This document shows, piece after piece, positions 1 to 64,000 of a DNA stretch of 64,000 nucleotides. The position numbers and the translations under genes were made by a program. The DNA is taken from NCBI RefSeq assembly GCF_008630635.1, contig NZ_CP043869.1, positions 2,665,160-2,729,159 of the forward strand, written 5' to 3'. The stretch's first letter is position 1; each line of letters opens with the position of its first letter. Source of the DNA: Neptunomonas concharum (lineage in GTDB: Bacteria > Pseudomonadota > Gammaproteobacteria > Pseudomonadales > Balneatricaceae). The notes beneath the pieces were generated by a model. The model saw nothing but the letters and a program-made list of their open reading frames with translations, made no database searches and had not been told where the DNA came from.

Positions 1-288
1 GGTACCACCCTTGATGTTATGGCCAAGATTGCCGCCCGCGCCCGAAAAATGTTCCCTATTTTAGATAAAGCTCGTTTAGTCAGAGCTTGGGGAGCACTTA
101 GGGTAATGACACCCGATGGCTACCCCATCTATGAACAATCCACCCAATATCCGGGCGCTTACTTAGTTACCTGTCATAGCGGTGTGACATTGGGAGCACT
201 TCACGAAGGCCCCTTAGCCGATTGGATATCGAGCGGCCAAACCCAACTACCTCTGGAGGTGTTTCATGCCAAACGCTTCGAGCTTTAA
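1..288 (+). CDS. FAD-dependent amino-compound oxidase/dehydrogenase (3' part only)
   Basis: The reading frame is open at the left edge of the window, so this is the C-terminal ~95 residues of a longer protein; an internal Met at base 19 is not the start. The tail has the pattern of the DAO superfamily (glycine/D-amino-acid oxidase, HcnC, opine oxidase subunit B, hydroxyproline dehydrogenase): a Thr-Pro-Asp-Gly-Tyr-Pro turn, then Cys-His-Ser-Gly-Val-Thr-Leu-Gly of the final FAD-binding stretch. The next gene starts inside its last codons. With the two genes downstream it would form a three-component dehydrogenase that oxidises an amino or imino compound and passes electrons to the membrane. 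The substrate cannot be told from this fragment. Confidence 0.8.
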   Translation, partial: GTTLDVMAKIAARARKMFPILDKARLVRAWGALRVMTPDGYPIYEQSTQYPGAYLVTCHSGVTLGALHEGPLADWISSGQTQLPLEVFHAKRFEL

Positions 289-601
289 TCGCCTCCCGAC
301 TCACGACGGTCATTGGGTTACCGTGTGGGTTGAAGGGCAAGCGATCAAAGTACGCTCTCATGACTCAGCCGCAGCTGCGGTATTAGCCGCAGGATTGAAC
401 GCCAGCCGCACCAGCGCGGTAAGCGGCAGCGCTCGTGCGCCCTATTGCATGATGGGCGTATGTTTTGAATGTCTGCTCGAAATAAACGGAGAAGAGAACG
501 TGCAAGGGTGCATGACCCAGGTTTCGGAAGGGATGCACATACGCCGCCAACAGCGAGCACGCCATTTGGTCGATGATTTATCAGTAGAGGTTAAATCATG
601 A
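266..601 (+). CDS. Small (2Fe-2S)-binding subunit of amine/opine dehydrogenase
   Basis: A 111-residue protein with four cysteines at 61, 66, 69 and 82 (C-x4-C-x2-C-x12-C), the plant-ferredoxin-like [2Fe-2S] loop of HcnA, the OoxA-associated small subunit and LhpE/F-type proteins. Its family role is electron transfer between two flavoproteins. The start is fixed by a GGAGGT ribosome site 6 bases upstream, which lies inside the end of the preceding oxidase gene. The 3' end overlaps the next start by ATGA. The tight overlaps on both sides argue for one translated complex. The substrate is unknown; opine, D-amino acid or hydroxyproline are all possible for this architecture. Confidence 0.85.
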   Translation: MPNASSFNRLPTHDGHWVTVWVEGQAIKVRSHDSAAAAVLAAGLNASRTSAVSGSARAPYCMMGVCFECLLEINGEENVQGCMTQVSEGMHIRRQQRARHLVDDLSVEVKS

Positions 602-1986
602 AAAGTGACATCTATGACCTAATCATTATCGGTGCAGGCCCAGCGGGTATGGCGGCGGCTGCCACAGCGGCACAAAAAAAACTGCGCGTAGCCATACTCG
701 ATGAGCAACAGACACCCGGCGGGCAGATTTATCGTAGTATAAAACAGCCTGCCCCAGCGGATGAGCACATCCTTGGGCCTGATTACTATTATGGCCGTCA
801 TCTCTTAGAAGGGTTAGAAAATGCGCCTGTGACTTACCTACCCGGCACCATGGTTTGGTCGATTGATGATGATCTAAACATCGCGTTTAGTCGCAACGGT
901 TGCAGTGAAAAACTACAAGCTAAACGTATCTTACTAGCCACGGGCGCAATGGAACGACCGGTTCCCTTCGTGGGTTGGACAACCCCCGGGGTTATGACCT
1001 GTGGGTCCGCACAAATCCTGCTAAAAACCAGTGGGCTAACACCTGCATTGCCTTTAGTACTGGCAGGAAGCGGGCCTTTATTGCTATTGATCGCCGTACA
1101 GCTGCACCGAGCGGGTGTACCCATTAGCGCCATTTTAGATACCACCCCAAAAGGCCGCTATCGCAGTGCATTGCGTTATCTCCCTAATGCGTTAAAAAAC
1201 ACCCCACTACTCCTGAAAGGGGTGGGACTGTTACTGACACTGAAAAAAGCAGGCATTCGTTATATTAACCACGTGACTGACCTGACCGCTATCGAAGGCA
1301 ATAATGGCCATATAGAACAGGTTTTATTTTCGAGCGCTAAGGGGCAGGAAAGCCTTACCTGCACGACCCTGTTAGTACACCAAGGCGTGGTGCCTAACAC
1401 CCAGCTGAGTCGCGCTTTACAGCTCAAGCATCAGTGGGATGAACTCCAACAATGCTGGCGTCCCGAGCGAGATCGTTGGGGCGAAACATCTAAACGAGGT
1501 ATCTTTATTGCCGGCGATGGTGGCGGTATTGCAGGAGCCAAAGCCGCTGAGTATCAAGGTCAGCTCAGCGCCCTTAAAATTGCAACGCAACTTAATGCAT
1601 CATCAACTGATAGTTTGCAAAAAGAAGCGTCGGGTATAGAAAAACGCCTGCAACAGCAGTTATCTGTCCGCCCATTTTTGGATCACTTATACCAACCGGC
1701 AAACTCCTTTCTGTTACCGCCTGATGAAACCATCGTATGTCGGTGCGAAGAAGTCACCGCCGGAGAAATTCGCAACATTGCTAAACTGGGTTGTACCGGC
1801 CCCAACCAGACAAAATCCTTTTGCCGTTCAGGCATGGGGCCTTGCCAAGGGCGTTTATGTGGACTCACTGTCGCTAATCTGATTGCGGACGTTCACCAAC
1901 TACCCGTGAATGAGGTAGGCTACTACCGAATTCGCACACCGATCAAACCATTAACCATCGGTGAGCTAGCCGATTTAGCTGAATAG
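598..1986 (+). CDS. FAD/NAD(P)-binding oxidoreductase with BFD-type Fe-S domain (HcnB/OoxA-like)
   Basis: A 462-residue flavoprotein. GAGPAG at residues 12-17 is the N-terminal FAD fold; a second glycine-rich stretch (AGSGPLL) near residue 157 is the NAD-like fold; GDGGGIAGA near 303 is the second FAD contact. The C-terminus carries a cysteine set at about 381, 383, 409, 416 and 421 (CRCEE...C...GMGPCQGRLC), the BFD-like [2Fe-2S] domain found in HcnB, opine oxidase A and LhpF. It is coupled to the small Fe-S gene by an ATGA overlap. In known systems this subunit oxidises the partner's product electrons in the cytoplasm. The exact substrate cannot be decided from sequence. Confidence 0.85.
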   Translation: MKSDIYDLIIIGAGPAGMAAAATAAQKKLRVAILDEQQTPGGQIYRSIKQPAPADEHILGPDYYYGRHLLEGLENAPVTYLPGTMVWSIDDDLNIAFSRNGCSEKLQAKRILLATGAMERPVPFVGWTTPGVMTCGSAQILLKTSGLTPALPLVLAGSGPLLLLIAVQLHRAGVPISAILDTTPKGRYRSALRYLPNALKNTPLLLKGVGLLLTLKKAGIRYINHVTDLTAIEGNNGHIEQVLFSSAKGQESLTCTTLLVHQGVVPNTQLSRALQLKHQWDELQQCWRPERDRWGETSKRGIFIAGDGGGIAGAKAAEYQGQLSALKIATQLNASSTDSLQKEASGIEKRLQQQLSVRPFLDHLYQPANSFLLPPDETIVCRCEEVTAGEIRNIAKLGCTGPNQTKSFCRSGMGPCQGRLCGLTVANLIADVHQLPVNEVGYYRIRTPIKPLTIGELADLAE

Positions 1987-2007
1987 GCCCAAACACTAGG
2001 AGAATCT

Positions 2008-2361
2008 ATGTCTATCCAACGTTACGAAACAGGCGCACGTATGAGCCGCGCTGTGGTCCATAACAACACGGTTTACCTGTGTGGACAGGTGGCTGAAGAC
2101 CGCACCGCCGGTATCACCGAGCAAACACAGACCATGCTGGCTAAAGTGGATGCGTTGTTAGCCTCTGTCGGTAGTGATCGCGAGCATATCTTATCAGCTA
2201 CCATCTATGTGAAAGATATGAGCCTGTTTGCCGACATGAATGCGGTATGGGACAACTGGGTACCAGCAGGCCACGCGCCTGCTCGCGCGTGTGTCGAGGC
2301 CAAAATGGCATCGCCTGAGCTACTCGTAGAAATTTCAGTAGTAGCTGCAGTAAAAGCATAG
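2008..2361 (+). CDS. RidA family reactive imine/enamine deaminase
   Basis: A 117-residue YjgF/YER057c/UK114-family protein. It keeps the family core: LCGQVAED, the central [10 protein letters not shown] helix, and [19 protein letters not shown], whose Arg-Ala-Cys-Val segment supplies the arginine that binds the substrate carboxylate. These trimers hydrolyse 2-imino acids or enamines to keto acids and ammonia. It lies 21 bases after the oxidoreductase with AGGAGA at its own ribosome site. An imine deaminase directly after an amine dehydrogenase fits a role in hydrolysing the imine the dehydrogenase makes; that link is inference from position. Confidence 0.9.
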
Positions 2362-2366
2362 CCTGT

Positions 2367-2843
2367 TTAGCTATCTAATAGCTGATCCAGCGGGTATCCC
2401 CGAAAAGGTTTACCCGTTTCTAACACCACATGACTACTGATGTTGATCTGCCCAGGAATCAAGTCTAGTAAGCGATCATTGATCGCGTTATAGCGCAGCA
2501 TATCAGGTGCTACAATTTTCAGGAAGAAATCAAACACGCCACTGACCGTATCACACTCCACTACCTCAGGAATCTCTTGTGCCGCTTGGCGAAATAAACG
2601 AAATGCTTCTGTGCTTTGATCTTTAAGGCTTACCGTCGCAATCACAGTCACACTGCGACACAACTTCGGCAGATTTAAAACAGCCATGTAAGGGCCGATA
2701 TAACCGGCTTCCTCCAACTTTTTAACACGACTCAAGCAAGAACTAGGCGATAAGCCCACTTTGTCAGCCAGGTCCTGATTCGTCATTCGAGCTTCTTTCT
2801 GCAAAGCCGAAAGAATCTTTCGGTTAATCCGATCAAGCGTCAT
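2367..2843 (-). CDS. Lrp/AsnC family transcriptional regulator
   Basis: A 158-residue regulator. The N-terminus (LDRINRKILSALQKEARM...) and the helix LSPSSCLSRVKKLEEAGYI are the winged helix-turn-helix of Lrp/AsnC proteins; the rest is a RAM/AsnC effector domain that binds amino acids and forms octamers. It converges on the RidA gene with only 5 bases between stops and is divergent from the succinyltransferase gene at 3067, so it could control the oxidase operon, astA, or itself, with an amino acid of this pathway as signal. The target assignment is inference. Confidence 0.88.
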   Translation of the reverse strand: MTLDRINRKILSALQKEARMTNQDLADKVGLSPSSCLSRVKKLEEAGYIGPYMAVLNLPKLCRSVTVIATVSLKDQSTEAFRLFRQAAQEIPEVVECDTVSGVFDFFLKIVAPDMLRYNAINDRLLDLIPGQINISSHVVLETGKPFRGYPLDQLLDS

Positions 2844-3066
2844 TTTAAAACCTTTTTTTATTATTTATAACGGACCATAAAACGATAATAGCCTCTACTT
2901 ACAGGATATTCACCAAAAAGTAGTTTCTCAGGATAAAGCCGAATAAAATTCGGTAATATGTTTTTTTTCAGAAGATTATTAATGATAGATCGGTTATTTA
3001 AACAGCTCATTTTGCGGATTGACGACTAAAATTAGCCTATAACAACGAGAAATAAGCGAGCCATCT

Positions 3067-4125
3067 ATGCTGATTATCCGCCCGTGTACAGAATCCGATC
3101 TGGACGACCTACTCCATATATCCCATGTTGTCGGAAAAGGCATGACCTCTATGCCCGCCGACAAGCAAGCATGGATGGACAAGATCACCGCATCAGCAGA
3201 GGCCTTTGATAGCCAAAAAGCGCCCCAAGAGATCAGCACCTATTTTATGGTGCTAGAGGATACAGAGACCGGCCATCTTGCCGGTACAACTGCTATCTAC
3301 ACAGGCGTTGGCTTAAGTCGCCCATTTTACTCCTATAAAATCTCCACCTTAGTTAATAGCTCTTCTGATTTAGGGCTTATTCGCCAAACCCGCGTATTGA
3401 GTTTGGTGAATGATTACACTGGGGCAACCGAGATCGGCTCTCTTTATCTATTACCCGAATATCGCAAACCAGGCGTTGGTCAGTTTCTGTCCCGTGCTCG
3501 CTTTTTAACACTCGCTGATTTTCCTGAGCGATTTGGTAACCAAGTCATCGCAGAGTTACGTGGCTGGCAGGATGAAAATGGCCGCTCCCCGCTATGGGAG
3601 AACTTAGGTAAGCCATTCTTTGATATTGAGTTTCAAGATGCTGTGAACACCGCCGCCTTAAAAGGTACGCAATTTATCTCCGACTTGATGCCTAAATATC
3701 CAATTTATATCGACCTATTACCCGATGAGGCTCAAGCTGTAATCGGCAAACCTCATGACTCTTCAGCGCCGGCTTTGCATATGCTGAAAAAAGAAGGCTT
3801 TCAGTTCAGCGGCTATGTGGATCTCTTTGACGGCGGCCCATCCGTCCAATCTGAAACCAGCCAGATCCACAGTGTGAAATCTAGCCAGACAGGATCGTTC
3901 CAGATTGTGAGTAAACTGTCTGAAACCTGCGAGCGCTATCTTATCAGCAATGGCGATCTTGATAATTACCGTGTCGCACTCGCACCGGCGCTACTACAGG
4001 ACGATGGCAGTCTGCTTATTGAAGCGGATGTTCAAACCCAACTTAACGTGCAGACAGGCCAGCCTATTCGCTATATTCGGATGAATCAGGCATCGGTCAA
4101 AATGCCCAAAGCTGTCGCAGCTTGA
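3067..4125 (+). CDS. astA: Arginine N-succinyltransferase (AstA/AruG-like)
   Basis: A 352-residue protein of the AstA family, close to the usual ~340. Typical blocks are visible: an N-terminal acyltransferase fold (MLIIRPCTESDL), FYSYK, SLYLLPEYRKPGVGQFLSRAR with the acyl-CoA loop, RGW-x-DENGRSPLW, and PIYIDLLP. AstA transfers succinyl from succinyl-CoA to the alpha-amino group of arginine (or ornithine), the first step of the AST pathway to glutamate and succinate. None of the other ast genes is adjacent, so this copy is an orphan. Its place beside an opine-type dehydrogenase and Lrp suggests arginine or an arginine derivative as the shared metabolite. Confidence 0.85.
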   Translation: MLIIRPCTESDLDDLLHISHVVGKGMTSMPADKQAWMDKITASAEAFDSQKAPQEISTYFMVLEDTETGHLAGTTAIYTGVGLSRPFYSYKISTLVNSSSDLGLIRQTRVLSLVNDYTGATEIGSLYLLPEYRKPGVGQFLSRARFLTLADFPERFGNQVIAELRGWQDENGRSPLWENLGKPFFDIEFQDAVNTAALKGTQFISDLMPKYPIYIDLLPDEAQAVIGKPHDSSAPALHMLKKEGFQFSGYVDLFDGGPSVQSETSQIHSVKSSQTGSFQIVSKLSETCERYLISNGDLDNYRVALAPALLQDDGSLLIEADVQTQLNVQTGQPIRYIRMNQASVKMPKAVAA

Positions 4126-4135
4126 GGCTGCTGTG

Positions 4136-5032
4136 CTACTGAGTCGGTGAGGCAGTACCCTGCTTCGCCTGTTCAATAAACGCTGTAAGGTAGTCGGTTT
4201 TAAGATCGGTTGAGCGTTGCCCCAAAAAAATTTGCTTGTAGATACCTTCACCCAACCGCAGCGGCTGTATAGCCATGCGCTGTTGATACTCGGATACTAA
4301 CCATCCCGGCAAGGCTGCTACACCACGCCTTGCGGCTACCATCTGCAGCATGATGTCGGTTGTTTCAATGGTTTTATGTTTTTTAGGCTGGCAATTAGCA
4401 GGTGTTAAAAACTGGCTAAAAATATCTAATCGCTCAGGCTCTACGGGATAAGTAATCAAGGTTTCGTTGATTAATTGCTCAGGTGTCACCGAAATGTTCC
4501 TTGCTAAAGGGTGGCTATCAGCGACCACTAGCACCTGCTCATAATCAAACACTGGCTCATAATGTAAACCGCTACGAAATAACGGGTCCGGAGTGACTAA
4601 GATATCAATCTCATGTGCATATAGAGCCCCTATACCTCCAAACTGGAAGCGTTGCTTAACATCCACATCCACCTCAGGCCAAGCACTGAGGTAGGGGCTG
4701 ACCACCTTTAACAACCATTGATAACAAGGGTGGCACTCCATACCGATACGTAATGTACCGCGTCGCCCAGCTGCTATTTCACTCACTACCTCTTCAGCTA
4801 ACTCTAATTGAGGTAATAACCGCTCGGCTAACCGCAAGAGGTACGTCCCAGCGGCAGTAAGACGCAGTTGCCTGCCCTCTTTCTGCCATAAGAGCGTCCC
4901 TAATCGCTGCTCCAGCTTTTTAATGCTATGGCTCAGCGCAGGTTGGGTCAGACATAACTTATCAGCCGCTGCGGTAAGAGAACCGTATTGGTTTACGGCT
5001 CGTAAAATTTCTAAATGGCTTCGCTCTAGCAT
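4136..5032 (-). CDS. metR: LysR-type regulator MetR of methionine synthesis
   Basis: A LysR protein of about 298 residues: N-terminal HTH (LEILRAVNQYGSLTAAADKLCLTQPALSHSIKKLEQRLG) followed by a periplasmic-binding-like effector domain with the MetR-type GMECHPCYQW segment. It is divergent from metE, the classical arrangement in which MetR, with homocysteine as co-inducer, activates metE and represses itself. The frame extends upstream to a GTG at 5050, but the ATG at 5032 aligns better with the usual MetR N-terminus (MLERSHLEIL...), so I place the start there; neither start has a strong ribosome site. Confidence 0.9.
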   Translation of the reverse strand: MLERSHLEILRAVNQYGSLTAAADKLCLTQPALSHSIKKLEQRLGTLLWQKEGRQLRLTAAGTYLLRLAERLLPQLELAEEVVSEIAAGRRGTLRIGMECHPCYQWLLKVVSPYLSAWPEVDVDVKQRFQFGGIGALYAHEIDILVTPDPLFRSGLHYEPVFDYEQVLVVADSHPLARNISVTPEQLINETLITYPVEPERLDIFSQFLTPANCQPKKHKTIETTDIMLQMVAARRGVAALPGWLVSEYQQRMAIQPLRLGEGIYKQIFLGQRSTDLKTDYLTAFIEQAKQGTASPTQ

Positions 5033-5056
5033 GGCCAATATCACCCACACAAATCA

Positions 5057-5069
5057 TGAATAAAATTTA
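5057..5069. promoter_or_regulatory. MetR-box-like site in the metR-metE divergent promoter
   Basis: TGAATAAAATTTA resembles the MetR consensus TGAA-N5-TTCA with one mismatch in the second half. The divergent region also has a perfect short palindrome TGAG-A-CTCA at 5120-5128. These sites lie where a MetR-controlled divergent promoter is expected. No footprint or alignment supports them. Confidence 0.4.
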
Positions 5070-5165
5070 TAGATAGATAAAACAATACCATTATTTTTTA
5101 TTGGTAACGATCACTACTATGAGACTCATCGCTTAATTTGATTGGTATAAAAGGAGCAAGCTCTC

Positions 5166-7466
5166 ATGGCAACAACACATAATCTAGGCTTTCCCCGTAT
5201 TGGTGCACAACGGGAACTGAAATTCGCACAAGAGCGGTATTGGCGCGGGGAGATTGACCAAGCAGAGCTACTCAAGACCGGACATCAGCTACGCTCACTC
5301 AATTGGCAACGGCAATCCACCTTAGATTATTTGCCGGTGGGCGACTTCTCATTCTATGACCAAGTTTTAGATATGAGTTTCACGCTGGGAAACATTCCAT
5401 CGCGTGCATCCAACCTACACACTGATAGTGCAGCAGAGCTAGACACCTACTTCAGAGTAGCCCGTGGACGCTCTGCTCACGACAGTGCTTGCAGTGGCAT
5501 CCATGCAGGTGAGATGACCAAATGGTTTGATACCAATTATCATTACATCGTACCTGAGTTCACCCACGAGACGGTTTTCACCCTTAAACCTGAAAACGTG
5601 CTAACACAGATTGCCGAAGCAAAAACTCATCATAAAAACATCAAACCTGTCATTATTGGGCCAGTCACGTATCTGTGGTTAGGTAAAGAGAAAGATGGTT
5701 CCAATAAGCTAGACCTGCTTGACCAACTACTTACCACCTATCAAGCATTGCTTGCTACATTTGCCGATCAAGGGGTTGAGTGGGTACAAATTGATGAGCC
5801 GATCTTAGTAACAGAACTAGATAAACACTGGAAAAACGCTCTGAGAAAAAGCTACGATCTCTTACAAGAAAGCCCGGTCAAATTACTCCTAGCGACCTAC
5901 TTTGGCGAGCTTAAAGAGAACTTATCCCTAGTAAGCCAACTGCCCGTTGATGGTGTACATCTGGATGCGATCAACGCTCGACACGAAGTCGAACCACTGA
6001 TTGATAGCTTACCTAACCACAGCGTGGTCTCTTTAGGCATTATCAACGGGCGAAATATCTGGAAAACCGATCTGAGTACCACCCTCGACTGGCTGGAGCC
6101 GATTGCTGCAACGTTAGCAGAACGTCTTTGGATAGCGCCTTCATGTTCATTATTACATGTGCCGGTTGACCTGGAAGCAGAACAACAACTCGACCCCGAC
6201 ATTAAAAGCTGGCTTGCCTTCGCTTATCAAAAATTGGATGAACTGGATCTGTTAGCACGCGCACTTAACCTAGGTCGAGCTAAAGTAGCTGATGAGTTAG
6301 AAAGCAACCGTCAGGCTATCGTGAATCGCCAAACATCTTCACGTGTACACAACCCTCAGGTACAACACGCTATCGCCTCGATTTACCCGCACTTAGGCCA
6401 ACGTAAAAGCGACTTTGAGCATCGTGCCGCGCTACAAAGAGCTAAGTTCAATCTGCCACTGTATCCAACCACCACGATAGGCTCCTTCCCACAAACGACG
6501 GAGATTCGTGCCACCCGTCAGCAATTCAAAAAAGGGGGATTAAACGAAGCTGAATACACACAACAAATGCAAGCTGAGATCAAACGCGCTGTGGATGAGC
6601 AGGAAGCATTAGACTTAGACGTACTTGTTCATGGTGAAGCCGAACGGAATGACATGGTGGAATACTTTGGCGAGCAGCTGCAAGGCTATGCATTTAGCCA
6701 ATATGGTTGGGTCCAATCTTATGGCTCTCGTTGCGTCAAACCCCCTATTCTCTTTGGTGATATCAGTCGACCTAAGGCGATGACAGTACATTGGACTCAG
6801 TACGCCCAATCCCTGACAAACAAACCAATGAAAGGGATGCTGACCGGGCCTGTCACTATCCTAAACTGGTCTTTTGTTCGGGATGATCAGCCGCGATCAC
6901 GCACTTGCTACCAATTAGCTTTAGCGATTCGGGAAGAGGTACAAGATTTAGAAAAAGCAGGCGTCAACATCATTCAAATAGATGAAGCCGCCCTACGCGA
7001 AGGACTTCCTCTGCGTAAATCCCAATGGCAAAGCTATCTCGACTGGGCGGTTGAAAGCTTCCGTATCAGCGCTAATGGCGTCAACGATGAAACGCAGATT
7101 CATACCCATATGTGTTATTCGGAGTTTAACGATATTATCGAATCGATCGCCAACATGGACGCCGATGTGATCACTATTGAAACCTCACGGTCTGATATGG
7201 AGCTATTGGATGTATTTGAACACTTCAATTACCCCAACGACATAGGGCCAGGGGTCTATGATATTCACACCCCCAATATCCCATCACAAGCGCAGATGGT
7301 TGCCTTGATGGAAAAAGCAGCCTGTAGAATTCCTGCCGAGCGGCTTTGGGTCAACCCCGACTGTGGCTTAAAAACCCGCCAATGGAAGGAAGTGATACCC
7401 GCTCTTGAAAACATGGTAGCTGCGGCCAAAGCACTGAGGCAGAAAGCGTTAAAAGCCGTAAGCTAA
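5166..7466 (+). CDS. metE: Cobalamin-independent methionine synthase MetE
   Basis: A 766-residue protein, the usual MetE length. It starts with the family signature NLGFPRIG and has the two (beta/alpha)8 halves; the catalytic half holds [22 protein letters not shown] and the zinc ligands in [10 protein letters not shown] (His-x-Cys), a downstream Glu (TIETSRS) and Cys in NPDCGLKTR. It transfers the methyl group of 5-methyltetrahydropteroyl-triglutamate to homocysteine without B12. A clear AAGGAG ribosome site precedes the ATG. Divergent metR supports MetR/homocysteine control. Confidence 0.98.
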
Positions 7467-7543
7467 TAACGCTAACACGGGTAAAGCTACACCGATCTTA
7501 ACCTTGATGATGCGTAAGCCGAAAGCCTAACCACACTGGATTG

Positions 7544-7569
7544 CCTTCGATCACATCTGTGATTGAAGG
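7544..7569 (-). terminator. Hairpin at the end of the bacterioferritin operon
   Basis: CCTTCGATCACA and TGTGATTGAAGG form a near-perfect inverted repeat with one G-T pair and a very small loop, overlapping the stop of the downstream bfr gene. No U tract follows on the minus strand, so termination is uncertain; it may instead protect the 3' end. Confidence 0.4.
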
Positions 7570-8018
7570 TAATTTTCTATACCCAGCATTTTAATTAAAC
7601 GTAGCTGTTGCTCTAACCAGTAGGCATGGTCAACTTCAGTATCTTCCAGCAATTTTTGTAAGATCTCCCGTGACTGGTAATCCTGCTCCTCTTCGCAGAC
7701 CTTGATAACCTCTTTTAGTCGGTTACCCACTTCATATTCGATACGCAGATCACTTTCCAGCATCTCTGCTACATGTGTTCCAATCTGTAGCCCTTCACGC
7801 GCCACCATATTGGGTGTCCCTTCAAGAAACAGCATACGTTCGATGAGTAAAGCAGCATGCCCTTTTTCATCTTCTACTTCATGATCTATACGTTCAAAGA
7901 GTTTACTCAACCCCCAATCATCATACATACGCGAATGGATAAAATACTGATCCATGGCGGCCAGTTCCATTGCCAGTAGGGAGTTCAATCCGTCTATAAC
8001 CCGTTGATTACCTTTCAT
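7551..8018 (-). CDS. bfr: Bacterioferritin, ferroxidase-type subunit lacking the heme Met
   Basis: A 155-residue bacterioferritin. Numbered on the E. coli scheme it keeps the di-iron ligands E18, E51, H54 and E94, and, after a one-residue insertion, E128 and H131 (TEVDHAYWLEQQL). The position of the heme ligand Met52 is Lys. This is the pattern of the Pseudomonas FtnA/BfrA class. It oxidises Fe(II) with O2 or peroxide and stores it in the 24-mer cavity. It is the second gene of a pair, 14 bases after the heme-type subunit, with a purine-rich ribosome site (GAGGAAAAAA). The two subunits probably co-assemble. Confidence 0.92.
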   Translation of the reverse strand: MKGNQRVIDGLNSLLAMELAAMDQYFIHSRMYDDWGLSKLFERIDHEVEDEKGHAALLIERMLFLEGTPNMVAREGLQIGTHVAEMLESDLRIEYEVGNRLKEVIKVCEEEQDYQSREILQKLLEDTEVDHAYWLEQQLRLIKMLGIENYLQSQM

Positions 8019-8032
8019 TCTTTTTTCCTCGC

Positions 8033-8497
8033 CTACATTTTACTTTGAAGGTAGTTTGCTATGCCTACTTGCCCAATTAAGTGTTGCTGCGCTTCAATCC
8101 AATCTAAATGCTCTTCTTCCTCGGATAGAATTTTTTCCAACAATTCACGGCTGACAAAATCGGACTGTGTTTCGCATAAAGCGATCGCTTCGCGTAACAA
8201 TGTAAGTTGGCTCATTTCAAAATCCAGGTCACCTTGCAACATCTCGGCCGTGTGTTCACCAATTCGTAAACGCTCCAAATGCTGGAGGTTGGGCAACCCT
8301 TCAAGAAACAAAATGCGCTCAATAAGGTCGTCGGCTTGTTTCATATCCTTGATGGATTTTTTGTATGCTTTCTCATTGAGTTCACCCAGACCCCAATTTT
8401 TATACATACGCGCATGCAAAAAAAACTGGTTAATAGATGTCAACTCAGCAGTCAGCACCTTGTTGAGCATGCTTAATACTTGCTTATCACCCTGCAT
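8033..8497 (-). CDS. bfr: Bacterioferritin, heme-binding subunit with altered ferroxidase site
   Basis: A 154-residue bacterioferritin that keeps the heme ligand Met52 and E18, E94, E127 and H130, but has Asp for E51, Gln for H54 and Phe for Tyr25. Its own di-iron site is therefore likely impaired, the reverse of the neighbour's pattern. Such complementary pairs are known in Neisseria and Magnetospirillum, where heme is used for electron exit from the core through Bfd. The start is the ATG behind TTGGAGAGTTAT; an in-frame TTG twelve bases upstream lies inside that ribosome site. It is the first gene of the bfr pair and divergent from bfd. Confidence 0.92.
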   Translation of the reverse strand: MQGDKQVLSMLNKVLTAELTSINQFFLHARMYKNWGLGELNEKAYKKSIKDMKQADDLIERILFLEGLPNLQHLERLRIGEHTAEMLQGDLDFEMSQLTLLREAIALCETQSDFVSRELLEKILSEEEEHLDWIEAQQHLIGQVGIANYLQSKM

Positions 8498-8596
8498 ATA
8501 ACTCTCCAAAAATATGACTAAAGGCTAAATGTATAGACAGAGTTTATGGCAAGCCACGACAGAAGTACAAAAACCCAATTAAAAAGTAACAAACAC

Positions 8597-8610
8597 TTGA
8601 TATAAATCTA
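8597..8610. promoter_or_regulatory. FNR/Dnr-like box in the bfr-bfd divergent region
   Basis: TTGATATAAATCTA matches TTGAT-N4-ATCAA at nine of ten fixed positions. It ends 2 bases before the Fur box. It could link ferritin or bfd expression to oxygen or NO, since a Dnr-type regulator is encoded in this window. Single mismatched site, so tentative. Confidence 0.45.
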
Positions 8611-8612
8611 TA

Positions 8613-8627
8613 TGAGAATTATTATCA
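8613..8627. promoter_or_regulatory. Fur box upstream of bfd
   Basis: TGAGAATTATTATCA matches the 7-1-7 Fur core TGATAAT-N-ATTATCA at 13 of the 14 fixed positions and lies 28 bases before the bfd start. Fur with Fe(II) would repress bfd when iron is plentiful, as in enterobacteria and Pseudomonas, so that stored iron is released only when needed. Confidence 0.8.
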
Positions 8628-8655
8628 ATCACACTAACATATAGGTTTTATGATT

Positions 8656-8856
8656 ATGTATATCTGTATTTGCAATGCCGTCACTGACTCACACATTCGA
8701 AACGCCATTGATGAAGGCGCCACCAGCGTCGCTGATCTTAATAAGTCATTATCTGTCGGCAGCTGCTGCGGGAAATGTACGCGTTCAGCCAGAGAGCTAA
8801 TAAAAGATCATCTGGCCGATTCAAAGATCGATTCTCTGTCCTACAATGCTGCCTGA
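8656..8856 (+). CDS. bfd: Bacterioferritin-associated ferredoxin Bfd
   Basis: A 66-residue protein starting MYICICNAV, with [2Fe-2S] ligands C4, C6, C38 and C41 (C-x-C...C-x2-C), the Bfd fold. It docks at the bacterioferritin heme and passes electrons into the core to release Fe(II). An in-frame ATG two codons upstream exists (8650), but the family start is the MY Met. It is divergent from the bfr pair and carries a Fur box, which is the expected arrangement for an iron-release ferredoxin. Confidence 0.95.
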   Translation: MYICICNAVTDSHIRNAIDEGATSVADLNKSLSVGSCCGKCTRSARELIKDHLADSKIDSLSYNAA

Positions 8857-8945
8857 TCTTTATTGGCAGATAGGCTGTATGTTCTCTGCAAAGCTCTCGG
8901 TATACTCTTTCGCTATTAGATAAACGAAAGTATGAGTCATACCCT

Positions 8946-10304
8946 ATGCCGCCCCTCTCTTTTGCATCGTTACCCCTTGATCAATGGTGTCAGCGCCTAC
9001 CGTTAATCAACCAACTAATCGCCACCGAAGAGCTATTTTGGCTGAACCCAAAGTTGATCCCATTTCATCAGGCCAAAACTACACTACCGCTGAGTGATAA
9101 AGATACTCAAGATGCAGCTGCGCGGTTGCAGCGTTTCAGTACTTACATTCGTCAGGTTTTCCCAGAAACCAAGCCAGCCCAAGGGTTAATTGAGTCTCCC
9201 CTGCGAGCTATTCCTCAGATGCAGACGGCGCTATCTGATTACTACAAAACTCCCCTCCCCGGTCGTTTCCTACTCAAATGTGATAGCCACCTGCCCATAT
9301 CCGGCTCAATCAAAGCCCGTGGTGGTATTTACGAAGTCCTGAAATATGCCGAAACATTAGCGTTGGAAGCTGGGCTCATTACAGAGTCCGATAACTACGT
9401 AACATTTAATGATGAAGCCTTACGCCAACATTTTGCCCAACATCGTGTGATTGTAGGCTCCACCGGCAACCTAGGGCTCAGTATCGGCATTATGAGTGCA
9501 CGCTTAGGCTTTAAGGTGACAGTGCATATGTCGGCCGATGCTAGGCAGTGGAAAAAGGAGCTACTACGCAGCAAAGGGGTAGACGTCGTTGAGCATGCCG
9601 ATGACTATAGCAAAGCGGTAGAACAAGGCAGACTCGAAGCCTCAGCCTCGCCTAATAGCCACTTTGTGGATGATGAACATTCTCAGGATCTATTTCTTGG
9701 TTATAGCGTGGCAGCACTTCGCTTACAAAAACAGTTAGGAGAACAAAACATCGTGGTAGATCAGGCGCATCCCCTATTTGTTTATCTACCCTGCGGTGTC
9801 GGTGGTGGTCCGGGTGGTGTTGCCTTTGGCCTGAAACAACTATGGGGCGATAACGTCCATTGTTTCTTTGCAGAGCCGACGCACTCTCCCTGTATGTTGC
9901 TCGGCATGTACTCCGAGTTACATGAAGGTATCAGCGTACAGGATATCGGTTTGGATAATCACACCTGTGCCGATGGCTTAGCGGTGGGTCGGCCTTCCGG
10001 TTTTGTTGGCAAAGTAATGGAGCCATTGCTATCTGGGATATTCACCGTTGCGGATAACGAGCTCTATAAATTGCTAGCGCTGCTCAAACAAAGTGAAAAT
10101 ATTATGCTCGAGCCCTCCGCGCTGGCCGGTATGCCGGGCATACACTGGGCCAACCAGCAGCAAGACTACCTAAAACAGCACGCTATAGAAGCTGACAAGA
10201 TCACCCACATTGTCTGGGCAACCGGTGGCAATATGGTCCCTGAGATTGAACAACAAGCTTACTTAGACCAAGGAATTTCGCTGCTCAATTATGACAAATC
10301 ATAA
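8946..10304 (+). CDS. dsdA: D-serine ammonia-lyase (D-serine dehydratase)
   Basis: A 452-residue fold-type II PLP enzyme with DsdA landmarks: SGSIKARGG with the PLP lysine at about 123, [16 protein letters not shown] for substrate binding, and the phosphate-binding loop [15 protein letters not shown]. It converts D-serine to pyruvate and ammonia, removing a toxic D-amino acid. The usual partners dsdC (LysR) and dsdX (permease) are not next to it. It is followed by a 146-base gap before the phosphoester/ABC locus. Whether D-serine is a product of that locus is open. Confidence 0.95.
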
Positions 10305-10359
10305 TTAGGAATTATAACTCTAAGGAAAGATTAGCAAGATTCATTAATTCATCTTAATT

Positions 10360-10433
10360 GTGTCACAGAAGTAACACAGAGGCTTTCTATTCTGTTGCCA
10401 TTCGTTGAGTACCTGTCTGTTACGGGTACCTGT
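10360..10433 (+). promoter_or_regulatory. Promoter region of the phosphoester/ABC locus with repeat motifs
   Basis: Two patterns lie upstream of the gene at 10451. GTGTCAC-AGAA-GTAACAC (10360-10377) resembles a degenerate Pho-box heptamer pair with an 11-base period and is also partly palindromic. GTACCTGT occurs twice (10409-10416 and 10426-10433), 17 bases apart. Either could bind a regulator such as PhoB or the LysR protein of this locus. Both are weak. Confidence 0.3.
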
Positions 10434-10450
10434 TTTGGCTGCAGGAAGAT

Positions 10451-11287
10451 ATGTCTGATAAAGTAATACTCGTTATATTGGATGGCCTGAATGCTCAGGT
10501 TGCCAGTGAATGCATGGGATTTATGGAGGCCTTAAGGGCACAGGGGATTGCTACCCGATACCAAATCTCATGCGAACTCCCTTCCATGTCACGTCCTTTG
10601 TATGAGGCGATACTGACAGGTGTCACCCCGATTGTGAGTGGCATTGTCCACAACCATGTTATCCGTAACTCCAACCAACAAAGTATTTTCAGCCTGGCTC
10701 GCCAAGCAGGACTAAGCACAGCGGCAGCCAGCTATCACTGGATCAGCGAGCTCTATAACCACTCACCCTACGATGCTATACGTGACCGACACACCTGTGA
10801 TGAGTCCTTACTGATCCAACATGGCTGCTTTTATCATGCCGATCACTATCCCGATGATCACCTATTTCTTGATGCTGAATGGCTAAGACGCCAGCATGAC
10901 CCGGACTTCTTATTAGTCCATCCCATGAACATCGATAACGCTGGACATAGAGAGGGCTTAGATAGTAGCCATTACCGCAATACCACCCGCAAGACAGACA
11001 TGATCTTGTCTGACTATCTTCCCCAGTGGATAGAAGCAGGTTATCAGATCCTGATCACCGCTGATCACGGTATGAACAATGACCGCAGCCATGGCGGCAC
11101 CTTGCCCGAGGAGCAGCAAGTTCCCCTGTTTGTGATCGGTTCAGCGTTTTCTCACCAACCTACATGTAAACCGTCACAGACTGACTTGTGCGGGACGGTT
11201 TGCGAACTGCTCGGCATCAGGATGCACAACAAGCCAATCTGCAAAGATCTATTGCTGTTAGATCCTTCACTCAAGGAGTGTAGCTAA
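10451..11287 (+). CDS. Alkaline phosphatase superfamily phosphoesterase (NPP/PhnA-like)
   Basis: A 278-residue protein, short for the family. The metal and catalytic residues of type I phosphodiesterases/nucleotide pyrophosphatases and phosphonoacetate hydrolases are recognisable: Asp11 (VILDGL), a Ser47 nucleophile aligned with the Thr of the NPP family (LPSMSRPLYEAILTG), Asp162 and His166 (NIDNAGH), Asp205-His206 (TADHGM) and His214. It has no signal peptide, so it acts in the cytoplasm. It begins a run of six close same-strand genes that includes a HAD phosphatase and an ABC importer. The likely role is hydrolysis of an imported phosphodiester, phosphomonoester or phosphonate; the substrate is not known. 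Confidence 0.82.
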   Translation: MSDKVILVILDGLNAQVASECMGFMEALRAQGIATRYQISCELPSMSRPLYEAILTGVTPIVSGIVHNHVIRNSNQQSIFSLARQAGLSTAAASYHWISELYNHSPYDAIRDRHTCDESLLIQHGCFYHADHYPDDHLFLDAEWLRRQHDPDFLLVHPMNIDNAGHREGLDSSHYRNTTRKTDMILSDYLPQWIEAGYQILITADHGMNNDRSHGGTLPEEQQVPLFVIGSAFSHQPTCKPSQTDLCGTVCELLGIRMHNKPICKDLLLLDPSLKECS

Positions 11288-11943
11288 TGGCGCTAGTTAT
11301 TTTCGATTTAGATGAAACCCTACTAGCAGGTGATTCATCTTCACTGTTTTGCCATTTCCTTGTAGAGCAAGGGTTAGCCGATCAGCCGTTTATTGTAAAA
11401 GAACAGCAGTTAATGGCGCTTTATAGCCAACAACAGCTCTCGATGGATGATTACATTGCGTTTCAATTATCGCCCTTGGCCAGTATCAGCGTGGCAGATA
11501 TCGAAGCACTTTTACCCACATTCGTTGCAAACTATATTGCTCCTCGTTTCTACCCTGAAGCACTGGAGCTTATCGCCCAATTAAGGGCTCAAGGCGATCG
11601 TATTCTGGTTATCTCTGCCACGGCCGCCTTTATCGTTCGTGCAGCCTGCCAGCACTTAGGTATTGACGATGTTATCGCCATCGAGCTTGAAGAGAGCGAA
11701 GCAGGCTACTATACCGGCCAAATCAGAGGAATACCCTCTTACCGCGAAGGCAAAGTCACCCGCCTGAAAGCTTGGCTGAATAGGCAAAATGAGACGCTAG
11801 AAAACGCCGCTTTCTATTCCGACTCTATTAATGATCTTCCCCTGCTTGAAGCTGTACCTCATCCCATTGCAACCAACCCGGATGATTTACTCAAGCAAAC
11901 AGCCATAGAACGGACATGGCAAACCCTGACATGGACGTGCTAA
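11287..11943 (+). CDS. HAD-IB family phosphatase
   Basis: A 218-residue HAD-IB (SerB/PSPase-like) hydrolase: motif I FDLDETLL with Asp7 and Asp9, motif II ISATAAFIV, a conserved Lys (GKVTRLKAW) and motif IV YSDSINDLPLL. The four-helix cap between motifs I and II is present. The start overlaps the stop of the preceding gene by one base (TAATG), so the two are probably translationally coupled. It would remove phosphate from a small cytoplasmic phosphomonoester, possibly the product of the upstream enzyme. The specific substrate cannot be read from sequence. Confidence 0.88.
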   Translation: MALVIFDLDETLLAGDSSSLFCHFLVEQGLADQPFIVKEQQLMALYSQQQLSMDDYIAFQLSPLASISVADIEALLPTFVANYIAPRFYPEALELIAQLRAQGDRILVISATAAFIVRAACQHLGIDDVIAIELEESEAGYYTGQIRGIPSYREGKVTRLKAWLNRQNETLENAAFYSDSINDLPLLEAVPHPIATNPDDLLKQTAIERTWQTLTWTC

Positions 11944-11996
11944 GACCGATGACGACTCACTCTACTAACACTCAAAAACTAATCAGGAACTGTGCT

Positions 11997-14054
11997 ATGT
12001 CCAGACTATTACTCGCAAGTGCTGCCGTTTTAATGGCTTCAAATGTCATGGCGGCTTGTCCAACGGTTACCGCTAAAGATGCAAAGGGTGAATACCCTTA
12101 TATCTTTGAGAAGGCTGAATTTGAGAAAATTTATCAGTGCCAACTATCCTTTACAGGCAACCCATCTGCTAAAGCACTCAATGAGCGTATTGCAGGCAAC
12201 CCTGCACTACCTGCGCTTACAGATCGACTGCCTACAGAGCCTTTAGTGATTGCACCCTATGTTCAAGTTGGTCAATACGGTGGAGTTCTTGACGGTATAT
12301 CCAAAGCCACAGAGTCAGGCACCTCTGACCTGCTGTCCGTTCGTCACGTGAACCTGACTCGCTTTAGCGACGATCTGAAAACCGTCGTACCGAATGTCGC
12401 TAAGCGCTGGAAGTGGAATGATAACTTTACAGAATTGACCATGGAACTGCGTAAAGGCCACAAGTGGTCTGACGGTGCCCCTTTCACCGCCGAAGATGTC
12501 GCCTTTTGGTACAACAACATGTTGATGGATACCAACATCATCAAATCACCGAAAGATCGTTTCCTATCAGATGGCAAACCCATGAAAGTTGAAGCGCTTA
12601 ACGAAACAACCGTGCGCTTTACTCTGAATGCTCCGAAACCGGGCCTGACCGCTATGTTTGCACAGGACTATGCGCAACCATTCCAACCCAAACATCTACT
12701 TAGCAAATTCCACCCAGACTTTAATCAAGATGCCAATAAACTAGCGAAAGAACTTGGCTTTGAAGATGGGTACGCCGTGATCAATTTCTATTACGGCCAA
12801 TCTGACTGGAAAGATGTCCCTTCGCCATTACTAAAAGATAAAGCTGCTGCAGAAAGCTTGGTAAAATCCGGTTTTACAGCGGTTGCCCCAACACTGGAAT
12901 CTCATATCCTTGTTGAAGAGACATTAGAAGGTCGTCGCTTGGTGGCTAACCCCTATTTCTTCCAGACCGATACCGCCGGTAACCAACTCCCCTACATCAA
13001 CGAAATCAATGAAATTTTCATTGGTGACGAAGATATCCAAACCACCAAAATGATTGCCGGTGAGATTGATTACAAAGCCCAAGCAGTTAACCTGCCTGCC
13101 GCACCGGTACTGCTGGAGAACAAAGATAAAGGTGGGTATGAAGTTGCCCTGCGCCCAACTATCGGTGAAGTAGCTTTTGCCTTTAACCTGACCGATAAAG
13201 ACTTAGAAAAACGCGACATCTTCAATAACGTAGATTTTCGCCGCGCGATGTCCCTTGCTGTCAACCGAGATCAGATAAACGAAATCGCCTATTTTGGATT
13301 AGGCACCCCTACGCAATACACCGCCTTTGACGCGGACACCGCTTCCTTTGTTACCGATAAGCAGAAGCAAGCGTGGATAACCTACAACACAAAAGAAGCC
13401 GCCAAATTGCTGGATAAAGCCGGTGTAGTGGATAAAGATGGTGATGGTCTACGGGATCTGCCGTCCGGTAAGAAGTTAGAACTTAACATCCAGTATTCCA
13501 CTCAGGGCGTTGCCACTGAGCTTGTTGAAATCATTGCCGCAAACTGGAATGCAGTAGGTGTTAAAACCACTCAGAAAGAAGTGACATCCGATGAGTATCG
13601 TAACTCCCAGTCTGCAAATGACCTGAGTGTTACTTTCTGGACCATGGGACGTCCACTGGCAACGCTGGCTAGTAATACCACTGACTTACTCCCTCCTTAC
13701 GGCAGCTTCTTTGATCTGCGCACAGGTATGTTATGGGAGCAGTACCGTAATACAAAAGGTGCTGAAGGCGTCAAACCACCAGCCACAGTCGATGAAATGG
13801 AACAATTAGCGAATGAGTTTGTTCAGTTACCCATGGGTAGCGACGCCTCTGCAAAAGTTGGTCATGCCATCGCTCAAAAAATGGTCGATGACCTCTTTGT
13901 TATAGGTACGGTAAAAGCCGTTGCGCCTATCTACTACAGCCGCAAACTAGGCAACTTCGAAGTACCTAAAACCTCCTCTTACGACTACTACCGTGTTTAC
14001 CCTTACATGGCAACACAGTGGTTCTTATCAGAAGGCGGCGTCGCTAAACAGTAA
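11997..14054 (+). CDS. ABC transporter periplasmic binding protein, peptide family (SBP_bac_5)
   Basis: About 685 residues. The chosen ATG gives a short Sec signal (MSRLLLASAAVLMASNVMA) with cleavage likely after AMA, and has AGGAAC as ribosome site; the frame stays open upstream into the HAD gene, so an ATG at 11949 is also possible. The mature protein has the family-5 binding-protein layout: W-x-W-NDNFTELTMELRKGHKWSDG near residue 120, FTAEDVAFWY, VDFRRAMSLAVNRDQI, and a C-terminal peptide-binding lobe. It is larger than OppA/DppA (about 500-550), nearer YejA-type proteins. It captures an extracellular oligopeptide-like or other bulky ligand for the permeases downstream. Confidence 0.9.
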   Translation: MSRLLLASAAVLMASNVMAACPTVTAKDAKGEYPYIFEKAEFEKIYQCQLSFTGNPSAKALNERIAGNPALPALTDRLPTEPLVIAPYVQVGQYGGVLDGISKATESGTSDLLSVRHVNLTRFSDDLKTVVPNVAKRWKWNDNFTELTMELRKGHKWSDGAPFTAEDVAFWYNNMLMDTNIIKSPKDRFLSDGKPMKVEALNETTVRFTLNAPKPGLTAMFAQDYAQPFQPKHLLSKFHPDFNQDANKLAKELGFEDGYAVINFYYGQSDWKDVPSPLLKDKAAAESLVKSGFTAVAPTLESHILVEETLEGRRLVANPYFFQTDTAGNQLPYINEINEIFIGDEDIQTTKMIAGEIDYKAQAVNLPAAPVLLENKDKGGYEVALRPTIGEVAFAFNLTDKDLEKRDIFNNVDFRRAMSLAVNRDQINEIAYFGLGTPTQYTAFDADTASFVTDKQKQAWITYNTKEAAKLLDKAGVVDKDGDGLRDLPSGKKLELNIQYSTQGVATELVEIIAANWNAVGVKTTQKEVTSDEYRNSQSANDLSVTFWTMGRPLATLASNTTDLLPPYGSFFDLRTGMLWEQYRNTKGAEGVKPPATVDEMEQLANEFVQLPMGSDASAKVGHAIAQKMVDDLFVIGTVKAVAPIYYSRKLGNFEVPKTSSYDYYRVYPYMATQWFLSEGGVAKQ

Positions 14055-14062
14055 ATAAACAT

Positions 14063-14090
14063 GAACCCCGTCTTCAGGCGGGGTTCTTTT
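14063..14090 (+). terminator. Intrinsic terminator between binding protein and permease
   Basis: GAACCCCG - 8-base loop - CGGGGTTC followed by TTTT, starting 9 bases after the binding-protein stop. Placed inside the operon, it should act as a partial terminator that keeps binding-protein mRNA more abundant than permease mRNA. Confidence 0.85.
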
Positions 14091-14117
14091 CTCTGACTAA
14101 CTGTAGATATTGATACC

Positions 14118-15314
14118 GTGATCATTCACTTTTTATCAGAAACTTGGCTCCTTTGGTTGATTCTGTTCACCGGTGCGCTTCTGTTTCGAGCCTCCCGGAA
14201 CAGTCAATACTTTCATTATGTATTTAACCGCTACTTGTTAGCACTGGTTACCTTACTCACCGTCAGTGCCATTGTCTTTTCGTTGATGGAAGTACTGCCT
14301 GGGGACTGTGCAGAAAAGATGATCGCTTACAAAAATACCCAGGGTGAAAGCATCACCCAAGCCGATATCGCTGCCGAACGCGCACGCATGGGGCTGGATA
14401 AATCGCTACCCGAGCGCTGGGTCAACTGGGTAACCGATCTCACGTTAAAAGGTGATCTAGGCTTTAGCTGTGCAAAACGACAATCGGTGAATTTGGCATT
14501 AGGTGACCGTTTCTGGTTAAGCTTCTGGTTCTGTATTGCTGGGTTAGTGTTTTCCTACCTGATCGCGGTTCCTTTTGGGATTTTATCAGCATGGGTACTC
14601 AACAAACCCTGGAAAGACCGGAGCCCTCAACACACCCAAGCCAAACGACTCCTTAACACAGCAGGCCTAGGGCTTGCCAAAATGACAGACGTGATGCTGC
14701 GAATCATCAGCTATCTCGGTCTAGCTTTACCTAACTTCCTTTTGGCACTCACGATTATTTTGCTTTACGTGTTTGCCGGAGAAGCGGCACCCACAGGGCT
14801 ATTTTCTGATGAGTGGAAACAGGTAAGCTGGTTTACCGAAAGCGGTTTCCAATGGGGCAAACTCAACGACTTTTTAGGGCATATCTGGCTACCGATCTTT
14901 GTTATTGGCTGGTCAGCAACAGCGCTTCAACTGCAAACTGTTCGCGCCTTAGTAGTAGACGAATCCAACAAGCTTTACGTGGATGCAGCCAAAGCCCGTG
15001 GCGTACATGGATTCAACTTGTGGGCAAAATATCCCGTCCGTCATTCCATTAGCCCGCTATTTAACAGCGTTGGCTTTGATTACCAACGAATCTTTAACGA
15101 CCTCCCTATTGTGGCCATTGTGATTGGTCTGACCGATGCATCAGCCCTCTTAATTGAAGCTCTAGCAATGACTAATGACCAAGAACTCGCCGCCGGTATT
15201 CTGTTTTTAGTGGCTTTGGTGGTGATTTCGATGAACTTTATTACCGATATTGTGCTTGCAGCCGTAGACCCACGCGTGCGCAAGAGTGTATTAGGCACAG
15301 GAGGCCCAGCCTGA
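14118..15314 (+). CDS. ABC transporter permease, DppB/YejB-like
   Basis: A 398-residue inner-membrane permease. Hydrophobic segments at the N-terminus (residues 8-25 and about 38-58), then a large periplasmic part (EVLPGDCAEKMI...), then the transmembrane core with the EAA-type loop (VDAAKARGVHGFNLWAKYPVRHSISPLF). A second long insertion lies around residues 215-250. It is longer than DppB (~340). The start is GTG with no clear ribosome site, so initiation may depend on a nearby element; the terminator sits 28 bases upstream. The stop overlaps the next ATG (TGATG). Confidence 0.88.
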   Translation: MIIHFLSETWLLWLILFTGALLFRASRNSQYFHYVFNRYLLALVTLLTVSAIVFSLMEVLPGDCAEKMIAYKNTQGESITQADIAAERARMGLDKSLPERWVNWVTDLTLKGDLGFSCAKRQSVNLALGDRFWLSFWFCIAGLVFSYLIAVPFGILSAWVLNKPWKDRSPQHTQAKRLLNTAGLGLAKMTDVMLRIISYLGLALPNFLLALTIILLYVFAGEAAPTGLFSDEWKQVSWFTESGFQWGKLNDFLGHIWLPIFVIGWSATALQLQTVRALVVDESNKLYVDAAKARGVHGFNLWAKYPVRHSISPLFNSVGFDYQRIFNDLPIVAIVIGLTDASALLIEALAMTNDQELAAGILFLVALVVISMNFITDIVLAAVDPRVRKSVLGTGGPA

Positions 15315-16555
15315 TGTTAACAGCCATTTTTCGTAAAAATAAGCCTCAAACTGATACCTACGATGAGAGCTATTATACCGCAGGGCAGTTTGCGCTAATC
15401 AAAGCCCGCTTTATGAAAAAAACCGTAGGCCTGATTGCCGGATCACTACTGGGGTTTATGGTATTGCTCGGTTTGTTCGCCCCTTTCTTCTCTCCGGTAG
15501 ATCCCACCATTGAGGGAGCGAATCCAGATTATCGTCGCGGCGCACCACAGGTGGTCTACTTTTGGGATGAGAACGGCTTTTCATGGCGCCCCTTTACTTA
15601 CACCTACAGCAAAGATAAACCTAAAATCAACTTAAGCGCCCTCGCCAAAGGCGGTAATCTGGCAGCGTTAGATGCCCTTACATCCAGCGGTGCATTGAAC
15701 TCTTCCACTCAAAATTTATTTACTGTAGATAAAAACCAACGCCGTTATCTGCAGTTCTTAGTTACAGGGTGGGAATACTCACTGCTGAAAATCGATCTAT
15801 TAGGAATCGATATCAAATGGGATCGCCATCTGTTTGGCGTGGACCAAGGATCTATTCACCTGATGGGAACAGATGAGGACGGCAAGGATGTGTTCAGCCG
15901 AACGCTACATGCGATCTGGGTAACCATCAGCATTGCTATTGTTGCCTTAATCGTAAAGCTGTTCGTCTCACTTCTTGTTGGCGGCGTCAGCGGTTACTTT
16001 GGCGGTAAAGTAGATGCCGTCTTGATGAGCATCACAGAAGCGGTGCGTGTGATTCCGCCGATTCCCATCTATCTGGCCTGTGCCGTCGCGCTCTCTCAGA
16101 TCGACCTGACACCGACCCAGCGTTATTTCGCTATCGCTGTAGTGATTGGCGCGTTGGACTTTGCTGCATTGGGTCGCCGCCTACGTACACACATATTGGT
16201 GGAGCGTACCCAAGACTATGTGCTGGCAGCACAATTGGCCGGTTCCAGCCATGGACGAGTCATTTGGCGGCATTTGATTCCCAGTTTTGGTAGCTACATC
16301 ATTGTGGATACTTTGATCAACTTCCCTTATGTCATTTTGGCAGAAACCAGTTTGAGCTTCTTAGGGCTAGGCTTAACCGAGCCTGTAAATAGCTTGGGGG
16401 TTCTTCTACAAAAAGCTCAAGATCCCGATATCCAGCAGAATATGGTCTGGCAATTTTTCCCTGTTGCGGTGTTTGTCACCCTGATTATGGCCTTTGTTTT
16501 CGTGGGCGATGCCCTACGCGATGCCGCCGACCCTTACTCAGAGAGGAATAAGTAA
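15314..16555 (+). CDS. ABC transporter permease, DppC/YejE-like
   Basis: A 413-residue permease. After a cytoplasmic N-terminus (to ~residue 35) there is one membrane segment, then a periplasmic insertion of roughly 120 residues (PVDPTIEGANPDYRRGAP...), then a core with the DppC features MGTDEDGKDVFSR and the EAA loop QLAGSSHGRVIWRHLIP, ending in FVGDALRDAADPY. This arrangement matches YejE-type permeases. It is coupled to the upstream permease by a TGATG overlap, and the ATPase gene starts directly after its stop. Confidence 0.9.
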   Translation: MLTAIFRKNKPQTDTYDESYYTAGQFALIKARFMKKTVGLIAGSLLGFMVLLGLFAPFFSPVDPTIEGANPDYRRGAPQVVYFWDENGFSWRPFTYTYSKDKPKINLSALAKGGNLAALDALTSSGALNSSTQNLFTVDKNQRRYLQFLVTGWEYSLLKIDLLGIDIKWDRHLFGVDQGSIHLMGTDEDGKDVFSRTLHAIWVTISIAIVALIVKLFVSLLVGGVSGYFGGKVDAVLMSITEAVRVIPPIPIYLACAVALSQIDLTPTQRYFAIAVVIGALDFAALGRRLRTHILVERTQDYVLAAQLAGSSHGRVIWRHLIPSFGSYIIVDTLINFPYVILAETSLSFLGLGLTEPVNSLGVLLQKAQDPDIQQNMVWQFFPVAVFVTLIMAFVFVGDALRDAADPYSERNK

Positions 16556-18298
16556 ATGATGGCACTTAATCCCATAAACACCCTGCTCAGTATTCGTGAC
16601 TTAACATTGGATTTTCGTACCGATGAAGGGCTGGTTAGGGCACTAGATGGTGTTTCTCTGGATATTCATGCCGGCGAAGTCATGGGGCTGGTGGGCGAAA
16701 GCGGATCAGGCAAATCAGCCACCGCTAAAGCAATTATGCGCTTGCATCCGGGTAATGCTCTGATACAGAAACCAAGCGAAATACAGCTTTATGATGGCCA
16801 ACAACGAATCGACGTACTGGGGCTAAACGGTAAAAATCTGCGCACGGTTCGTGGTGGGCAAGTATCAATGATTTTTCAGGAGCCAATGGCGAGCTTTGCC
16901 CCAGCGATCACACTGGGTGAGCAGATCATCGAAACGATACAGATTCACCTTAAACATGACAGGAACACGGCTCGAAAAATCGGTATAGAACTGTTTGAGC
17001 GAGTAGGCATCCCCATGCCGGAAAAGCGCTTTGATCAATATGTTTTCGAGCTGTCAGGCGGTATGCGCCAACGGGCAATGATCGCTATGGCTTTATCTAC
17101 CAATCCCAAGCTACTCATAGCCGATGAACCGACCACCGCACTCGATGTTACTATTCAAGCACAAGTACTTGATTTGATGTTAGAACTGCGAGAACAGATG
17201 GGTATGGCAATTCTATTCATCACCCATGATTTGGGCGTGATCAGCAAAATCGCAGATAATGTCACCGTGATGCGCCAAGGCAACGTGGTTGAAGCAGGAA
17301 CAGCTGACGACGTGCTCTATAGTCCACAACACCCTTATACGATTAAATTGCTAGACGCATTACCGCATTTAGAAGCGTTACCGGAACCTCCACAACACCA
17401 ACCCGAGCCTATTCTGCGTATATCTGATCTATCCATCACTTATCCCATGTCCGGGCAGGGCCGTAAAGGGGATCACTTTAACGCGGTAAAAAATGTTTCT
17501 CTCGACCTACCTAAGGGACAAATCATCGGCTTAGTCGGTGAAAGCGGTTCCGGTAAAACATCTTTAGGTAAAGCCATACTGGGAGCTGCCCCCGTCACAT
17601 CCGGGCAAGTGGAATATCGTACCGAGCAACCGTTTACGCTGAAGGCCGGCAAAGCACTGAAACGACGCCAAATAGCCGCCGTTGCGCAAATGGTCTTTCA
17701 GGATCCCTATGGCTCACTCAATCCCCGCATGACAGTAAGGGATATTATCGCGGAGCCTTTAGAAGCCATGAAGCTCACAAGCTCCAAAGCTGAAACCGAT
17801 CAGCGGGTTATCGAAATGGCAAAGCGGTGCCATCTGGATATCAACCACCTACGTCGCTTCCCTCATGCGTTTTCAGGTGGGCAACGTCAACGTATCAGCA
17901 TTGCTCGCGCGCTAGTAGCGAACCCGCAATTTCTGGTGGCTGATGAATCGGTAGCGGCGTTGGATGTATCGATACAAGCCGAAATTCTTGACCTGCTAAA
18001 AGAGCTCAAAGAGGAGCTAGGCTTAACCATTTTGTTCATATCCCATGACTTGAGTGTCATAGCGAACCTTTGCGACCATGTGTGTGTGATGCGCCACGGT
18101 GAGTTAATTGAACAAGGCAGCGTAAGGAAAATTTTCCTCAACCCAGAAAAGCAATACACACAAGAGCTGATTAGCGCTATCCCCTTGCTGGATAAAGTAA
18201 AACAGGCCGCCGCATTTGAGATCTGCAGTGACGCAGAAGCACTTGCTCGCCCAAAACGGGCTTCGTCATCTCACGGTAACCAAACTGTTATCCAATAG
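16556..18298 (+). CDS. Fused double ATP-binding ABC protein (DppDF/YejF type)
   Basis: A 580-residue fusion of two ATPase domains. Domain 1 has Walker [10 protein letters not shown] (about residues 46-54), signature LSGGMRQR and Walker [13 protein letters not shown]; domain 2 has GESGSGKTS (about 327), FSGGQRQR and [12 protein letters not shown], with Ser in place of the usual Pro of that DEP motif. Each domain is followed by an oligopeptide-type C-terminal extension. It powers the two permeases upstream. The gene begins one base after the permease stop; two adjacent ATGs (16556, 16559) are equivalent choices. Confidence 0.93.
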
Positions 18299-18327
18299 TC
18301 TTTTAAACGTCATTTTCTGGAGCTGTA

Positions 18328-19221
18328 TTGGACATATCCCTATCAGAGATCCGGGCATTTAATGCCACGGTTAAAAACGGTAACTACACAAAAGCAGCAT
18401 CAGATTTAGGCGTCAGCCAGCCTGCTATTACTGTGCAGATACGTAAAATAGAATCACGCTTTAATGGTGCTCTATTTGAACGTATCAACAACGGCGTGCG
18501 CTTGACCAATCTCGGGCAAGAACTCCATCGCGTTACCAGACAATACCCCGACCTTGAAGCCTCAATTCAAGCATTAGCAGAGCCTGAACGACAGACCCAA
18601 CAAACCATTCATGTCGCCACGGCTTCTCCGCTCATCTTTATGCCGTTATTTGCAAACTTCTACCAGCGTTTCCCTGAGTCCCAGTTACATATTGTGTCAG
18701 GCACTACAACAGAGTGTCGCAAGATGTTGCTGGATCGTGAAGTCGATATTGGTTTATTTCCTTGCCCTCTGGAGGAGAACAGCATCTCTAAACTTGCTTA
18801 TCACAGCCACCATTTAATGGCGATTTTACCGCTCGACCACCCTCTGGGTAATCAGAAGCAACTTAGTGTTCATCAGCTGATTGATTATCCCCTGATTTTC
18901 TCTAAAACTGATGCTTATACACAAAAAGTAGTCGATCATGCTTTCAAAGAAGCAGGGCTCACGCCTTTTCCTCATATCCATATGGATTCCCGATATGATA
19001 CGTGCGAAGCGGTCATCTACGGGCTAGGTATCGGCTTTTCTTTGGCAAATGATATCCGCCCCGACTCTCGATATCTAATGGTGCCAATTCAGGAAGCACA
19101 AGAGGAGATCGTCGAGCACGTTGTCTGGCTAAAAGCCCGCAGCGGATTACCTAGTATTCGTAACTTCGTGCAACTAGCCTTAGAAAACCGTTGTGCCGAA
19201 ACGGGAAAACCTATCCCCTAG
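18328..19221 (+). CDS. LysR-type regulator of the phosphoester/ABC locus
   Basis: A 297-residue LysR protein with HTH at residues 6-60 (RAFNATVKNGNYTKAASDLGVSQPAITVQIRKIE) and an effector domain. The start is TTG, set by TGGAG five bases upstream. It lies 29 bases after the ATPase on the same strand, so it is likely co-transcribed and regulates the operon with the imported compound as inducer. Its stop overlaps that of the convergent MerR-type gene by four bases (CTAG). Subfamily unrecognised. Confidence 0.85.
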   Translation: MDISLSEIRAFNATVKNGNYTKAASDLGVSQPAITVQIRKIESRFNGALFERINNGVRLTNLGQELHRVTRQYPDLEASIQALAEPERQTQQTIHVATASPLIFMPLFANFYQRFPESQLHIVSGTTTECRKMLLDREVDIGLFPCPLEENSISKLAYHSHHLMAILPLDHPLGNQKQLSVHQLIDYPLIFSKTDAYTQKVVDHAFKEAGLTPFPHIHMDSRYDTCEAVIYGLGIGFSLANDIRPDSRYLMVPIQEAQEEIVEHVVWLKARSGLPSIRNFVQLALENRCAETGKPIP

Positions 19222-19652
19222 TCCACCCTATCATGATGCTGACCAGCGCACAGACGATGATCAGCTAACACCTGTATCACGCGACAGTTTGCCACCTTGC
19301 CTCCACTGCAGTGTTCCACCATACGTGTTAACTCCATCTTTAGCGCCTCTAACTGAGCAATGCGTTGCTCAATCGTTGTTATCTGGGCTTTAGCAATCGC
19401 ATCTGCCTCTTTACAGGAGTGATCAGGCATATCTGCTAAAGTGAGAATCTCTTTGATAGCCGCCAACGAAAAGCCTAGCGCCCTGGCATGACGAATAAAG
19501 CCGATCCGGTCTACCTCCTCTTGCCGATAATAACGTTGGTTTCCCTCCGTTCTAAAGGGCTCTGGCACAAGACCAATCTGCTCATAATAGCGAATCGTCT
19601 GCACCTTACATCCAGAAGCTTTTGCCGCTTTTCCAATCGAATAGGTCGTCAC
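19218..19652 (-). CDS. cadR: MerR family heavy-metal regulator (CadR/PbrR/ZntR-like)
   Basis: A 144-residue MerR protein: HTH (YSIGKAAKASGCKVQTIRYYEQIGL), the long dimer helix, and metal-site cysteines at about 79 (DHSCKEADAIA), 113 and 121 (HCSGGKVANCRVI), the CadR/PbrR pattern for Cd(II)/Pb(II)/Zn(II). It is divergent from the P-type ATPase gene, whose promoter has a MerR-type stretched spacer and dyad. In this family the apo protein holds and the metal-bound protein untwists the promoter to activate the efflux gene. The exact metal is not decided by sequence. Confidence 0.9.
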   Translation of the reverse strand: MTTYSIGKAAKASGCKVQTIRYYEQIGLVPEPFRTEGNQRYYRQEEVDRIGFIRHARALGFSLAAIKEILTLADMPDHSCKEADAIAKAQITTIEQRIAQLEALKMELTRMVEHCSGGKVANCRVIQVLADHRLCAGQHHDRVD

Positions 19653-19661
19653 AGAAAGTCC

Positions 19662-19692
19662 TTGAAGCTATAGTTACTAGAGCTTTTATACT
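19662..19692 (+). promoter_or_regulatory. MerR-type operator/promoter of the metal ATPase gene
   Basis: A -35 TTGAAG and a -10 TATACT are separated by 19 bases, the over-long spacer typical of MerR-activated promoters. The dyad AGCTnTAGTnACTAnAGCT at 19666-19684 fills the spacer and is perfect except at the three marked positions. It closely resembles known cadA/pbrA operators. Confidence 0.88.
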
Positions 19693-19723
19693 GTTTGCAT
19701 CGATTGATCGTCAAGGAATCAAC

Positions 19724-21871
19724 ATGATGAAAAGCCCGTTATTAAGCACCACTCACAGCCAATATCAATGGGATGTCAAAGGGATGGATTGCGCCAGCTG
19801 TGCAGGCAAGATTGAACATGCACTCGGTCGTCTAGAGGGGGTATCCGATATTCAGGTGTCGGTTATGTCAGGAAAGCTATCGCTGACGTTAGACGCAACC
19901 TACAGCAGCACACAACATATTGAAGACTCCCTCTCCTCACTGGGGTTTCAGGCTTCCCTTTATGAACAAGGCCAGAAGGATATGCCGCAAAATATACAGA
20001 GCTCTTGGCTTTCCCACCCAAAAGCCAAGCAGGTATTACTAACCGGAACACTGCTGTTATTAGCGTGGTTAGCTAGCTTTATCCTTAGCGAAAGCACCGC
20101 CCAATGGGGATTTATCAGTGCCTGCTTAGTGGCTCTTGCGCCAATTGGAAAAAAAGCACTCTCCCTGCTCCGCGCTGGTATGCCCTTCACCATTGAGATG
20201 TTAATGACCATTGCTGCCTTAGGCGCTTTATTTATTGGAGCCGAGCAAGAAGCCGCCCTTGTCGTATTTTTATTTACGCTAGGCGAGTGGCTAGAAGGCA
20301 TAGCCGCCAATCGTGCCCGCGCCAGTATCCAAGCGCTAAGTAATTTGGTGCCTAAAACCGCGCTTAAGCTCAATGACCAAGCCACCCCTATACCAATTAA
20401 TGCAGATAAACTATGCATTAGCGACCTGATTTTGGTGCGCCCCGGCGACCGGCTCCCAGCCGATGGCAACATCGCTGAGGGAGGAACCAGCATCGACGAA
20501 TCCCCTATAACCGGCGAATCAGTGCCCGTTTATAAATCCACAGGAGAGGCGGTATTTGCGGGTACCATCGTGTTAGATAGTGCCATCAAAGTTACCGTTA
20601 CCCGCGCACCCGAAGACAACACCATTGCGCGTATCATTAAGCGAGTAGAAGAGGCCCAAGCGGCTAAAGCACCCACCGAACGCTTTATCCAGCGTTTCAG
20701 CCGCTGGTACATGCCCGCAATTGTACTTACCGCGCTCTTGGTTGGTATTATTCCGCCGTTATTCTTTGCTCAGGAATGGTCGTTATGGATCTATCGCGCC
20801 TTAGCGCTACTTCTGATCGGCTGCCCTTGCGCCTTAGTGATCTCGGTTCCCGCCTCTATCGCCTCGGCACTCTCAGCGGGAGCACGCCATGGGTTATTGA
20901 TCAAAGGCGGTGCCACTCTGGAAAACATGGCAAATACTACCTTAGTTGCTTTTGATAAAACGGGCACGTTGACCGAGGGGCAACCTCACGTTATTGACTG
21001 TCTAGCGATCAACACCAGCAAGGCTTCGCTCATTGCCATCGCAACAGGTTTGGAATATGGCAGCAGCCATCCTTTAGCGATGGCGTTACAACGTTATGCT
21101 ACTCAAGAAAGTATTACACCCCAGCCTGTAAACGCTGTGTCTGTCGTGCCTGGTTTAGGTATCAATGGAGATGTATCGGGTGAAACTTTCTATCTGGGTT
21201 CACCAAAATTTGCGGCTGAAAAAGTAACAATAGCAGCGGATCTACTGACACAGATTGAAACCTGGGAGGCACAAGGCAAAACCGTTATCATCCTCTTCAG
21301 CAACATCGAGATTTTGGGGTTAATCAGCTTACAAGATTCGCCACGCGCTGATGCAGCTTCTGCTATCAAGCAGCTAAAATCTTTAGGGATTCAGCCGCTC
21401 ATGCTCACTGGCGACAATACTCGTACCGCAAAGGCGATCGCATCCGAGCTGGGCTTGGATTTTCAGGCTTCACTGCTCCCAGAGGACAAAGTCAGCATCG
21501 TCAAAAACCTATCCAGCACCCAAAACGTAATGATGGTTGGCGACGGTATCAACGATGCGCCAGCGCTGGCCGCTGCACAGACAGGCGTTGCTATGGGAAG
21601 TGGAACTGATGTTGCCCTAGAGACCGCAGATGCCGCGCTCCTCAAAAACCGCGTTACCGACATCCCAGAACAGATCCGCTTATCTAAAGCGACAATGCGC
21701 AATATACGCCAAAATATCAGCCTCGCCTTAGGGCTTAAAGCGGTGTTTTTAGTCACCAGTATTTTAGGGATAACAGGTCTGTGGCTGGCCATTTTGGCAG
21801 ATACCGGCGCAACCGTGCTGGTGACACTCAATGCCTTGCGATTATTACGCTATAAACCCGATGATTCCTGA
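19724..21871 (+). CDS. cadA: Zn/Cd/Pb-transporting P1B-type ATPase
   Basis: About 715 residues from the ATG after AAGGAATCAAC. It has one N-terminal HMA domain (GMDCASC, Cys23 and Cys26), transmembrane helices, the TGES actuator loop (SPITGESVPV), the membrane metal motif CPC (about 367-369), the phosphorylation site DKTGTLT (Asp about 411) and the hinge GDGINDAPAL. CPC with the C-terminal Asp-Thr-Gly of the last helix places it in the P1B-2 (ZntA/CadA) group, which pumps divalent soft metals out of the cytoplasm. Controlled by the divergent CadR-like protein. Confidence 0.93.
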   Translation: MMKSPLLSTTHSQYQWDVKGMDCASCAGKIEHALGRLEGVSDIQVSVMSGKLSLTLDATYSSTQHIEDSLSSLGFQASLYEQGQKDMPQNIQSSWLSHPKAKQVLLTGTLLLLAWLASFILSESTAQWGFISACLVALAPIGKKALSLLRAGMPFTIEMLMTIAALGALFIGAEQEAALVVFLFTLGEWLEGIAANRARASIQALSNLVPKTALKLNDQATPIPINADKLCISDLILVRPGDRLPADGNIAEGGTSIDESPITGESVPVYKSTGEAVFAGTIVLDSAIKVTVTRAPEDNTIARIIKRVEEAQAAKAPTERFIQRFSRWYMPAIVLTALLVGIIPPLFFAQEWSLWIYRALALLLIGCPCALVISVPASIASALSAGARHGLLIKGGATLENMANTTLVAFDKTGTLTEGQPHVIDCLAINTSKASLIAIATGLEYGSSHPLAMALQRYATQESITPQPVNAVSVVPGLGINGDVSGETFYLGSPKFAAEKVTIAADLLTQIETWEAQGKTVIILFSNIEILGLISLQDSPRADAASAIKQLKSLGIQPLMLTGDNTRTAKAIASELGLDFQASLLPEDKVSIVKNLSSTQNVMMVGDGINDAPALAAAQTGVAMGSGTDVALETADAALLKNRVTDIPEQIRLSKATMRNIRQNISLALGLKAVFLVTSILGITGLWLAILADTGATVLVTLNALRLLRYKPDDS

Positions 21872-21941
21872 GCGCTTACAGATACTTTGTGGTAGCCTTA
21901 GCGCGTTTTGCACAATGATGATTCCACCGAGGATACAGGCT

Positions 21942-22163
21942 ATGACGGCAGGTAAAAAATATAGTTTCAGCGTCGAGAAAAACGACGCTGAGTGGGCAGT
22001 ATCAATTCTGCGCCGCGCAAGTTCCAGAAAAACTGTCGTTTCCAAGCGCCAGGCAGGTTTTGCCAGCGAAGAAGAAGCAACAGCATGGGGTGAGAGCGAA
22101 TTAAAAAGCTTCCAACAGCAACAGGCTGAGCGCAATAAGCGTAAAGCAAAAGATCGCAACTAA
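21942..22163 (+). CDS. DUF3622 family small protein
   Basis: A 73-residue basic protein (MTAGKKYSFSVEKND...RKTVVSKRQAGFASEEEATAWGESEL...) that I recognise as DUF3622, a family of unknown function common in Vibrio and Oceanospirillales. The start is the ATG behind GAGGATACAGGCT; the frame also runs upstream into the ATPase gene, but that part overlaps coding sequence and has no family similarity. The C-terminus is lysine/arginine rich. Expressed alone or from the ATPase transcript. Confidence 0.75.
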   Translation: MTAGKKYSFSVEKNDAEWAVSILRRASSRKTVVSKRQAGFASEEEATAWGESELKSFQQQQAERNKRKAKDRN

Positions 22164-22171
22164 TCCCCTTT

Positions 22172-22194
22172 GGCTCTCTGCACCGCAGGGAGTC
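22172..22194. terminator. Hairpin between convergent genes
   Basis: GGCTCTCTGC - ACC - GCAGGGAGTC pairs over ten positions with two G-U pairs, between the DUF3622 stop and the convergent methyltransferase stop. The U tract is poor on both sides, so this is a possible, not a firm, terminator. Confidence 0.4.
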
Positions 22195-22873
22195 AAACCT
22201 CTTTGAGCGCTGGGATCTGATGGGCCAACGCTTGATAATCCTCGACAACATTCATCGCTTCCTGACCTCCCTTTTGCGCAATACGTTGATAATGTAACAA
22301 CAGGGCGTAGTAATAGTCCCTATGCGCCTTGGATACCGATTGCCACAAAAGCGAACCCACTGGCGTTAGCACGCGCGTTGCAGCTTGACTAACGTGCATC
22401 AACTCATAAAAGCGACCGCCCTCCTCAATTAACACCTCATTGATAAGCCCCAAACCTTCATCTGCCAATGACTTTCTAACAAAATAGGTGTGATAAACAG
22501 GGCAGATAAGAAACTCCATAGGAGTATCGGGGTTATTCCGTAGCAACGCTCGCACCAGAGCCACCGCAAGATCCCCACCCACGCCAGCAATGATAACCAA
22601 ATGCCGCGCTTTAACATCCGGCAATACCAACGTGGCAACATCGACACACTCCACTGACCACATCGCTTGCTCATTAGGAAAAAAGCGCTCCAGCTTACTC
22701 TGCAAATCCACCATCAGATCTGGCACTTGATCCACAAAATGCACCTGACCTGCCGCACGTCTGGATAATAGCTGCATCCCCAGATACCCATGATCACAAC
22801 AGCAATCCCAAAGATGATCGTAGTGCTGAGTAATCATGTTATCGATAGCTTGCAGGCGTTTACTGAGTTTCAT
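22193..22873 (-). CDS. SAM-dependent methyltransferase, TrmK-like (tRNA adenine-22 N1)
   Basis: About 226 residues. The N-terminal KLSKRLQAIDNMI, the SAM loop WDCCCDHGYLGMQLL and VIIAGVGGDLAVALVRALL match the TrmK/COG2384 layout, whose characterised members methylate N1 of A22 in tRNA. In this protein the SAM loop is Cys-Cys-Cys-Asp-His-Gly where TrmK usually has Asp-x-Gly-Ser/Thr-Asp-His-Gly. The ATG at 22873 has GAGA upstream and gives the family N-terminus; an ATG at 22918 adds 15 residues with no ribosome site. The tRNA target is inferred from family only. Confidence 0.72.
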   Translation of the reverse strand: MKLSKRLQAIDNMITQHYDHLWDCCCDHGYLGMQLLSRRAAGQVHFVDQVPDLMVDLQSKLERFFPNEQAMWSVECVDVATLVLPDVKARHLVIIAGVGGDLAVALVRALLRNNPDTPMEFLICPVYHTYFVRKSLADEGLGLINEVLIEEGGRFYELMHVSQAATRVLTPVGSLLWQSVSKAHRDYYYALLLHYQRIAQKGGQEAMNVVEDYQALAHQIPALKEV

Positions 22874-23023
22874 ATTCACGATCTCATGGTGTTGGAGGAC
22901 ATAATCAGTGCTATCCATAAAAAATGAAATGCCTTCAAAGTGTTATGTAAAAAATACATACGCACATGAATAGCAGAACCATAAAAAACAAATAATTATT
23001 TGATTTTAATAAAAAAATTCAAA

Positions 23024-23040
23024 ATGGCATGAAATATGTT
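23024..23040 (+). promoter_or_regulatory. Weak sigma-54-like promoter upstream of the BON gene
   Basis: TGGCATGAAATATGTT keeps the GG-N10-GT spacing of a -24/-12 element but has T for C in the final GC. It is similar to the better sigma-54 promoter at 25988. Could place the BON/DUF2383 genes under the sigma-54 activator at 24561; low certainty. Confidence 0.3.
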
Positions 23041-23075
23041 AAGTCTACAGTGAAGTCAACAAAAAGGAGAATGAT

Positions 23076-23870
23076 ATGAATACTAAGAAAAAGCTATTAG
23101 CAACAATGACAATTTCTGCTCTCGTATCAGTACCTGCAATGGCTAACACTTGGGAAGGCGAAGCTAAGGATGCTTGGTTAGACGGTAAAGTTGAAACCGC
23201 ACTCATGATGAACACGCAAATCAACAGTTTCCGTATTGACACCGACGTTAACAATGGCGTCGCTATTCTATCAGGTGAGATCGATACGAAAGCGAAGCGA
23301 GATCTCGCTTTACAACTAGCGTCCAACGTCGACGGGATCAAAGAAGTACGAAATCAGATAACCGTTGCTCCCGATCCAAAAGAGAAAAGCTGGAAAGGTA
23401 GTGCGAAGGATGCATGGATAGACGGTCGTGTTGAAACAGCCTTAATGTTTAATACAGAAGTGAATAACTTCAAAATTGACACCGAGGTCAACAACGGAAT
23501 AGTCATGTTAACTGGTGAAGTAGGAAGCGAAGCCAAGAAAGATCTTGCCGGACGTATCGCTGCCAAAGTGGATGGAGTCAGCTCCGTTATCAATAAATTG
23601 ACTGTGAAAGAAGGATATGAAGGTGAGGCCAATGAAGGCTCCACGTTCGCCAGAAAGATGCGGGACATGGCAGTAACCGCGGGTTTGAATATAGAATTTG
23701 CGGCGCACAGTGAGCTGGAGGCAACTCGCATAGATATTGATACCAAGAATGGTGCTGTCGAATTGACGGGAGAAGTCAAAAGCCAAGCAGCGAAAGACCT
23801 AGCAGTAGAGATCGCAAAAGGTTATGACGATGTCACATCCGTAAAAGACAACCTAAGAGTGGTCAACTGA
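23076..23870 (+). CDS. Periplasmic protein with three BON domains (OsmY-like)
   Basis: A 264-residue exported protein: Sec signal (KKKLLATMTISALVSVPAMA), then three BON repeats at about 35-95, 112-172 and 190-262. Repeats 1 and 2 are close copies (GxAKDAW-x-DG-x-VETALM...FxIDT-x-VNNG-x-x-x-L-x-GE). BON domains bind phospholipid membranes; OsmY is the best known member and responds to envelope and osmotic stress. AAAGGAG precedes the ATG. It is 16 bases from the DUF2383 gene and likely co-transcribed with it. Confidence 0.88.
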   Translation: MNTKKKLLATMTISALVSVPAMANTWEGEAKDAWLDGKVETALMMNTQINSFRIDTDVNNGVAILSGEIDTKAKRDLALQLASNVDGIKEVRNQITVAPDPKEKSWKGSAKDAWIDGRVETALMFNTEVNNFKIDTEVNNGIVMLTGEVGSEAKKDLAGRIAAKVDGVSSVINKLTVKEGYEGEANEGSTFARKMRDMAVTAGLNIEFAAHSELEATRIDIDTKNGAVELTGEVKSQAAKDLAVEIAKGYDDVTSVKDNLRVVN

Positions 23871-23886
23871 CCCTCTGGAGGTACCT

Positions 23887-24345
23887 ATGTCCGGAACATA
23901 CGACCATGACCTCTTAGATAAACTGATTGAGGTATGCCAAGAAGGCAGCCTCTTTTATCACGAGATGTCTCAGAATACAAAGAACCTTGCGTTAGCGTCT
24001 TTGTTCCGCGAAATAGCCTCTTGCAGAGCCTATATTGTTAGTGACCTATCTACGCTAAAGGCCCACTTAGTGAGCACAAGTAGTAGCTTTGATGAGGTGG
24101 TAGATACAACCAAAACGACCTATAAGCAGCTCAAGTGGCTTACGGCGGACATACATAGCTTGTACTTTGTTGAGCAGCTGGAATTAGCAGAAGAGCACGT
24201 TATCAATACGTTTAGAGCAGGTGTACAAAATATCAAAAATGCCCTACTAGCAGAAAAACTGGCTCTTCATATCGCGACATTACAATTGTTACAAGACAAG
24301 CTAAAAGCTTATAAAGTCGAACTTGAAAAACGATCAGCTCTATAG
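23887..24345 (+). CDS. DUF2383/PA2169-family four-helix protein
   Basis: A 152-residue, all-helical protein with the PA2169/DUF2383 pattern: an N-terminal helix LLDKLIEVCQEGSLFYHEMSQN, then FREIASCRAYIVSDLSTLKAHL, and a last helical pair. The family has a ferritin-like bundle but no known function. It follows the BON gene by 16 bases with a strong GGAGGT site and is closed by a good terminator, so the pair is a two-gene unit. Family members often occur with envelope stress genes. Confidence 0.72.
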   Translation: MSGTYDHDLLDKLIEVCQEGSLFYHEMSQNTKNLALASLFREIASCRAYIVSDLSTLKAHLVSTSSSFDEVVDTTKTTYKQLKWLTADIHSLYFVEQLELAEEHVINTFRAGVQNIKNALLAEKLALHIATLQLLQDKLKAYKVELEKRSAL

Positions 24346-24352
24346 AGTCCAG

Positions 24353-24381
24353 AAAAGGCTTTGTTCCCCCCAAAGCCTTTT
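24353..24381 (+). terminator. Intrinsic terminator after the BON/DUF2383 unit
   Basis: AAAAGGCTTTG and CAAAGCCTTTT form a perfect 11-base stem with a TTCCCCC loop, with the U-rich end included in the stem. Confidence 0.85.
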
Positions 24382-24495
24382 CCAAACTCTGTCATCTATT
24401 TCATTATCTATTAGTATACACTCCCCTATCAATCTGAGAGCATTACCTCCTTAGACAAATCCTAGAATAGGGTTAGCGCTTCCAAGGATCTAATC

Positions 24496-24511
24496 CATGC
24501 TTTTAAGCATG
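24496..24511. repeat. Inverted repeat upstream of the sigma-54 activator gene
   Basis: CATGCTT-TT-AAGCATG is a perfect 7-2-7 palindrome 50 bases before the activator start. It may be an operator (autoregulation) or a transcript hairpin; nothing else decides it. Confidence 0.4.
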
Positions 24512-24560
24512 AATTATATTATTTTGCTGCCTTTACTCGCTTGGCAGATTAGTAACGGAG

Positions 24561-25886
24561 ATGATTTTGCTACATATAACCCTAATCTCTCAGCAAGCTC
24601 TGCTTTTAGAGACGCTGGTGCCCCTCCTTAAAACATCAGGTTTTCAGTTCTCATGCGTTGAGACGCTGGAAGAATTAATAGCCAATTCTAGCCTGGTTAT
24701 TTATGCACCTGAGCATTTCAGTGAAGTTGAGCTGGACGTGCTCCAAAAACATGACATGTTCGATGAAACCGAATGGATAATCATTACCGATGGGAAACCT
24801 AATCCATATATAGATAAGCTCATGACCATGGGAGCCAGCTACCATTTCAGAACCCCACTGGACATCGACCACTTAAATGAGGTTTTGCAAGAATTTCACA
24901 AAGAGTTTCAGCAGGAAGAGGAGCAAAAATCTTTAGCTCCAGTTACATCCACATTAGATCAATTTGGCTTATTGCTAGGCTCATCCCCTGTGATGCGAAG
25001 GCTCTATCGTCTCATTCGGCGCGCCAGTAAAACAGACACTAATATCATGCTGGTTGGTGAAAGTGGCACAGGTAAAGAACTGGCAGCGCGCACTATTCAC
25101 GAACAAAGCCTAAGAGCGGAGCATCCCTTTATCGCTATTAACAGCGCTGCTCTCACGCCCGAGTTGGTTGAAAGCGAGCTTTTTGGGCATCTAAAAGGCG
25201 CTTTCACTGGTGCGGTCTCAGACCGAGAGGGCTGTTTTGAGCAAGGTAATGAAGGCACTCTCTTTCTGGATGAGATAACAGAAATGCCTGTTGATTTACA
25301 AAGTAAGCTATTACGCGTGCTGGAAAGTGGGGAGTTCAAACGGGTAGGTAGTAATCAAGTAAAAACTACTAATGTCAGAATCATCGCTGCGACAAACCGC
25401 CAACCAATCTCTGCAATCGAGGACGGATTCTTACGGGAAGACATTTATTTTCGTCTCGCACACTTTCCAATTCAGCTCCCCCCGCTGCGTAAACGTGGGA
25501 AAGACATTACTGAGCTAGCTCAACATTTTCTAGCCTATAGAAACTCCGTTACAGGAACCCATAAGGTCTTATCTGATAGTGCTATGCAAGTATTGATGGA
25601 GTACACGTGGCCTGGAAATGTACGCGAATTAAAACACTGTATCGAACAAGCCCATATTCTTGCTTCTGACACTATAGGTCCAAATGAACTAGCTTTATTA
25701 AAGCCAGACAATGAGAATACTGCCAACATAGAAGATATCCGACCAGGAACCCCCTTAAAGGAAGCAGAGAGAATTCTCATTTTAGCGACATTAGATAGCT
25801 GCAGTGGTAACAAAACCCAAGCCGCTGACCAGCTAGGTATTAGTTTAAAGACCCTGTACAACAAATTAGAACAATATAGTGATTAG
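24561..25886 (+). CDS. Sigma-54-dependent activator with degenerate receiver domain
   Basis: A 441-residue bacterial enhancer-binding protein. Residues 1-118 have a receiver-like outline (ending YHFRTPLDIDHLNEVL) but the phospho-Asp region reads SSLVIYAPEH, with no clear acceptor. The AAA+ domain (about 135-370) has Walker A GESGTGKE, the sigma-54 contact loop GAFTGA at ~213-218 and Walker B GTLFLDEIT. A Fis-type HTH ends the protein (NKTQAADQLGISLKTLYNKLEQY). GGAG touches the ATG, so the TTG at codon 3 is a possible true start. No sensor kinase is adjacent. The sigma-54 promoter at 25988 is its nearest likely target. Confidence 0.9.
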   Translation: MILLHITLISQQALLLETLVPLLKTSGFQFSCVETLEELIANSSLVIYAPEHFSEVELDVLQKHDMFDETEWIIITDGKPNPYIDKLMTMGASYHFRTPLDIDHLNEVLQEFHKEFQQEEEQKSLAPVTSTLDQFGLLLGSSPVMRRLYRLIRRASKTDTNIMLVGESGTGKELAARTIHEQSLRAEHPFIAINSAALTPELVESELFGHLKGAFTGAVSDREGCFEQGNEGTLFLDEITEMPVDLQSKLLRVLESGEFKRVGSNQVKTTNVRIIAATNRQPISAIEDGFLREDIYFRLAHFPIQLPPLRKRGKDITELAQHFLAYRNSVTGTHKVLSDSAMQVLMEYTWPGNVRELKHCIEQAHILASDTIGPNELALLKPDNENTANIEDIRPGTPLKEAERILILATLDSCSGNKTQAADQLGISLKTLYNKLEQYSD

Positions 25887-25987
25887 AGCTTGTATTTTTT
25901 TCACTGTAAGTATGTGAAATTTATACCCTTTGTACCTAGCCTATTCAAAAAAAACCATAAACAATTGATATTAAAGTAAAAATAAAA

Positions 25988-26004
25988 CTGGCACGCATTA
26001 TGCT
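25988..26004 (+). promoter_or_regulatory. Sigma-54 promoter upstream of the PLDc_N gene
   Basis: CTGGCACGCATTATGCT matches the -24/-12 consensus TGGCAC-N5-TTGCA at all but one fixed position, with the exact ten-base gap between GG and GC. Predicted start is near 26015, about 55 bases before the ATG. Confidence 0.75.
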
Positions 26005-26068
26005 TAATCTCATGTAAGTTATCACCACAATGAAAACTTACTCACTTAAAAGTAACAAGGAGAAAAAC

Positions 26069-26260
26069 ATGGGCATCGAAATCAGTGGCATTTTAGGACT
26101 ACTTATCCTTATTTTTGATATTTGGGCAGTAATTCAGACATTGCAAAGCCCAACATCAACCGGTACGAAACTCCTGTGGGTACTATTGATTCTTTTATTA
26201 CCTGTTATTGGGTTGATTTTGTGGTTCTTCATGGGTCCCAGAGGGCGAGCTGCCGTTTAG
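26069..26260 (+). CDS. PLDc_N-domain small membrane protein
   Basis: A 63-residue membrane protein (MGIEISGILGLLILIFDIWAV..., then TGTKLLWVLLILLLPVIGLILWFFMGPRG). It has two hydrophobic helices and the PLDc_N (phospholipase D nuclease N-terminal) ending FFMGPRG, as in stand-alone phage-shock-like peptides. The ATG is chosen for AAGGAG eight bases upstream; an in-frame ATG at 26030 has no site. It lies behind a sigma-54 promoter. Stand-alone PLDc_N proteins have no proven function; a stress-induced membrane role is inference. Confidence 0.8.
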   Translation: MGIEISGILGLLILIFDIWAVIQTLQSPTSTGTKLLWVLLILLLPVIGLILWFFMGPRGRAAV

Positions 26261-26376
26261 GTTTAACCACCCTCGGGAAAAGAATTCAACTTGACCTGTG
26301 ACTATGTAACAAAGACGCAAGAACAAAGAGAGATATTTGTGTCTAAGTAATATTCAGGCGAATAATGGAGGCAAAG

Positions 26377-26607
26377 ATGATTGAACCTAATCACTCGATA
26401 GAAACACTTTTTGAGCAGCTAGGTTTACCGGCAGAGCAAGCTGAAATAGAAACTTTTATACAGAATCATAGATTGCCCGAAGGCGTCCAATTGCACGATG
26501 CTTCTTTCTGGACATCTTCCCAATCGAAGTTCTTACAAGAAGGTTTAGCAGCGGATGCTGACTGGGCTGAAGTTATCGACGAGCTTAGTGCACGTCTGCA
26601 ATATTAA
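26377..26607 (+). CDS. DUF2789 family protein
   Basis: A 76-residue acidic protein (IETLFEQLGLPAEQAEIETFIQNHRLP...FWTSSQSKFLQEGLAADADWAEVIDELSARL) that I recognise as DUF2789, widespread in gammaproteobacteria and of unknown function. GGAGGCAAAG directly precedes the ATG at 26377; the ATG at 26365 overlaps that site and is unlikely. The lipid kinase gene begins 8 bases after its stop. Confidence 0.78.
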   Translation: MIEPNHSIETLFEQLGLPAEQAEIETFIQNHRLPEGVQLHDASFWTSSQSKFLQEGLAADADWAEVIDELSARLQY

Positions 26608-26614
26608 TTTGCAC

Positions 26615-27538
26615 ATGCCTAAATCAATTCTTTTAATATATAACCCAGCCTCAGGATATTTTCTGGAAAAACAAGAAGATAATCCTGAGGCTTTCTTTCG
26701 TGAACAGTTGTCTGAGCACAGACAAACATGCCAATTAACTTTTTTCAAACTAGAATCAGATCCTTCTAGCCTCCTTAGCGAACAATTAAACGAGCTACAA
26801 CCGGATGAAATTTGGGTTGCTGGTGGCGATGGAACAGTCCTTAGCGTCGCTCAATCGTCCGTTAATACGGGCATACCCATTGGCATTATTCCCTTTGGGA
26901 CTATGAATTTAATGGCTAGGGACCTTGGCATGTCTCTAGATGTTAAAGTTGCAATTAAACAGTTATGCCATGCTTCAATTAGCAAAATAGATATGGCTGA
27001 ACTTAATGGCGCTCCATTTCTGTGTATATCCAATATAGGCATGTCAACCCGACTAACTGAAGAGCGTGAACGATTGAGACATACATCTGGCTGGATACGC
27101 TGGCCTTTAATGGCTGGTTATATGATCAGATTTATGTTCGCCTATCCAACTCAATCAGTCCATATCAAACTGGGTAACCAAGTCCACACCCTACAAACCC
27201 GCTCTATATCAATAAGTAATAACTTACTGGAACCAAATAGCTCGCTGATTCCTCAAAGGAAACAACTAGATAAAGGCTGTCTCGGGGTTTACGTTGCTAA
27301 ACACACATCTATTTGGTCTCTACCGCGTTTAATTTTTCGCTTGCTTAGGAAAGACTGGCAAAGCGATAAAGATATATTGATGTTCAAGGCCGACCATGTG
27401 CGCATTCAGTTATCCAAGCCGCGACGTAAAGTCAAAATCATGACCGATGGCGAACTCAATGAGCACTCACTTCCTTTAGATTACCACTCTAAGCCTTCTG
27501 TACTGCATATATTGAGGCCTCTAGAAGAAACACCATGA
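26615..27538 (+). CDS. Diacylglycerol kinase-family lipid kinase
   Basis: A 307-residue DAGK/YegS-like kinase: ILLIYNPASG at the N-terminus, the nucleotide loop WVAGGDGTVLSVAQ near residue 69, PIGIIPFGTMNLMARDLGM, and the DLAELNG-like segment KIDMAELNG. These enzymes phosphorylate diacylglycerol or related lipids, probably at the membrane's inner face. The start ATG (MPKSILLIYN) fits the family; the longer frame from 26555 overlaps DUF2789. There is no ribosome site, so coupling to DUF2789 is likely. The stop overlaps the next start (ATGA). Confidence 0.85.
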   Translation: MPKSILLIYNPASGYFLEKQEDNPEAFFREQLSEHRQTCQLTFFKLESDPSSLLSEQLNELQPDEIWVAGGDGTVLSVAQSSVNTGIPIGIIPFGTMNLMARDLGMSLDVKVAIKQLCHASISKIDMAELNGAPFLCISNIGMSTRLTEERERLRHTSGWIRWPLMAGYMIRFMFAYPTQSVHIKLGNQVHTLQTRSISISNNLLEPNSSLIPQRKQLDKGCLGVYVAKHTSIWSLPRLIFRLLRKDWQSDKDILMFKADHVRIQLSKPRRKVKIMTDGELNEHSLPLDYHSKPSVLHILRPLEETP

Positions 27539-28338
27539 TTACTATCGCACATCTTTCTGATTTACATTTTGGGCGAGAACAAACGCAAGTAATACATAAT
27601 TTGCTTGCCTCTTTACAAGAACAACGTCCTGACTTAGTCATTATCAGCGGTGACTTAACTCAACGTGCGAGAAGTTACGAGTTTCAACAAGCAAAAATAT
27701 TTTTGGATAACTTACCCTACCCTTACTTCATTATCCCCGGTAACCATGATCTATCGGCTCATAAATTGATCGAGCGTTTCTTTTTTCCGTGGAAAAAGTG
27801 GAAACAATACATTTCTCCACAACTTGAGCCTTGCATTGAAAATGATCAGTGTAAGGTGGTAGGAGTTAACTCTGCTCGACGCCTAGGACTATATCTCGAC
27901 TGGTCACGAGGCCGTATCAATAGCAAACAAATTAGCCACGTAGTTGAAAACTTCAATCAAACTAACGAGAAAAAGCTGCGAATTTTAGTTGCCCATCACC
28001 CTTTCTGGTTACCGACTGTCTACTTGCGAAGGCAGTTAATTGGTGGACGAGACAAAGCAATAGAAGCACTTAGCCAAGCAGGTGTAGACATCATACTGGG
28101 GGGGCATATTCATATCCCTTTTATGAAAATACTCAGAGGGGTAATTATTTCTCATGCAGGAACAACGGTGTCTGATCGACTAATAGAAGGGCAACCAAAC
28201 AGCTACAATATTATCAAGGGAGATTCAAAAAAGTTAACCCTTATATCACTTGAACAAGAAAACCAAGAATTTACGATTCGTCAGGAAAGTAAGTTTATTA
28301 AAACAGGAAAACACTGGCACCCTTACCCCAAAAAATAA
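27535..28338 (+). CDS. Calcineurin-like metallophosphoesterase
   Basis: A 267-residue phosphoesterase with all five metal motifs: SDLHF (DxH, residues 8-10), SGDLT, PGNHD, VAHHPF and GGHIHIP. It is cytoplasmic, with no signal or membrane segment. It overlaps the lipid kinase by ATGA, so the two are made together; one phosphorylates a lipid-like substrate and the other may hydrolyse a phosphoester. The class is broad (cyclic nucleotide or UDP-diacylglucosamine hydrolases among others), so the substrate is open. Confidence 0.88.
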   Translation: MITIAHLSDLHFGREQTQVIHNLLASLQEQRPDLVIISGDLTQRARSYEFQQAKIFLDNLPYPYFIIPGNHDLSAHKLIERFFFPWKKWKQYISPQLEPCIENDQCKVVGVNSARRLGLYLDWSRGRINSKQISHVVENFNQTNEKKLRILVAHHPFWLPTVYLRRQLIGGRDKAIEALSQAGVDIILGGHIHIPFMKILRGVIISHAGTTVSDRLIEGQPNSYNIIKGDSKKLTLISLEQENQEFTIRQESKFIKTGKHWHPYPKK

Positions 28339-28355
28339 GCCAAATGTTAGGAAAA

Positions 28356-29660
28356 TCAAGAGAGGTTTACACTTTTCTCATGAAACCCACTGGCTTCCGT
28401 TACGGTTTTATAGTCTTCTTCCATAACAAGACTGCTCTTAGCTCTCATCAAGGCCAATTTTCCATGCCGTATCGCTGCCGATCTCATTTCTTGATCGCCC
28501 GAAGATGCCAATATGCTTAGGGATTTTTGTAATCGAGTAGCAACCTCAACCAGTCCAGCACCATCACGAGCAATCACCGTAAATATATCATCAAACATAT
28601 CATCGACCGATAACTCTGGAACGGTAATACGATTGTAAATAGGTTCCTCATTACAGTGTTTCCGCATATGGGAGTAGTCCGTAAAAAGCCTCAGTACTGT
28701 TCCTAGAATCACAATGGCTGTCCCGGGATCATTGACCGCCGGAGATAAAGCACGGCCTGCAATTTCTGACAGAACAATTAATCCAAACCTAGGGTCATTA
28801 TCAAATAAACGCTCCTCACCTATCTGGAATGATTGAATAAAGTCCACTTCATCTAGTTCTGTTTGTGCCTCTGTCTGGACATACGCCAGCACTCTACTTG
28901 GGGCTACTAATGTTCCAGGTAATGCAACGACTGTGATGCGAGCATGAGTTTTTTCGGCGTGCTTTTGGAGCGCAGCCATATCAATGTGCTGAACATAGCC
29001 TACTGCGTTAGCATAAATTGGACGGCCTTCAAGTGATGCAACGCTTTTACACAAACCATGTAAGGCAGGCGCATTTGCTCTACTCGTTAAAGCTTTAGCA
29101 GTCGCAGACTCTACTTTTCCAATAGTGGACCCCATACGCCCTAACCGGGCAATACCATCGACCCAACGCACAAACGTGATAATTACAATACTGAACACAA
29201 AAATAGTTAAACTAAATAAAATAAAAACGCCTATTGTCGCAAAGAAATCATTCTTCAACGCCGTTAGGGCCACGATACTAAAAATAAATGCTCCAATAAA
29301 AGCCGACAGAGCATTTTGAGAAGCATCATCTGCGATAATCACTTTAAATGAGCGAGGTGTAGCAGTACTACTAGCCGAAGCGTAGGCAGATACCATAGAG
29401 GTAACCGAAAAAGTAGCGATGACCATCATACTAGAGGCCATGATTGATAATAGGGTTTCGAGTGCACCGGCATCTATCTCTGGAATATACCGAATAAAAT
29501 TATCACCAGAACCATCTGCTAATTTAGCCGCTAACACGCCTAAGATAGATAAAAGGCATATTACAAAGGGCCTTAGCCATAGCTGTTCCCTTAAGCGATT
29601 AATATCAAATATGGTACGCCCCTGAGATATAAGGCGGGAAAATTTATTTAGTGACACCAC
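28356..29660 (-). CDS. DUF2254 predicted membrane protein
   Basis: A 434-residue protein with the DUF2254 layout. Four hydrophobic segments (about 31-47, 68-90, 119-137 and 145-164) are followed by a soluble part of ~260 residues. ALSPAVNDPGTAI near residue 310 and the following histidine- and aspartate-rich helices are typical. The function is unknown. It converges on the phosphoesterase gene with 17 bases between. The start is GTG (tandem GTG codons at 29658-29660 and 29655-29657) behind GGGGTAA. Confidence 0.75.
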   Translation of the reverse strand: MVSLNKFSRLISQGRTIFDINRLREQLWLRPFVICLLSILGVLAAKLADGSGDNFIRYIPEIDAGALETLLSIMASSMMVIATFSVTSMVSAYASASSTATPRSFKVIIADDASQNALSAFIGAFIFSIVALTALKNDFFATIGVFILFSLTIFVFSIVIITFVRWVDGIARLGRMGSTIGKVESATAKALTSRANAPALHGLCKSVASLEGRPIYANAVGYVQHIDMAALQKHAEKTHARITVVALPGTLVAPSRVLAYVQTEAQTELDEVDFIQSFQIGEERLFDNDPRFGLIVLSEIAGRALSPAVNDPGTAIVILGTVLRLFTDYSHMRKHCNEEPIYNRITVPELSVDDMFDDIFTVIARDGAGLVEVATRLQKSLSILASSGDQEMRSAAIRHGKLALMRAKSSLVMEEDYKTVTEASGFHEKSVNLS

Positions 29661-29797
29661 TTACCCCATTTATCAAAATCAACCCACTGCTCTTTCGATA
29701 GTAACACTTTTTACATTGCGAGACTTATCAGCGCTTTATCTATATAGTACGCCTCCGCTTATTAGCATATAAATATCCATAACACAGGAATCCCTTC

Positions 29798-31417
29798 GTG
29801 ATCGCCACCGCTAATGTCACCATGCAGTTTGGTACTAAACCGCTGTTCGAAAATATCTCTGTTAAATTTGGCGGCGGCAATCGCTATGGTCTGATCGGCG
29901 CAAACGGTTGTGGCAAATCCACCTTTATGAAAATCCTTGATGGCAGCCTCACACCGACTTCAGGCAATGTTTCTATTTCGCCGAATGAGCGTGTGGGTAA
30001 ACTGCATCAAGATCAGTTTGCGTTTGAGCAATATACCGTTGTAGATACGGTAATTATGGGGCACAAAGCGCTCTGGGAGATTAAGCAAGAGCGCGATCGT
30101 ATCTATTCGTTACCAGATATGACAGAAGATGACGGCATGAAAGTCGCCGAGTTAGAAGTACTCTTTGCAGAAATGGATGGCTACAGCGCAGAAAGCCGTG
30201 CACAAGAGATCTTAACGGGTGCTGGGATCGACCAAGCTTTCCACTTCGGTTTAATGAGCGAAGTCGCACCCGGCTGGAAACTACGGGTATTGCTTGCCCA
30301 GGCGCTTTTCTCTGATCCCGATATCCTGCTACTGGACGAGCCGACCAACAACCTGGACATCAATACGATTCGCTGGTTAGAGAATATTCTCAATGAGCGC
30401 AAAAGCACCATGGTAATTATTTCCCATGACCGCCACTTCTTAAACGCCGTATGTACCCACATGGCCGATATTGACTATGGCGAGCTGCGAGTCTACCCCG
30501 GCAACTACGATGATTTCATGACCGCTGCCACACAGGTACAGGAACGATTATTATCCGAAAATGCCAAGAAAAGCGCCCAAATTGCCGATTTACAGCAGTT
30601 TGTTAGCCGTTTTTCTGCCAACGCCTCCAAAGCCAAGCAAGCTACATCCCGTGCTAAACAGATAGAAAAAATCAAGCTGGATGAAGTCAAACCCTCCAGC
30701 CGCATGAATCCGTTTATTCGCTTTAACCAAGATAAAAAGCTATTCCGCCAAGCTATCGAACTCAAAGAAGTTGGCCACGGCTTTGATGGAGAAGCCCTAT
30801 TCAAAGGAGGTAATCTCCTACTGGAAGCAGGCAGCCGACTCGCGATCATCGGTGAAAATGGCGTCGGGAAAACCACCTTTCTACGCTGCCTGCTGGGTGA
30901 GTTACAGGCCAATGAAGGGGAAATCAAATGGGCAGAAAATGCTGATATAGGCTATTGCCCACAAGACAGTACCGCTGAGTTCGACAATAACCTCAACCTG
31001 TTTGACTGGATGAGCCAATGGCGCAAGCCCAGCCATGGCGACCAAATCGTGCGTGCCACGCTCGGCAGACTTCTATTCACAGCCGACGACTACAACAAAA
31101 AAGCGAAAGTCTGCTCCGGTGGTGAGAAAAACCGCCTACTGTTTGGCAAACTCATGATGGCGGACCCCAACGTACTTATCATGGATGAACCCACCAACCA
31201 CCTAGATATGGAAGCCATAGAAGCCCTCAATATGGCTTTAGAACACTACCCCGGCACGCTGATTTTTGTCAGCCATGACCGCGAGTTTGTATCCTCTTTG
31301 GCAACGCGAGTGATCGAAATAAAAGATCAGCAAGTCATCGACTTCCAAGGTACTTACGAAGAGTACTTAGCAAAACAACTCGCCGATGAAAAAGCACAAA
31401 TGGGCAAGCGAGCGTAA
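29798..31417 (+). CDS. ybiT: ABC-F ribosome-associated ATPase YbiT
   Basis: A 539-residue ABC-F protein very close to E. coli YbiT across its length (e.g. [26 protein letters not shown]. coli is ~530). Two ATPase domains: Walker A GANGCGKS and GENGVGKT; signatures SEVAPGWK (degenerate) and SGGEKNR; Walker [12 protein letters not shown] and [11 protein letters not shown]. The linker is lysine-rich. ABC-F proteins bind the ribosomal E site and help stalled or initiating ribosomes. The start is GTG with AGGAATC upstream. Single gene; a large stem-loop follows. Confidence 0.94.
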
Positions 31418-31458
31418 GGAAAAGCCAGCAATGCTGCTGGCAAACCCTATACGAAAAA

Positions 31459-31498
31459 AGTGATAAAACCCTACACCTACGCTAAGGGTTTTATCACT
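31459..31498. terminator. Bidirectional terminator between ybiT and a convergent gene
   Basis: AGTGATAAAACCCT and AGGGTTTTATCACT form a perfect 14-base stem with a 12-base loop. On the minus strand it is followed by a TTTTTT run, so it mainly terminates the methyltransferase gene; it would also stop ybiT transcripts. Confidence 0.85.
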
Positions 31499-31535
31499 GA
31501 TCTATTTACTTAGGAAGGCTCGAATACGCTAAGTT

Positions 31536-31997
31536 CTACAACCACCGCCGAACTTTCTCAGCATACTCGTTAAACTCCTCTTCGAATTTTTGCAGCATGT
31601 ACTGCTCTTCAAGTTTAATCTGGAAGCGATTCATATAAGCGACAAAAAGCGGTAACAAAAGAAAAGCCGCAAAGTTCATCAGATAAAAAGCAAACCCAGA
31701 AAGCATAAAAAGGAAACCCAAATACATCGGATTCCTACTGATGCGGTAGACACCAGTAACGACCAACCGAGACGACTTATCAGGGAACCGAGGATCAACC
31801 GTCGTATTTGCTTTTCTGAACGCAAGCACACCTAAAAATGCAATGGTAATCCCGATTAAGAAAAGCGCGCCCCCAATAGGTATCGCAACCTTCAGATAGA
31901 CATCAAACTCAGGCAGTAGATAAGATACCGCCCACATACCTAAAGCGGTTAAGATCACTTGGATAACAGGAGGAACACTAAGCTCTAACTGTTTCAT
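31536..31997 (-). CDS. Isoprenylcysteine methyltransferase-family membrane protein
   Basis: A 153-residue integral membrane protein. Helices at about 11-27, 36-58, 95-110 and 113-128 surround the ICMT/PEMT-type motif GVYRISRNPMYLGFLFML, and the tail LEEQYMLQKFEEEFNEYAEKVRRW is the family's C-terminal signature (E-x-x-L-x-x-x-F-G-x-x-Y). Bacterial members likely methylate small molecules or lipids with SAM; substrates are unknown. It starts 3 bases after the stop of the broken helix-hairpin-helix gene, so the two were probably an operon. Confidence 0.8.
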   Translation of the reverse strand: MKQLELSVPPVIQVILTALGMWAVSYLLPEFDVYLKVAIPIGGALFLIGITIAFLGVLAFRKANTTVDPRFPDKSSRLVVTGVYRISRNPMYLGFLFMLSGFAFYLMNFAAFLLLPLFVAYMNRFQIKLEEQYMLQKFEEEFNEYAEKVRRWL

Positions 31998-32000
31998 AAA

Positions 32001-32239
32001 TTACCTAGCGTCTTCCTGTGCAAGCGTAATGATTGCCTTGATAGCGTTTCTTGCTTGGGGACTATTGTGCCAGCAGGTTGAACCCATCATTTGAGAGATT
32101 TGCTTGGTGACAAAAGCCGGATCTTCCCCGACTAACTGCGAGAGTGACGAAAGCCAATTTGCTCCAAACGTGCGATAACGGTCTCACCCACACCTTTGAG
32201 CGTAAGCAATTTTTCTTTTTCAGTTGCAGAAAAGCTCAT
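32001..32239 (-). pseudogene. Frameshifted helix-hairpin-helix (Cdd1-like) gene
   Basis: Reading from the ATG at 32239, the first 35 codons encode MSFSATEKEKLLTLKGVG... with a helix-hairpin-helix (LKGVGETVIARLEQIG) and then hit a stop. A different frame continues SSLSQLVGEDPAFV...GSTCWHNSPQARNAIKAIITLAQEDAR to a stop at 32001. Together they give one ~79-residue protein of the Cdd1 (pathogenicity-locus) type. One missing base near 32150 explains the break. It could be real decay or a sequencing error; a single-base correction would restore it. Confidence 0.7.
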
Positions 32240-32439
32240 GCCCCAAACCTTACCCATGACAGTAATGGAAACAGTTTTTATTCCCTGCTCTTTTAAATGT
32301 GTAACCAACATTTAAGAGCTATTTAAGTATTGCCGATATGGGAATCTATTTTTGAATCCATAGATTGATAAGCTTTGTAGCAATTTATACACATGTAACG
32401 CATTACTACAAATCAATTCATGTTAGTAGGAGACATGTT

Positions 32440-32511
32440 ATGGCAACTGCAAACGTAAGGCTAGACCAAGAATGGGTTGAAAATAGTAATCGAGCATTAG
32501 CTGTAACTTAG
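32440..32511 (+). pseudogene. Truncated antitoxin-like N-terminus
   Basis: A 23-codon frame MATANVRLDQEWVENSNRA... with a good ribosome site (TAGGAGAC). The beginning resembles the beta-strand of ribbon-helix-helix antitoxins (M-A-T-x-N-V-R-L-D), then stops. It is probably the 5' stub of a lost RHH/RelB-type gene. Identification rests on about ten residues. Confidence 0.4.
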
Positions 32512-32623
32512 ACTCATATATATTAGATGGGTAATACCATAACTCCCTTAAAAGAGGTCCTTACATTGCCCTTGCCTAATGCTGGCGCTAACATTTGTAT
32601 TCACATCAATTTAGGAGCTACTC

Positions 32624-32845
32624 ATGGACACCCGAATTCAATTTCGCATTAACGACGAAATTAAACGCTTAGCCCAGCAAATGGCTGAGCAGCAACGAAA
32701 AGCATTAGCTCACGACGCGTGGTTAACTGAACAAGTCGACTTAGCATTTAAGAAGTTTAACTCTGGAGAAGCTTCATTTATTGACCATGACTCAGCCAAA
32801 GCACGAATGGCTGAACGAAAAGCAAAGATTCGTAGCCGGAGCTAA
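32624..32845 (+). pseudogene. RelB/DinJ-like antitoxin with apparent internal deletion
   Basis: A 73-residue frame with ribosome site AGGAGC. The N-terminus (MDTRIQFRINDEIKRLAQQMAE) is a RelB/DinJ RHH start and the C-terminus (KALAHDAWLTEQVDLAFKKF...ARMAERKAKIRSR) is the toxin-wrapping part of the same family. From memory of intact relatives of ~90-95 residues, about 20 residues of the RHH helices are missing at the MAE/QQR junction, a possible in-frame deletion. The frame is open, so it may still be translated, but DNA binding should be lost. It lies just before a toxin stub. Confidence 0.55.
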
Positions 32846-32847
32846 CA

Positions 32848-32892
32848 ATGACTCTATGGGAAAAAGAATCGCTGAATGATCGTGAAAAAATA
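32848..32892 (+). pseudogene. RelE/ParE-type toxin 5' stub
   Basis: Directly after the antitoxin-like gene, the frame MTLWEKESLNDREKI matches the N-terminus of RelE/ParE toxins (W-E-x-x-A/S-L-x-D-R-E-x-I). It then runs into unrelated sequence, so only about 15 codons remain. The catalytic C-terminal part is absent. This, with the shortened antitoxin, indicates a dead toxin-antitoxin module. Confidence 0.6.
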
Positions 32893-32933
32893 CATTGCAA
32901 ATGCGTAGTCCTTCCGCCCCCTAGATCTAATTA

Positions 32934-33263
32934 CTATGTTTTTTCTTTTGAAAGTATGCTGGCTTTAGTGCATCTTTTCTTCGATATTATGATCAACTTA
33001 TCTGTTATCTCAAAATTAAGATTTTCGGACGAAGTAACTGCATGGAGAGCTTCTCTCCATGGCACATTTTTTAAGTAAACTGAAGTTACACCTAACTTAG
33101 GATCAGGAAGAACAAGGCCTTTGCCCGAGAAGTCTGCAATAATTTTTAGAATTTTACTTGTTTGTGTATCAGTAAAGTTAAGGCTAATGTCACTCCCTTT
33201 ATCAGACCACGCCGGTGATGATAGGAGCACAGTTATAAAAACTAAACACTTTAAAACATTCAT
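32934..33263 (-). CDS. Stand-alone secretin/TonB short N-terminal (STN) domain protein
   Basis: About 109 residues: a Sec signal (MNVLKCLVFITVLLSSPAWS) then an STN domain as in PilQ (ISLNFTDTQTSKILKIIADFSGKGLVLPDPKLGVTSVYLKNVPWREALHAVTSSENLNFEITDKLIIIS). In secretins this domain is followed by others and an outer-membrane barrel; here the protein ends after it. No pilus gene is nearby. It may be a fragment of a pilQ-like gene or a small adaptor of its own. The ATG at 33263 is preceded by GAGAGATTG; a TTG at 33269 is the alternative. Confidence 0.65.
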   Translation of the reverse strand: MNVLKCLVFITVLLSSPAWSDKGSDISLNFTDTQTSKILKIIADFSGKGLVLPDPKLGVTSVYLKNVPWREALHAVTSSENLNFEITDKLIIISKKRCTKASILSKEKT

Positions 33264-33315
33264 ATACAATCTCTCGCTTCCTTGTGTCCATTGTAAACAT
33301 AATAACTGAGTATAT

Positions 33316-33349
33316 GGCTTCGACCAATAGGTGGTAACTGTACAGGGCC
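33316..33349. repeat. Direct repeat copy A flanking the NYN gene
   Basis: This 34-base segment begins GGCTTCGACCAATAGGTG and ends ACTGTACAGGGCC. It matches the segment at 34360-34393 with two mismatches and the same orientation. The second copy is the natural 3' flank of the DUF1338 gene, so this one is a duplicate. Confidence 0.9.
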
Positions 33350-33350
33350 G

Positions 33351-33453
33351 CAGCAGAAGGTGAATGCCTGTTTATCCGCCGTGGTTGACCCTGCTCCAGT
33401 AAGGCTTCGGATGTTCCCTTGACTTCGCCACCTACAGTTTCACCGCGCAGCCT
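33351..33453 (-). pseudogene. Duplicated internal fragment of the DUF1338 gene
   Basis: About 100 bases match the DUF1338 gene at 34591-34700, at roughly 85% identity by eye, including the peptide TVGGEVKGT-x-EALLEQG. The fragment lies directly after repeat copy A, although in the intact gene ~200 bases separate these parts, so the copy has also lost a piece. The NYN stop codon falls at its edge. Confidence 0.85.
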
Positions 33454-34219
33454 ACCTTTCCTTGTCAAGCTTTTTTGGCTGATAGGCAATGATATTTACC
33501 GTACCTTTGCCCTTATATTTCTTCATTTCAAAGTCATTACTGAGGCCCTGAATTATTTCAGGTAATTTTGTTGCACCATAGCTTCTGGGGTCAAAATCAG
33601 GGGTTGAACGCTTCACAAACGACCCAGCTGATGCAACATTCGCCCAGCCATCATCATCTTGGTACTGTTCCCAAGCCTTCTTTAGCAATGGCACTAACTC
33701 CGATGCATTAGTCTTTTCTGAAATATTAGCTAGGTTCGCTATAGGCTCAGGCTCTAAGGAGGATGAAACAGCCTCATCACCAAGGTTTTCGGTAAAAATA
33801 AAGTCGTCGCATGCATTCCTAAATGAAATTGGAGTCTTTCTTTCTCCTACACCGAAAACAAAAATTTCTGACTCTCTAAGCCGAGAAGCCAACTTCGTAA
33901 AGTCACTATCACTGGAAACTAGAGCAAAAGCATCAAATTTATTGGAATAGAGCAAGTCCATAGCGTCAATAATCATTGATGCATCAGTTGAATTTTTCCC
34001 TATTGTATAGGCGAATTGCTGAATAGGCTGAATTGCCAACTCATTTAGGGACTGTTTCCAATTCTTGAGGTATTCGCTAGACCAGTCTCCATAGGCTCTT
34101 TTTATTACAATGTGACCATGAGCTGAAATCTCATCTAATATAGCCTTAACTTTTGAATATTGAGCATTGTCTGCATCTATTAGCACAGCCATTTTCTTGT
34201 GATCATCCAAATCTTTCAT
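33452..34219 (-). CDS. NYN (PIN-like) nuclease-domain protein with OST-HTH tail
   Basis: A 255-residue protein. Residues 8-150 are a NYN/LabA domain with the acidic active-site set Asp15/Asp17 (LIDADNAQ), Asp79 and Asp85 (STDASMIIDAMD) and Asp104/Asp106 (VSSDSDF). Residues ~180-250 resemble an OST-HTH/LOTUS RNA-binding domain (LVPLLKKAWEQYQDDDGWANVASAG...FDPRSYGATKLPEIIQGL). This pairing predicts a metal-dependent RNase. The gene is AT-richer than its neighbours and lies between direct repeats derived from the DUF1338 gene, which suggests acquisition. Related two-domain proteins are widespread but little studied. Confidence 0.85.
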   Translation of the reverse strand: MKDLDDHKKMAVLIDADNAQYSKVKAILDEISAHGHIVIKRAYGDWSSEYLKNWKQSLNELAIQPIQQFAYTIGKNSTDASMIIDAMDLLYSNKFDAFALVSSDSDFTKLASRLRESEIFVFGVGERKTPISFRNACDDFIFTENLGDEAVSSSLEPEPIANLANISEKTNASELVPLLKKAWEQYQDDDGWANVASAGSFVKRSTPDFDPRSYGATKLPEIIQGLSNDFEMKKYKGKGTVNIIAYQPKKLDKER

Positions 34220-34359
34220 TCAAGCTCCAATCTTAATACACGTGTCCTAACACCTTAATATACAAACTCCATCTATTCGGGCCACCTATTTCCACCTAAG
34301 ATGTTTCATCCATGACTTTAACCTACTGATTTAACGTACTTGGGGATGGTTTACAAGGC

Positions 34360-34393
34360 GGCTTCGACCAATAGGTGTTCACTGTACAGGGCC
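34360..34393. repeat. Direct repeat copy B, 3' flank of the DUF1338 gene
   Basis: Partner of the 34-base repeat at 33316. It is 8 bases from the terminator of the DUF1338 gene. About 1.04 kb, holding the NYN gene, separates the two copies. Confidence 0.9.
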
Positions 34394-34401
34394 CATATGT
34401 A

Positions 34402-34432
34402 AAAAAGCTGATGCATAACACATCAGCTTTTT
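34402..34432 (-). terminator. Terminator of the DUF1338 gene
   Basis: AAAAAGCTGATG and CATCAGCTTTTT form a perfect 12-base stem with a 7-base loop, ending in a T run on both strands. Confidence 0.88.
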
Positions 34433-34462
34433 CTGTTTTGCGTTGGAGCGATCGGTTAGCGA

Positions 34463-35260
34463 TTACATCGCGTTGGTCGATTCAAAGATTTTATCAGCGT
34501 TGGCTTCTACAAACCCTTGATACACTACGCCTTGGTTATCGGCATGGCGTAGGGCGAATTCATAGAAGCAGGTAGGGATTTCGTGTGCTTGGCCACAGCC
34601 GAAGGTGAATGTCTGTTTATCCGCCATGGTTGATCCCTGCTCCAGCAAGGCTTCAGGGGTTCCCTTGACTTCGCCACCGACGGTATTTACCGCGTAGCCT
34701 GCGGTTTTTACGCGGTTGAGTACTTCGCGAATATCGCTTGTTGTCGTTAGGTGGTTCACACTAACGGTAAAATGGTTACAACGTACGCCTATCGCTAACA
34801 GCCAAGCGCCATATTCGCTTTCTGCCATGACCGCGTTGTACTCCTCCCAGCTTGGCATGGACCAATGGCGGCCTGACCAGAACACAGAGGGATCGAGTGT
34901 TGCTTCTTGAATTTCGGCTGTATATTTTTTGATGATCTGTTGGCTCGCGTCGCTGAGTTGATCCACCAGCAGTTCGGAGCAAAACACTTTTGGTACGGTT
35001 GGGTCGGGATGAATAAAACTGTGGGCGCGTAGCTTTTTCGCTTTAAAGTCATAGCTGTCTTGGCGCTCATAGCCCATCGCTAAAATGATAGGTTCTAGCA
35101 CATCCAAGCGTAGGGGCGTATCTGCAAAGGTTCGAAACGCCACATGGTCATTAATCACTTCACCATCGGCGGCTTCAAATAGATCGTGTATGACTTGTGC
35201 CTGAGGGGTAATACTGACGTAATCACGCCAAAGAGACTGGAAGAACGCGGCTGGTTGCAT
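34463..35260 (-). CDS. DUF1338 protein, 2-oxoadipate dioxygenase/decarboxylase (HglS)-like
   Basis: About 265 residues, the short form of the family. Metal-binding histidines are visible in NDHVAFRTF (near residue 40) and in NHFTVSVNHL (near 163), and a C-terminal FYEFALRH segment supplies the acidic ligand. Characterised HglS/YdcJ enzymes convert 2-oxoadipate to D-2-hydroxyglutarate in lysine catabolism with Fe(II). Short forms are less studied. GGAGTTTTGATC precedes the ATG; a TTG two codons earlier is possible. A damaged copy of its 3' region lies downstream. Confidence 0.8.
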   Translation of the reverse strand: MQPAAFFQSLWRDYVSITPQAQVIHDLFEAADGEVINDHVAFRTFADTPLRLDVLEPIILAMGYERQDSYDFKAKKLRAHSFIHPDPTVPKVFCSELLVDQLSDASQQIIKKYTAEIQEATLDPSVFWSGRHWSMPSWEEYNAVMAESEYGAWLLAIGVRCNHFTVSVNHLTTTSDIREVLNRVKTAGYAVNTVGGEVKGTPEALLEQGSTMADKQTFTFGCGQAHEIPTCFYEFALRHADNQGVVYQGFVEANADKIFESTNAM

Positions 35261-35278
35261 GATCAAAACTCCGAAAAC

Positions 35279-35304
35279 AGACTACATAGGAATCAATGTA
35301 GTCT
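35279..35304 (-). terminator. Hairpin between the thiolase and DUF1338 genes
   Basis: AGACTACAT - 8 bases - ATGTAGTCT is a perfect 9-base stem. On the minus strand it is followed by GTTTTC, so it probably ends the thiolase transcript; it sits just before the DUF1338 ribosome site. Confidence 0.6.
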
Positions 35305-35373
35305 GGTACGGATTACCTGATTGCGCAAACAATAAAACTTACCGTCAAGAGTAAGATTTATTTACCCATTTAA

Positions 35374-36552
35374 TTATGATGCTTTATAAAGTGTGACTAC
35401 AGCGGCACCGCCTAACCCCAAGTTATGCTGTAGGGCAACGTTTGCGTTTTCAACCTGTCGATTACCGGCCGCCCCTCGTAAGTGCCAAACCAGCTCAGCA
35501 CATTGGGCTAACCCGGTTGCTCCGATGGGGTGTCCTTTTGACATTAAGCCACCGGAGGGATTCACCACAAATCGCCCGCCATAGGTGTTATCGCCGTCGT
35601 TGATTAAACGTTCGGCTTCACCTGCACCACACATCCCCAGTGCTTCATAGGTGATCACTTCGTTGGGGGTAAAACAGTCATGCAGCTCTATCACATCAAC
35701 ACGGTCTATGCCGATACCTGCTTGTTCATAGGCTTCATTGGCCGCTTTTTGGGTCATTTTTGCACCGATCAGGTCCATAGGGTTTTGCCAACTATCCGCC
35801 ACATCGGTTGCCATCGCTTGGCCTATGATGTCGACATTCGCCCTGATGCCATGACGTTTAGCGAAAGCATCGCTACACACGATTACCGCCGCCGCTCCGC
35901 AGGTTGGAGGGCAAGCCATAAGCCGTGTCAGGTAAGGAGCATAGATCTGTGGGGCGGCCATCACCTCCTCTACGCTAAGCTCATGGGAGAATAACGATAG
36001 AGGGTTCAACACGGCATGTTGGCGAGTTTTTACCGCAACTTTGGCAAAAATATCTGGATTGGCACCATAAGTATCAATGTAGCATGTGCCTGCCGAACCA
36101 AACATTCTCAATGCCAGCGGCCCCTCGGGGGCTTGCGGGGCGATGATTTCAAGCTGCTTGAGCATCGGATCAAAGGGGGATTCACGATCACTCCAATGGG
36201 AGCCCAAAGCGCCCGGCTGCATCTCTTCAAAGCCAAACGCTAAGACGCATTCCGCCGCCCCCGACGCAACCGCTTGCCGTGCTAAAAACAGTGCTGTCGA
36301 GCCAGAGGAGCAATTATTGTTCACATTAATAACGGGAATACCTGTCATACCCACCTGATACAGTGCGTTCTGGCCCGATGTGCTATCGCCGTAAATATAA
36401 CTGGCATAAGCTTGCTGAATAGAACTGTAGGGTAAATTTGCATCGCTTAACGCAGCTTCTACCGCGTGCTTAACCATCTGTTTGTAAGGCAGGTGTTGGC
36501 CAGGTTTTGCAAATTTGATCATGCCAACGCCAGCAATTTTTGCATGCTTCAT
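35374..36552 (-). CDS. Thiolase-family lipid-transfer protein/acyl-CoA thiolase (SCPx-type)
   Basis: About 392 residues. The acyl-accepting cysteine is Cys81 (NVNNNCSSGST), with ELHDCFTPNE near residue 290 and GGLMSKGHPIGATG carrying the C-terminal histidine. This is the SCPx/SCP2-type thiolase branch, often annotated as lipid-transfer protein or acetyl-CoA acetyltransferase. It cleaves 3-ketoacyl-CoA or condenses acyl-CoAs. GGAG eight bases before the ATG at 36552 sets the start; the upstream GTG would overlap it. It follows the acyl-CoA dehydrogenase gene by 21 bases, forming a two-gene beta-oxidation unit. Confidence 0.85.
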   Translation of the reverse strand: MKHAKIAGVGMIKFAKPGQHLPYKQMVKHAVEAALSDANLPYSSIQQAYASYIYGDSTSGQNALYQVGMTGIPVINVNNNCSSGSTALFLARQAVASGAAECVLAFGFEEMQPGALGSHWSDRESPFDPMLKQLEIIAPQAPEGPLALRMFGSAGTCYIDTYGANPDIFAKVAVKTRQHAVLNPLSLFSHELSVEEVMAAPQIYAPYLTRLMACPPTCGAAAVIVCSDAFAKRHGIRANVDIIGQAMATDVADSWQNPMDLIGAKMTQKAANEAYEQAGIGIDRVDVIELHDCFTPNEVITYEALGMCGAGEAERLINDGDNTYGGRFVVNPSGGLMSKGHPIGATGLAQCAELVWHLRGAAGNRQVENANVALQHNLGLGGAAVVTLYKAS

Positions 36553-36573
36553 TATTGTCACTCCGTTTATCGG

Positions 36574-37719
36574 TTAAGCCTGAGATGAGAAGAGACCGCG
36601 TGCGATCACCTCTTTCATAATTTCAGAGGTGCCGGCATAGATCGTTTGCACCCGTGCATCCAGATAAAATCGGGAGATAGGATACTCTTGGGTGTAGCCG
36701 TATCCGCCAAACAGTTGCAGACATTCATCCACCACGCGGCACTGCATCTGGGTAGCGCTAAGCTTTAAGATAGAGGCTTGTTGGGTTGTCATTTCACTGG
36801 CTAAATAGGCCTGCATACATTGCTTGCAATAGGCATCGTTCAACGCAATGTCTGCTTGTATTTCGGCCAGTTTAAAGCGGGTATTTTGAAATTCAGCAAT
36901 CGGCTTTCCAAACGCTTTGCGTTGCTGAACATAGTCGATCGTCAGAGCCATCGCTCCTTCTGCCGCACCTAACGCCTGAGCCGCCACCCCTAATCGCTCG
37001 CGGGGTAGTTCTTGCATCAAGTAAGCAAAACCACGGTTTTCTTCCCCCAATAACGCTTCATGGGGCACTAGCAGATCATCAAAGAAAAGCTCCGTCGTAT
37101 CACTGGCATGTTGGCCAATCTTTTTAATACCCGGCCCTCTGGAAAAACCGGCCAGCGAGGCATCAACCAAAAAGAGAGAAACACCTTTGGCCCCGGCGTT
37201 CAGGTCGGTTTTTGCACACACAATTACAAGATCCGCATGCAATCCATTGGTGATAAAGATTTTTGAACCGTTAATTCTCCACCCTTCGGCTTCTCGGGTG
37301 GCGCGGGTTCTTAGGGCAGCCAGATCACTACCTGCCCCCGGCTCAGTCATCGCTATGGCGCCAACGGCTTCACCCGCAATCATTTTGGGTAGCCATTGTG
37401 TTTTTTGGTCGTCTGAACCGTAAGCCAGCAGATAAGGCATAACGATGTTAGAGTGAATATTCAATCCACTCGCCAAACCACCAAACCCCATACGAGATAC
37501 CTCACGCAGGATCATTTGGGATACATCGAACGGTGCCTCAGCCGCACCATAACATTCAGGCATATCGACACCGAGCAATCCCGCATGCCCCAAGATATTC
37601 CATAGTTCACGTGGTACTTGGCCTGCGGCTTCCCAGCTTTCGTAAAAAGGCTCTACCTCTTTCTTTAATACTCGAATGGTCATCTCGCGGTAGAGAGGTA
37701 ATGATTCATTGTCGTTCAT
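36574..37719 (-). CDS. Acyl-CoA dehydrogenase
   Basis: A 381-residue flavoenzyme: AMTEPGAGSDLAALRT (FAD/substrate loop), GSKIFITNG, QRKAFGKPIAEFQ, LFGGYGYTQEYP, and the catalytic base Glu366 in YAGTSEIMKE. It makes the trans-2-enoyl-CoA in beta-oxidation and passes electrons to ETF. Chain length is not evident. GAGG upstream of the ATG is good. It is co-directed with the thiolase and divergent from an AraC regulator, which may control the pair. Confidence 0.93.
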   Translation of the reverse strand: MNDNESLPLYREMTIRVLKKEVEPFYESWEAAGQVPRELWNILGHAGLLGVDMPECYGAAEAPFDVSQMILREVSRMGFGGLASGLNIHSNIVMPYLLAYGSDDQKTQWLPKMIAGEAVGAIAMTEPGAGSDLAALRTRATREAEGWRINGSKIFITNGLHADLVIVCAKTDLNAGAKGVSLFLVDASLAGFSRGPGIKKIGQHASDTTELFFDDLLVPHEALLGEENRGFAYLMQELPRERLGVAAQALGAAEGAMALTIDYVQQRKAFGKPIAEFQNTRFKLAEIQADIALNDAYCKQCMQAYLASEMTTQQASILKLSATQMQCRVVDECLQLFGGYGYTQEYPISRFYLDARVQTIYAGTSEIMKEVIARGLFSSQA

Positions 37720-37908
37720 GGGTGCCTCTTACTTATTGTTATTTAACCTATGAATGGCGTAAGAGTATCGCGACAACAGCGCCTGTCTGACCATGACAAG
37801 AGCAGACGAAACGTTTAACCAAAATGTCCAAACGGGCTACCAATAAGTCACTGGCAGGACAATACACGAAAGAGTATTCTCTAAGATTAGGGTTTTTACG
37901 TATTCATT

Positions 37909-38907
37909 ATGAAAAAGAAACTGGTTTCAAATCACTATATTCAGGCAACGCTACGAGGTGCACTTAAAGCAGGGCACTGCATCAACCCATTGCTGGCCCA
38001 AGCGGGAATCCCTCCTGAGCTGATGGACAAACCCCGTGCTCGAATTACAGAAATACAACTCGCCAATCTGATAAGAGCAGTCTGGCGTACAACCGGTGAT
38101 GAGTTTATGGGGCTAACAGCTTCGCCTTGTCATCTGGGGGTATTTGAATTGATGGCCGAGTCGGTTCTGCACAGTAAAACGTTGGGTGGCATGTTGCACC
38201 AAAGTGCGCGCTTTTATAATCGTGTGCAAAATGAGATCGCCATTGTTATCCAAGAGCAAGCCGAAACAACCGATATTGAACTCACCCTGCAACACCCTGA
38301 ATATGACCCTGACCACCTGTTTCAGGAGTACCTGTTATTGATGTGGCAACGTTTTAGTTGTTGGCTGGTAAACACACAGCTCACCTTTATACAAACACGC
38401 TTCAATTACCCTCAGCCTCCCCATATTGAAGAGTACCCACCCATGTTTGGAGAGCATTTGCTGTTTTCGCAACCAACTGCCGGGTTCAAACTGCCGACTA
38501 AGCTATTAAGCTTACCGATAGTGAGGGATGAAGATGAGCTCGCTCTGTTTCTACGCCAAGCGCCACTGGAAGTTTTACGACGTGTAGGCCATGACAGCTC
38601 ATTGCATGCTCAAATACGCCGCCTGCTGTATCAAAAAGGGCTTGAACAGCTACCTACATTAGACGAGGTCGCCGACGCTTTTCATATGACCACCCGTACG
38701 CTGCGACGCAAGCTCAAAGAAGAGGGTGGCAGTTATCAACAAATTAAAGATCGCCTGCGCTGCGACACCGCAATACGCCTGCTCACTGATGAATCCCTAT
38801 CTATTGCAGAAATCAGCCAACGCACCGGCTTTACAGAGCAGGCGGCTTTTTGTCGTGCCTTTAAAAACTGGACGGGAGTCGCCCCAAGTGCCTATAGCCG
38901 ACGCTGA
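37909..38907 (+). CDS. AraC family regulator with arabinose-binding-like N-domain
   Basis: A 332-residue regulator. The N-terminal ~200 residues (TLRGALKAGHCINPLLAQAGIP...) match the Arabinose_bd type domain of the OruR/ArgR/CdhR group; residues 235-330 have two AraC HTH motifs (LDEVADAFHMTTRTLRRKLKEEG and SIAEISQRTGFTEQAAFCRAFKNWTGVAPSAYSR). Divergent from the acyl-CoA dehydrogenase/thiolase pair and upstream of an acyl-CoA ligase, it is the likely activator of this group. The inducer is probably the acid or its CoA ester (inference). Confidence 0.9.
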   Translation: MKKKLVSNHYIQATLRGALKAGHCINPLLAQAGIPPELMDKPRARITEIQLANLIRAVWRTTGDEFMGLTASPCHLGVFELMAESVLHSKTLGGMLHQSARFYNRVQNEIAIVIQEQAETTDIELTLQHPEYDPDHLFQEYLLLMWQRFSCWLVNTQLTFIQTRFNYPQPPHIEEYPPMFGEHLLFSQPTAGFKLPTKLLSLPIVRDEDELALFLRQAPLEVLRRVGHDSSLHAQIRRLLYQKGLEQLPTLDEVADAFHMTTRTLRRKLKEEGGSYQQIKDRLRCDTAIRLLTDESLSIAEISQRTGFTEQAAFCRAFKNWTGVAPSAYSRR

Positions 38908-38911
38908 TCCC

Positions 38912-39391
38912 TTATGTTTCGGAATCCGTGTCAACACGCTGCATCATCGCAATGCGTACCTGATCTTTACTCGGAAAGTCATGATACTCTACAGCGCCAT
39001 CAGCCCCTTGAGTATAGAAACTCTGTAGTTCTTGCCCACGTAATGCGCGTATCCCTTTAGGGCCTACATTAGCGGCAGACAGATAATCCAGCGGCACACT
39101 TCCACCCCCTAAAGCAGGCGGTAACGGCAGAACCCCCACACCGAGCTGGCGAACCAGCAATGAACCACCATCCATCAGCGCCTCAAGAAAAGCCATACGA
39201 TACAGTTCGAAATCACTTTCTGTACCACTGACCGGGCCTTGGTCACCACAACGGTTAACCTCACCAGTTTCAGACACGTAGAATCGTTCCTGCTTTTGCC
39301 CATAACTAATGATAACGACCTTGTCACCCGCCAACATCATCAAGGCACCGTCAAGGTACGCCGTACTTGCTTGGAAATGTTCTGTATTCAA
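38912..39391 (-). CDS. Hypothetical protein, function not recognised
   Basis: A 159-residue frame with no clear signal, membrane segment or known motif. The composition is normal for a real protein, with a glycine/leucine-rich centre (VRQLGVGVLPLPPALGGGS) and an acidic tail. It converges on the AraC gene with 4 bases between stops. The start is TTG with no clear ribosome site; the next internal Met is at residue 18, so the true N-terminus is uncertain. It may belong to the acyl-CoA group by position only. Confidence 0.6.
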   Translation of the reverse strand: MNTEHFQASTAYLDGALMMLAGDKVVIISYGQKQERFYVSETGEVNRCGDQGPVSGTESDFELYRMAFLEALMDGGSLLVRQLGVGVLPLPPALGGGSVPLDYLSAANVGPKGIRALRGQELQSFYTQGADGAVEYHDFPSKDQVRIAMMQRVDTDSET

Positions 39392-39427
39392 ACGGACACC
39401 TACTTTTTCGTTTAGGTTGTAGATTAT

Positions 39428-39583
39428 TTATATCGTTCTCATCTTAAGGGAGCTATCGGCGAAGAAGAGGCTAGCTTTACGACACAGATCAATTATTCGC
39501 TCACTAAGCTGACCGGTTTCGTTAAATGCTTTGGACAGATCTATCATTGTCTCGATCTCCTGACTCATCGAGACTAAATCCAT
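39428..39583 (-). CDS. Possible small ORF of 51 codons
   Basis: A minus-strand frame MDLVSMSQEIETMIDLSKAF... reading to TAA, with charged helical composition and no shine-dalgarno. It occupies most of the gap between a hypothetical gene and the acyl-CoA ligase gene. No family is recognised; it could be chance. Confidence 0.25.
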   Translation of the reverse strand: MDLVSMSQEIETMIDLSKAFNETGQLSERIIDLCRKASLFFADSSLKMRTI

Positions 39584-39626
39584 GGCAGTAATGACAAAAA
39601 CAATAAAATAACAGAGGCCAAATCGT

Positions 39627-41207
39627 ATGCAGACATCTTTATCTTTGCCCTCCTACGTGCAGCAAGCCACCCGAAATACCATTGGCGACGGACTAACACG
39701 ATCCGCCCTACGCTTTTCTGATCAAGAAGCGGTTGTCTTTGGAAACCGCCGCTGGACATTTCAGCAGTTAGACTTAGCCGTCAATCGCATTGCCAACCGC
39801 CTACTCAGCAGTGGGTTGAACAAGGGTGACCGTGTAGCCGCGTATGGAAAAAACTCAGACGCTTACCTTATGCTATGGCTGGCCTGTGCTAAGGCGGGCA
39901 TGATTCATGTGCCAATCAACTTTGCATTGGTACAGGATGAGCTCAGCTACCTGCTGGCACAATCTGGGGCAAAAGCTGCCTTTGTGGATGACATACTGGC
40001 CGATAACCTACGTGCTGTAGAAACAGAAACCGCACTGGAACTAGTCGGCAGCCTGCGTAGTTGCAACGTCCCTGCCGATCATATTGATATTCTGGCAACA
40101 GCGCAGGCTCAGGGTGACGATCAACCGCCTCAGATAGAGATAGCCGATACGGATGTTGTACAGATTCTCTACACCTCAGGAACCACCTCCCATCCCAAAG
40201 GCGCTATGCATACGCATCGCTCCTTTATGTGCGAGTATAGTAGTTGCATTCAGCACTTAGATTTAAGCGCAGCCGACCGTTCACTCGCCGCACTGCCCCT
40301 CTATCACTCAGCACAAATGCATGTGTTTACCATGCCCGCACTGATGGTCGGCAGTGTCAGCTACCTGATGGAAGCACCTGTTGCTGATCAAGTTTTCGAT
40401 ATTATTAGCCGCGAAAAGATCACCTCATTTTTCGCGCCACCTACAGTGTGGATTAGCTTGTTGCGACATGAACTGTTCGATCAATATGATCTTAGCTCCC
40501 TACAGAATATCTACTATGGTGCTTCTATCATGCCCGAACCCATCGTGGCTGAATTAGGGCAACGGCTCAACGGCAGCCGTCTCTATAACTGCTACGGACA
40601 GAGCGAAATTGCCCCATTGGCAACGGTACTCGGTCCAGACGAACACGCAGGGCGGCTCGCCTCTGCCGGTAAGCCTATCATGTCGGTAGCTACTCGCATT
40701 GTTGATCCGGTCACATTGGTCGAGTGCGCACCCGGCGAGCGTGGCGAAATTGTCCATAGATCACCCCATCTTATGGTCGGCTACTGGAATAAACCACAGG
40801 AAACCGAAGAAGCATTTGCAGGGGGGTGGTTCCACTCCGGTGACTTAGCCTATGCCGATGAAGAGGGTTATATCTATATCGTAGACCGTATCAAAGATGT
40901 GGTGAACACTGGCGGTGTATTAGTGGCAAGCCGCGACGTAGAAGAGGCACTTTACCTACACGAAGCCGTTGCCGAAGTTGCCGTGATTGGCACCCCCCAT
41001 GAAAAATGGATAGAAGCAATTACGGCGGTTGTTGTACTAAAAGAGGCCTATGATGCATCCGCCGAACTTAAAGAGGCGCTCATCAGACATTGCCAGCAAC
41101 ATTTAGCCGCCTTTAAGGTGCCAAAAGCCATCAACTTTGCCAACTCGCTGCCTAAAAATACTGCGGGCAAGTTACTCAAAAGAGCACTCAGAGAGCAGTT
41201 AGGCTAG
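39627..41207 (+). CDS. Acyl-CoA ligase (AMP-forming)
   Basis: A 526-residue ANL-superfamily enzyme. P-loop motif LYTSGTTSHPKGAMHTH near residue 180, A5 YNCYGQSEIAPLA near 320, A7 GWFHSGDLAYADEEGYIYIVDRIKD near 400 and the catalytic C-terminal Lys in NTAGKLLKR. It activates a carboxylic acid to its CoA thioester via an acyl-adenylate. The A8 turn reads GGVLVASRDVEEAL, where family members usually have GGENVYSREVEE. With the nearby dehydrogenase and thiolase it would open a beta-oxidation-like route; its acid substrate (medium-chain, branched or aromatic) is unknown. Confidence 0.9.
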   Translation: MQTSLSLPSYVQQATRNTIGDGLTRSALRFSDQEAVVFGNRRWTFQQLDLAVNRIANRLLSSGLNKGDRVAAYGKNSDAYLMLWLACAKAGMIHVPINFALVQDELSYLLAQSGAKAAFVDDILADNLRAVETETALELVGSLRSCNVPADHIDILATAQAQGDDQPPQIEIADTDVVQILYTSGTTSHPKGAMHTHRSFMCEYSSCIQHLDLSAADRSLAALPLYHSAQMHVFTMPALMVGSVSYLMEAPVADQVFDIISREKITSFFAPPTVWISLLRHELFDQYDLSSLQNIYYGASIMPEPIVAELGQRLNGSRLYNCYGQSEIAPLATVLGPDEHAGRLASAGKPIMSVATRIVDPVTLVECAPGERGEIVHRSPHLMVGYWNKPQETEEAFAGGWFHSGDLAYADEEGYIYIVDRIKDVVNTGGVLVASRDVEEALYLHEAVAEVAVIGTPHEKWIEAITAVVVLKEAYDASAELKEALIRHCQQHLAAFKVPKAINFANSLPKNTAGKLLKRALREQLG

Positions 41208-41210
41208 TCT

Positions 41211-42122
41211 TCATACTGTTAGGAAGCTGCTAATCCACGTCTTAAAGTGGGTTAGCAGTGGGTCAGCCTCTCGCCCCTCTCGCATAACCAACCAATACCC
41301 GGGAAGCAAAGCGGGATTAATCTCGCTCAAAGATTCTTGCCAAAGAGGCATTACTAAACGACCCGACTCGCACGCAGGCAGCGCAGCACGGTCTGATAAA
41401 AGCGCAACCCCTAGACCATTTTCAGTAGCCTCTACTTGACTGGCTTGGCTATCTAAAATCAACGCTTGTTGCTCAACTAGCAGATCTAGCCCTAAGGTAT
41501 TTGCTAGTTTTTCCCATAATGAGAACGACAACTCTGTACATAAAAGCCGGTGATGCTTTAGGTCTTGGGGTGTTTTCAGCGGCATCTGCTGGCTAAGCAG
41601 CGAGGGTGCGCACACTAGCCGTTTATCATCTTTTAATAGCAGCTGTTTAGCACTGCTTGGCCACTCTCCCCAACCCCACTGAATCGCACAATCTAAATTG
41701 TCCGATTGAAAATCTGGGAACCGAGCAGACGCTGTAACACGGATATCAACATCGGGATAGGCGCTTTCAAACTGGCTCAATGCCGGTAGTAAGCGATGCA
41801 CAGCAAACCAAGGTGAAGCATTGATGCGAAACTGCCGACGCTGTTGGCACGACTGCGCCTCTTTTATGCCTTGTTCAAGTAGACCAAAGCTACGTTGTGT
41901 ATATTCATAGAGCCGCTCACCAGCCGCTGTCAGGCGAATCCCCGACGGAAAGCGCTCAAATAGCACCAAGCCCAGCTGCTCTTCTAGCCCTTTCATCTGC
42001 AAGCTAACGGCTTGAGGGGTAACACAAAGTACCTCAGCCGCTTTTTTAAAGCTGCTAACCTCTGCAACCACGCCAAAAATGCTAAGGCTTTTTAGGGGTA
42101 ATCGCCCTTTCGATATATTCAA
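41211..42122 (-). CDS. LysR-type regulator, GcvA-like
   Basis: A 303-residue LysR protein. It begins LPLKSLSIFGVVAEVSSFKKAAEVLCVTPQAVSLQMKGLEEQLG, which is the GcvA/AmpR type of HTH, and its effector domain has LDCAIQWGWGEWP. The gene converges on the ligase with 3 bases between stops. The regulated gene is not evident. Confidence 0.85.
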   Translation of the reverse strand: MNISKGRLPLKSLSIFGVVAEVSSFKKAAEVLCVTPQAVSLQMKGLEEQLGLVLFERFPSGIRLTAAGERLYEYTQRSFGLLEQGIKEAQSCQQRRQFRINASPWFAVHRLLPALSQFESAYPDVDIRVTASARFPDFQSDNLDCAIQWGWGEWPSSAKQLLLKDDKRLVCAPSLLSQQMPLKTPQDLKHHRLLCTELSFSLWEKLANTLGLDLLVEQQALILDSQASQVEATENGLGVALLSDRAALPACESGRLVMPLWQESLSEINPALLPGYWLVMREGREADPLLTHFKTWISSFLTV

Positions 42123-42230
42123 TGCTTCTGTTCACGCCAGTGTTAATCGACCTAACATGCATATTACACTAAGCGATCCATATTTGTGGGTTGTAGAGAT
42201 ATGGAAATATTTTTTCAACGTATCCCCTGA

Positions 42231-43460
42231 TCAGATAGCACCTAATTCAGTAAAGGGTATAAACATATACGAAGCTCCTCTCTCGATAGGATGCAGCTCT
42301 GGAATCACTAATAATCCATCCGCCATCACCGCAGAGCTTAAGATCCCTGAACTCTGACTGCGTGCAGGTATTGCCATGAGTCGACCGTTATCGTTAGCAA
42401 CCGATACCCGCAAAAACTCTTTCCTCTGAACCAACTTATCTCTGTCAAAGCCCGCCAGTACAGGGTAACTTTTTGGTTGCTGTTTATTATGTCCCTGCAT
42501 CTTCATTAAGTAAGGACGCGCCAGCATTAAAAATGTAACGAGTACGGCCGATGGGTTGCCGGGCAAACCGATAAACGGTGTACCTTTTACTTCGCCAAAC
42601 GCCAACGGTTTTCCGGGTTTAATGGCTAAACGCCATAGGTTCAGAGAACCCAGTGATTCAACGGCAGCTTTTACATGATCCTCTTCACCCACCGAAACGC
42701 CACCACTACTGATGATTACGTCCGCTTTGACTGCCGCTTTCGCTAATGCTTGCGCAGTAGCTTCAGGGGTATCTTTAACAACACCTGGCGTCCATACGTC
42801 ACAACCTAAGCGGGTGAGTAAACCAGCTAGCGTAAAGTAGTTTGAGTTGTATATTTTACCTTTTGGGCAAGATGCGCCAGGCATAACTAACTCATCACCT
42901 GTATTCAGCACAGCAACTTTCAAGCGACGATAGACAGAGACTTCGGCTATGCCAATAGACGCTAAGACGCCTAAATGCTGGGGGGCAAGGAGCGTACCTT
43001 GGGCGATAATTTGATCGCCAATGTTGATGTCCTGCCCTGCACGGCGAATATGCTCTCCTTGTTTGGGAAGGGTAGTAAAACGAACACCGTCGTCTTCCAG
43101 AATACTCTCTTCCTGCATGATGACCGTATCAGCCCCTTCGGGGATTTCTGAGCCTGTAAACAGACGAACCACCGTGCCCGACTTGATCGCTTCAGCTCGC
43201 TGACCCGCAGCTACTCGCTGCGAGATAGGCAAAATCTGCCCTGAAACTATATCCGCATAACGCACCGCATAACCATCCATTGCACTGTTATCCGCAGGAG
43301 GCACAGCAATAGAGGAACTCATATCCCTTGCAACTACGCGACCTAGTGCGTGATCCAAGGCGATGATTTCGGTTTCTTGAATAGGTATTGCAGCACTGAG
43401 CAATTGTGCAAGCGCACTCTCGAAGGATTGCAATTTCCCTGTATCACACGGGCAATTCAT
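42231..43460 (-). CDS. moeA: Molybdopterin molybdenumtransferase MoeA
   Basis: About 409 residues. ALGRVVARDMSSSIAVPPADNSAMDGYAVR is the MoeA N-terminus; GTVVRLFTGSEIPEGADTVIMQEE, SSGGVSVGEEDHVK and FIGLPGNPSAVLVTF are its domain III and MPT-adenylate-binding signatures. It inserts molybdate into adenylated molybdopterin. The ATG at 43460 has TGGAGG seven bases upstream and overlaps the moaB stop by four bases; an earlier in-frame codon lies within moaB. Last gene of moaA-dnr-moaB-moeA, supplying cofactor for NarG. Confidence 0.95.
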   Translation of the reverse strand: MNCPCDTGKLQSFESALAQLLSAAIPIQETEIIALDHALGRVVARDMSSSIAVPPADNSAMDGYAVRYADIVSGQILPISQRVAAGQRAEAIKSGTVVRLFTGSEIPEGADTVIMQEESILEDDGVRFTTLPKQGEHIRRAGQDINIGDQIIAQGTLLAPQHLGVLASIGIAEVSVYRRLKVAVLNTGDELVMPGASCPKGKIYNSNYFTLAGLLTRLGCDVWTPGVVKDTPEATAQALAKAAVKADVIISSGGVSVGEEDHVKAAVESLGSLNLWRLAIKPGKPLAFGEVKGTPFIGLPGNPSAVLVTFLMLARPYLMKMQGHNKQQPKSYPVLAGFDRDKLVQRKEFLRVSVANDNGRLMAIPARSQSSGILSSAVMADGLLVIPELHPIERGASYMFIPFTELGAI

Positions 43461-44005
43461 GATCGACCTCCACATGCTGTGGCAGCGTCTGGAATGACCA
43501 TTTCGACAAAATTACAAGGTCGATGGCGAGCATCAAGTTGCTCAGCTATGATTCGGGTCCATGCGGTTCTACACGCTTTTGGCGAGCCCGGCATACAAAA
43601 TATTATTTTGCGGTTTGCAATCCCTGCAATAGCGCGAGACTGGATCGTTGACGTACCTATCTCTTCATAGGATAGATGTCGGAACAACTCGCCATATCCT
43701 TCCACTTGCTTATCAAATAAGGGCGTTAATGCTTCTGGCGTATTATCTCTGGCGGTAAAACCTGTGCCACCTGTCACTAAAATGATCTGTACCTCTGAAC
43801 CCGCAATCCAACCTGAAACAACCGCTCGCAGCTGATAAATATCATCAGGTACTATTTTGCGTTCTACGCACCGATGGCCGCTCTCTTCGAGCAACGATTG
43901 CAGTGTATCTCCTGATGTGTCGGTTTCTGGTATACGTGTATCCGAAACCGTTAAAACAGCGATATTCAGTGGTTGAAACACAACCCCCTCTTTTGCGTGA
44001 CCCAT
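43457..44005 (-). CDS. moaB: Molybdopterin adenylyltransferase MoaB
   Basis: About 182 residues with MoaB/MogA signatures: LNIAVLTVSDTR, VTGGTGFTARDNTPEALTPLF and MPGSPKACRTAW, with the DxTSG stretch (TDTSGDTL). It adenylates molybdopterin before metal insertion. The start ATG has GGAGG five bases upstream; a Met five codons earlier is in the ribosome site. The stop overlaps moeA by ATGA. The C-terminal ~15 residues after EQLDARHRPCNFVE are usual for MoaB. Confidence 0.93.
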   Translation of the reverse strand: MGHAKEGVVFQPLNIAVLTVSDTRIPETDTSGDTLQSLLEESGHRCVERKIVPDDIYQLRAVVSGWIAGSEVQIILVTGGTGFTARDNTPEALTPLFDKQVEGYGELFRHLSYEEIGTSTIQSRAIAGIANRKIIFCMPGSPKACRTAWTRIIAEQLDARHRPCNFVEMVIPDAATACGGRS

Positions 44006-44032
44006 ACGTCCTCCGCACAATAATGCTTAACA

Positions 44033-44725
44033 TTACTCAATAATGATCAGTCCTTCAGGCTTGCTAACAGTAACGCAACGCCCCTTTACTTCGATAATTC
44101 CTTCAGCAATCAAATCTCTAAAAATGCGCGATAGCGTTTCAGGCTGCATGGCTAACCTAGCGGCTATGAGCTGCTTCGCTACCGGTAAATGAATCTGACT
44201 TCCCGGTTTCGCATCTTTCCCTATCACATCCATTAAGTACCGGCAGACGCGGTGTCGGGAGTTTTTTAGCGTCAGTGTTTCGATCTCATTAAGGCGCTTA
44301 TGGAGTCGAAGCGAAAGTGCTCCAAGAATTTTGAAACAACTTTGCGGGGAGGATTCCAACAGCTGACGATAAACCTGATTGTTAAACCCAACTACCGTGG
44401 TTTTTTCCAATGCCTCAGCATTCACGGGATAACAGGTGATGCCATCCATAAACATGATCGCTTCTGCCAAAGAGTGACCCTCTTCGATAACTTCAATCAC
44501 TTTTTCATGCCCCTCTTTTGAGAACCGAAAAAGTTTAATGCTGCCAGATAGCACAATATAAAAGCGCTCGGCCTTATCACCCTGAGAAAAAAGGGTTTCA
44601 TGAGGTACTAAATCCATTGGCCTTGCCTTCTCAAACAAAGGAGCCAAGGCCTCCTCACCTAATGAACTAAATAGTGGGTGGCAGCGCACTTGATCCAGTG
44701 CTTTCACTCTTAAAACTGGGTTCAT
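44033..44725 (-). CDS. dnr: Crp/Fnr family regulator, Dnr type
   Basis: A 230-residue CRP/FNR protein with a cyclic-nucleotide-like sensor domain (FSQGDKAERFYIVLSGSIKLFRFSKEG...), the dimer helix, and an HTH whose recognition helix is MQPETLSRIFRDL. The Glu-x-x-Ser-Arg of that helix is the FNR/Dnr set that reads TTGAT-N4-ATCAA. It lacks the N-terminal cysteine cluster of FNR, so it does not bind [4Fe-4S] and fits Dnr (NO/heme-responsive). It begins where moaA ends and is embedded in the moa operon. It should bind the boxes found at narK1, narG and the narK-like gene. Confidence 0.88.
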   Translation of the reverse strand: MNPVLRVKALDQVRCHPLFSSLGEEALAPLFEKARPMDLVPHETLFSQGDKAERFYIVLSGSIKLFRFSKEGHEKVIEVIEEGHSLAEAIMFMDGITCYPVNAEALEKTTVVGFNNQVYRQLLESSPQSCFKILGALSLRLHKRLNEIETLTLKNSRHRVCRYLMDVIGKDAKPGSQIHLPVAKQLIAARLAMQPETLSRIFRDLIAEGIIEVKGRCVTVSKPEGLIIIE

Positions 44726-45730
44726 TTAACCACCCGTCATATTCATAAATCGGACGATCTGAGGTTGATCATCCTGATAGAAACGATGTTCTTTTGGCTT
44801 GTATTGCACCGCTTCAACAATGATTTCTTTTAGGCGTTCAATGTCACCAGGATAACGCCGTACAATTGCCCGCAGATCAACAGAGTTCTCTCGGCCTAAG
44901 CACAGTAATAACTCGCCCTCGACGGTTAAACGAATCCGGTTACAACTGCCACAAAAATTATGACTATGGGGGGAAATAAAACCGATACGAATATCGCTAT
45001 CTTGCATTTGGTAGTATCGAGAGGGGCCACCGGTTTTGTCAGCGACTGCTTCAAGGGGAAACTGCTGGTCGATCAACGCTTTCACATCATCACTGGAACA
45101 ATAAGATTCTTTACGACTATGCGAACTAACAATACCCAGTGGCATCTCTTCGATAAAACTGATATCCACACCCGCTTTACGAGAAAAAGCGACCAAAGAG
45201 CCAACTTCATCGTCGTTACGGCCTTTTAGGATCACAGCATTAAGTTTGATTCGCTCAAACCCCGCATCAATAGCTGCTTGTATTCCTGTCAGAACCTGAC
45301 TCAGCTTCTCACGACGCGTTAATGCAGCAAACCTGAGCGGGTTTAGAGAATCCAAACTGATATTTAACCGCTTCACCCCTGCCCTTTTAAGAGGTATAGC
45401 AAACCGCTCAAGTTGAGAGCCGTTGGTCGTCATGGTGAGTTCATCTAACCCTGGCAACTGGGCAAGTTTTTCCGCTAAAGATACGATATCGTGGCGCACT
45501 AAAGGCTCACCACCGGTCAGACGAATTTTCTTAACACCTAACTCGCTAAACGCTTGGCCTATTGTCGCCAACTCTTCAAGGGAAAGTACTTGAGACCTAG
45601 GCAGAAAACGAACATCTTCTGACATACAATACACACACCGAAAATCACAGCGATCCGTAACAGACATCCTCAGATATTCTATTCGTCGACCAAAGCTATC
45701 GCTCAGTTCTAGGAGTGTAGTACTGCTCAT
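44726..45730 (-). CDS. moaA: GTP 3',8-cyclase MoaA
   Basis: About 334 residues. A radical-SAM cluster CDFRCVYC (C-x3-C-x2-C) near residue 28, the second [4Fe-4S] site [14 protein letters not shown]...LLLC near residue 250, and the C-terminal Gly-Gly tail (MNMTGG). It makes the first pterin intermediate of molybdenum cofactor from GTP. GGTGGA precedes the ATG by 6 bases; the ATG two codons upstream is too close to that site. It heads a moaA-dnr-moaB-moeA unit next to the nar operon. Confidence 0.96.
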
Positions 45731-45760
45731 AGTCATTCCACCAGTCTTATATCAAGTGGT

Positions 45761-45850
45761 AGTGCCCACATCTTGGTAGGTTATGGGCACTTTTTAGTTA
45801 GCTCTATTATGAGGGTGGTAAGCGCCCCAAAGTATACCTAACAGGTGGTA
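45761..45850 (-). promoter_or_regulatory. moaA leader/promoter region: hairpin and heptamer-like pair
   Basis: AGTGCCCA and TGGGCACT (45761-45768, 45784-45791) make an 8-base stem just before the moaA start. Farther upstream TACCTAA-CA-GGTGGTA (45835-45850) has a NarL-like 7-2-7 shape with end mismatches. No FNR box lies 52 bases away, so this promoter does not match the narG pattern. No match to the Moco riboswitch consensus was apparent by eye. Confidence 0.35.
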
Positions 45851-45946
45851 ACTAAAGAGAGCAAAGGGGATACAACGTTGCAAAAAGCTCCTTAATATCA
45901 ATAAGATGAACATATCTATCTTACGATGCTTAACCACTCAGGCTTT

Positions 45947-46573
45947 CTAAGTATCCATGCAATAAATATCCGGCACATCCTCAAACCCTGCAATGTCTAC
46001 ATTCAGTTCTTTAATGATGCCGTCTTCAATACTATAGATCCAACCATGCACGGCTAGCTCTTTGCCTTGCTTCCAAGCCCGCTGTACCACTTTGCTATGG
46101 CAGATATTCTCTACCTGCTTCATCACATTCAGTTCACAAAGGCGATCCACCCGCTTATCTTCACTCTCTTCAGCACTCAACACCTCCCGATATTCAAACC
46201 CGATATCTTTAAGATGACGAAGCCAATTATCGATAAGACCCAGATCTTGGTTGCCCAACGCCGCTTTAACACCGCCACAACCATAGTGTCCACACACGAT
46301 GATGTGTTTTACTTGTAAAACTTCGACTGCATAGTGCAGGACAGAAATACAGTTCAAGTCAGTATGCAGCACGAGATTCGCTATATTGCGATGCACGAAC
46401 AATTCACCCGGTAGTAAACCTACGATTTCATTGGCAGGCACTCGGCTATCTGAGCAGCCAATCCATAGATAATCCGGCTTTTGTTGCTGAGAGAGTTCTT
46501 TAAAAAAACCCGGGCATTGGGTTTCCATAAAGCGTGCCCACTGCTTGTTGTTGTCCAATAATTCATTCAGCAT
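45947..46573 (-). CDS. can: Beta-class carbonic anhydrase (Can)
   Basis: A 208-residue beta-carbonic anhydrase, like E. coli Can. Zinc ligands Cys40, His96 and Cys99 (IGCSDSRV, CGHYGCGG) with the Asp42-Arg44 dyad. It interconverts CO2 and bicarbonate. Placement after narGHJI and the isomerase gene, 11 bases downstream on the same strand, is notable: it probably shares the anaerobic nar transcript. The role there (e.g. bicarbonate or pH supply during denitrification) is inference. Confidence 0.94.
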   Translation of the reverse strand: MLNELLDNNKQWARFMETQCPGFFKELSQQQKPDYLWIGCSDSRVPANEIVGLLPGELFVHRNIANLVLHTDLNCISVLHYAVEVLQVKHIIVCGHYGCGGVKAALGNQDLGLIDNWLRHLKDIGFEYREVLSAEESEDKRVDRLCELNVMKQVENICHSKVVQRAWKQGKELAVHGWIYSIEDGIIKELNVDIAGFEDVPDIYCMDT

Positions 46574-46584
46574 ATAGGTTGCCT

Positions 46585-47406
46585 TTATTGCATCAGTAAA
46601 GAGTCAGCACCTTGAATGGAGATCCCCTCAATACTCGCCTGACCCGCTAACAGCGAAATGTATTGATTGATACTACGACGATAAACCTGATCTTTTAGAT
46701 AGGTCGCTATTCGATCGGCGACCGCTTCGTAGGGCAACGGCTCACCTTCTACGCGTTTATCAATGCGGACAATATGGTATCCATAGCGACTTTCGACTGG
46801 ATGAAGGCATAGCCCCTCTTCTTGAGGGAATACCTGACGCTCAAACTCCGGTACAGTTTGACCTTTCTCAAGCTGCCCTAATTCGCCATTTAGCTCTTTA
46901 GAGGGGCATGACGAAAAACGCTTAGCCATTGATGCAAAGGACTCTGGATTCTGACGAAGTTCATCGATTATTGTTTCTGCTGTTCTTTTAGCCTCTTCAC
47001 GATCCACAGGCTCTTTAGGGTCTGCTGCCAATAGGATATGGCTGGCCGCAATCAAGACCGGTGTACGAAACTTTTCAGGGTTTGCTCGAAAATAGCGGTA
47101 GCATGTATCTGCATCAGGAATGGGCTGATCCACCTCCTGAGCTAACAACGCACGAATAAGCGCTTCATCTGGCGTCTCACCTGTAAGAACCTCAGTATCA
47201 ATCTCAAGCTCTTTGGCTCGCTGTAAAAGCAGTTCTTTAACCACTAACGCTGAAGCTGCTTTTTGATGTGCTTCTTCTACACTGGTTGCGCCATGATATT
47301 GCATCTCCTGCAGGATAATCGCTTCTTCTATAAGCTGACCATTCACACGTACCCGAGGAAAATCATTGGTGATATCAGACACCATGACCGAGTCAATAAG
47401 CTGCAT
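46585..47406 (-). CDS. Parvulin-type peptidyl-prolyl isomerase of the nar operon
   Basis: A 273-residue protein with an N-terminal helical region and a PpiC/rotamase domain at about 115-215 (AASHILLAADPKEP, AKRFSSCPSKELNGELGQLEKGQTVPEFE, YGYHIVRIDKR). There is no signal peptide, so it is cytoplasmic, like NifM and the nar-operon isomerases of Pseudomonas. It likely helps the folding of NarG/NarH. AGGAGAATACT gives a clear start. Fifth gene of narGHJI-ppi-can. Confidence 0.9.
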   Translation of the reverse strand: MQLIDSVMVSDITNDFPRVRVNGQLIEEAIILQEMQYHGATSVEEAHQKAASALVVKELLLQRAKELEIDTEVLTGETPDEALIRALLAQEVDQPIPDADTCYRYFRANPEKFRTPVLIAASHILLAADPKEPVDREEAKRTAETIIDELRQNPESFASMAKRFSSCPSKELNGELGQLEKGQTVPEFERQVFPQEEGLCLHPVESRYGYHIVRIDKRVEGEPLPYEAVADRIATYLKDQVYRRSINQYISLLAGQASIEGISIQGADSLLMQ

Positions 47407-47459
47407 AGTATTCTCCTGACAAAGGGGTAGTTACCTACCCCTCGATTATCATCGGTTTA

Positions 47460-48134
47460 TTAACGCTGGCGGACTATTTGGTAGCTGCGTGCGAAGTATT
47501 TCACCGGCACACTCCAAACATGAACTAACCGTGTAAACGGGAAAATAAGGAACAACGTCATACCTAGGAAGATATGTAACTTATAGATAAAGCTGACTCC
47601 CACAAGGTAATCCGCTGCACCTCCTTGGAAGGTGACAATACTTTGTGCCCACCCTGCCAACAGCAGCATGACGCTACCATCTAAGTGCCCTAAAGACGCA
47701 AAAATGGTAAACAACCCGAGCGTCACCTGAACCAGCAGAATGACAAGCACTAAAATATCAGCAGTCGTGCTGGTCGCACGAATACGAGGATTAAATAAGC
47801 GACGTTTCAGCAACATAGCAGCACCTGCTAAACAAGCAATGCCAGCTACGCCACCAATCACTATCGCAATCAGCTGTTTAGTACCTGAGGACATAAATGG
47901 CTCGTAAAACGCGTGAGGCGTTAACAAACCGACCAAATGCCCAAAGAAAATTGCCAAAATGCCCACATGGAACAAATTGCTGGCAAGGCTCATCCCTTCA
48001 CTGCTTAACATCTGGCTTGAGCCTGTTTTCCAGGTATATTGCTCTCGGTCATACCGAACCCAGCTGCCGATCAAGAAAACGGCACCCGCTATATAGGGGT
48101 AAATTCCAAAGAGCAAGTCATTTAAATAAGACAT
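47460..48134 (-). CDS. narI: Respiratory nitrate reductase gamma subunit NarI
   Basis: A 224-residue membrane cytochrome b with five hydrophobic segments and histidines for two hemes (FHVGILAIFFGHLVGL early and KLHIFLGMTLFLIFPFTRLVH late). It oxidises quinol at the membrane and passes electrons to NarH. The order narG-H-J-I, directly followed by the isomerase, is standard. GGGAGAAG precedes the ATG. Confidence 0.96.
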   Translation of the reverse strand: MSYLNDLLFGIYPYIAGAVFLIGSWVRYDREQYTWKTGSSQMLSSEGMSLASNLFHVGILAIFFGHLVGLLTPHAFYEPFMSSGTKQLIAIVIGGVAGIACLAGAAMLLKRRLFNPRIRATSTTADILVLVILLVQVTLGLFTIFASLGHLDGSVMLLLAGWAQSIVTFQGGAADYLVGVSFIYKLHIFLGMTLFLIFPFTRLVHVWSVPVKYFARSYQIVRQR

Positions 48135-48154
48135 TATTCTTCTCCCAGGCTCCC

Positions 48155-48889
48155 TTAAGAGCCACTAGTTCCAGTGGGTACGTATTGATCAACGATAGGA
48201 TTGATATGTAAGGGTTGCACTTGCTCCAGTTCACGGCGGCGTTGCGTAATTGCATCACTACCGCAATCCTGAGCTGCCGGCTCAGTAAAGCGCACCATCT
48301 CCTCTTCCCATATCTTATCCAGAGCCTCTGGTGTGTGGTCAGGCGTTTCAGATGCTACTTTTTCGGATAGCTCTTCACGCTCGACTTCCACGCCTGATAT
48401 ATCAATTAACGCGGTGAATAAAACCGAATAGAGGCTTTTTCGTTGTTCAAGACGCGCCTCCAACAGGGCAAGGATATGGCTAACGTCTGATAGCCAATGC
48501 TGTACCTCTTCGACTGGACGTTTTGATAAATACTCAAGGAATAGAGGGATATAATCCGGCAGTTCCCGCGCATCTATCTGAAAACCGTTATCTTCGTAGA
48601 CCGCCATTAAATCGACCATCGCTTGCCCACGATCACGTGATTCCCCATGAACATGTTCAAACAACAACAGAGATAAAGAGCGGCCACGATCAAACAGCCC
48701 AACGTAACTATCCTGAGCATCCAAAAGATCGGTAGTGCAAAGCTGATCGATTAGCTCAATCAGCGGCGCACGCTGCCCTTCGGGCAGCGCTCCATCAGCA
48801 CGGATCTCTTCAATCAGATCCTGTCGGACTTCGAACAACTCAGCGCTGGGATAGTCCATCAATAATGAGATCACTTTAAGACTACGCAT
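48155..48889 (-). CDS. narJ: Nitrate reductase assembly chaperone NarJ
   Basis: About 244 residues, NarJ/TorD-like and helical (MRSLKVISLLMDYPSAELFEVRQDLIEEI; LFDRGRSLSLLLFEHVHGESRDRGQAMVDL near residue 75). The chaperone binds NarG and enables molybdenum cofactor insertion. The start is the ATG one base after the narH stop, with GGGGAG seven bases upstream; an in-frame ATG 5 codons earlier overlaps narH. Confidence 0.93.
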   Translation of the reverse strand: MRSLKVISLLMDYPSAELFEVRQDLIEEIRADGALPEGQRAPLIELIDQLCTTDLLDAQDSYVGLFDRGRSLSLLLFEHVHGESRDRGQAMVDLMAVYEDNGFQIDARELPDYIPLFLEYLSKRPVEEVQHWLSDVSHILALLEARLEQRKSLYSVLFTALIDISGVEVEREELSEKVASETPDHTPEALDKIWEEEMVRFTEPAAQDCGSDAITQRRRELEQVQPLHINPIVDQYVPTGTSGS

Positions 48890-48890
48890 C

Positions 48891-50459
48891 TTATCGCTCC
48901 CCATCGTTTAGCAACGCAGGATCAACCTGCTGTACGCCACTTATTTTTTTCACCATAGTCACGGTCTGCTTTTTACCGCCAAAGAGGCTAATATCCTCTT
49001 CACCGCCAGAGCAGCCATTACCAAAGCTAAAACCACAGCCGCCACGTTCTGGGAAAGCATCCATCGCAAGTTCTCGGTGACTGGTTGGAATCACGAAACG
49101 ATCTTCATAGTTCGCAATCGCCAAGTAACGATACATCTCCTGTACCTGCGTTTCTGTCAGTCCCACTTCTTCCAACACGTCTAGGTTTTTATGCCCTTCT
49201 ACTTGCTCATCTCGCTTATAAGCGCGCATCGCTAATAGGCGTTTCAACGCCAACTTCACAGGCTTTTCGTCACCGGCGGTCAGTAGGTTTGCCAGATACT
49301 TAACCGGAATACGCAGAGAGTCGACATCTGGAATAGCACCATTCATACCGATAGAGCCTGCATCGGCAGCTGACTGAATCGGGCTTAATGGTGGTACATA
49401 CCAAACCATTGGCAATGTCCGGTATTCAGGGTGAAGCGGCAGCGCCAGTTTCCAATCCATCGCCATTTTGTACACGGGAGACTGCTGAGCTGCCTTGATG
49501 ACATTATCTGTCACACCATCTAACTTAGCCTGTTCAATCACTTTCGGATCAAACGGATCAAGGAAGATTTCGAGCTGTTTCTCATACAGATCCTGTTCGC
49601 TACCAGAGGCTGCAACTTCAGCAATACGATCTGCGTCGTAAAGCATCACGCCTAAGTAACGGATACGACCAACGCAGGTTTCTGAACACACTGTTGGCAT
49701 ACCGGACTCGATACGCGGATAACAGAAAATACACTTCTCTGATTTACCGGTTTTCCAGTTGTAATAGATCTTTTTGTATGGACAGCCGCTGACACACATA
49801 CGCCAACCGCGACACTTGTCCTGATCGATCAGAACGATACCATCTTCTTCACGTTTGTAGATCGCGCCGCTTGGGCATGAGGCCACACATGCAGGATTCA
49901 AACAGTGCTCGCACAGACGTGGCAAGTACATCATGAAGGTATTCTCGAACTGGCCGTAGATCTCCTTCTGCACGTTGTCGAAGTTTTTATCTTTCGAACG
50001 CTTGGTGAACTCTGTACCGAGAATCTCTTCCCAGTTTGGGCCCCATTCGATCTTTTTCATCCGTTCGCCAGTGATCAGCGAGCGCGGACGTGCTACCGGT
50101 TGGTGCTTGCCTTCAGGTGCGTTATGCAAGTGCTGATAGTCGAAGTCGAATGGCTCATAATAGTCATCGATTTCTGGCAGATCTGGGTTGGAAAAAATAT
50201 TAGCCAACACACGCCATTTTCCACCAATACGTGGTTCGATACTGCCATCGCCTTTACGTATCCAGCCACCTTTCCACTTATCCTGATTTTCCCACTCTTT
50301 CGGGTAACCGATACCTGGCTTGGTTTCTACGTTATTAAACCAGGCATATTCAGTCCCTTCACGGGAGGTCCACACATTTTTACAGGTGATGGAGCAGGTG
50401 TGACAGCCGATACATTTATCGAGGTTCAGCACCATACCTACTTGAGAACGGATTTTCAT
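48891..50459 (-). CDS. narH: Nitrate reductase beta subunit NarH
   Basis: A 522-residue iron-sulfur subunit. Cysteine groups: CIGCHTC-x3-C at residues 18-28, CEHCLNPAC-x3-C near 184, CRGWRMCVSGC near 217 (the [3Fe-4S] site with Trp in place of the second Cys) and CIFC near 244. It shuttles electrons from NarI hemes to NarG. It overlaps the narG stop by four bases (ATGA). The C-terminal domain ending GCGFSFGNGCSGGEEDISLFG is normal for NarH. Confidence 0.98.
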   Translation of the reverse strand: MKIRSQVGMVLNLDKCIGCHTCSITCKNVWTSREGTEYAWFNNVETKPGIGYPKEWENQDKWKGGWIRKGDGSIEPRIGGKWRVLANIFSNPDLPEIDDYYEPFDFDYQHLHNAPEGKHQPVARPRSLITGERMKKIEWGPNWEEILGTEFTKRSKDKNFDNVQKEIYGQFENTFMMYLPRLCEHCLNPACVASCPSGAIYKREEDGIVLIDQDKCRGWRMCVSGCPYKKIYYNWKTGKSEKCIFCYPRIESGMPTVCSETCVGRIRYLGVMLYDADRIAEVAASGSEQDLYEKQLEIFLDPFDPKVIEQAKLDGVTDNVIKAAQQSPVYKMAMDWKLALPLHPEYRTLPMVWYVPPLSPIQSAADAGSIGMNGAIPDVDSLRIPVKYLANLLTAGDEKPVKLALKRLLAMRAYKRDEQVEGHKNLDVLEEVGLTETQVQEMYRYLAIANYEDRFVIPTSHRELAMDAFPERGGCGFSFGNGCSGGEEDISLFGGKKQTVTMVKKISGVQQVDPALLNDGER

Positions 50460-53400
50460 ACGGCTGCCTCCTGAGTGTAATCATTATCTTCGCCATCTAA
50501 CCATTCGATATTTTTCATTTTACGAACAATGACAAACTCATCACGGTTAGAGCCCACAGTGCCGTAGTAGTTAAAACCATAGGCCTGCTGAGCATAGCCA
50601 CCGATCATGTGGGTCGGTTTAGGGCAAGCACGGGTTACGGAGTTATGGATACCGCCGCGAGTTCCCGTAGTTTCAGCACCGGGTACGTTCACAATACGTT
50701 CCTGTGCGTGATACATCATGGTCATCCCATCAGGTACGCGCTGGGAAACAACAACACGACACGCAATAGCACCGTTGGCGTTGAACACTTCTACCCAATC
50801 GTTATCTTCTATACCGGCTGTTTTTGCATCACCTTCACTCATCCAAATGATCGGACCACCACGAGACAAGGTCAGCATCAACAAGTTATCTGAATAGGTT
50901 GAGTGGATACCCCATTTCTGGTGAGGCGTAATCCAGTTCAATGCAATTTCAGGATTGCCGTTCGGTTTTTTGTTCATTAGAGGCTCAACCGACTTGGTAT
51001 TTATCGGTGGGCGATAAGAAACAAAGCTCTCACCGAAATCACGCATCCATTCATGATCCTGATAGAACTGCTGTCGCCCTGTCACCGTACGCCAAGGAAT
51101 CAGCTCATGAACGTTGGTGTAGCAAGCGTTGTAAGAGACGTGTTCATCTTCCAAACCTGACCAGGTTGGAGAAGAGATAATCTTACGCGGTTGTGCCTGC
51201 ACATCGCGGAAACGGATCTTTTCATCCTGCTTTGGCTTAGCAAGGTGTGTATGATCCAAACCTGTGATCTGCCCTAACGCATCCCACGCTTTTACAGCGA
51301 CTTGGCCATTCGTTTCAGGAGCCAGACTCAGAATCATTTCACAGGCATCGATGGCGGTTTCCAGCTTAGCTTTGCCTTTGTGAATACCTTCTTCCGTATG
51401 TGTCCAGTTAAGTTCTTTAAGGAATTTAACTTCGTCTTTCGTATCCCAAGCGATGCCTTTACCGCCATTGCCGATATTTTCCAATAAAGGACCAACCGAT
51501 GTGAATCGCTTGTAGGTATTTGGATAATCACGCTCTACGACCATAAGATGTGGCATAGAGATCCCTGGAACCGGCTCACATTCACCTTTTTTCCAGTCCA
51601 TAACGCCCAACGGCTGAGCAAGTTCGCCCGGAGAGTCATGCTGCATCGGTAGGGTAACAAGATCCTGCTCTACGCCTAGATGACCGACACAAACCTCAGA
51701 GAACTTCTCGGCGATACCTTTGTAGATATCCCAATCAGAACGAGCTTCCCAAGCAGGATCCGTTGCCGCTGACAATGGATGGATGAATGGATGCATATCT
51801 GATGTATTCAGATCATCTTTTTCATACCACGTTGCTGTCGGCAAGACGATATCTGAGTACAGGCAGGTGGTAGACATACGGAAGTCCAGCGTCACCAGTA
51901 GATCAACTTTGCCTTCGGCACCTTCATCATGCCATACCACTTCTTCAGGCTTTTTAGTGCCTGCTTCACCTAAATCCTTGTTCATCACGCCATGGTTCGT
52001 ACCCAGTAGATACTTCAACATGTACTCATGCCCTTTACCGGATGAACCCAGCAAATTAGAGCGCCAGATAAACATATTACGTGGGAAGTTTTGCGGGTTA
52101 TCAGGATCTTCTGCCGCAAAGCCTAGAGCGCCCGATTTGAGCTGTTCAACGGTATACTCTTGGGCCGTTTTTCCTGCCGCTTCAGCCGCTTTCGTTAACT
52201 CAAGCGGGTTACGGCCTAGCTGCGGTGCAGAAGGTAACCATCCCATGCGTTCGGCACGCACGTTATAATCGATGAGGCTACCTGTCCATTTCGATTTATC
52301 AGCCAAAGGAGATAGGATCTCCGTCACATCCAGCTTCTCATAGCGCCACTGACTTGAGTGGTTATAGAAGAACGAGGTGCTGTTCATGTGGCGTGGTGGA
52401 CGCTGCCAATCCAACGCAAAGGCCAACGGAGTCCAGCCAGTTTGCGGACGCAGTTTTTCCTGGCCTACATAGTGAGCCCAACCGCCACCTGTCTGGCCAA
52501 CACAGCCACACATGATGAGCATGTTCATCAAACCACGGTAGTTCATATCCATGTGATACCAGTGATTCATACCCGCACCCACAATCACCATCGAGCGACC
52601 TTTGGTTTTGTTTGCGTTATCAGCAAACTCGCGGGCTACCTGAATCGCAACTTTACGATCCACACCAGTAATTTGTTCCTGCCAAGCGGGGGTATATGGC
52701 GCATTATCGTCATAGCTATTGGCGACATAATCACCGCCCAAGCCACGATCTATACCGTAGTTAGCCAGCATCAAGTCATAGACAGTTACCAGCAAGGTTT
52801 CCGATCCATCGGCCAATTTGACACGCTTAGCAGGCAGGTTGTGATGGATAATGTCTTTGAAGGTATTGTGTCTGAAGTGTTCATTTTCAACACCACCAAA
52901 GTAAGGGAAGCCGACTGAAGCAATCTCATCATGATGCTCGATCAGACTCATCTTCAATGAAGTCGAGCGTCCTTCGCTGCCCTCTTTCTGCTCGATATTC
53001 CACTTACCTTTTTCACCCCAACGGAAACCAATGGAGCCATTAGGTACAACGAAGCTATCTGTTTCTTCGTCATAAGCAACGGTTTTCCACTCAGGGTTGT
53101 TATCTTGCCCCATGTTGCCATCAAAGTCAGAGGCGCGAATAAAGCGGCCTGCGGCGAAAGTGCCATCTTCACGCGCTTCCAGTTGAACAAGGAAAGGCAT
53201 ATCCGTGTAACGACGACAGTAATCAGTGAAGTACTCACTTGGGTTCTCCACATGAAACTCTTTAAGGATAACGTGGCCAAATGCCATCGCAAGTGCCGCG
53301 TCAGTACCCTGTTTTGGATTTAACCACTGGTCACACAGCTTAGATACTTCGGCGTAATCGGGTGTGATAGCAACGGTTTTCGTCCCTTTATAACGCACTT

Positions 53401-54205
53401 CCGTAAAGAAGTGAGCATCCGGCGTACGTGTCTGAGGGACATTTGATCCCCAGGCAATAATGTAGTTTGAGTTATACCAATCGGCGGATTCAGGCACATC
53501 TGTCTGCTCACCCCATGTCATAGGTGATGCAGGCGGTAGATCGCAATACCAATCATAAAAACTTAAGCAAGCACCACCAATCAGTGACAAATAACGTGCG
53601 CCTGCGGCATAAGAAACCATCGACATCGCTGGAATCGGCGAGAAGCCAATAACGCGGTCAGGACCATATTTTTTGATGGTATAGGTGTTGGCTGCTGCGA
53701 TAATTTCGTTTACTTCATCCCAACTTGAACGTACAAAACCACCTTGGCCGCGCATGCTTTTGTAAGACTTAGCTTTAGCCGAGTCTTCGACAATCGATGC
53801 CCACGCTTCAACCGGTGATTGTGTTGCACGAGCCTCGCGCCATAATTTAATTAAGCGCTTACGAATAGTTGGGTATTTCAGACGATTAGCGCTGTAAATA
53901 TACCAAGAGTAGCTCGCACCACGCGGGCAACCACGAGGTTCATGATTAGGTAAATCAGGGCGTGTTCTGGGGTAATCCGTTTGTTGGGTTTCCCATGTGA
54001 TCAAACCGTTCTTAACATAGATCTTCCAGCTGCAAGAGCCGGTACAGTTAACACCGTGGGTAGAACGGACAACTTTATCGTGCTGCCAACGCTGACGATA
54101 GCCGTCTTCCCATCCACGACTCTCTTTGACAGTCTCCCCATGCCCGTTAGCAAAGGTACCCTGTTTTTTCTTTAGAAATCTTAGTCTATCAAGCAAATGA
54201 CTCAT
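50456..54205 (-). CDS. narG: Respiratory nitrate reductase alpha subunit NarG
   Basis: A molybdenum bis-MGD catalytic subunit of about 1249 residues, the expected NarG size. The N-terminus holds the FS0 ligands His and three Cys (STHGVNCTGSCSWKIYVKNG), and the Mo ligand Asp region YDWYCDLPPASPM follows. It reduces nitrate to nitrite on the cytoplasmic face. The start ATG (MSHLLDRLRFL) follows AGGAGAGAATAAA; an upstream in-frame start is not needed. It is preceded by a promoter with FNR and NarL sites and a ~155-base structured leader. Confidence 0.98.
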   Translation of the reverse strand: MSHLLDRLRFLKKKQGTFANGHGETVKESRGWEDGYRQRWQHDKVVRSTHGVNCTGSCSWKIYVKNGLITWETQQTDYPRTRPDLPNHEPRGCPRGASYSWYIYSANRLKYPTIRKRLIKLWREARATQSPVEAWASIVEDSAKAKSYKSMRGQGGFVRSSWDEVNEIIAAANTYTIKKYGPDRVIGFSPIPAMSMVSYAAGARYLSLIGGACLSFYDWYCDLPPASPMTWGEQTDVPESADWYNSNYIIAWGSNVPQTRTPDAHFFTEVRYKGTKTVAITPDYAEVSKLCDQWLNPKQGTDAALAMAFGHVILKEFHVENPSEYFTDYCRRYTDMPFLVQLEAREDGTFAAGRFIRASDFDGNMGQDNNPEWKTVAYDEETDSFVVPNGSIGFRWGEKGKWNIEQKEGSEGRSTSLKMSLIEHHDEIASVGFPYFGGVENEHFRHNTFKDIIHHNLPAKRVKLADGSETLLVTVYDLMLANYGIDRGLGGDYVANSYDDNAPYTPAWQEQITGVDRKVAIQVAREFADNANKTKGRSMVIVGAGMNHWYHMDMNYRGLMNMLIMCGCVGQTGGGWAHYVGQEKLRPQTGWTPLAFALDWQRPPRHMNSTSFFYNHSSQWRYEKLDVTEILSPLADKSKWTGSLIDYNVRAERMGWLPSAPQLGRNPLELTKAAEAAGKTAQEYTVEQLKSGALGFAAEDPDNPQNFPRNMFIWRSNLLGSSGKGHEYMLKYLLGTNHGVMNKDLGEAGTKKPEEVVWHDEGAEGKVDLLVTLDFRMSTTCLYSDIVLPTATWYEKDDLNTSDMHPFIHPLSAATDPAWEARSDWDIYKGIAEKFSEVCVGHLGVEQDLVTLPMQHDSPGELAQPLGVMDWKKGECEPVPGISMPHLMVVERDYPNTYKRFTSVGPLLENIGNGGKGIAWDTKDEVKFLKELNWTHTEEGIHKGKAKLETAIDACEMILSLAPETNGQVAVKAWDALGQITGLDHTHLAKPKQDEKIRFRDVQAQPRKIISSPTWSGLEDEHVSYNACYTNVHELIPWRTVTGRQQFYQDHEWMRDFGESFVSYRPPINTKSVEPLMNKKPNGNPEIALNWITPHQKWGIHSTYSDNLLMLTLSRGGPIIWMSEGDAKTAGIEDNDWVEVFNANGAIACRVVVSQRVPDGMTMMYHAQERIVNVPGAETTGTRGGIHNSVTRACPKPTHMIGGYAQQAYGFNYYGTVGSNRDEFVIVRKMKNIEWLDGEDNDYTQEAAV

Positions 54206-54236
54206 TTTATTCTCTCCTGAAACCACTAGGTCAGGA

Positions 54237-54294
54237 CGGGGTCGAAGCCCCGAGCCGTTCTATTAAAGCGCTGCTGTTTTAACGATTCAGCGCT
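54237..54294 (-). other. Two hairpins in the narG leader
   Basis: The leader between the predicted narG start point (near 54361) and the ATG has CGGGG-6-CCCCG (54237-54252) and AGCGCTG-14-CAGCGCT (54267-54294). They could shape translation or mRNA stability. The loops do not show the A1/G4 hexanucleotide of ANTAR targets, so I do not call an attenuator. Confidence 0.5.
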
Positions 54295-54366
54295 TGCCGA
54301 TTTGTCCGGTCCTAAAGCGTGTCTAGCATCCATAGAAGACACACTCTATTGCTTACTGTGGGGCCA

Positions 54367-54409
54367 ACAATAGCGGCATTAACAGCTAAGGCTTGTTGAT
54401 ACAGATCAA
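54367..54409 (-). promoter_or_regulatory. FNR/Dnr-dependent promoter of narG
   Basis: Perfect FNR box TTGATACAGATCAA at 54396-54409. A -10-like TATTGT (minus strand) lies at 54367-54372, which is where a class II promoter with the box at -41.5 would need it, giving a start near 54361. The rest of the 465-base gap between narK2 and narG holds the NarL site, the leader hairpins and the narK2 terminator. Confidence 0.88.
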
Positions 54410-54446
54410 CACTGAAAGGCAGAGACAGAGAGGGTATATTGACGTA

Positions 54447-54462
54447 TACCTCTTTTGAGGTA
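54447..54462. promoter_or_regulatory. NarL 7-2-7 site of the narG promoter
   Basis: TACCTCT-TT-TGAGGTA is an inverted pair of NarL heptamers (TACYYMT type) two bases apart. Its centre is 52 bp upstream of the FNR-box centre, at about -93.5. Confidence 0.85.
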
Positions 54463-54626
54463 TCACCCAAAAACACAGATAAATATATGATTTAAAAGTA
54501 GTTAATAACAAATAGTCGAATGATAAATTGTAGTAAACAGGTAACGGCGCTTTTTGTAGGTAGAGTAACGGGCCTAGTGCTTTTCACCTAAAAAGACAGT
54601 CCGTAACTTACATCATACAAACAAAA

Positions 54627-54646
54627 AAGAGCCCGAACGGGCTCTT
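54627..54646 (-). terminator. Terminator of narK2
   Basis: AAGAGCCCG-AA-CGGGCTCTT with a run of T on the minus-strand side. It separates narK2 from the narG promoter, so narG is mainly expressed from its own promoter. Confidence 0.88.
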
Positions 54647-54669
54647 GAAAAGTACCACATCAATCACGC

Positions 54670-56274
54670 TTATGGGTTCTTATACTCGGCTTTCGGGCCT
54701 AAGTAGTACCACCAGTTAAGGGCCAAACACAGCAGGTAAAATACGGCAAAGCCATAAAGTGCCATTTCTGGTGTAGCCATTTTAATTTGCTCACCAAACA
54801 CTTTAGGAATAACAAACGCACCGTATGCGGCAACAGCAGATGTCCATCCTAATGCCGGGCCTGCCTGCTCTTTAGGGAACACCATCGCAATCGTACGGAA
54901 GGTAGAACCATTACCAATACCGGTTGCGGCGAACAGCACTAAGAACAGCCCTAAGAACGGCACGAAGTACTCTTCAGGTGTAGCTGACTGGTAGGCAGCC
55001 TTTAGGAAGTAAGCTACACCCAGCGCACTTGCAATCATCACGATAGATACATAATGGGTTACACGCGCACCACCCATTTTGTCTGCCATCCAACCACCGA
55101 TAGGACGGATAAATGCGCCAATAAAAGGCCCCATCCAAGCAAACATCAACGCAGATGGGCCATTAGCATTGACAACATTATGCGTCATTACCCCATCTAC
55201 CATTATGTGTTGGTAACCGAATACCACTTTAATGGCTAACGCAAAACCAGCTGAGTAACCGATAAAGCTACCAAACGTCATGGTATAAATGACGCTCATC
55301 ACCCAAGTGTGCTTGTTACTGAATATTTTAAATTGGCGTTGCAAATTAGGCTTGATATCGCCTGGTATCATTTTCATCAACATCACAGTGAAGAAAAGAA
55401 TACCCGCAATTACCGGCCACTTAGCCCAGCCAGGGGCTCCCAACCCTGTAGGTGCAGGAAGAATAATATATAAACCCACAGCCGCTGTGAGAAAGCCAAT
55501 GAGCAAAAGGCCCACTATTTTAGACATAGCCCCCAAAGGAGAGCCTATATCCGGTGACACATCCTCGGTACGAATGTTATTCATGCCGAACCAACCCGCA
55601 ATGGCCAGAGGAATTAAGAATAACAACCAAACAAAGCCAGCGTTGTGAATATAGGTCTCAGAGCCTGCTGGAATTTTTCCGATCAAGGTGCCTGACGTAT
55701 TCTCCAGAATCATCGGTGCGCCACCAAAGATGCCCATAGTCATCACTAATGGCACTAGGATCTGCATCGTTGTCACACCCGCATTACCCAAGCCTGCATT
55801 TAAGCCTAGTGCTAAGCCTTGCTGCTTCTTAGGAAAGAAGAAGCTGATATTGGACATCGAAGATGCGAAGTTACCACCGCCAATACCTGACAAGAACGCC
55901 AGTAACTGGAACACCCATAGCGGCGTATCTTTATCTTGCAGAGCAAAACCCGCCCCCACTGCCGGAACCATCAAGAGCGCAGTCGTAAAGAAGATCGTAT
56001 TTCGCCCACCCGCTATACGAATAAAGAAACTACTGGGTATTCGGAGCGTCGCCCCTGTTAATCCTGCAATGGCAGCCAGTGTGAAAAGCTCAGCTTTCGC
56101 AAATGGAAAACCTAAATTCAGCATCTGAACCGTTATGATGCCCCAGTACAACCAAACCGCAAAGCCGCACAATAGGCTGGGAATCGAAATCCACAAGTTG
56201 CGAGATGCAACGCGCTTCCCTTCTGATTCCCAGAATTGCTCGTCTTCTACGTCCCATTTTTTTATATCAGACAT
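54670..56274 (-). CDS. narK2: Nitrate/nitrite transporter, NarK2 type
   Basis: A 534-residue MFS protein with the extended N-terminus of NarK2 transporters (MSDIKKWDVEDEQFWESEGKRVASRNLW) and about 12 helices. Conserved NNP signature glycines are present (GIGGGNFASSMSNISFFFPKKQQGLALGLNAGLGNAGV; FAATGIGNGSTFRTIAMVFPKEQAGPALGW). It most likely exchanges nitrate for nitrite during respiration. GGAGAAAAAAT precedes the ATG. It follows narK1 by 101 bases and has its own terminator, so narK1K2 is a unit. Confidence 0.93.
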   Translation of the reverse strand: MSDIKKWDVEDEQFWESEGKRVASRNLWISIPSLLCGFAVWLYWGIITVQMLNLGFPFAKAELFTLAAIAGLTGATLRIPSSFFIRIAGGRNTIFFTTALLMVPAVGAGFALQDKDTPLWVFQLLAFLSGIGGGNFASSMSNISFFFPKKQQGLALGLNAGLGNAGVTTMQILVPLVMTMGIFGGAPMILENTSGTLIGKIPAGSETYIHNAGFVWLLFLIPLAIAGWFGMNNIRTEDVSPDIGSPLGAMSKIVGLLLIGFLTAAVGLYIILPAPTGLGAPGWAKWPVIAGILFFTVMLMKMIPGDIKPNLQRQFKIFSNKHTWVMSVIYTMTFGSFIGYSAGFALAIKVVFGYQHIMVDGVMTHNVVNANGPSALMFAWMGPFIGAFIRPIGGWMADKMGGARVTHYVSIVMIASALGVAYFLKAAYQSATPEEYFVPFLGLFLVLFAATGIGNGSTFRTIAMVFPKEQAGPALGWTSAVAAYGAFVIPKVFGEQIKMATPEMALYGFAVFYLLCLALNWWYYLGPKAEYKNP

Positions 56275-56375
56275 ATTTTTTCTCCAAAGTGAATACCGAA
56301 CTATCCGCCCTACGGCGCCCCAGTATTCGACCTACATAACCTGAACCGATTAATGCTCGCGTGCTGACGCACATA

Positions 56376-57668
56376 TCAGCCGCTTGTTGCATCAGAATCT
56401 TCTTTCAGAAAGTTATTGCGGATCGCTTCCTGCAATCGAGAACGCCGCTCTTCAACCGATATGCCGTAGTACATAACGCACATACAGACAGCCAACACGC
56501 CGTAGAGCAACATGAAGCAGGAGCTACGAACCCCCATAATATCGGCCACAAGACCGAACATAATGGGAAGAACAAACCCACCAATTGCACCCACCATGCC
56601 CACCGTGCCTCCTACTACTCCCATCCGTTCTGGGTAGTAGTCGTAGACAATCCGGAACACGCTAGCCTTCCCAAATCCCATTGCCACACCCATCACCATA
56701 ACAAGTACAGTAAACAGCCAGACCGGCATATCGATCACGAACGTCGTGTCCTCACGAATTCCGTGAACGGTCATGGTGGTGGGGGGATAAGAAAGGAAAA
56801 ACAGACAAACAAGGCAAACCCAGAAAACGCTCCAATTAACATGGCGCGCCCCTATATGGTCTGCACTCCAGCCACCCAGTACACGTGTTAGTGCACCGGG
56901 CAAAGTAAACATCAAGGTAAGAAACGAGGCGGTTTGGATATCCAAGCGGTAATGATTGACATAATAATCGGGCAACCACAAAACCAAGGATATATAGCCT
57001 CCAAACACAAAAAAGTAATAAAGCCCAAAGCGCCAGACTCTCGCATCGGCTAAAGGGCGCAATTGCTCTTTTAAAGGAACAACACGGGTAGGCCTCGTTC
57101 TTTGCGGGTCAGAATCCGTCAGCATCCAAAAAAGAAAAGCCAACAGCAGCAGCACCACGCCATATACCATCGGCGCCATACGCCACCCATAGGCAATAAT
57201 CACTAAAGGCACGATCAGGTTAGTAATAGCAGCACCTAAGTTGCCTGCACCAAATATCCCCATCGCCAAGCCTTGGGAACGCTCACTCGATCGGGAGGAA
57301 ACAAAATGAATACCGACACTAAACATACTGCCTGACGCCCCTACACATAAACCAAGCAACAGGTAGTGTGTAAACGTGCTCGCGTAAGAAAACAGAAAAA
57401 GCGGTAAGCTGATAAAAGCCATCAGTACTATCATTAAATTACGACTGCTCCACCTCTCCGCTAAAATACCCATCGGCAATCTCAGAAGCGCACCTGTCAG
57501 AATGGGTGTGGCCACTAAAATCCCAAATTGGGTATCAGAAAGATTAAGCTCATGGCGAATTTGTAAGCCAATCACCGAGACTAATGTCCAGACTGCAAAG
57601 CAGGCAGCAAACGCCAGAGAAGCCATGGCGATCGCAGATATTTGCTGTTGGTTGGAATTGGCTATCAT
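56376..57668 (-). CDS. narK1: Nitrate transporter, NarK1 type
   Basis: About 430 residues, 12-helix MFS/NNP family. Landmarks: LRLPMGILAERWSSRN, GAGNLGAAITNLIVPLV, GVAMGFGKASVFRIVYDYYPERMGVVGGTVGMVGAIGGF. NarK1 types are nitrate/proton symporters that prime respiration. The frame extends to 57743 through a TTG, but that extension covers a perfect FNR box; the ATG at 57668, some 27 bases after the predicted transcript start, is the right start. First gene of narK1K2. Confidence 0.9.
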   Translation of the reverse strand: MIANSNQQQISAIAMASLAFAACFAVWTLVSVIGLQIRHELNLSDTQFGILVATPILTGALLRLPMGILAERWSSRNLMIVLMAFISLPLFLFSYASTFTHYLLLGLCVGASGSMFSVGIHFVSSRSSERSQGLAMGIFGAGNLGAAITNLIVPLVIIAYGWRMAPMVYGVVLLLLAFLFWMLTDSDPQRTRPTRVVPLKEQLRPLADARVWRFGLYYFFVFGGYISLVLWLPDYYVNHYRLDIQTASFLTLMFTLPGALTRVLGGWSADHIGARHVNWSVFWVCLVCLFFLSYPPTTMTVHGIREDTTFVIDMPVWLFTVLVMVMGVAMGFGKASVFRIVYDYYPERMGVVGGTVGMVGAIGGFVLPIMFGLVADIMGVRSSCFMLLYGVLAVCMCVMYYGISVEERRSRLQEAIRNNFLKEDSDATSG

Positions 57669-57701
57669 CTTTTCATCCACTTGGGGAAGCTCGATGATGG
57701 G

Positions 57702-57743
57702 AACATAAGCCAACAACAGATAAGGTTTGTTGATCGAAATCAA
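57702..57743 (-). promoter_or_regulatory. FNR/Dnr-dependent promoter of narK1K2
   Basis: Perfect box TTGATCGAAATCAA at 57730-57743, with a -10-like TATGTT (minus strand) at 57702-57707. The predicted start is near 57695. Confidence 0.85.
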
Positions 57744-57780
57744 CTGCTAACCATATGAAATAAATGACATTTTAAGAATA

Positions 57781-57796
57781 TACCTCGTTAGTGGTA
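57781..57796. promoter_or_regulatory. NarL 7-2-7-like site upstream of narK1 (shared with narX)
   Basis: TACCTCG-TT-AGTGGTA, centre 52 bp from the FNR-box centre. One end differs from consensus in each heptamer, but the geometry equals the narG site. A further single heptamer TACCTCT lies at 57795-57801, towards the divergent narX gene. Confidence 0.75.
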
Positions 57797-57924
57797 CCTC
57801 TTATCCTCTTTGTAAGCACATGATTACACTGGTATTTTACAGGGGTTCTTCATGTAACTATCTGGATCTCCATTCATCATGATATCTTTGTGAGTACCCA
57901 GTCACTCTGGAAAACGAATAACTT

Positions 57925-59742
57925 ATGCATTTCTTTAGACAATCGATTATTGCCCGTCTTGGCGCTGCTATGCTGGCCATCAGTTTAATGGCGGTTGTCA
58001 GCATGATCGGCTCGGTGATAGTCGCTGAAAGTACTCAAGGAGATGCGGCTGGTATCAATCTGGCTGGATCGCTACGTATGCTTTCCTATCGAATCATTGC
58101 GGAAACAGGCCAGTACACCAATAACCCAAATGAAAGCAACCAAGCTAAAATAAAAGCAACGATCAATGAATTTGATAAACGAATCAACAGCCCTATTCTT
58201 GAGACGGTTATTCCTCAAGATGGTGACCATGATCTATACCTTCACCACGATAACCTACTCAAAGAGTGGTACGAAGAGATAACGCCTGCGCTTGAGAAGG
58301 CCCTTGCTGAGCCGCTAGCCCCACCAAGTTACATAGGACAAATAGAAGCGTTTGTTTCAAGGATCGACCAAATGGTCCACCTATTGGAACGTAGCACTGA
58401 ATCTAAGATCAAACTCCTTAGCTTGGTTCAGGGGATCAGTCTATTCATGACGGTATTGATTATCTTTATCGCCATGCTAGATATTAAAAACAATGTCGTC
58501 CTACCCTTGCAGCAGCTCGTTCAGATGTCGAAGCGAGCAGGCCGCGGAGATCTAAAGGCCCGCGTTGAATATGAAAGCCAAGATGAACTTGGCGTACTAG
58601 GCGATACGTTTAACCAGATGGCTGAAGAGCTATCAAAAACTTACTCCGATTTAGAGCAGCGAGTCGAACGCAAAACCGCATTACTGCAGCAATCTAACGA
58701 GGCCCTACAATTGCTCTATGAAACGACTCGGAGTTTTAATCGCAAAGAAGATATTTGCCGCCGCCTGATGCCGGTCATGCAACAGCTCGAAACCGTCAGT
58801 CCATTCGGACCGATCGAAGTCACGTTGTGCGAGCCCAACAATAAGCGTAGCTATCGTCAGCTAACCACCCAGTCGTTAGAACGCCCTGACGGGTGTCGGG
58901 ATTTTAGTTGTAACAACTGTATTGTTTCTGAGGTGGATCCTCGCTCCCATAAAACGCTATCTCTGCCTATCCAAACCAGAGAAACTTACTTTGGGGAGTT
59001 TAACGCACAGTTTCTCCCACACTCTCCACCCAACTCCTCTGAAATAAAGTTGATTGAGACGATTGTAGAAAACCTTGCTACCGCCATGTCGTTAGAACTG
59101 AAAGCCGAGCAAGAGCAGCAAATGTCTCTGATCGAAGAACGTGCCGTCATAGCACGAGAACTTCATGACTCATTGGCCCAGTCGCTCTCGTACTTAAAGA
59201 TGCAAGTCTCCAGACTTCAAATTTTACGCAGAAAAAGCGTACCCGAAGAGCAAATAAACGACGTTATCGAAGAACTCAAAGAGGGGTTAAACAATGCCTA
59301 TCGCCAACTCAGGGAGCTTTTAACGACATTCCGCCTAAAACTCGATGAGCCAGGACTGGAACCTGCACTTGAAAGCACCATCAACGAATTTACTGAACGG
59401 CTGGGCTTCCCTGTTGACTACCATTATGGCATTCGACACTTACCCCTAACGCCAAACGAAGAGATCCATGTTCTACAAGTCGTACGTGAGGCACTCGCCA
59501 ATGTAGTTAAACATGCAAAAGCCTCTCATGTTGGTGTCTCCGTCACAGCCACCCATGAGCAAGTATCTGTCGCTATTCGGGATAATGGCGTAGGCCTGCC
59601 ACACAATAATGAAACAACCAACCATTACGGTTTAGTCATTATGCAAGATAGGGCTGCCACCTTGAATGGCAAGCTCACGGTCAAGAACACCGACGGCGGG
59701 GGTGTCGAAGTTCTGTTACTCTTTAAATCTAAACACGTCTAA
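57925..59742 (+). CDS. narX: Nitrate/nitrite sensor histidine kinase NarX
   Basis: A 605-residue kinase. Helix 1 at about 12-34, then the nitrate-binding P box ([16 protein letters not shown], residues 42-57), a periplasmic helical bundle to ~170, helix 2, and a HAMP domain. A GAF-like region holds a cysteine cluster (CRDFSCNNC). The HisKA_3 H box [17 protein letters not shown] carries His414, with an HATPase end ([13 protein letters not shown]). It senses nitrate and phosphorylates NarL. It is divergent from narK1 and lies 23 bases before narL. Confidence 0.94.
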
Positions 59743-59765
59743 CGATAAAAATAAGGAATAGCCTC

Positions 59766-60416
59766 ATGAGTGAATCGGTTTCAGCAACGATTGTACTGAT
59801 AGATGATCATCCATTGCTACGCAAAGGCGTGAAGCAGTTAATCGAGCTTGATGATGATCTGAGCGTAGTCGGCGAAGCCAGTAATGCTATCGAAGGCGTT
59901 AAAATTTCAAAAGAAACAGAGCCTGATCTGATTTTACTTGATTTGAATATGCCCGATATTAACGGCATAGAAACGCTGAAAATGCTAAGAGATGAGGATG
60001 TCTCCTCACGCATCATTGTTTTCACCGTATCTGACAATGAAGAGGACGTTGTCGCAGCACTTAAAGCGGGAGCAGACGGCTATTTACTCAAAGATATGGA
60101 GCCAGAAGAACTCTTAGAACGCCTGCACCAGGCAGCGCTTGGCAAAGTCGTCATCAGCGATAAGTTAACCACACTACTGGCCCAAGCACTACAGTCAGGC
60201 CGAAGTAGTAATAAAGCCGATATCAGCAGCTTAACACCGCGAGAAAAGCAGATTATTAAGTTAATCGCTGGTGGGTTACCGAACAAGCTGATCGCTCGTA
60301 AGCTGAACATTACCGAAGGTACTGTGAAAGTCCATGTAAAGCACCTTCTGAAAAAACTCAGGCTACGATCGAGAGTTGAGGTTGCAGTTTGGGCCGTACA
60401 GGAAGGGCTTGGCTAA
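59766..60416 (+). CDS. narL: Nitrate response regulator NarL
   Basis: A 216-residue NarL/FixJ regulator. The receiver has Asp59 (LLDLNMPD) with the acidic Asp13-Asp14 pair and Lys109 (YLLKDM); the C-terminal LuxR-type HTH is [44 protein letters not shown]. It binds TACYYMT heptamers, three promoter copies of which are in this window. Co-transcribed with narX. Confidence 0.95.
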
Positions 60417-60432
60417 ATATCTACTAAGAAAC

Positions 60433-60462
60433 CAGGCTGATTCTTCTTTAGGAACCAGCCTG
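60433..60462 (+). terminator. Hairpin after narL
   Basis: CAGGCTG and CAGCCTG pair around a loop that itself has an inner TTC/GGA pair. The T tract is weak, so termination strength is uncertain. Confidence 0.45.
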
Positions 60463-60505
60463 TTAGAGGTCGCTTTACTCCCCCGAATAATCCTCCGTAT
60501 GTGTA

Positions 60506-60736
60506 TCACCCTTTACCTTTAGGGGAAGGGTTAGCCAAGTAAGCTGACAAGCGATGAATTTCAGGGCCACTGAGCATTGATATCAAAGCCGCCGCAGGCC
60601 AAGCCGATAGAAAGGCAGTCAGCCACTGTGTAAAGAAGTTTACATTCCAGCCTAAATTGATCCATGTTACCCAGCCCGTCATGAGTGAAGACAGCATAAA
60701 GGACATCAAAACAGAGAAAATAATACGCTGCTTCAC
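60506..60736 (-). CDS. DUF2798-like small membrane protein
   Basis: A 76-residue protein with two hydrophobic segments (VLMSFMLSSLMTGWVTWINLG and FFTQWLTAFLSAWPAAALISML), matching the DUF2798 pattern (N-x-G...W...A...WPxA). Function unknown. GTG start, overlapping the previous stop by GTGA, with GGAGG eight bases upstream inside the monooxygenase gene. It probably shares that transcript. Confidence 0.72.
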   Translation of the reverse strand: MKQRIIFSVLMSFMLSSLMTGWVTWINLGWNVNFFTQWLTAFLSAWPAAALISMLSGPEIHRLSAYLANPSPKGKG

Positions 60737-61020
60737 AGAGTTGCCTCCAAGCGCTCAACATAATCGATATGCGTTAACTCTAATGATAGGTAATGCTTTG
60801 TGTGGGCTGCCTCAAAGTGGGCTGTAAGCGCATCAGCACTTATCCACTCTTCCCATAATGTAAACTTATTCGGCGCATTCTGGTGCGGTCGTATCTCAAA
60901 AGATACACAACCTTCTTCAGTCATTGTGTGGGCTCGCAATATCGCTAACTCTTCTCTAGCTCTTGCCGGTGATTGATTGTCGTAAACCGTAAGGCCTGCA
61001 CTGATCCATAAGGGGTTCAT
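60733..61020 (-). CDS. Putative quinol monooxygenase, ABM (YgiN-like) domain
   Basis: A 95-residue antibiotic-biosynthesis-monooxygenase fold: MNPLWISAGLTV..., TMTEEGCVSFEIRPHQNAPNKFTLWEEWISADALTAHFEAAHTKHY is the ABM core. These small cofactorless dimers oxidise quinols or flavonoids, or act in stress. It is divergent from the LysR gene at 61125, which probably regulates this two-gene unit. Confidence 0.85.
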   Translation of the reverse strand: MNPLWISAGLTVYDNQSPARAREELAILRAHTMTEEGCVSFEIRPHQNAPNKFTLWEEWISADALTAHFEAAHTKHYLSLELTHIDYVERLEATL

Positions 61021-61124
61021 AGTTGAGTCCTATTACCAATTGATACAAGAAGTATCCATCCTCCAATATTACAAATATAATAAAAACACCTTATTTATTA
61101 ATATTTAATTTCATATTTGAAATC

Positions 61125-62009
61125 ATGTTAGATGACATCGCCTTATTCATTCATATAGTCCAAAAGCAGGGCTTAGCCCCTACAGCAAAAGCACTCGATA
61201 TCCCAGCCGCGACAGTAACCCGCCGGTTACAGAAGCTAGAGAACACATTGCGCTGTCAGTTGATCCACCGCTCTGCACGGAACTTTAGCCTGACACCCGA
61301 GGGTGAAGTCTATTTCAGGGCATACAGCCATTTGGTGGATCAGTTTGAACAAACTAAGCGCCAATTGCATGATGATATGCACGGTATGTCAGGCGCGCTA
61401 AAAGTCATGGCCCCTGTTAACCTTACCAGTGGCTTTATGAGGCCTATGTGGTCTGACTTCATCCGCAATCATCCACATATCCAGTTAGAACTAAGCTTAA
61501 GCAATCAGCTCGAGGATTATTTAGCATCAAAAGCCGATTTGGCGATACGTGTAGGGCCACAACCAGACTCTAATCTTTATCAAAAACATCTAGGAGTCAT
61601 TAAAACCTTATTAGTAGCGGCCCCTCGCTATTTGCAACAGAATAACCCACCCACCATGATCGATGAACTGAATAATCATCGCCTGATTGGCACCAAGCCG
61701 ATCATGAATTGGGAGCTTTCCAGCGAAGCAACTGATCAGGTAATAACCTATCATCCCAGCTTTTCAACATTGGTTAATGACGTCAATTTAGCAACACAAT
61801 TTGCCTGTGAAGGATTAGGAATATCTTTGCTACCCGAAACAGAAATACGCGACCTTCTGAATAGCGGTCGTCTCATTCACATTCTGCCAAAATGGAGGGG
61901 ACGTAACCGCGATGTGATTGCCGTTTGGCATGGCGGAAAACTCATGAATGTGCGGGCAAAACGACTTTTAGATTTTATTGTTAACTATATGCAGCAACAC
62001 AAAGCCTAG
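61125..62009 (+). CDS. LysR-type regulator
   Basis: A 294-residue LysR protein (MLDDIALFIHIVQKQGLAPTAKALDIPAATVTRRLQKLENTL, HTH residues 4-60; effector domain with DLAIRVGPQPDSN and GLGISLLPE). It belongs to the large AaeR/DsdC-like group that typically regulates a divergent oxidoreductase. The divergent target is the ABM monooxygenase with its DUF2798 partner. No clear ribosome site. The 104-base divergent region is very AT rich. Confidence 0.85.
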   Translation: MLDDIALFIHIVQKQGLAPTAKALDIPAATVTRRLQKLENTLRCQLIHRSARNFSLTPEGEVYFRAYSHLVDQFEQTKRQLHDDMHGMSGALKVMAPVNLTSGFMRPMWSDFIRNHPHIQLELSLSNQLEDYLASKADLAIRVGPQPDSNLYQKHLGVIKTLLVAAPRYLQQNNPPTMIDELNNHRLIGTKPIMNWELSSEATDQVITYHPSFSTLVNDVNLATQFACEGLGISLLPETEIRDLLNSGRLIHILPKWRGRNRDVIAVWHGGKLMNVRAKRLLDFIVNYMQQHKA

Positions 62010-62116
62010 TAACACGACTTAAGGTATTAGATAGTGAGACCTTTTGCGTTCCCGTTCATATTGTCAGCGTCTCATAACATACTCCTTGGCAAGTCATTAA
62101 TGCCGAGGATATACAA

Positions 62117-62698
62117 ATGTCTCCACACTCATCATTAGAACAGCAAGTAACAGCGCAACTCAAAGAAGGCGATATTCTATTCATTTCGATCAATAGTTTT
62201 CTCTACAAGCAAGTGGCTCAGGGCACAGGAAGCTGGTGTTCGCACGTTGGTTTTGCCATCCAAGAAAAAGGTAAATGGTATGTGCTAGAAAGCGCAGTGC
62301 CTACAGTACGAAAAACACCCCTTCACACATTTTTAAAGCGCACCTGCAATAATGAATTTGCATTGCGCCGTTTACCCTCTGAACTAACCACCACGCAGGT
62401 TCTAAAGCTCAAATCGGCGGCGGATAAGCGTATGGGACGTTGGTACCACCTCGGGTTTAACTTCGACTCTACTCGCCAGTTTTGTTCTAAGTTTGTTCAT
62501 CAGGTTTTCAAAGATGCTCTGGATATCAGTGTAGGAAAAGTAGAAACCCTCCAAGAGCTGATAGAAACCAACCCTCAAGCCAACTTAACCTTTTGGCGGG
62601 CTTGGTATTTAGGCTTTATTCCTTGGCAACGTCGTACCATTACTCCCACCAGCTTATTGGTTGATCCACAATTAGAAACCATAATCTGCACGATATAA
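62117..62698 (+). CDS. YebB/YiiX-type permuted papain-like hydrolase
   Basis: A 193-residue protein of the NlpC/P60 superfamily C92 (YiiX/YebB) group. The LKEGDILF start, His43 in CSHVGFAI, Glu58 in VLESAVP and Cys123 in FCSKFVHQVF give the permuted His-first, Cys-late catalytic order. No signal peptide, so it is probably cytoplasmic. Related enzymes cleave amide or ester bonds of lipids or peptides; substrates are uncertain. A clear GAGGATATACAA site sets the start. Single gene with a terminator. Confidence 0.82.
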   Translation: MSPHSSLEQQVTAQLKEGDILFISINSFLYKQVAQGTGSWCSHVGFAIQEKGKWYVLESAVPTVRKTPLHTFLKRTCNNEFALRRLPSELTTTQVLKLKSAADKRMGRWYHLGFNFDSTRQFCSKFVHQVFKDALDISVGKVETLQELIETNPQANLTFWRAWYLGFIPWQRRTITPTSLLVDPQLETIICTI

Positions 62699-62699
62699 C

Positions 62700-62721
62700 A
62701 AAGGAGGCGTTTGCCTCTTTT
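62700..62721 (+). terminator. Terminator after the YebB-like gene
   Basis: AAAGGAGGC-GTTT-GCCTCTTTT, a 9-base stem with one G-U pair, just after the stop codon. Confidence 0.7.
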
Positions 62722-62823
62722 GTGTATACACTGTTACCCCTAAATATTCTCTCCCTGTATGAACCAAAGAAACCTTGACCAGAAAAAAGATTTACTTATT
62801 AAGAATCAATAAGTTGAAATAAT

Positions 62824-62860
62824 AAATCGTAATACCTATTTGGAGGTACTTACGATTTTT
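62824..62860. promoter_or_regulatory. NarL 7-2-7 site nested in a long inverted repeat
   Basis: TACCTAT-TT-GGAGGTA (62833-62848) is a NarL-type pair; its centre is 52 bp upstream of the FNR box centre at 62892.5. It is enclosed by AAATCGTAA (62824-62832) and TTACGATTT (62850-62858), so DNA or RNA could also fold into a long hairpin with a T tail. The rest of the 337-base gap before 63036 shows only the FNR promoter and a leader. Confidence 0.8.
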
Positions 62861-62885
62861 AGGTAAGTTTCGCTATTCACAAGCT

Positions 62886-62927
62886 TTGATTCACATCAAC
62901 ACGCTGCATCTGAATCTGACCTACTTT
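62886..62927 (+). promoter_or_regulatory. FNR/Dnr-dependent promoter of the narK-like gene
   Basis: Perfect box TTGATTCACATCAA at 62886-62899. A -10-like TACTTT at 62922-62927 fits a start near 62934, about 100 bases before the ATG. Confidence 0.88.
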
Positions 62928-63035
62928 TGCCTCATCTTGGTAAGCAGGCTTTCGAAAAACCGACATCGATAGACTGTTAACTTCCGTTTCATTCGCACAT
63001 GTAGTCGCGATCTGTTCCGCTGCAGGAGTAGTCTT

Positions 63036-64000
63036 ATGACCACTGAAAAACTTCGATTGCTTAATTTTGGCGACCCCAAAATTAAAACATTACATATCAC
63101 TTGGTTCGCTTTTTTCCTGACCTTTGTTGTGTGGTTCAGCCATGCACCACTACTGGCAGCTATCAAAGTGGCATTTGACCTCACAACTGCAGAAGTCAAA
63201 GCCCTGTTAATTTTAAACGTTGCTCTAACCATCCCTTCCCGTATCGTGATTGGGACGCTTGTAGATAAGTATGGTCCCCGCGCTATTTACAGTATGTTGT
63301 TGATGGTCGGGGGCGTGATCTGCATCGCCTTTGCCTCGGCTCAAACATACGAACAACTAGCGATATTAAGATTTCTGAGCGGTTTCATCGGTGCTGGTTT
63401 CGTTATCGGTATTCGAATGGTTTCTGAGTGGTTCCCTGCAAAACAGGTCGGTATTGCCGAAGGTATTTACGGTGGTTGGGGTAACTTCGGTTCTGCTGCT
63501 GCAGCTATGACACTGCCTACGGTTGCTTTAATGTTCGGTGGAGAGGATGGCTGGCGCTATGCGCTAGGTATGACTGGGGTATTCGCATTCCTATATGGCT
63601 TACTTTACCGAAAAATTGCTCGTGACACCCCAAAAGGCTCAACTTACTTCAAGCCGAAAAAACACGGTGGTTTAGAGGTCACCAGCAAAGGCGATTTCTT
63701 CTTTTACCTATTAATGAACATTCCAATGTACCTTGCACTGGCAATACTTACTTGGAAGCTTTCACCTTCTAACCTCGGCCTACTGAACGAAACAGCAACC
63801 TATGGTATCTACGCCGTATTAGTCGTGTTATTTGTGGTTCAGGTTCGAGCTATCTACCACGTAAACGAAGAAAACTTAAAACATGGCGTACCTGAAATCC
63901 AGCGCTATAAGTTCAAACAAGTAGCGGTGTTGGATGTCGCCTACTTCGTCACTTTCGGATCAGAGCTAGCTGTCGTCTCTATGTTACCGCTCTTCTTCTT
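63036..64000 (+). CDS. Nitrate/nitrite transporter-family MFS protein (5' part)
   Basis: The frame is open to the right edge (321 codons). It begins [40 protein letters not shown], the NNP start with charged N-terminus and helix 1, and has [67 protein letters not shown] (nitrate signature). It is of the NasA/NrtP-like branch, distinct from narK1 and narK2. The ribosome site is GCAGGAG. Its FNR/NarL promoter suggests a role in anaerobic nitrate or nitrite transport, perhaps with further nitrate genes beyond the window. Confidence 0.88.

Follow-up and report, generated by a model that had tools for sequence, protein, structure and literature searches.

An integrase-less integron attI region beside a DUF1338 gene in Neptunomonas concharum and a NYN gene that appears to have entered there as a cassette

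In a 64,000-nucleotide stretch of the Neptunomonas concharum chromosome (hereafter the window), a gene encoding a NYN/OST-HTH protein is situated between two short direct repeats, one of which is joined to a fragment of the neighboring DUF1338 gene. The arrangement raises the question of what the repeats are and how the NYN gene came to lie between them. A repeat search of the window paired 34 nucleotides at 33316–33349 with 34360–34393 (94% identity, spacing 1044), and with up to three mismatches allowed, the 34-mer was found twice in the window compared with a mean of 0.00 in 100 shuffles. The gene fragment, DUF1338′ (33346–33453, minus strand), aligns to 34591–34700, an internal part of the resident DUF1338 gene (Pfam HGLS; 34463–35266, minus strand; PF07063, 105.5 bits), with 87% identity over 110 nt. 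Because it differs from the resident gene by 12 mismatches and two 1-nt gaps, we consider it, from its sequence, a broken and decayed piece of that gene. About 197 nt that separate the gene piece from the repeat at the intact locus are absent from the DUF1338′-repeat copy. The stop codon of NYN (33452–33454) overlaps the beginning of the fragment. Alignment confirmed what the preliminary description had observed here, namely a same-orientation pair of 34-base repeats, a piece of DUF1338 and a NYN stop codon that touches it.

The 34-mer had been described as the 3′ flank of DUF1338. It does lie there, but as the outer portion of an element about 157 bp in length (34251–34407, minus strand), which abuts a terminator-like hairpin behind DUF1338 (34402–34432; inverted repeat I8, with perfect 12-nt arms). 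The 34-mer alone gave a third, weaker match in the genome; the stretch 34220–34420 gave six matches besides itself, including the short copy at 33316. One of these matches, at locus L064, adjoins a broken integron integrase gene. In one of the seven genus-mates, G006, a homologous region (67% over 213 bp) occupies the spacer immediately before the gene for an intact 335-aa integron integrase (TIGR02249, 483 bits), and cassettes with attC sites follow attI. The G006 and L064 loci have one neighbor gene in common, which we take to be carbonic-anhydrase-like. Since a homologue of the element precedes the intact intI of G006 and another adjoins the broken intI at L064, we interpret the window repeat as the outer portion of an integron's attI/Pc region. 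Adjacency to an integrase was seen for these two regions and not for the window copy, near which tblastn (E up to 1) detected no similarity to intI.

The putative attI in the window has its G^TTA crossover between 34251 and 34250. Across the 21 pairs of copies within the genome, mean identity at TTA was 1.00. The two 14-nt blocks that precede the crossover each averaged 0.78, and the two blocks past it averaged 0.33 and 0.30; L063 and L064 are alike for a few bases beyond the crossover. In this alignment of the genome's own copies, the attI regions have the G^TT core with cassettes joined exactly there. The textbook integron crossover core is GTTRRRY, and GTTAGGA in the window differs from it by one base. 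Inside the region is a Pc-like promoter, TTGTAA-N17-TAAATC (34328–34356, minus strand), and the pattern TTGnnn-N17-TARATY, picked after the alignment had been viewed, recurs with equal spacing in all eight attI copies (seven from this genome plus G006). A predicted Pc reading into the cassettes, as expected of an integron, is therefore present in these copies. An inverted pair, CCACCTATTGG and CCAATAGGTGG, brackets the Pc-like promoter within the attI regions of L063, L066 and L067.

The preliminary description had also proposed looking for the repeat elsewhere in the genome, and this search found six further full copies of the longer element on the chromosome. The seven copies are those of the window, L063, L064 (the home locus), L065, L066, L067 and L077, six of them without intI. 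We take the genes flanking the orphan copies to be mqo-like, glycosyltransferase-like and two MKTLLNAT genes, with attI behind each, and a methyltransferase-like gene, with attI beside it. The homology ends at different outer positions before the crossover: at about −204 to −209 in L063, L064 and L066, −169 in L067, −157 in the window, −116 to −134 in L065, and −30 to −35 in L077 under a strict alignment. Judged by eye, several outer ends (window 34407; L077 near 3680; L063, L066) coincide with or come close to a run of T that follows the upstream gene, and in the window and L077 this run belongs to a terminator-like hairpin. L063 and L066 have a gene end in common together with attI (649 bp, 92%). 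Several copies of an exported-looking protein of 93–95 aa beginning MKTLLNA, separated by unrelated genes, are encoded in this genome and in genus-mates (L063:3109–3390, 4127–4408 and 5059–5340; L066:5865–6146; L103; L104); two copies in this genome are joined to attI. A sequence model of attI built from the seven copies and G006 gave eight strong matches in the genus, all its own seeds and confined to two of eight genomes, together with a weak, overlapping match to the opposite strand of the home copy. The other six genus-mates gave no match, and apart from G006 no genome carrying another integron integrase of the genus matched the model. With stricter filters, 2 of 116 genomes of the family matched, again the model's seeds, and an exact attI pattern found nothing across genome contigs, a set that perhaps excludes the window's own genome. 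The missing matches elsewhere may merely reflect fast divergence of attI.

Sites for attC were located with a weight matrix made from 14 hand-picked sites, which replaced two earlier finders with too many chance matches. At a score of 18 the matrix gave 4 matches in three shuffled windows versus 2 in the real one; a strict attC pattern gave 7 matches in the genome versus 2 in a reversed control, which is weak taken alone. Sites scoring at least 30 follow the attI copies of L063 (three), L064, L066 and L067 (two each), eight of the nine having been matrix seeds, and the weight-matrix scan found no attC behind the window copy, L065 or L077. Sites independent of the seeds are L067:6575–6669, L068:8959–9084, L076:904–1003, L078:6846–6935, L105 and L106. 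Behind the attI array of L066 (L066:1143–4656, about 2593–2597 kb) lie three genes with matches to LmuA, LmuC and LmuB, all models of Lamassu, and the gene that comes first after the L063 attI matches the candidate defence model PDC-S31.

The NYN gene (33452–34219, minus strand) encodes both a NYN domain (PF01936, 133.6 bits; cut-off 24.2) and an OST-HTH domain (PF12872, 46.6 bits; cut-off 23.8); PADLOC gave no match for it. It is preceded by a putative cassette 5′ end, from the crossover to the start codon (34220–34250, minus strand), in which identity between the attI copies drops to 0.33 and which begins TTAGGAC, as in G041. Downstream, the gene runs into the first arm of a truncated attC that overlaps the end of the ORF (33455–33470, minus strand) and reads GCTTGACAAGGAAAGG, compared with GCTTAACAAGCAAAGG in Alteromonas L105. 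The DUF1338 fragment comes next, and no complete attC was found near NYN in the window. Matches to NYN were present in 22 of 57 genomes searched. Among the genus-mates, four have matches of 32–33% and three have none. Because none of the seven has a close homologue and the best match in the 57 genomes, at 90%, is in G041, a member of another family of the order, the sequence comparison supports a foreign origin of NYN in this genome.

In G041, a complete attC is present at the end of the NYN gene. Scanning genome contigs yielded 65 loci with NYN relatives, and the region behind each NYN stop was scored for attC against 325 shuffles (99% point 13.1, maximum 16.3). Two of the 65 exceeded the 99% point: Alteromonas sp. 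a30 (90% identity, score 37.4) and Marinospirillum celere (88%, 29.9); G041, scored apart from this set, reached 40.4. L107 (84%) has an arm-like start and a score of 7.4, below the 99% point, and no attC-like arm was seen behind NYN in L112 (88% over 219 residues). Most of the distant relatives would, by this score, not be cassettes. A complete attC thus follows NYN in G041, L105 and L106, and the first arm alone in the window. Since NYN starts at the crossover of attI and still ends in a first attC arm, we regard it as having arrived as an integron cassette. The proposal that an insertion brought NYN in holds insofar as the gene appears to have been captured as a foreign cassette; its entry would have been at attI, and the repeats are not the footprint of that event. 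A simple insertion with target duplication was rejected: the repeats are attI, one copy being joined to a piece of the resident gene.

An arrangement common to all relatives, which would have pointed to an old, unrelated repeat, was not found. All seven genus-mates have a DUF1338 homologue, and the only one with this attI, G006, has it at its integron and not at DUF1338. The site was compared with relatives without this NYN gene, and in the flanks retrieved a DinB-like gene adjoins the DUF1338 end in five of the seven. In these same five, an ABC-F gene lies 3 to 21 kb from DUF1338; in G004 it is far off on the same contig, and in G003 no ABC-F match was found at the cut-off. In N. concharum, DUF1338 and the ABC-F gene are 3 kb apart, with the attI material in between. 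No match in this genome was found for a DUF445-like neighbor gene of the relatives, which is uninformative.

The outer copy of the repeat belongs to a shortened attI, attI′ (33300–33349, minus strand). Behind its outer 34 nt (33316–33349) comes a stretch, ATATACTCAGTTATT, with a likeness to the crossover end of attI; of 5000 random 80-nt windows, 0.12% matched or exceeded its score. attI′ thus looks like an attI that has lost its middle, Pc included. The next ORF beyond it (32934–33269, minus strand) encodes an STN-like domain (PF07660, 24.7 bits, below the cut-off of 28.4) and is possibly a former cassette; no attC was found behind it. A small-gene remnant at 32424–32510 (MATANVRLDQEW...), which we presume to be antitoxin-like, is 83% identical over 60 nt to L068:13801–13860, beside a second integron of the genome. 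We regard DUF1338′-attI′ as a distinct, incomplete copy of the junction between DUF1338 and attI, probably made later than the capture of NYN. There is close to an even chance that it arose through a head-to-tail doubling of the 3′ part of DUF1338, attI and NYN, followed by loss of the second NYN. The order and orientation of the pieces fit such a tandem duplication, and DUF1338′ is nearer to the resident gene (87%) than to any stretch of a genus-mate (77% at best), but the repeats of the region showed no trace of a second NYN, and the changes in DUF1338′ (3, 2 and 7 by codon position, n = 12) are too few to separate decay in place from import. It is rather unlikely that the integrase inserted a circle carrying DUF1338′-attI′ behind NYN, in the manner of the delta-attI-type cassettes that PMC12901181 describes in class 1 and 2 integrons. 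The second gene end shared together with attI, that of L063 and L066, speaks for such a circle; the join, however, lies inside the attC past its first arm, where no G^TT crossover was seen by eye.

Both integron integrase genes found in this genome are broken. The one at L064 is 77–79% identical to that of G006 over the aligned parts, and the one at L068 is split between two frames, so that the intact integrase that marks a functional integron was not found and the arrays are probably now frozen. L068 (1550–1564 kb), with its frame-broken integrase, represents a second integron with at least two attC-like sites; no similarity was found between it and the attI described here.

We consider it quite likely, judging from these sequences, that the window site is an integrase-less ('orphan') integron platform and that NYN is a cassette captured there and later fixed. 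An attI copy with its predicted Pc sits just past the terminator that follows the resident DUF1338 gene, and an integron integrase, presumably acting in trans, would have inserted the NYN cassette at the G^TTA of this attI, from whose Pc NYN may be transcribed. A DUF1338 3′ end with an attI copy would then have landed in the NYN attC, cut it after the first arm and decayed, giving the order DUF1338 - attI - NYN - attC stub - DUF1338′ - deleted attI′, and the cut in attC would have fixed the cassette in place. The order of events and the origin of the outer copy are our reconstruction. Against a cassette platform we counted the incomplete attC near NYN, the lack of attC behind L065 and L077, the GTTAGGA mismatch, the likeness of L063 and L064 past the crossover, and the fact that only 2 of the 65 relatives passed the attC score, with L112 and L107 among those that did not.

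How seven copies came to lie in one chromosome is a separate matter. One possibility, though less likely than not, is that attI itself spreads, attI and Pc having been seeded at six new places, sometimes with DNA of the left flank, and several of these having gained cassettes in trans. It is possible, if somewhat doubtful, that each orphan attI instead marks a former intI-attI-cassette integron that later lost its intI through a deletion with ragged ends; attI would then never have spread alone, and NYN would still be a cassette. The decaying intI at the home locus and the variable outer ends of the homology agree with lost integrons, but in the stretches retrieved around the other five orphan copies and the window, tblastn (E up to 1) detected no remnant of intI, and up to seven integrons of one type would be needed in one chromosome. 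That the repeat is a MITE inserted by chance beside intI is very improbable. The inverted pair, noted by eye in several copies, gave rise to this idea, but homology extends past both inverted arms and stops at the attI crossover, and in G006 the region is present at the integrase without the outer arm. The MITE was rejected, as the inverted arms are not the ends of homology; a target duplication was sought by eye.

The copies resemble a sedentary chromosomal integron in having attI with Pc, a G^TTA crossover and attC cassettes behind four of the seven, as well as a home locus that lies beside intI in G006 and is decayed in this genome. They differ in that one chromosome has seven attI, six without intI, and in that the window copy holds a single cassette with a cut attC. 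Cassettes distant from an integrase also characterize CALINs, and integrase-less arrays away from the home locus are reported in Xanthomonas (PMC12444791). In contrast, the arrays of L063, L066 and L067, with at least two attC each scoring at least 30 (several of them seeds), are headed here by a copy of the attI and promoter of the home integron. The window, which has no complete attC, lacks the at least two attC without intI that define a CALIN. In a delta-attI-type cassette, which is mobile, a partial attI replaces attC. The window, on sequence alone, matches this layout in part: a gene lies between attI and a second, partial attI, but with an attC stub and a piece of resident gene in between, and attI′ is without its middle. 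Insertion at genomic attG sites, mentioned in PMC12901181 and PMC12444791, likewise places cassettes outside the home integron, but such a cassette would come without attI, and here attI is found at each place.

The unusual feature here is the dispersal of attI itself. PMC3607928 gives one attI per integron, and attI detection in IntegronFinder 2.0 is, according to PMC9024848, limited to class 1; orphan attI before integrase-less arrays could therefore escape notice. No title among the full-text matches listed concerned dispersed chromosomal attI copies, the queries being noisy and covering few subscription journals. If attI spreads, integrase-less arrays would start out as satellite integrons, each equipped with a docking site and a promoter of its own, and would not solely be decayed pieces of older arrays. 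If orphan attI head arrays, cassettes at a distance from the home integron may be expressed and may have been gained in trans, and the origin of CALINs would be open to testing. The matches to Lamassu (L066) and PDC-S31 (L063) models behind attI copies would give such arrays relevance for phage defence.
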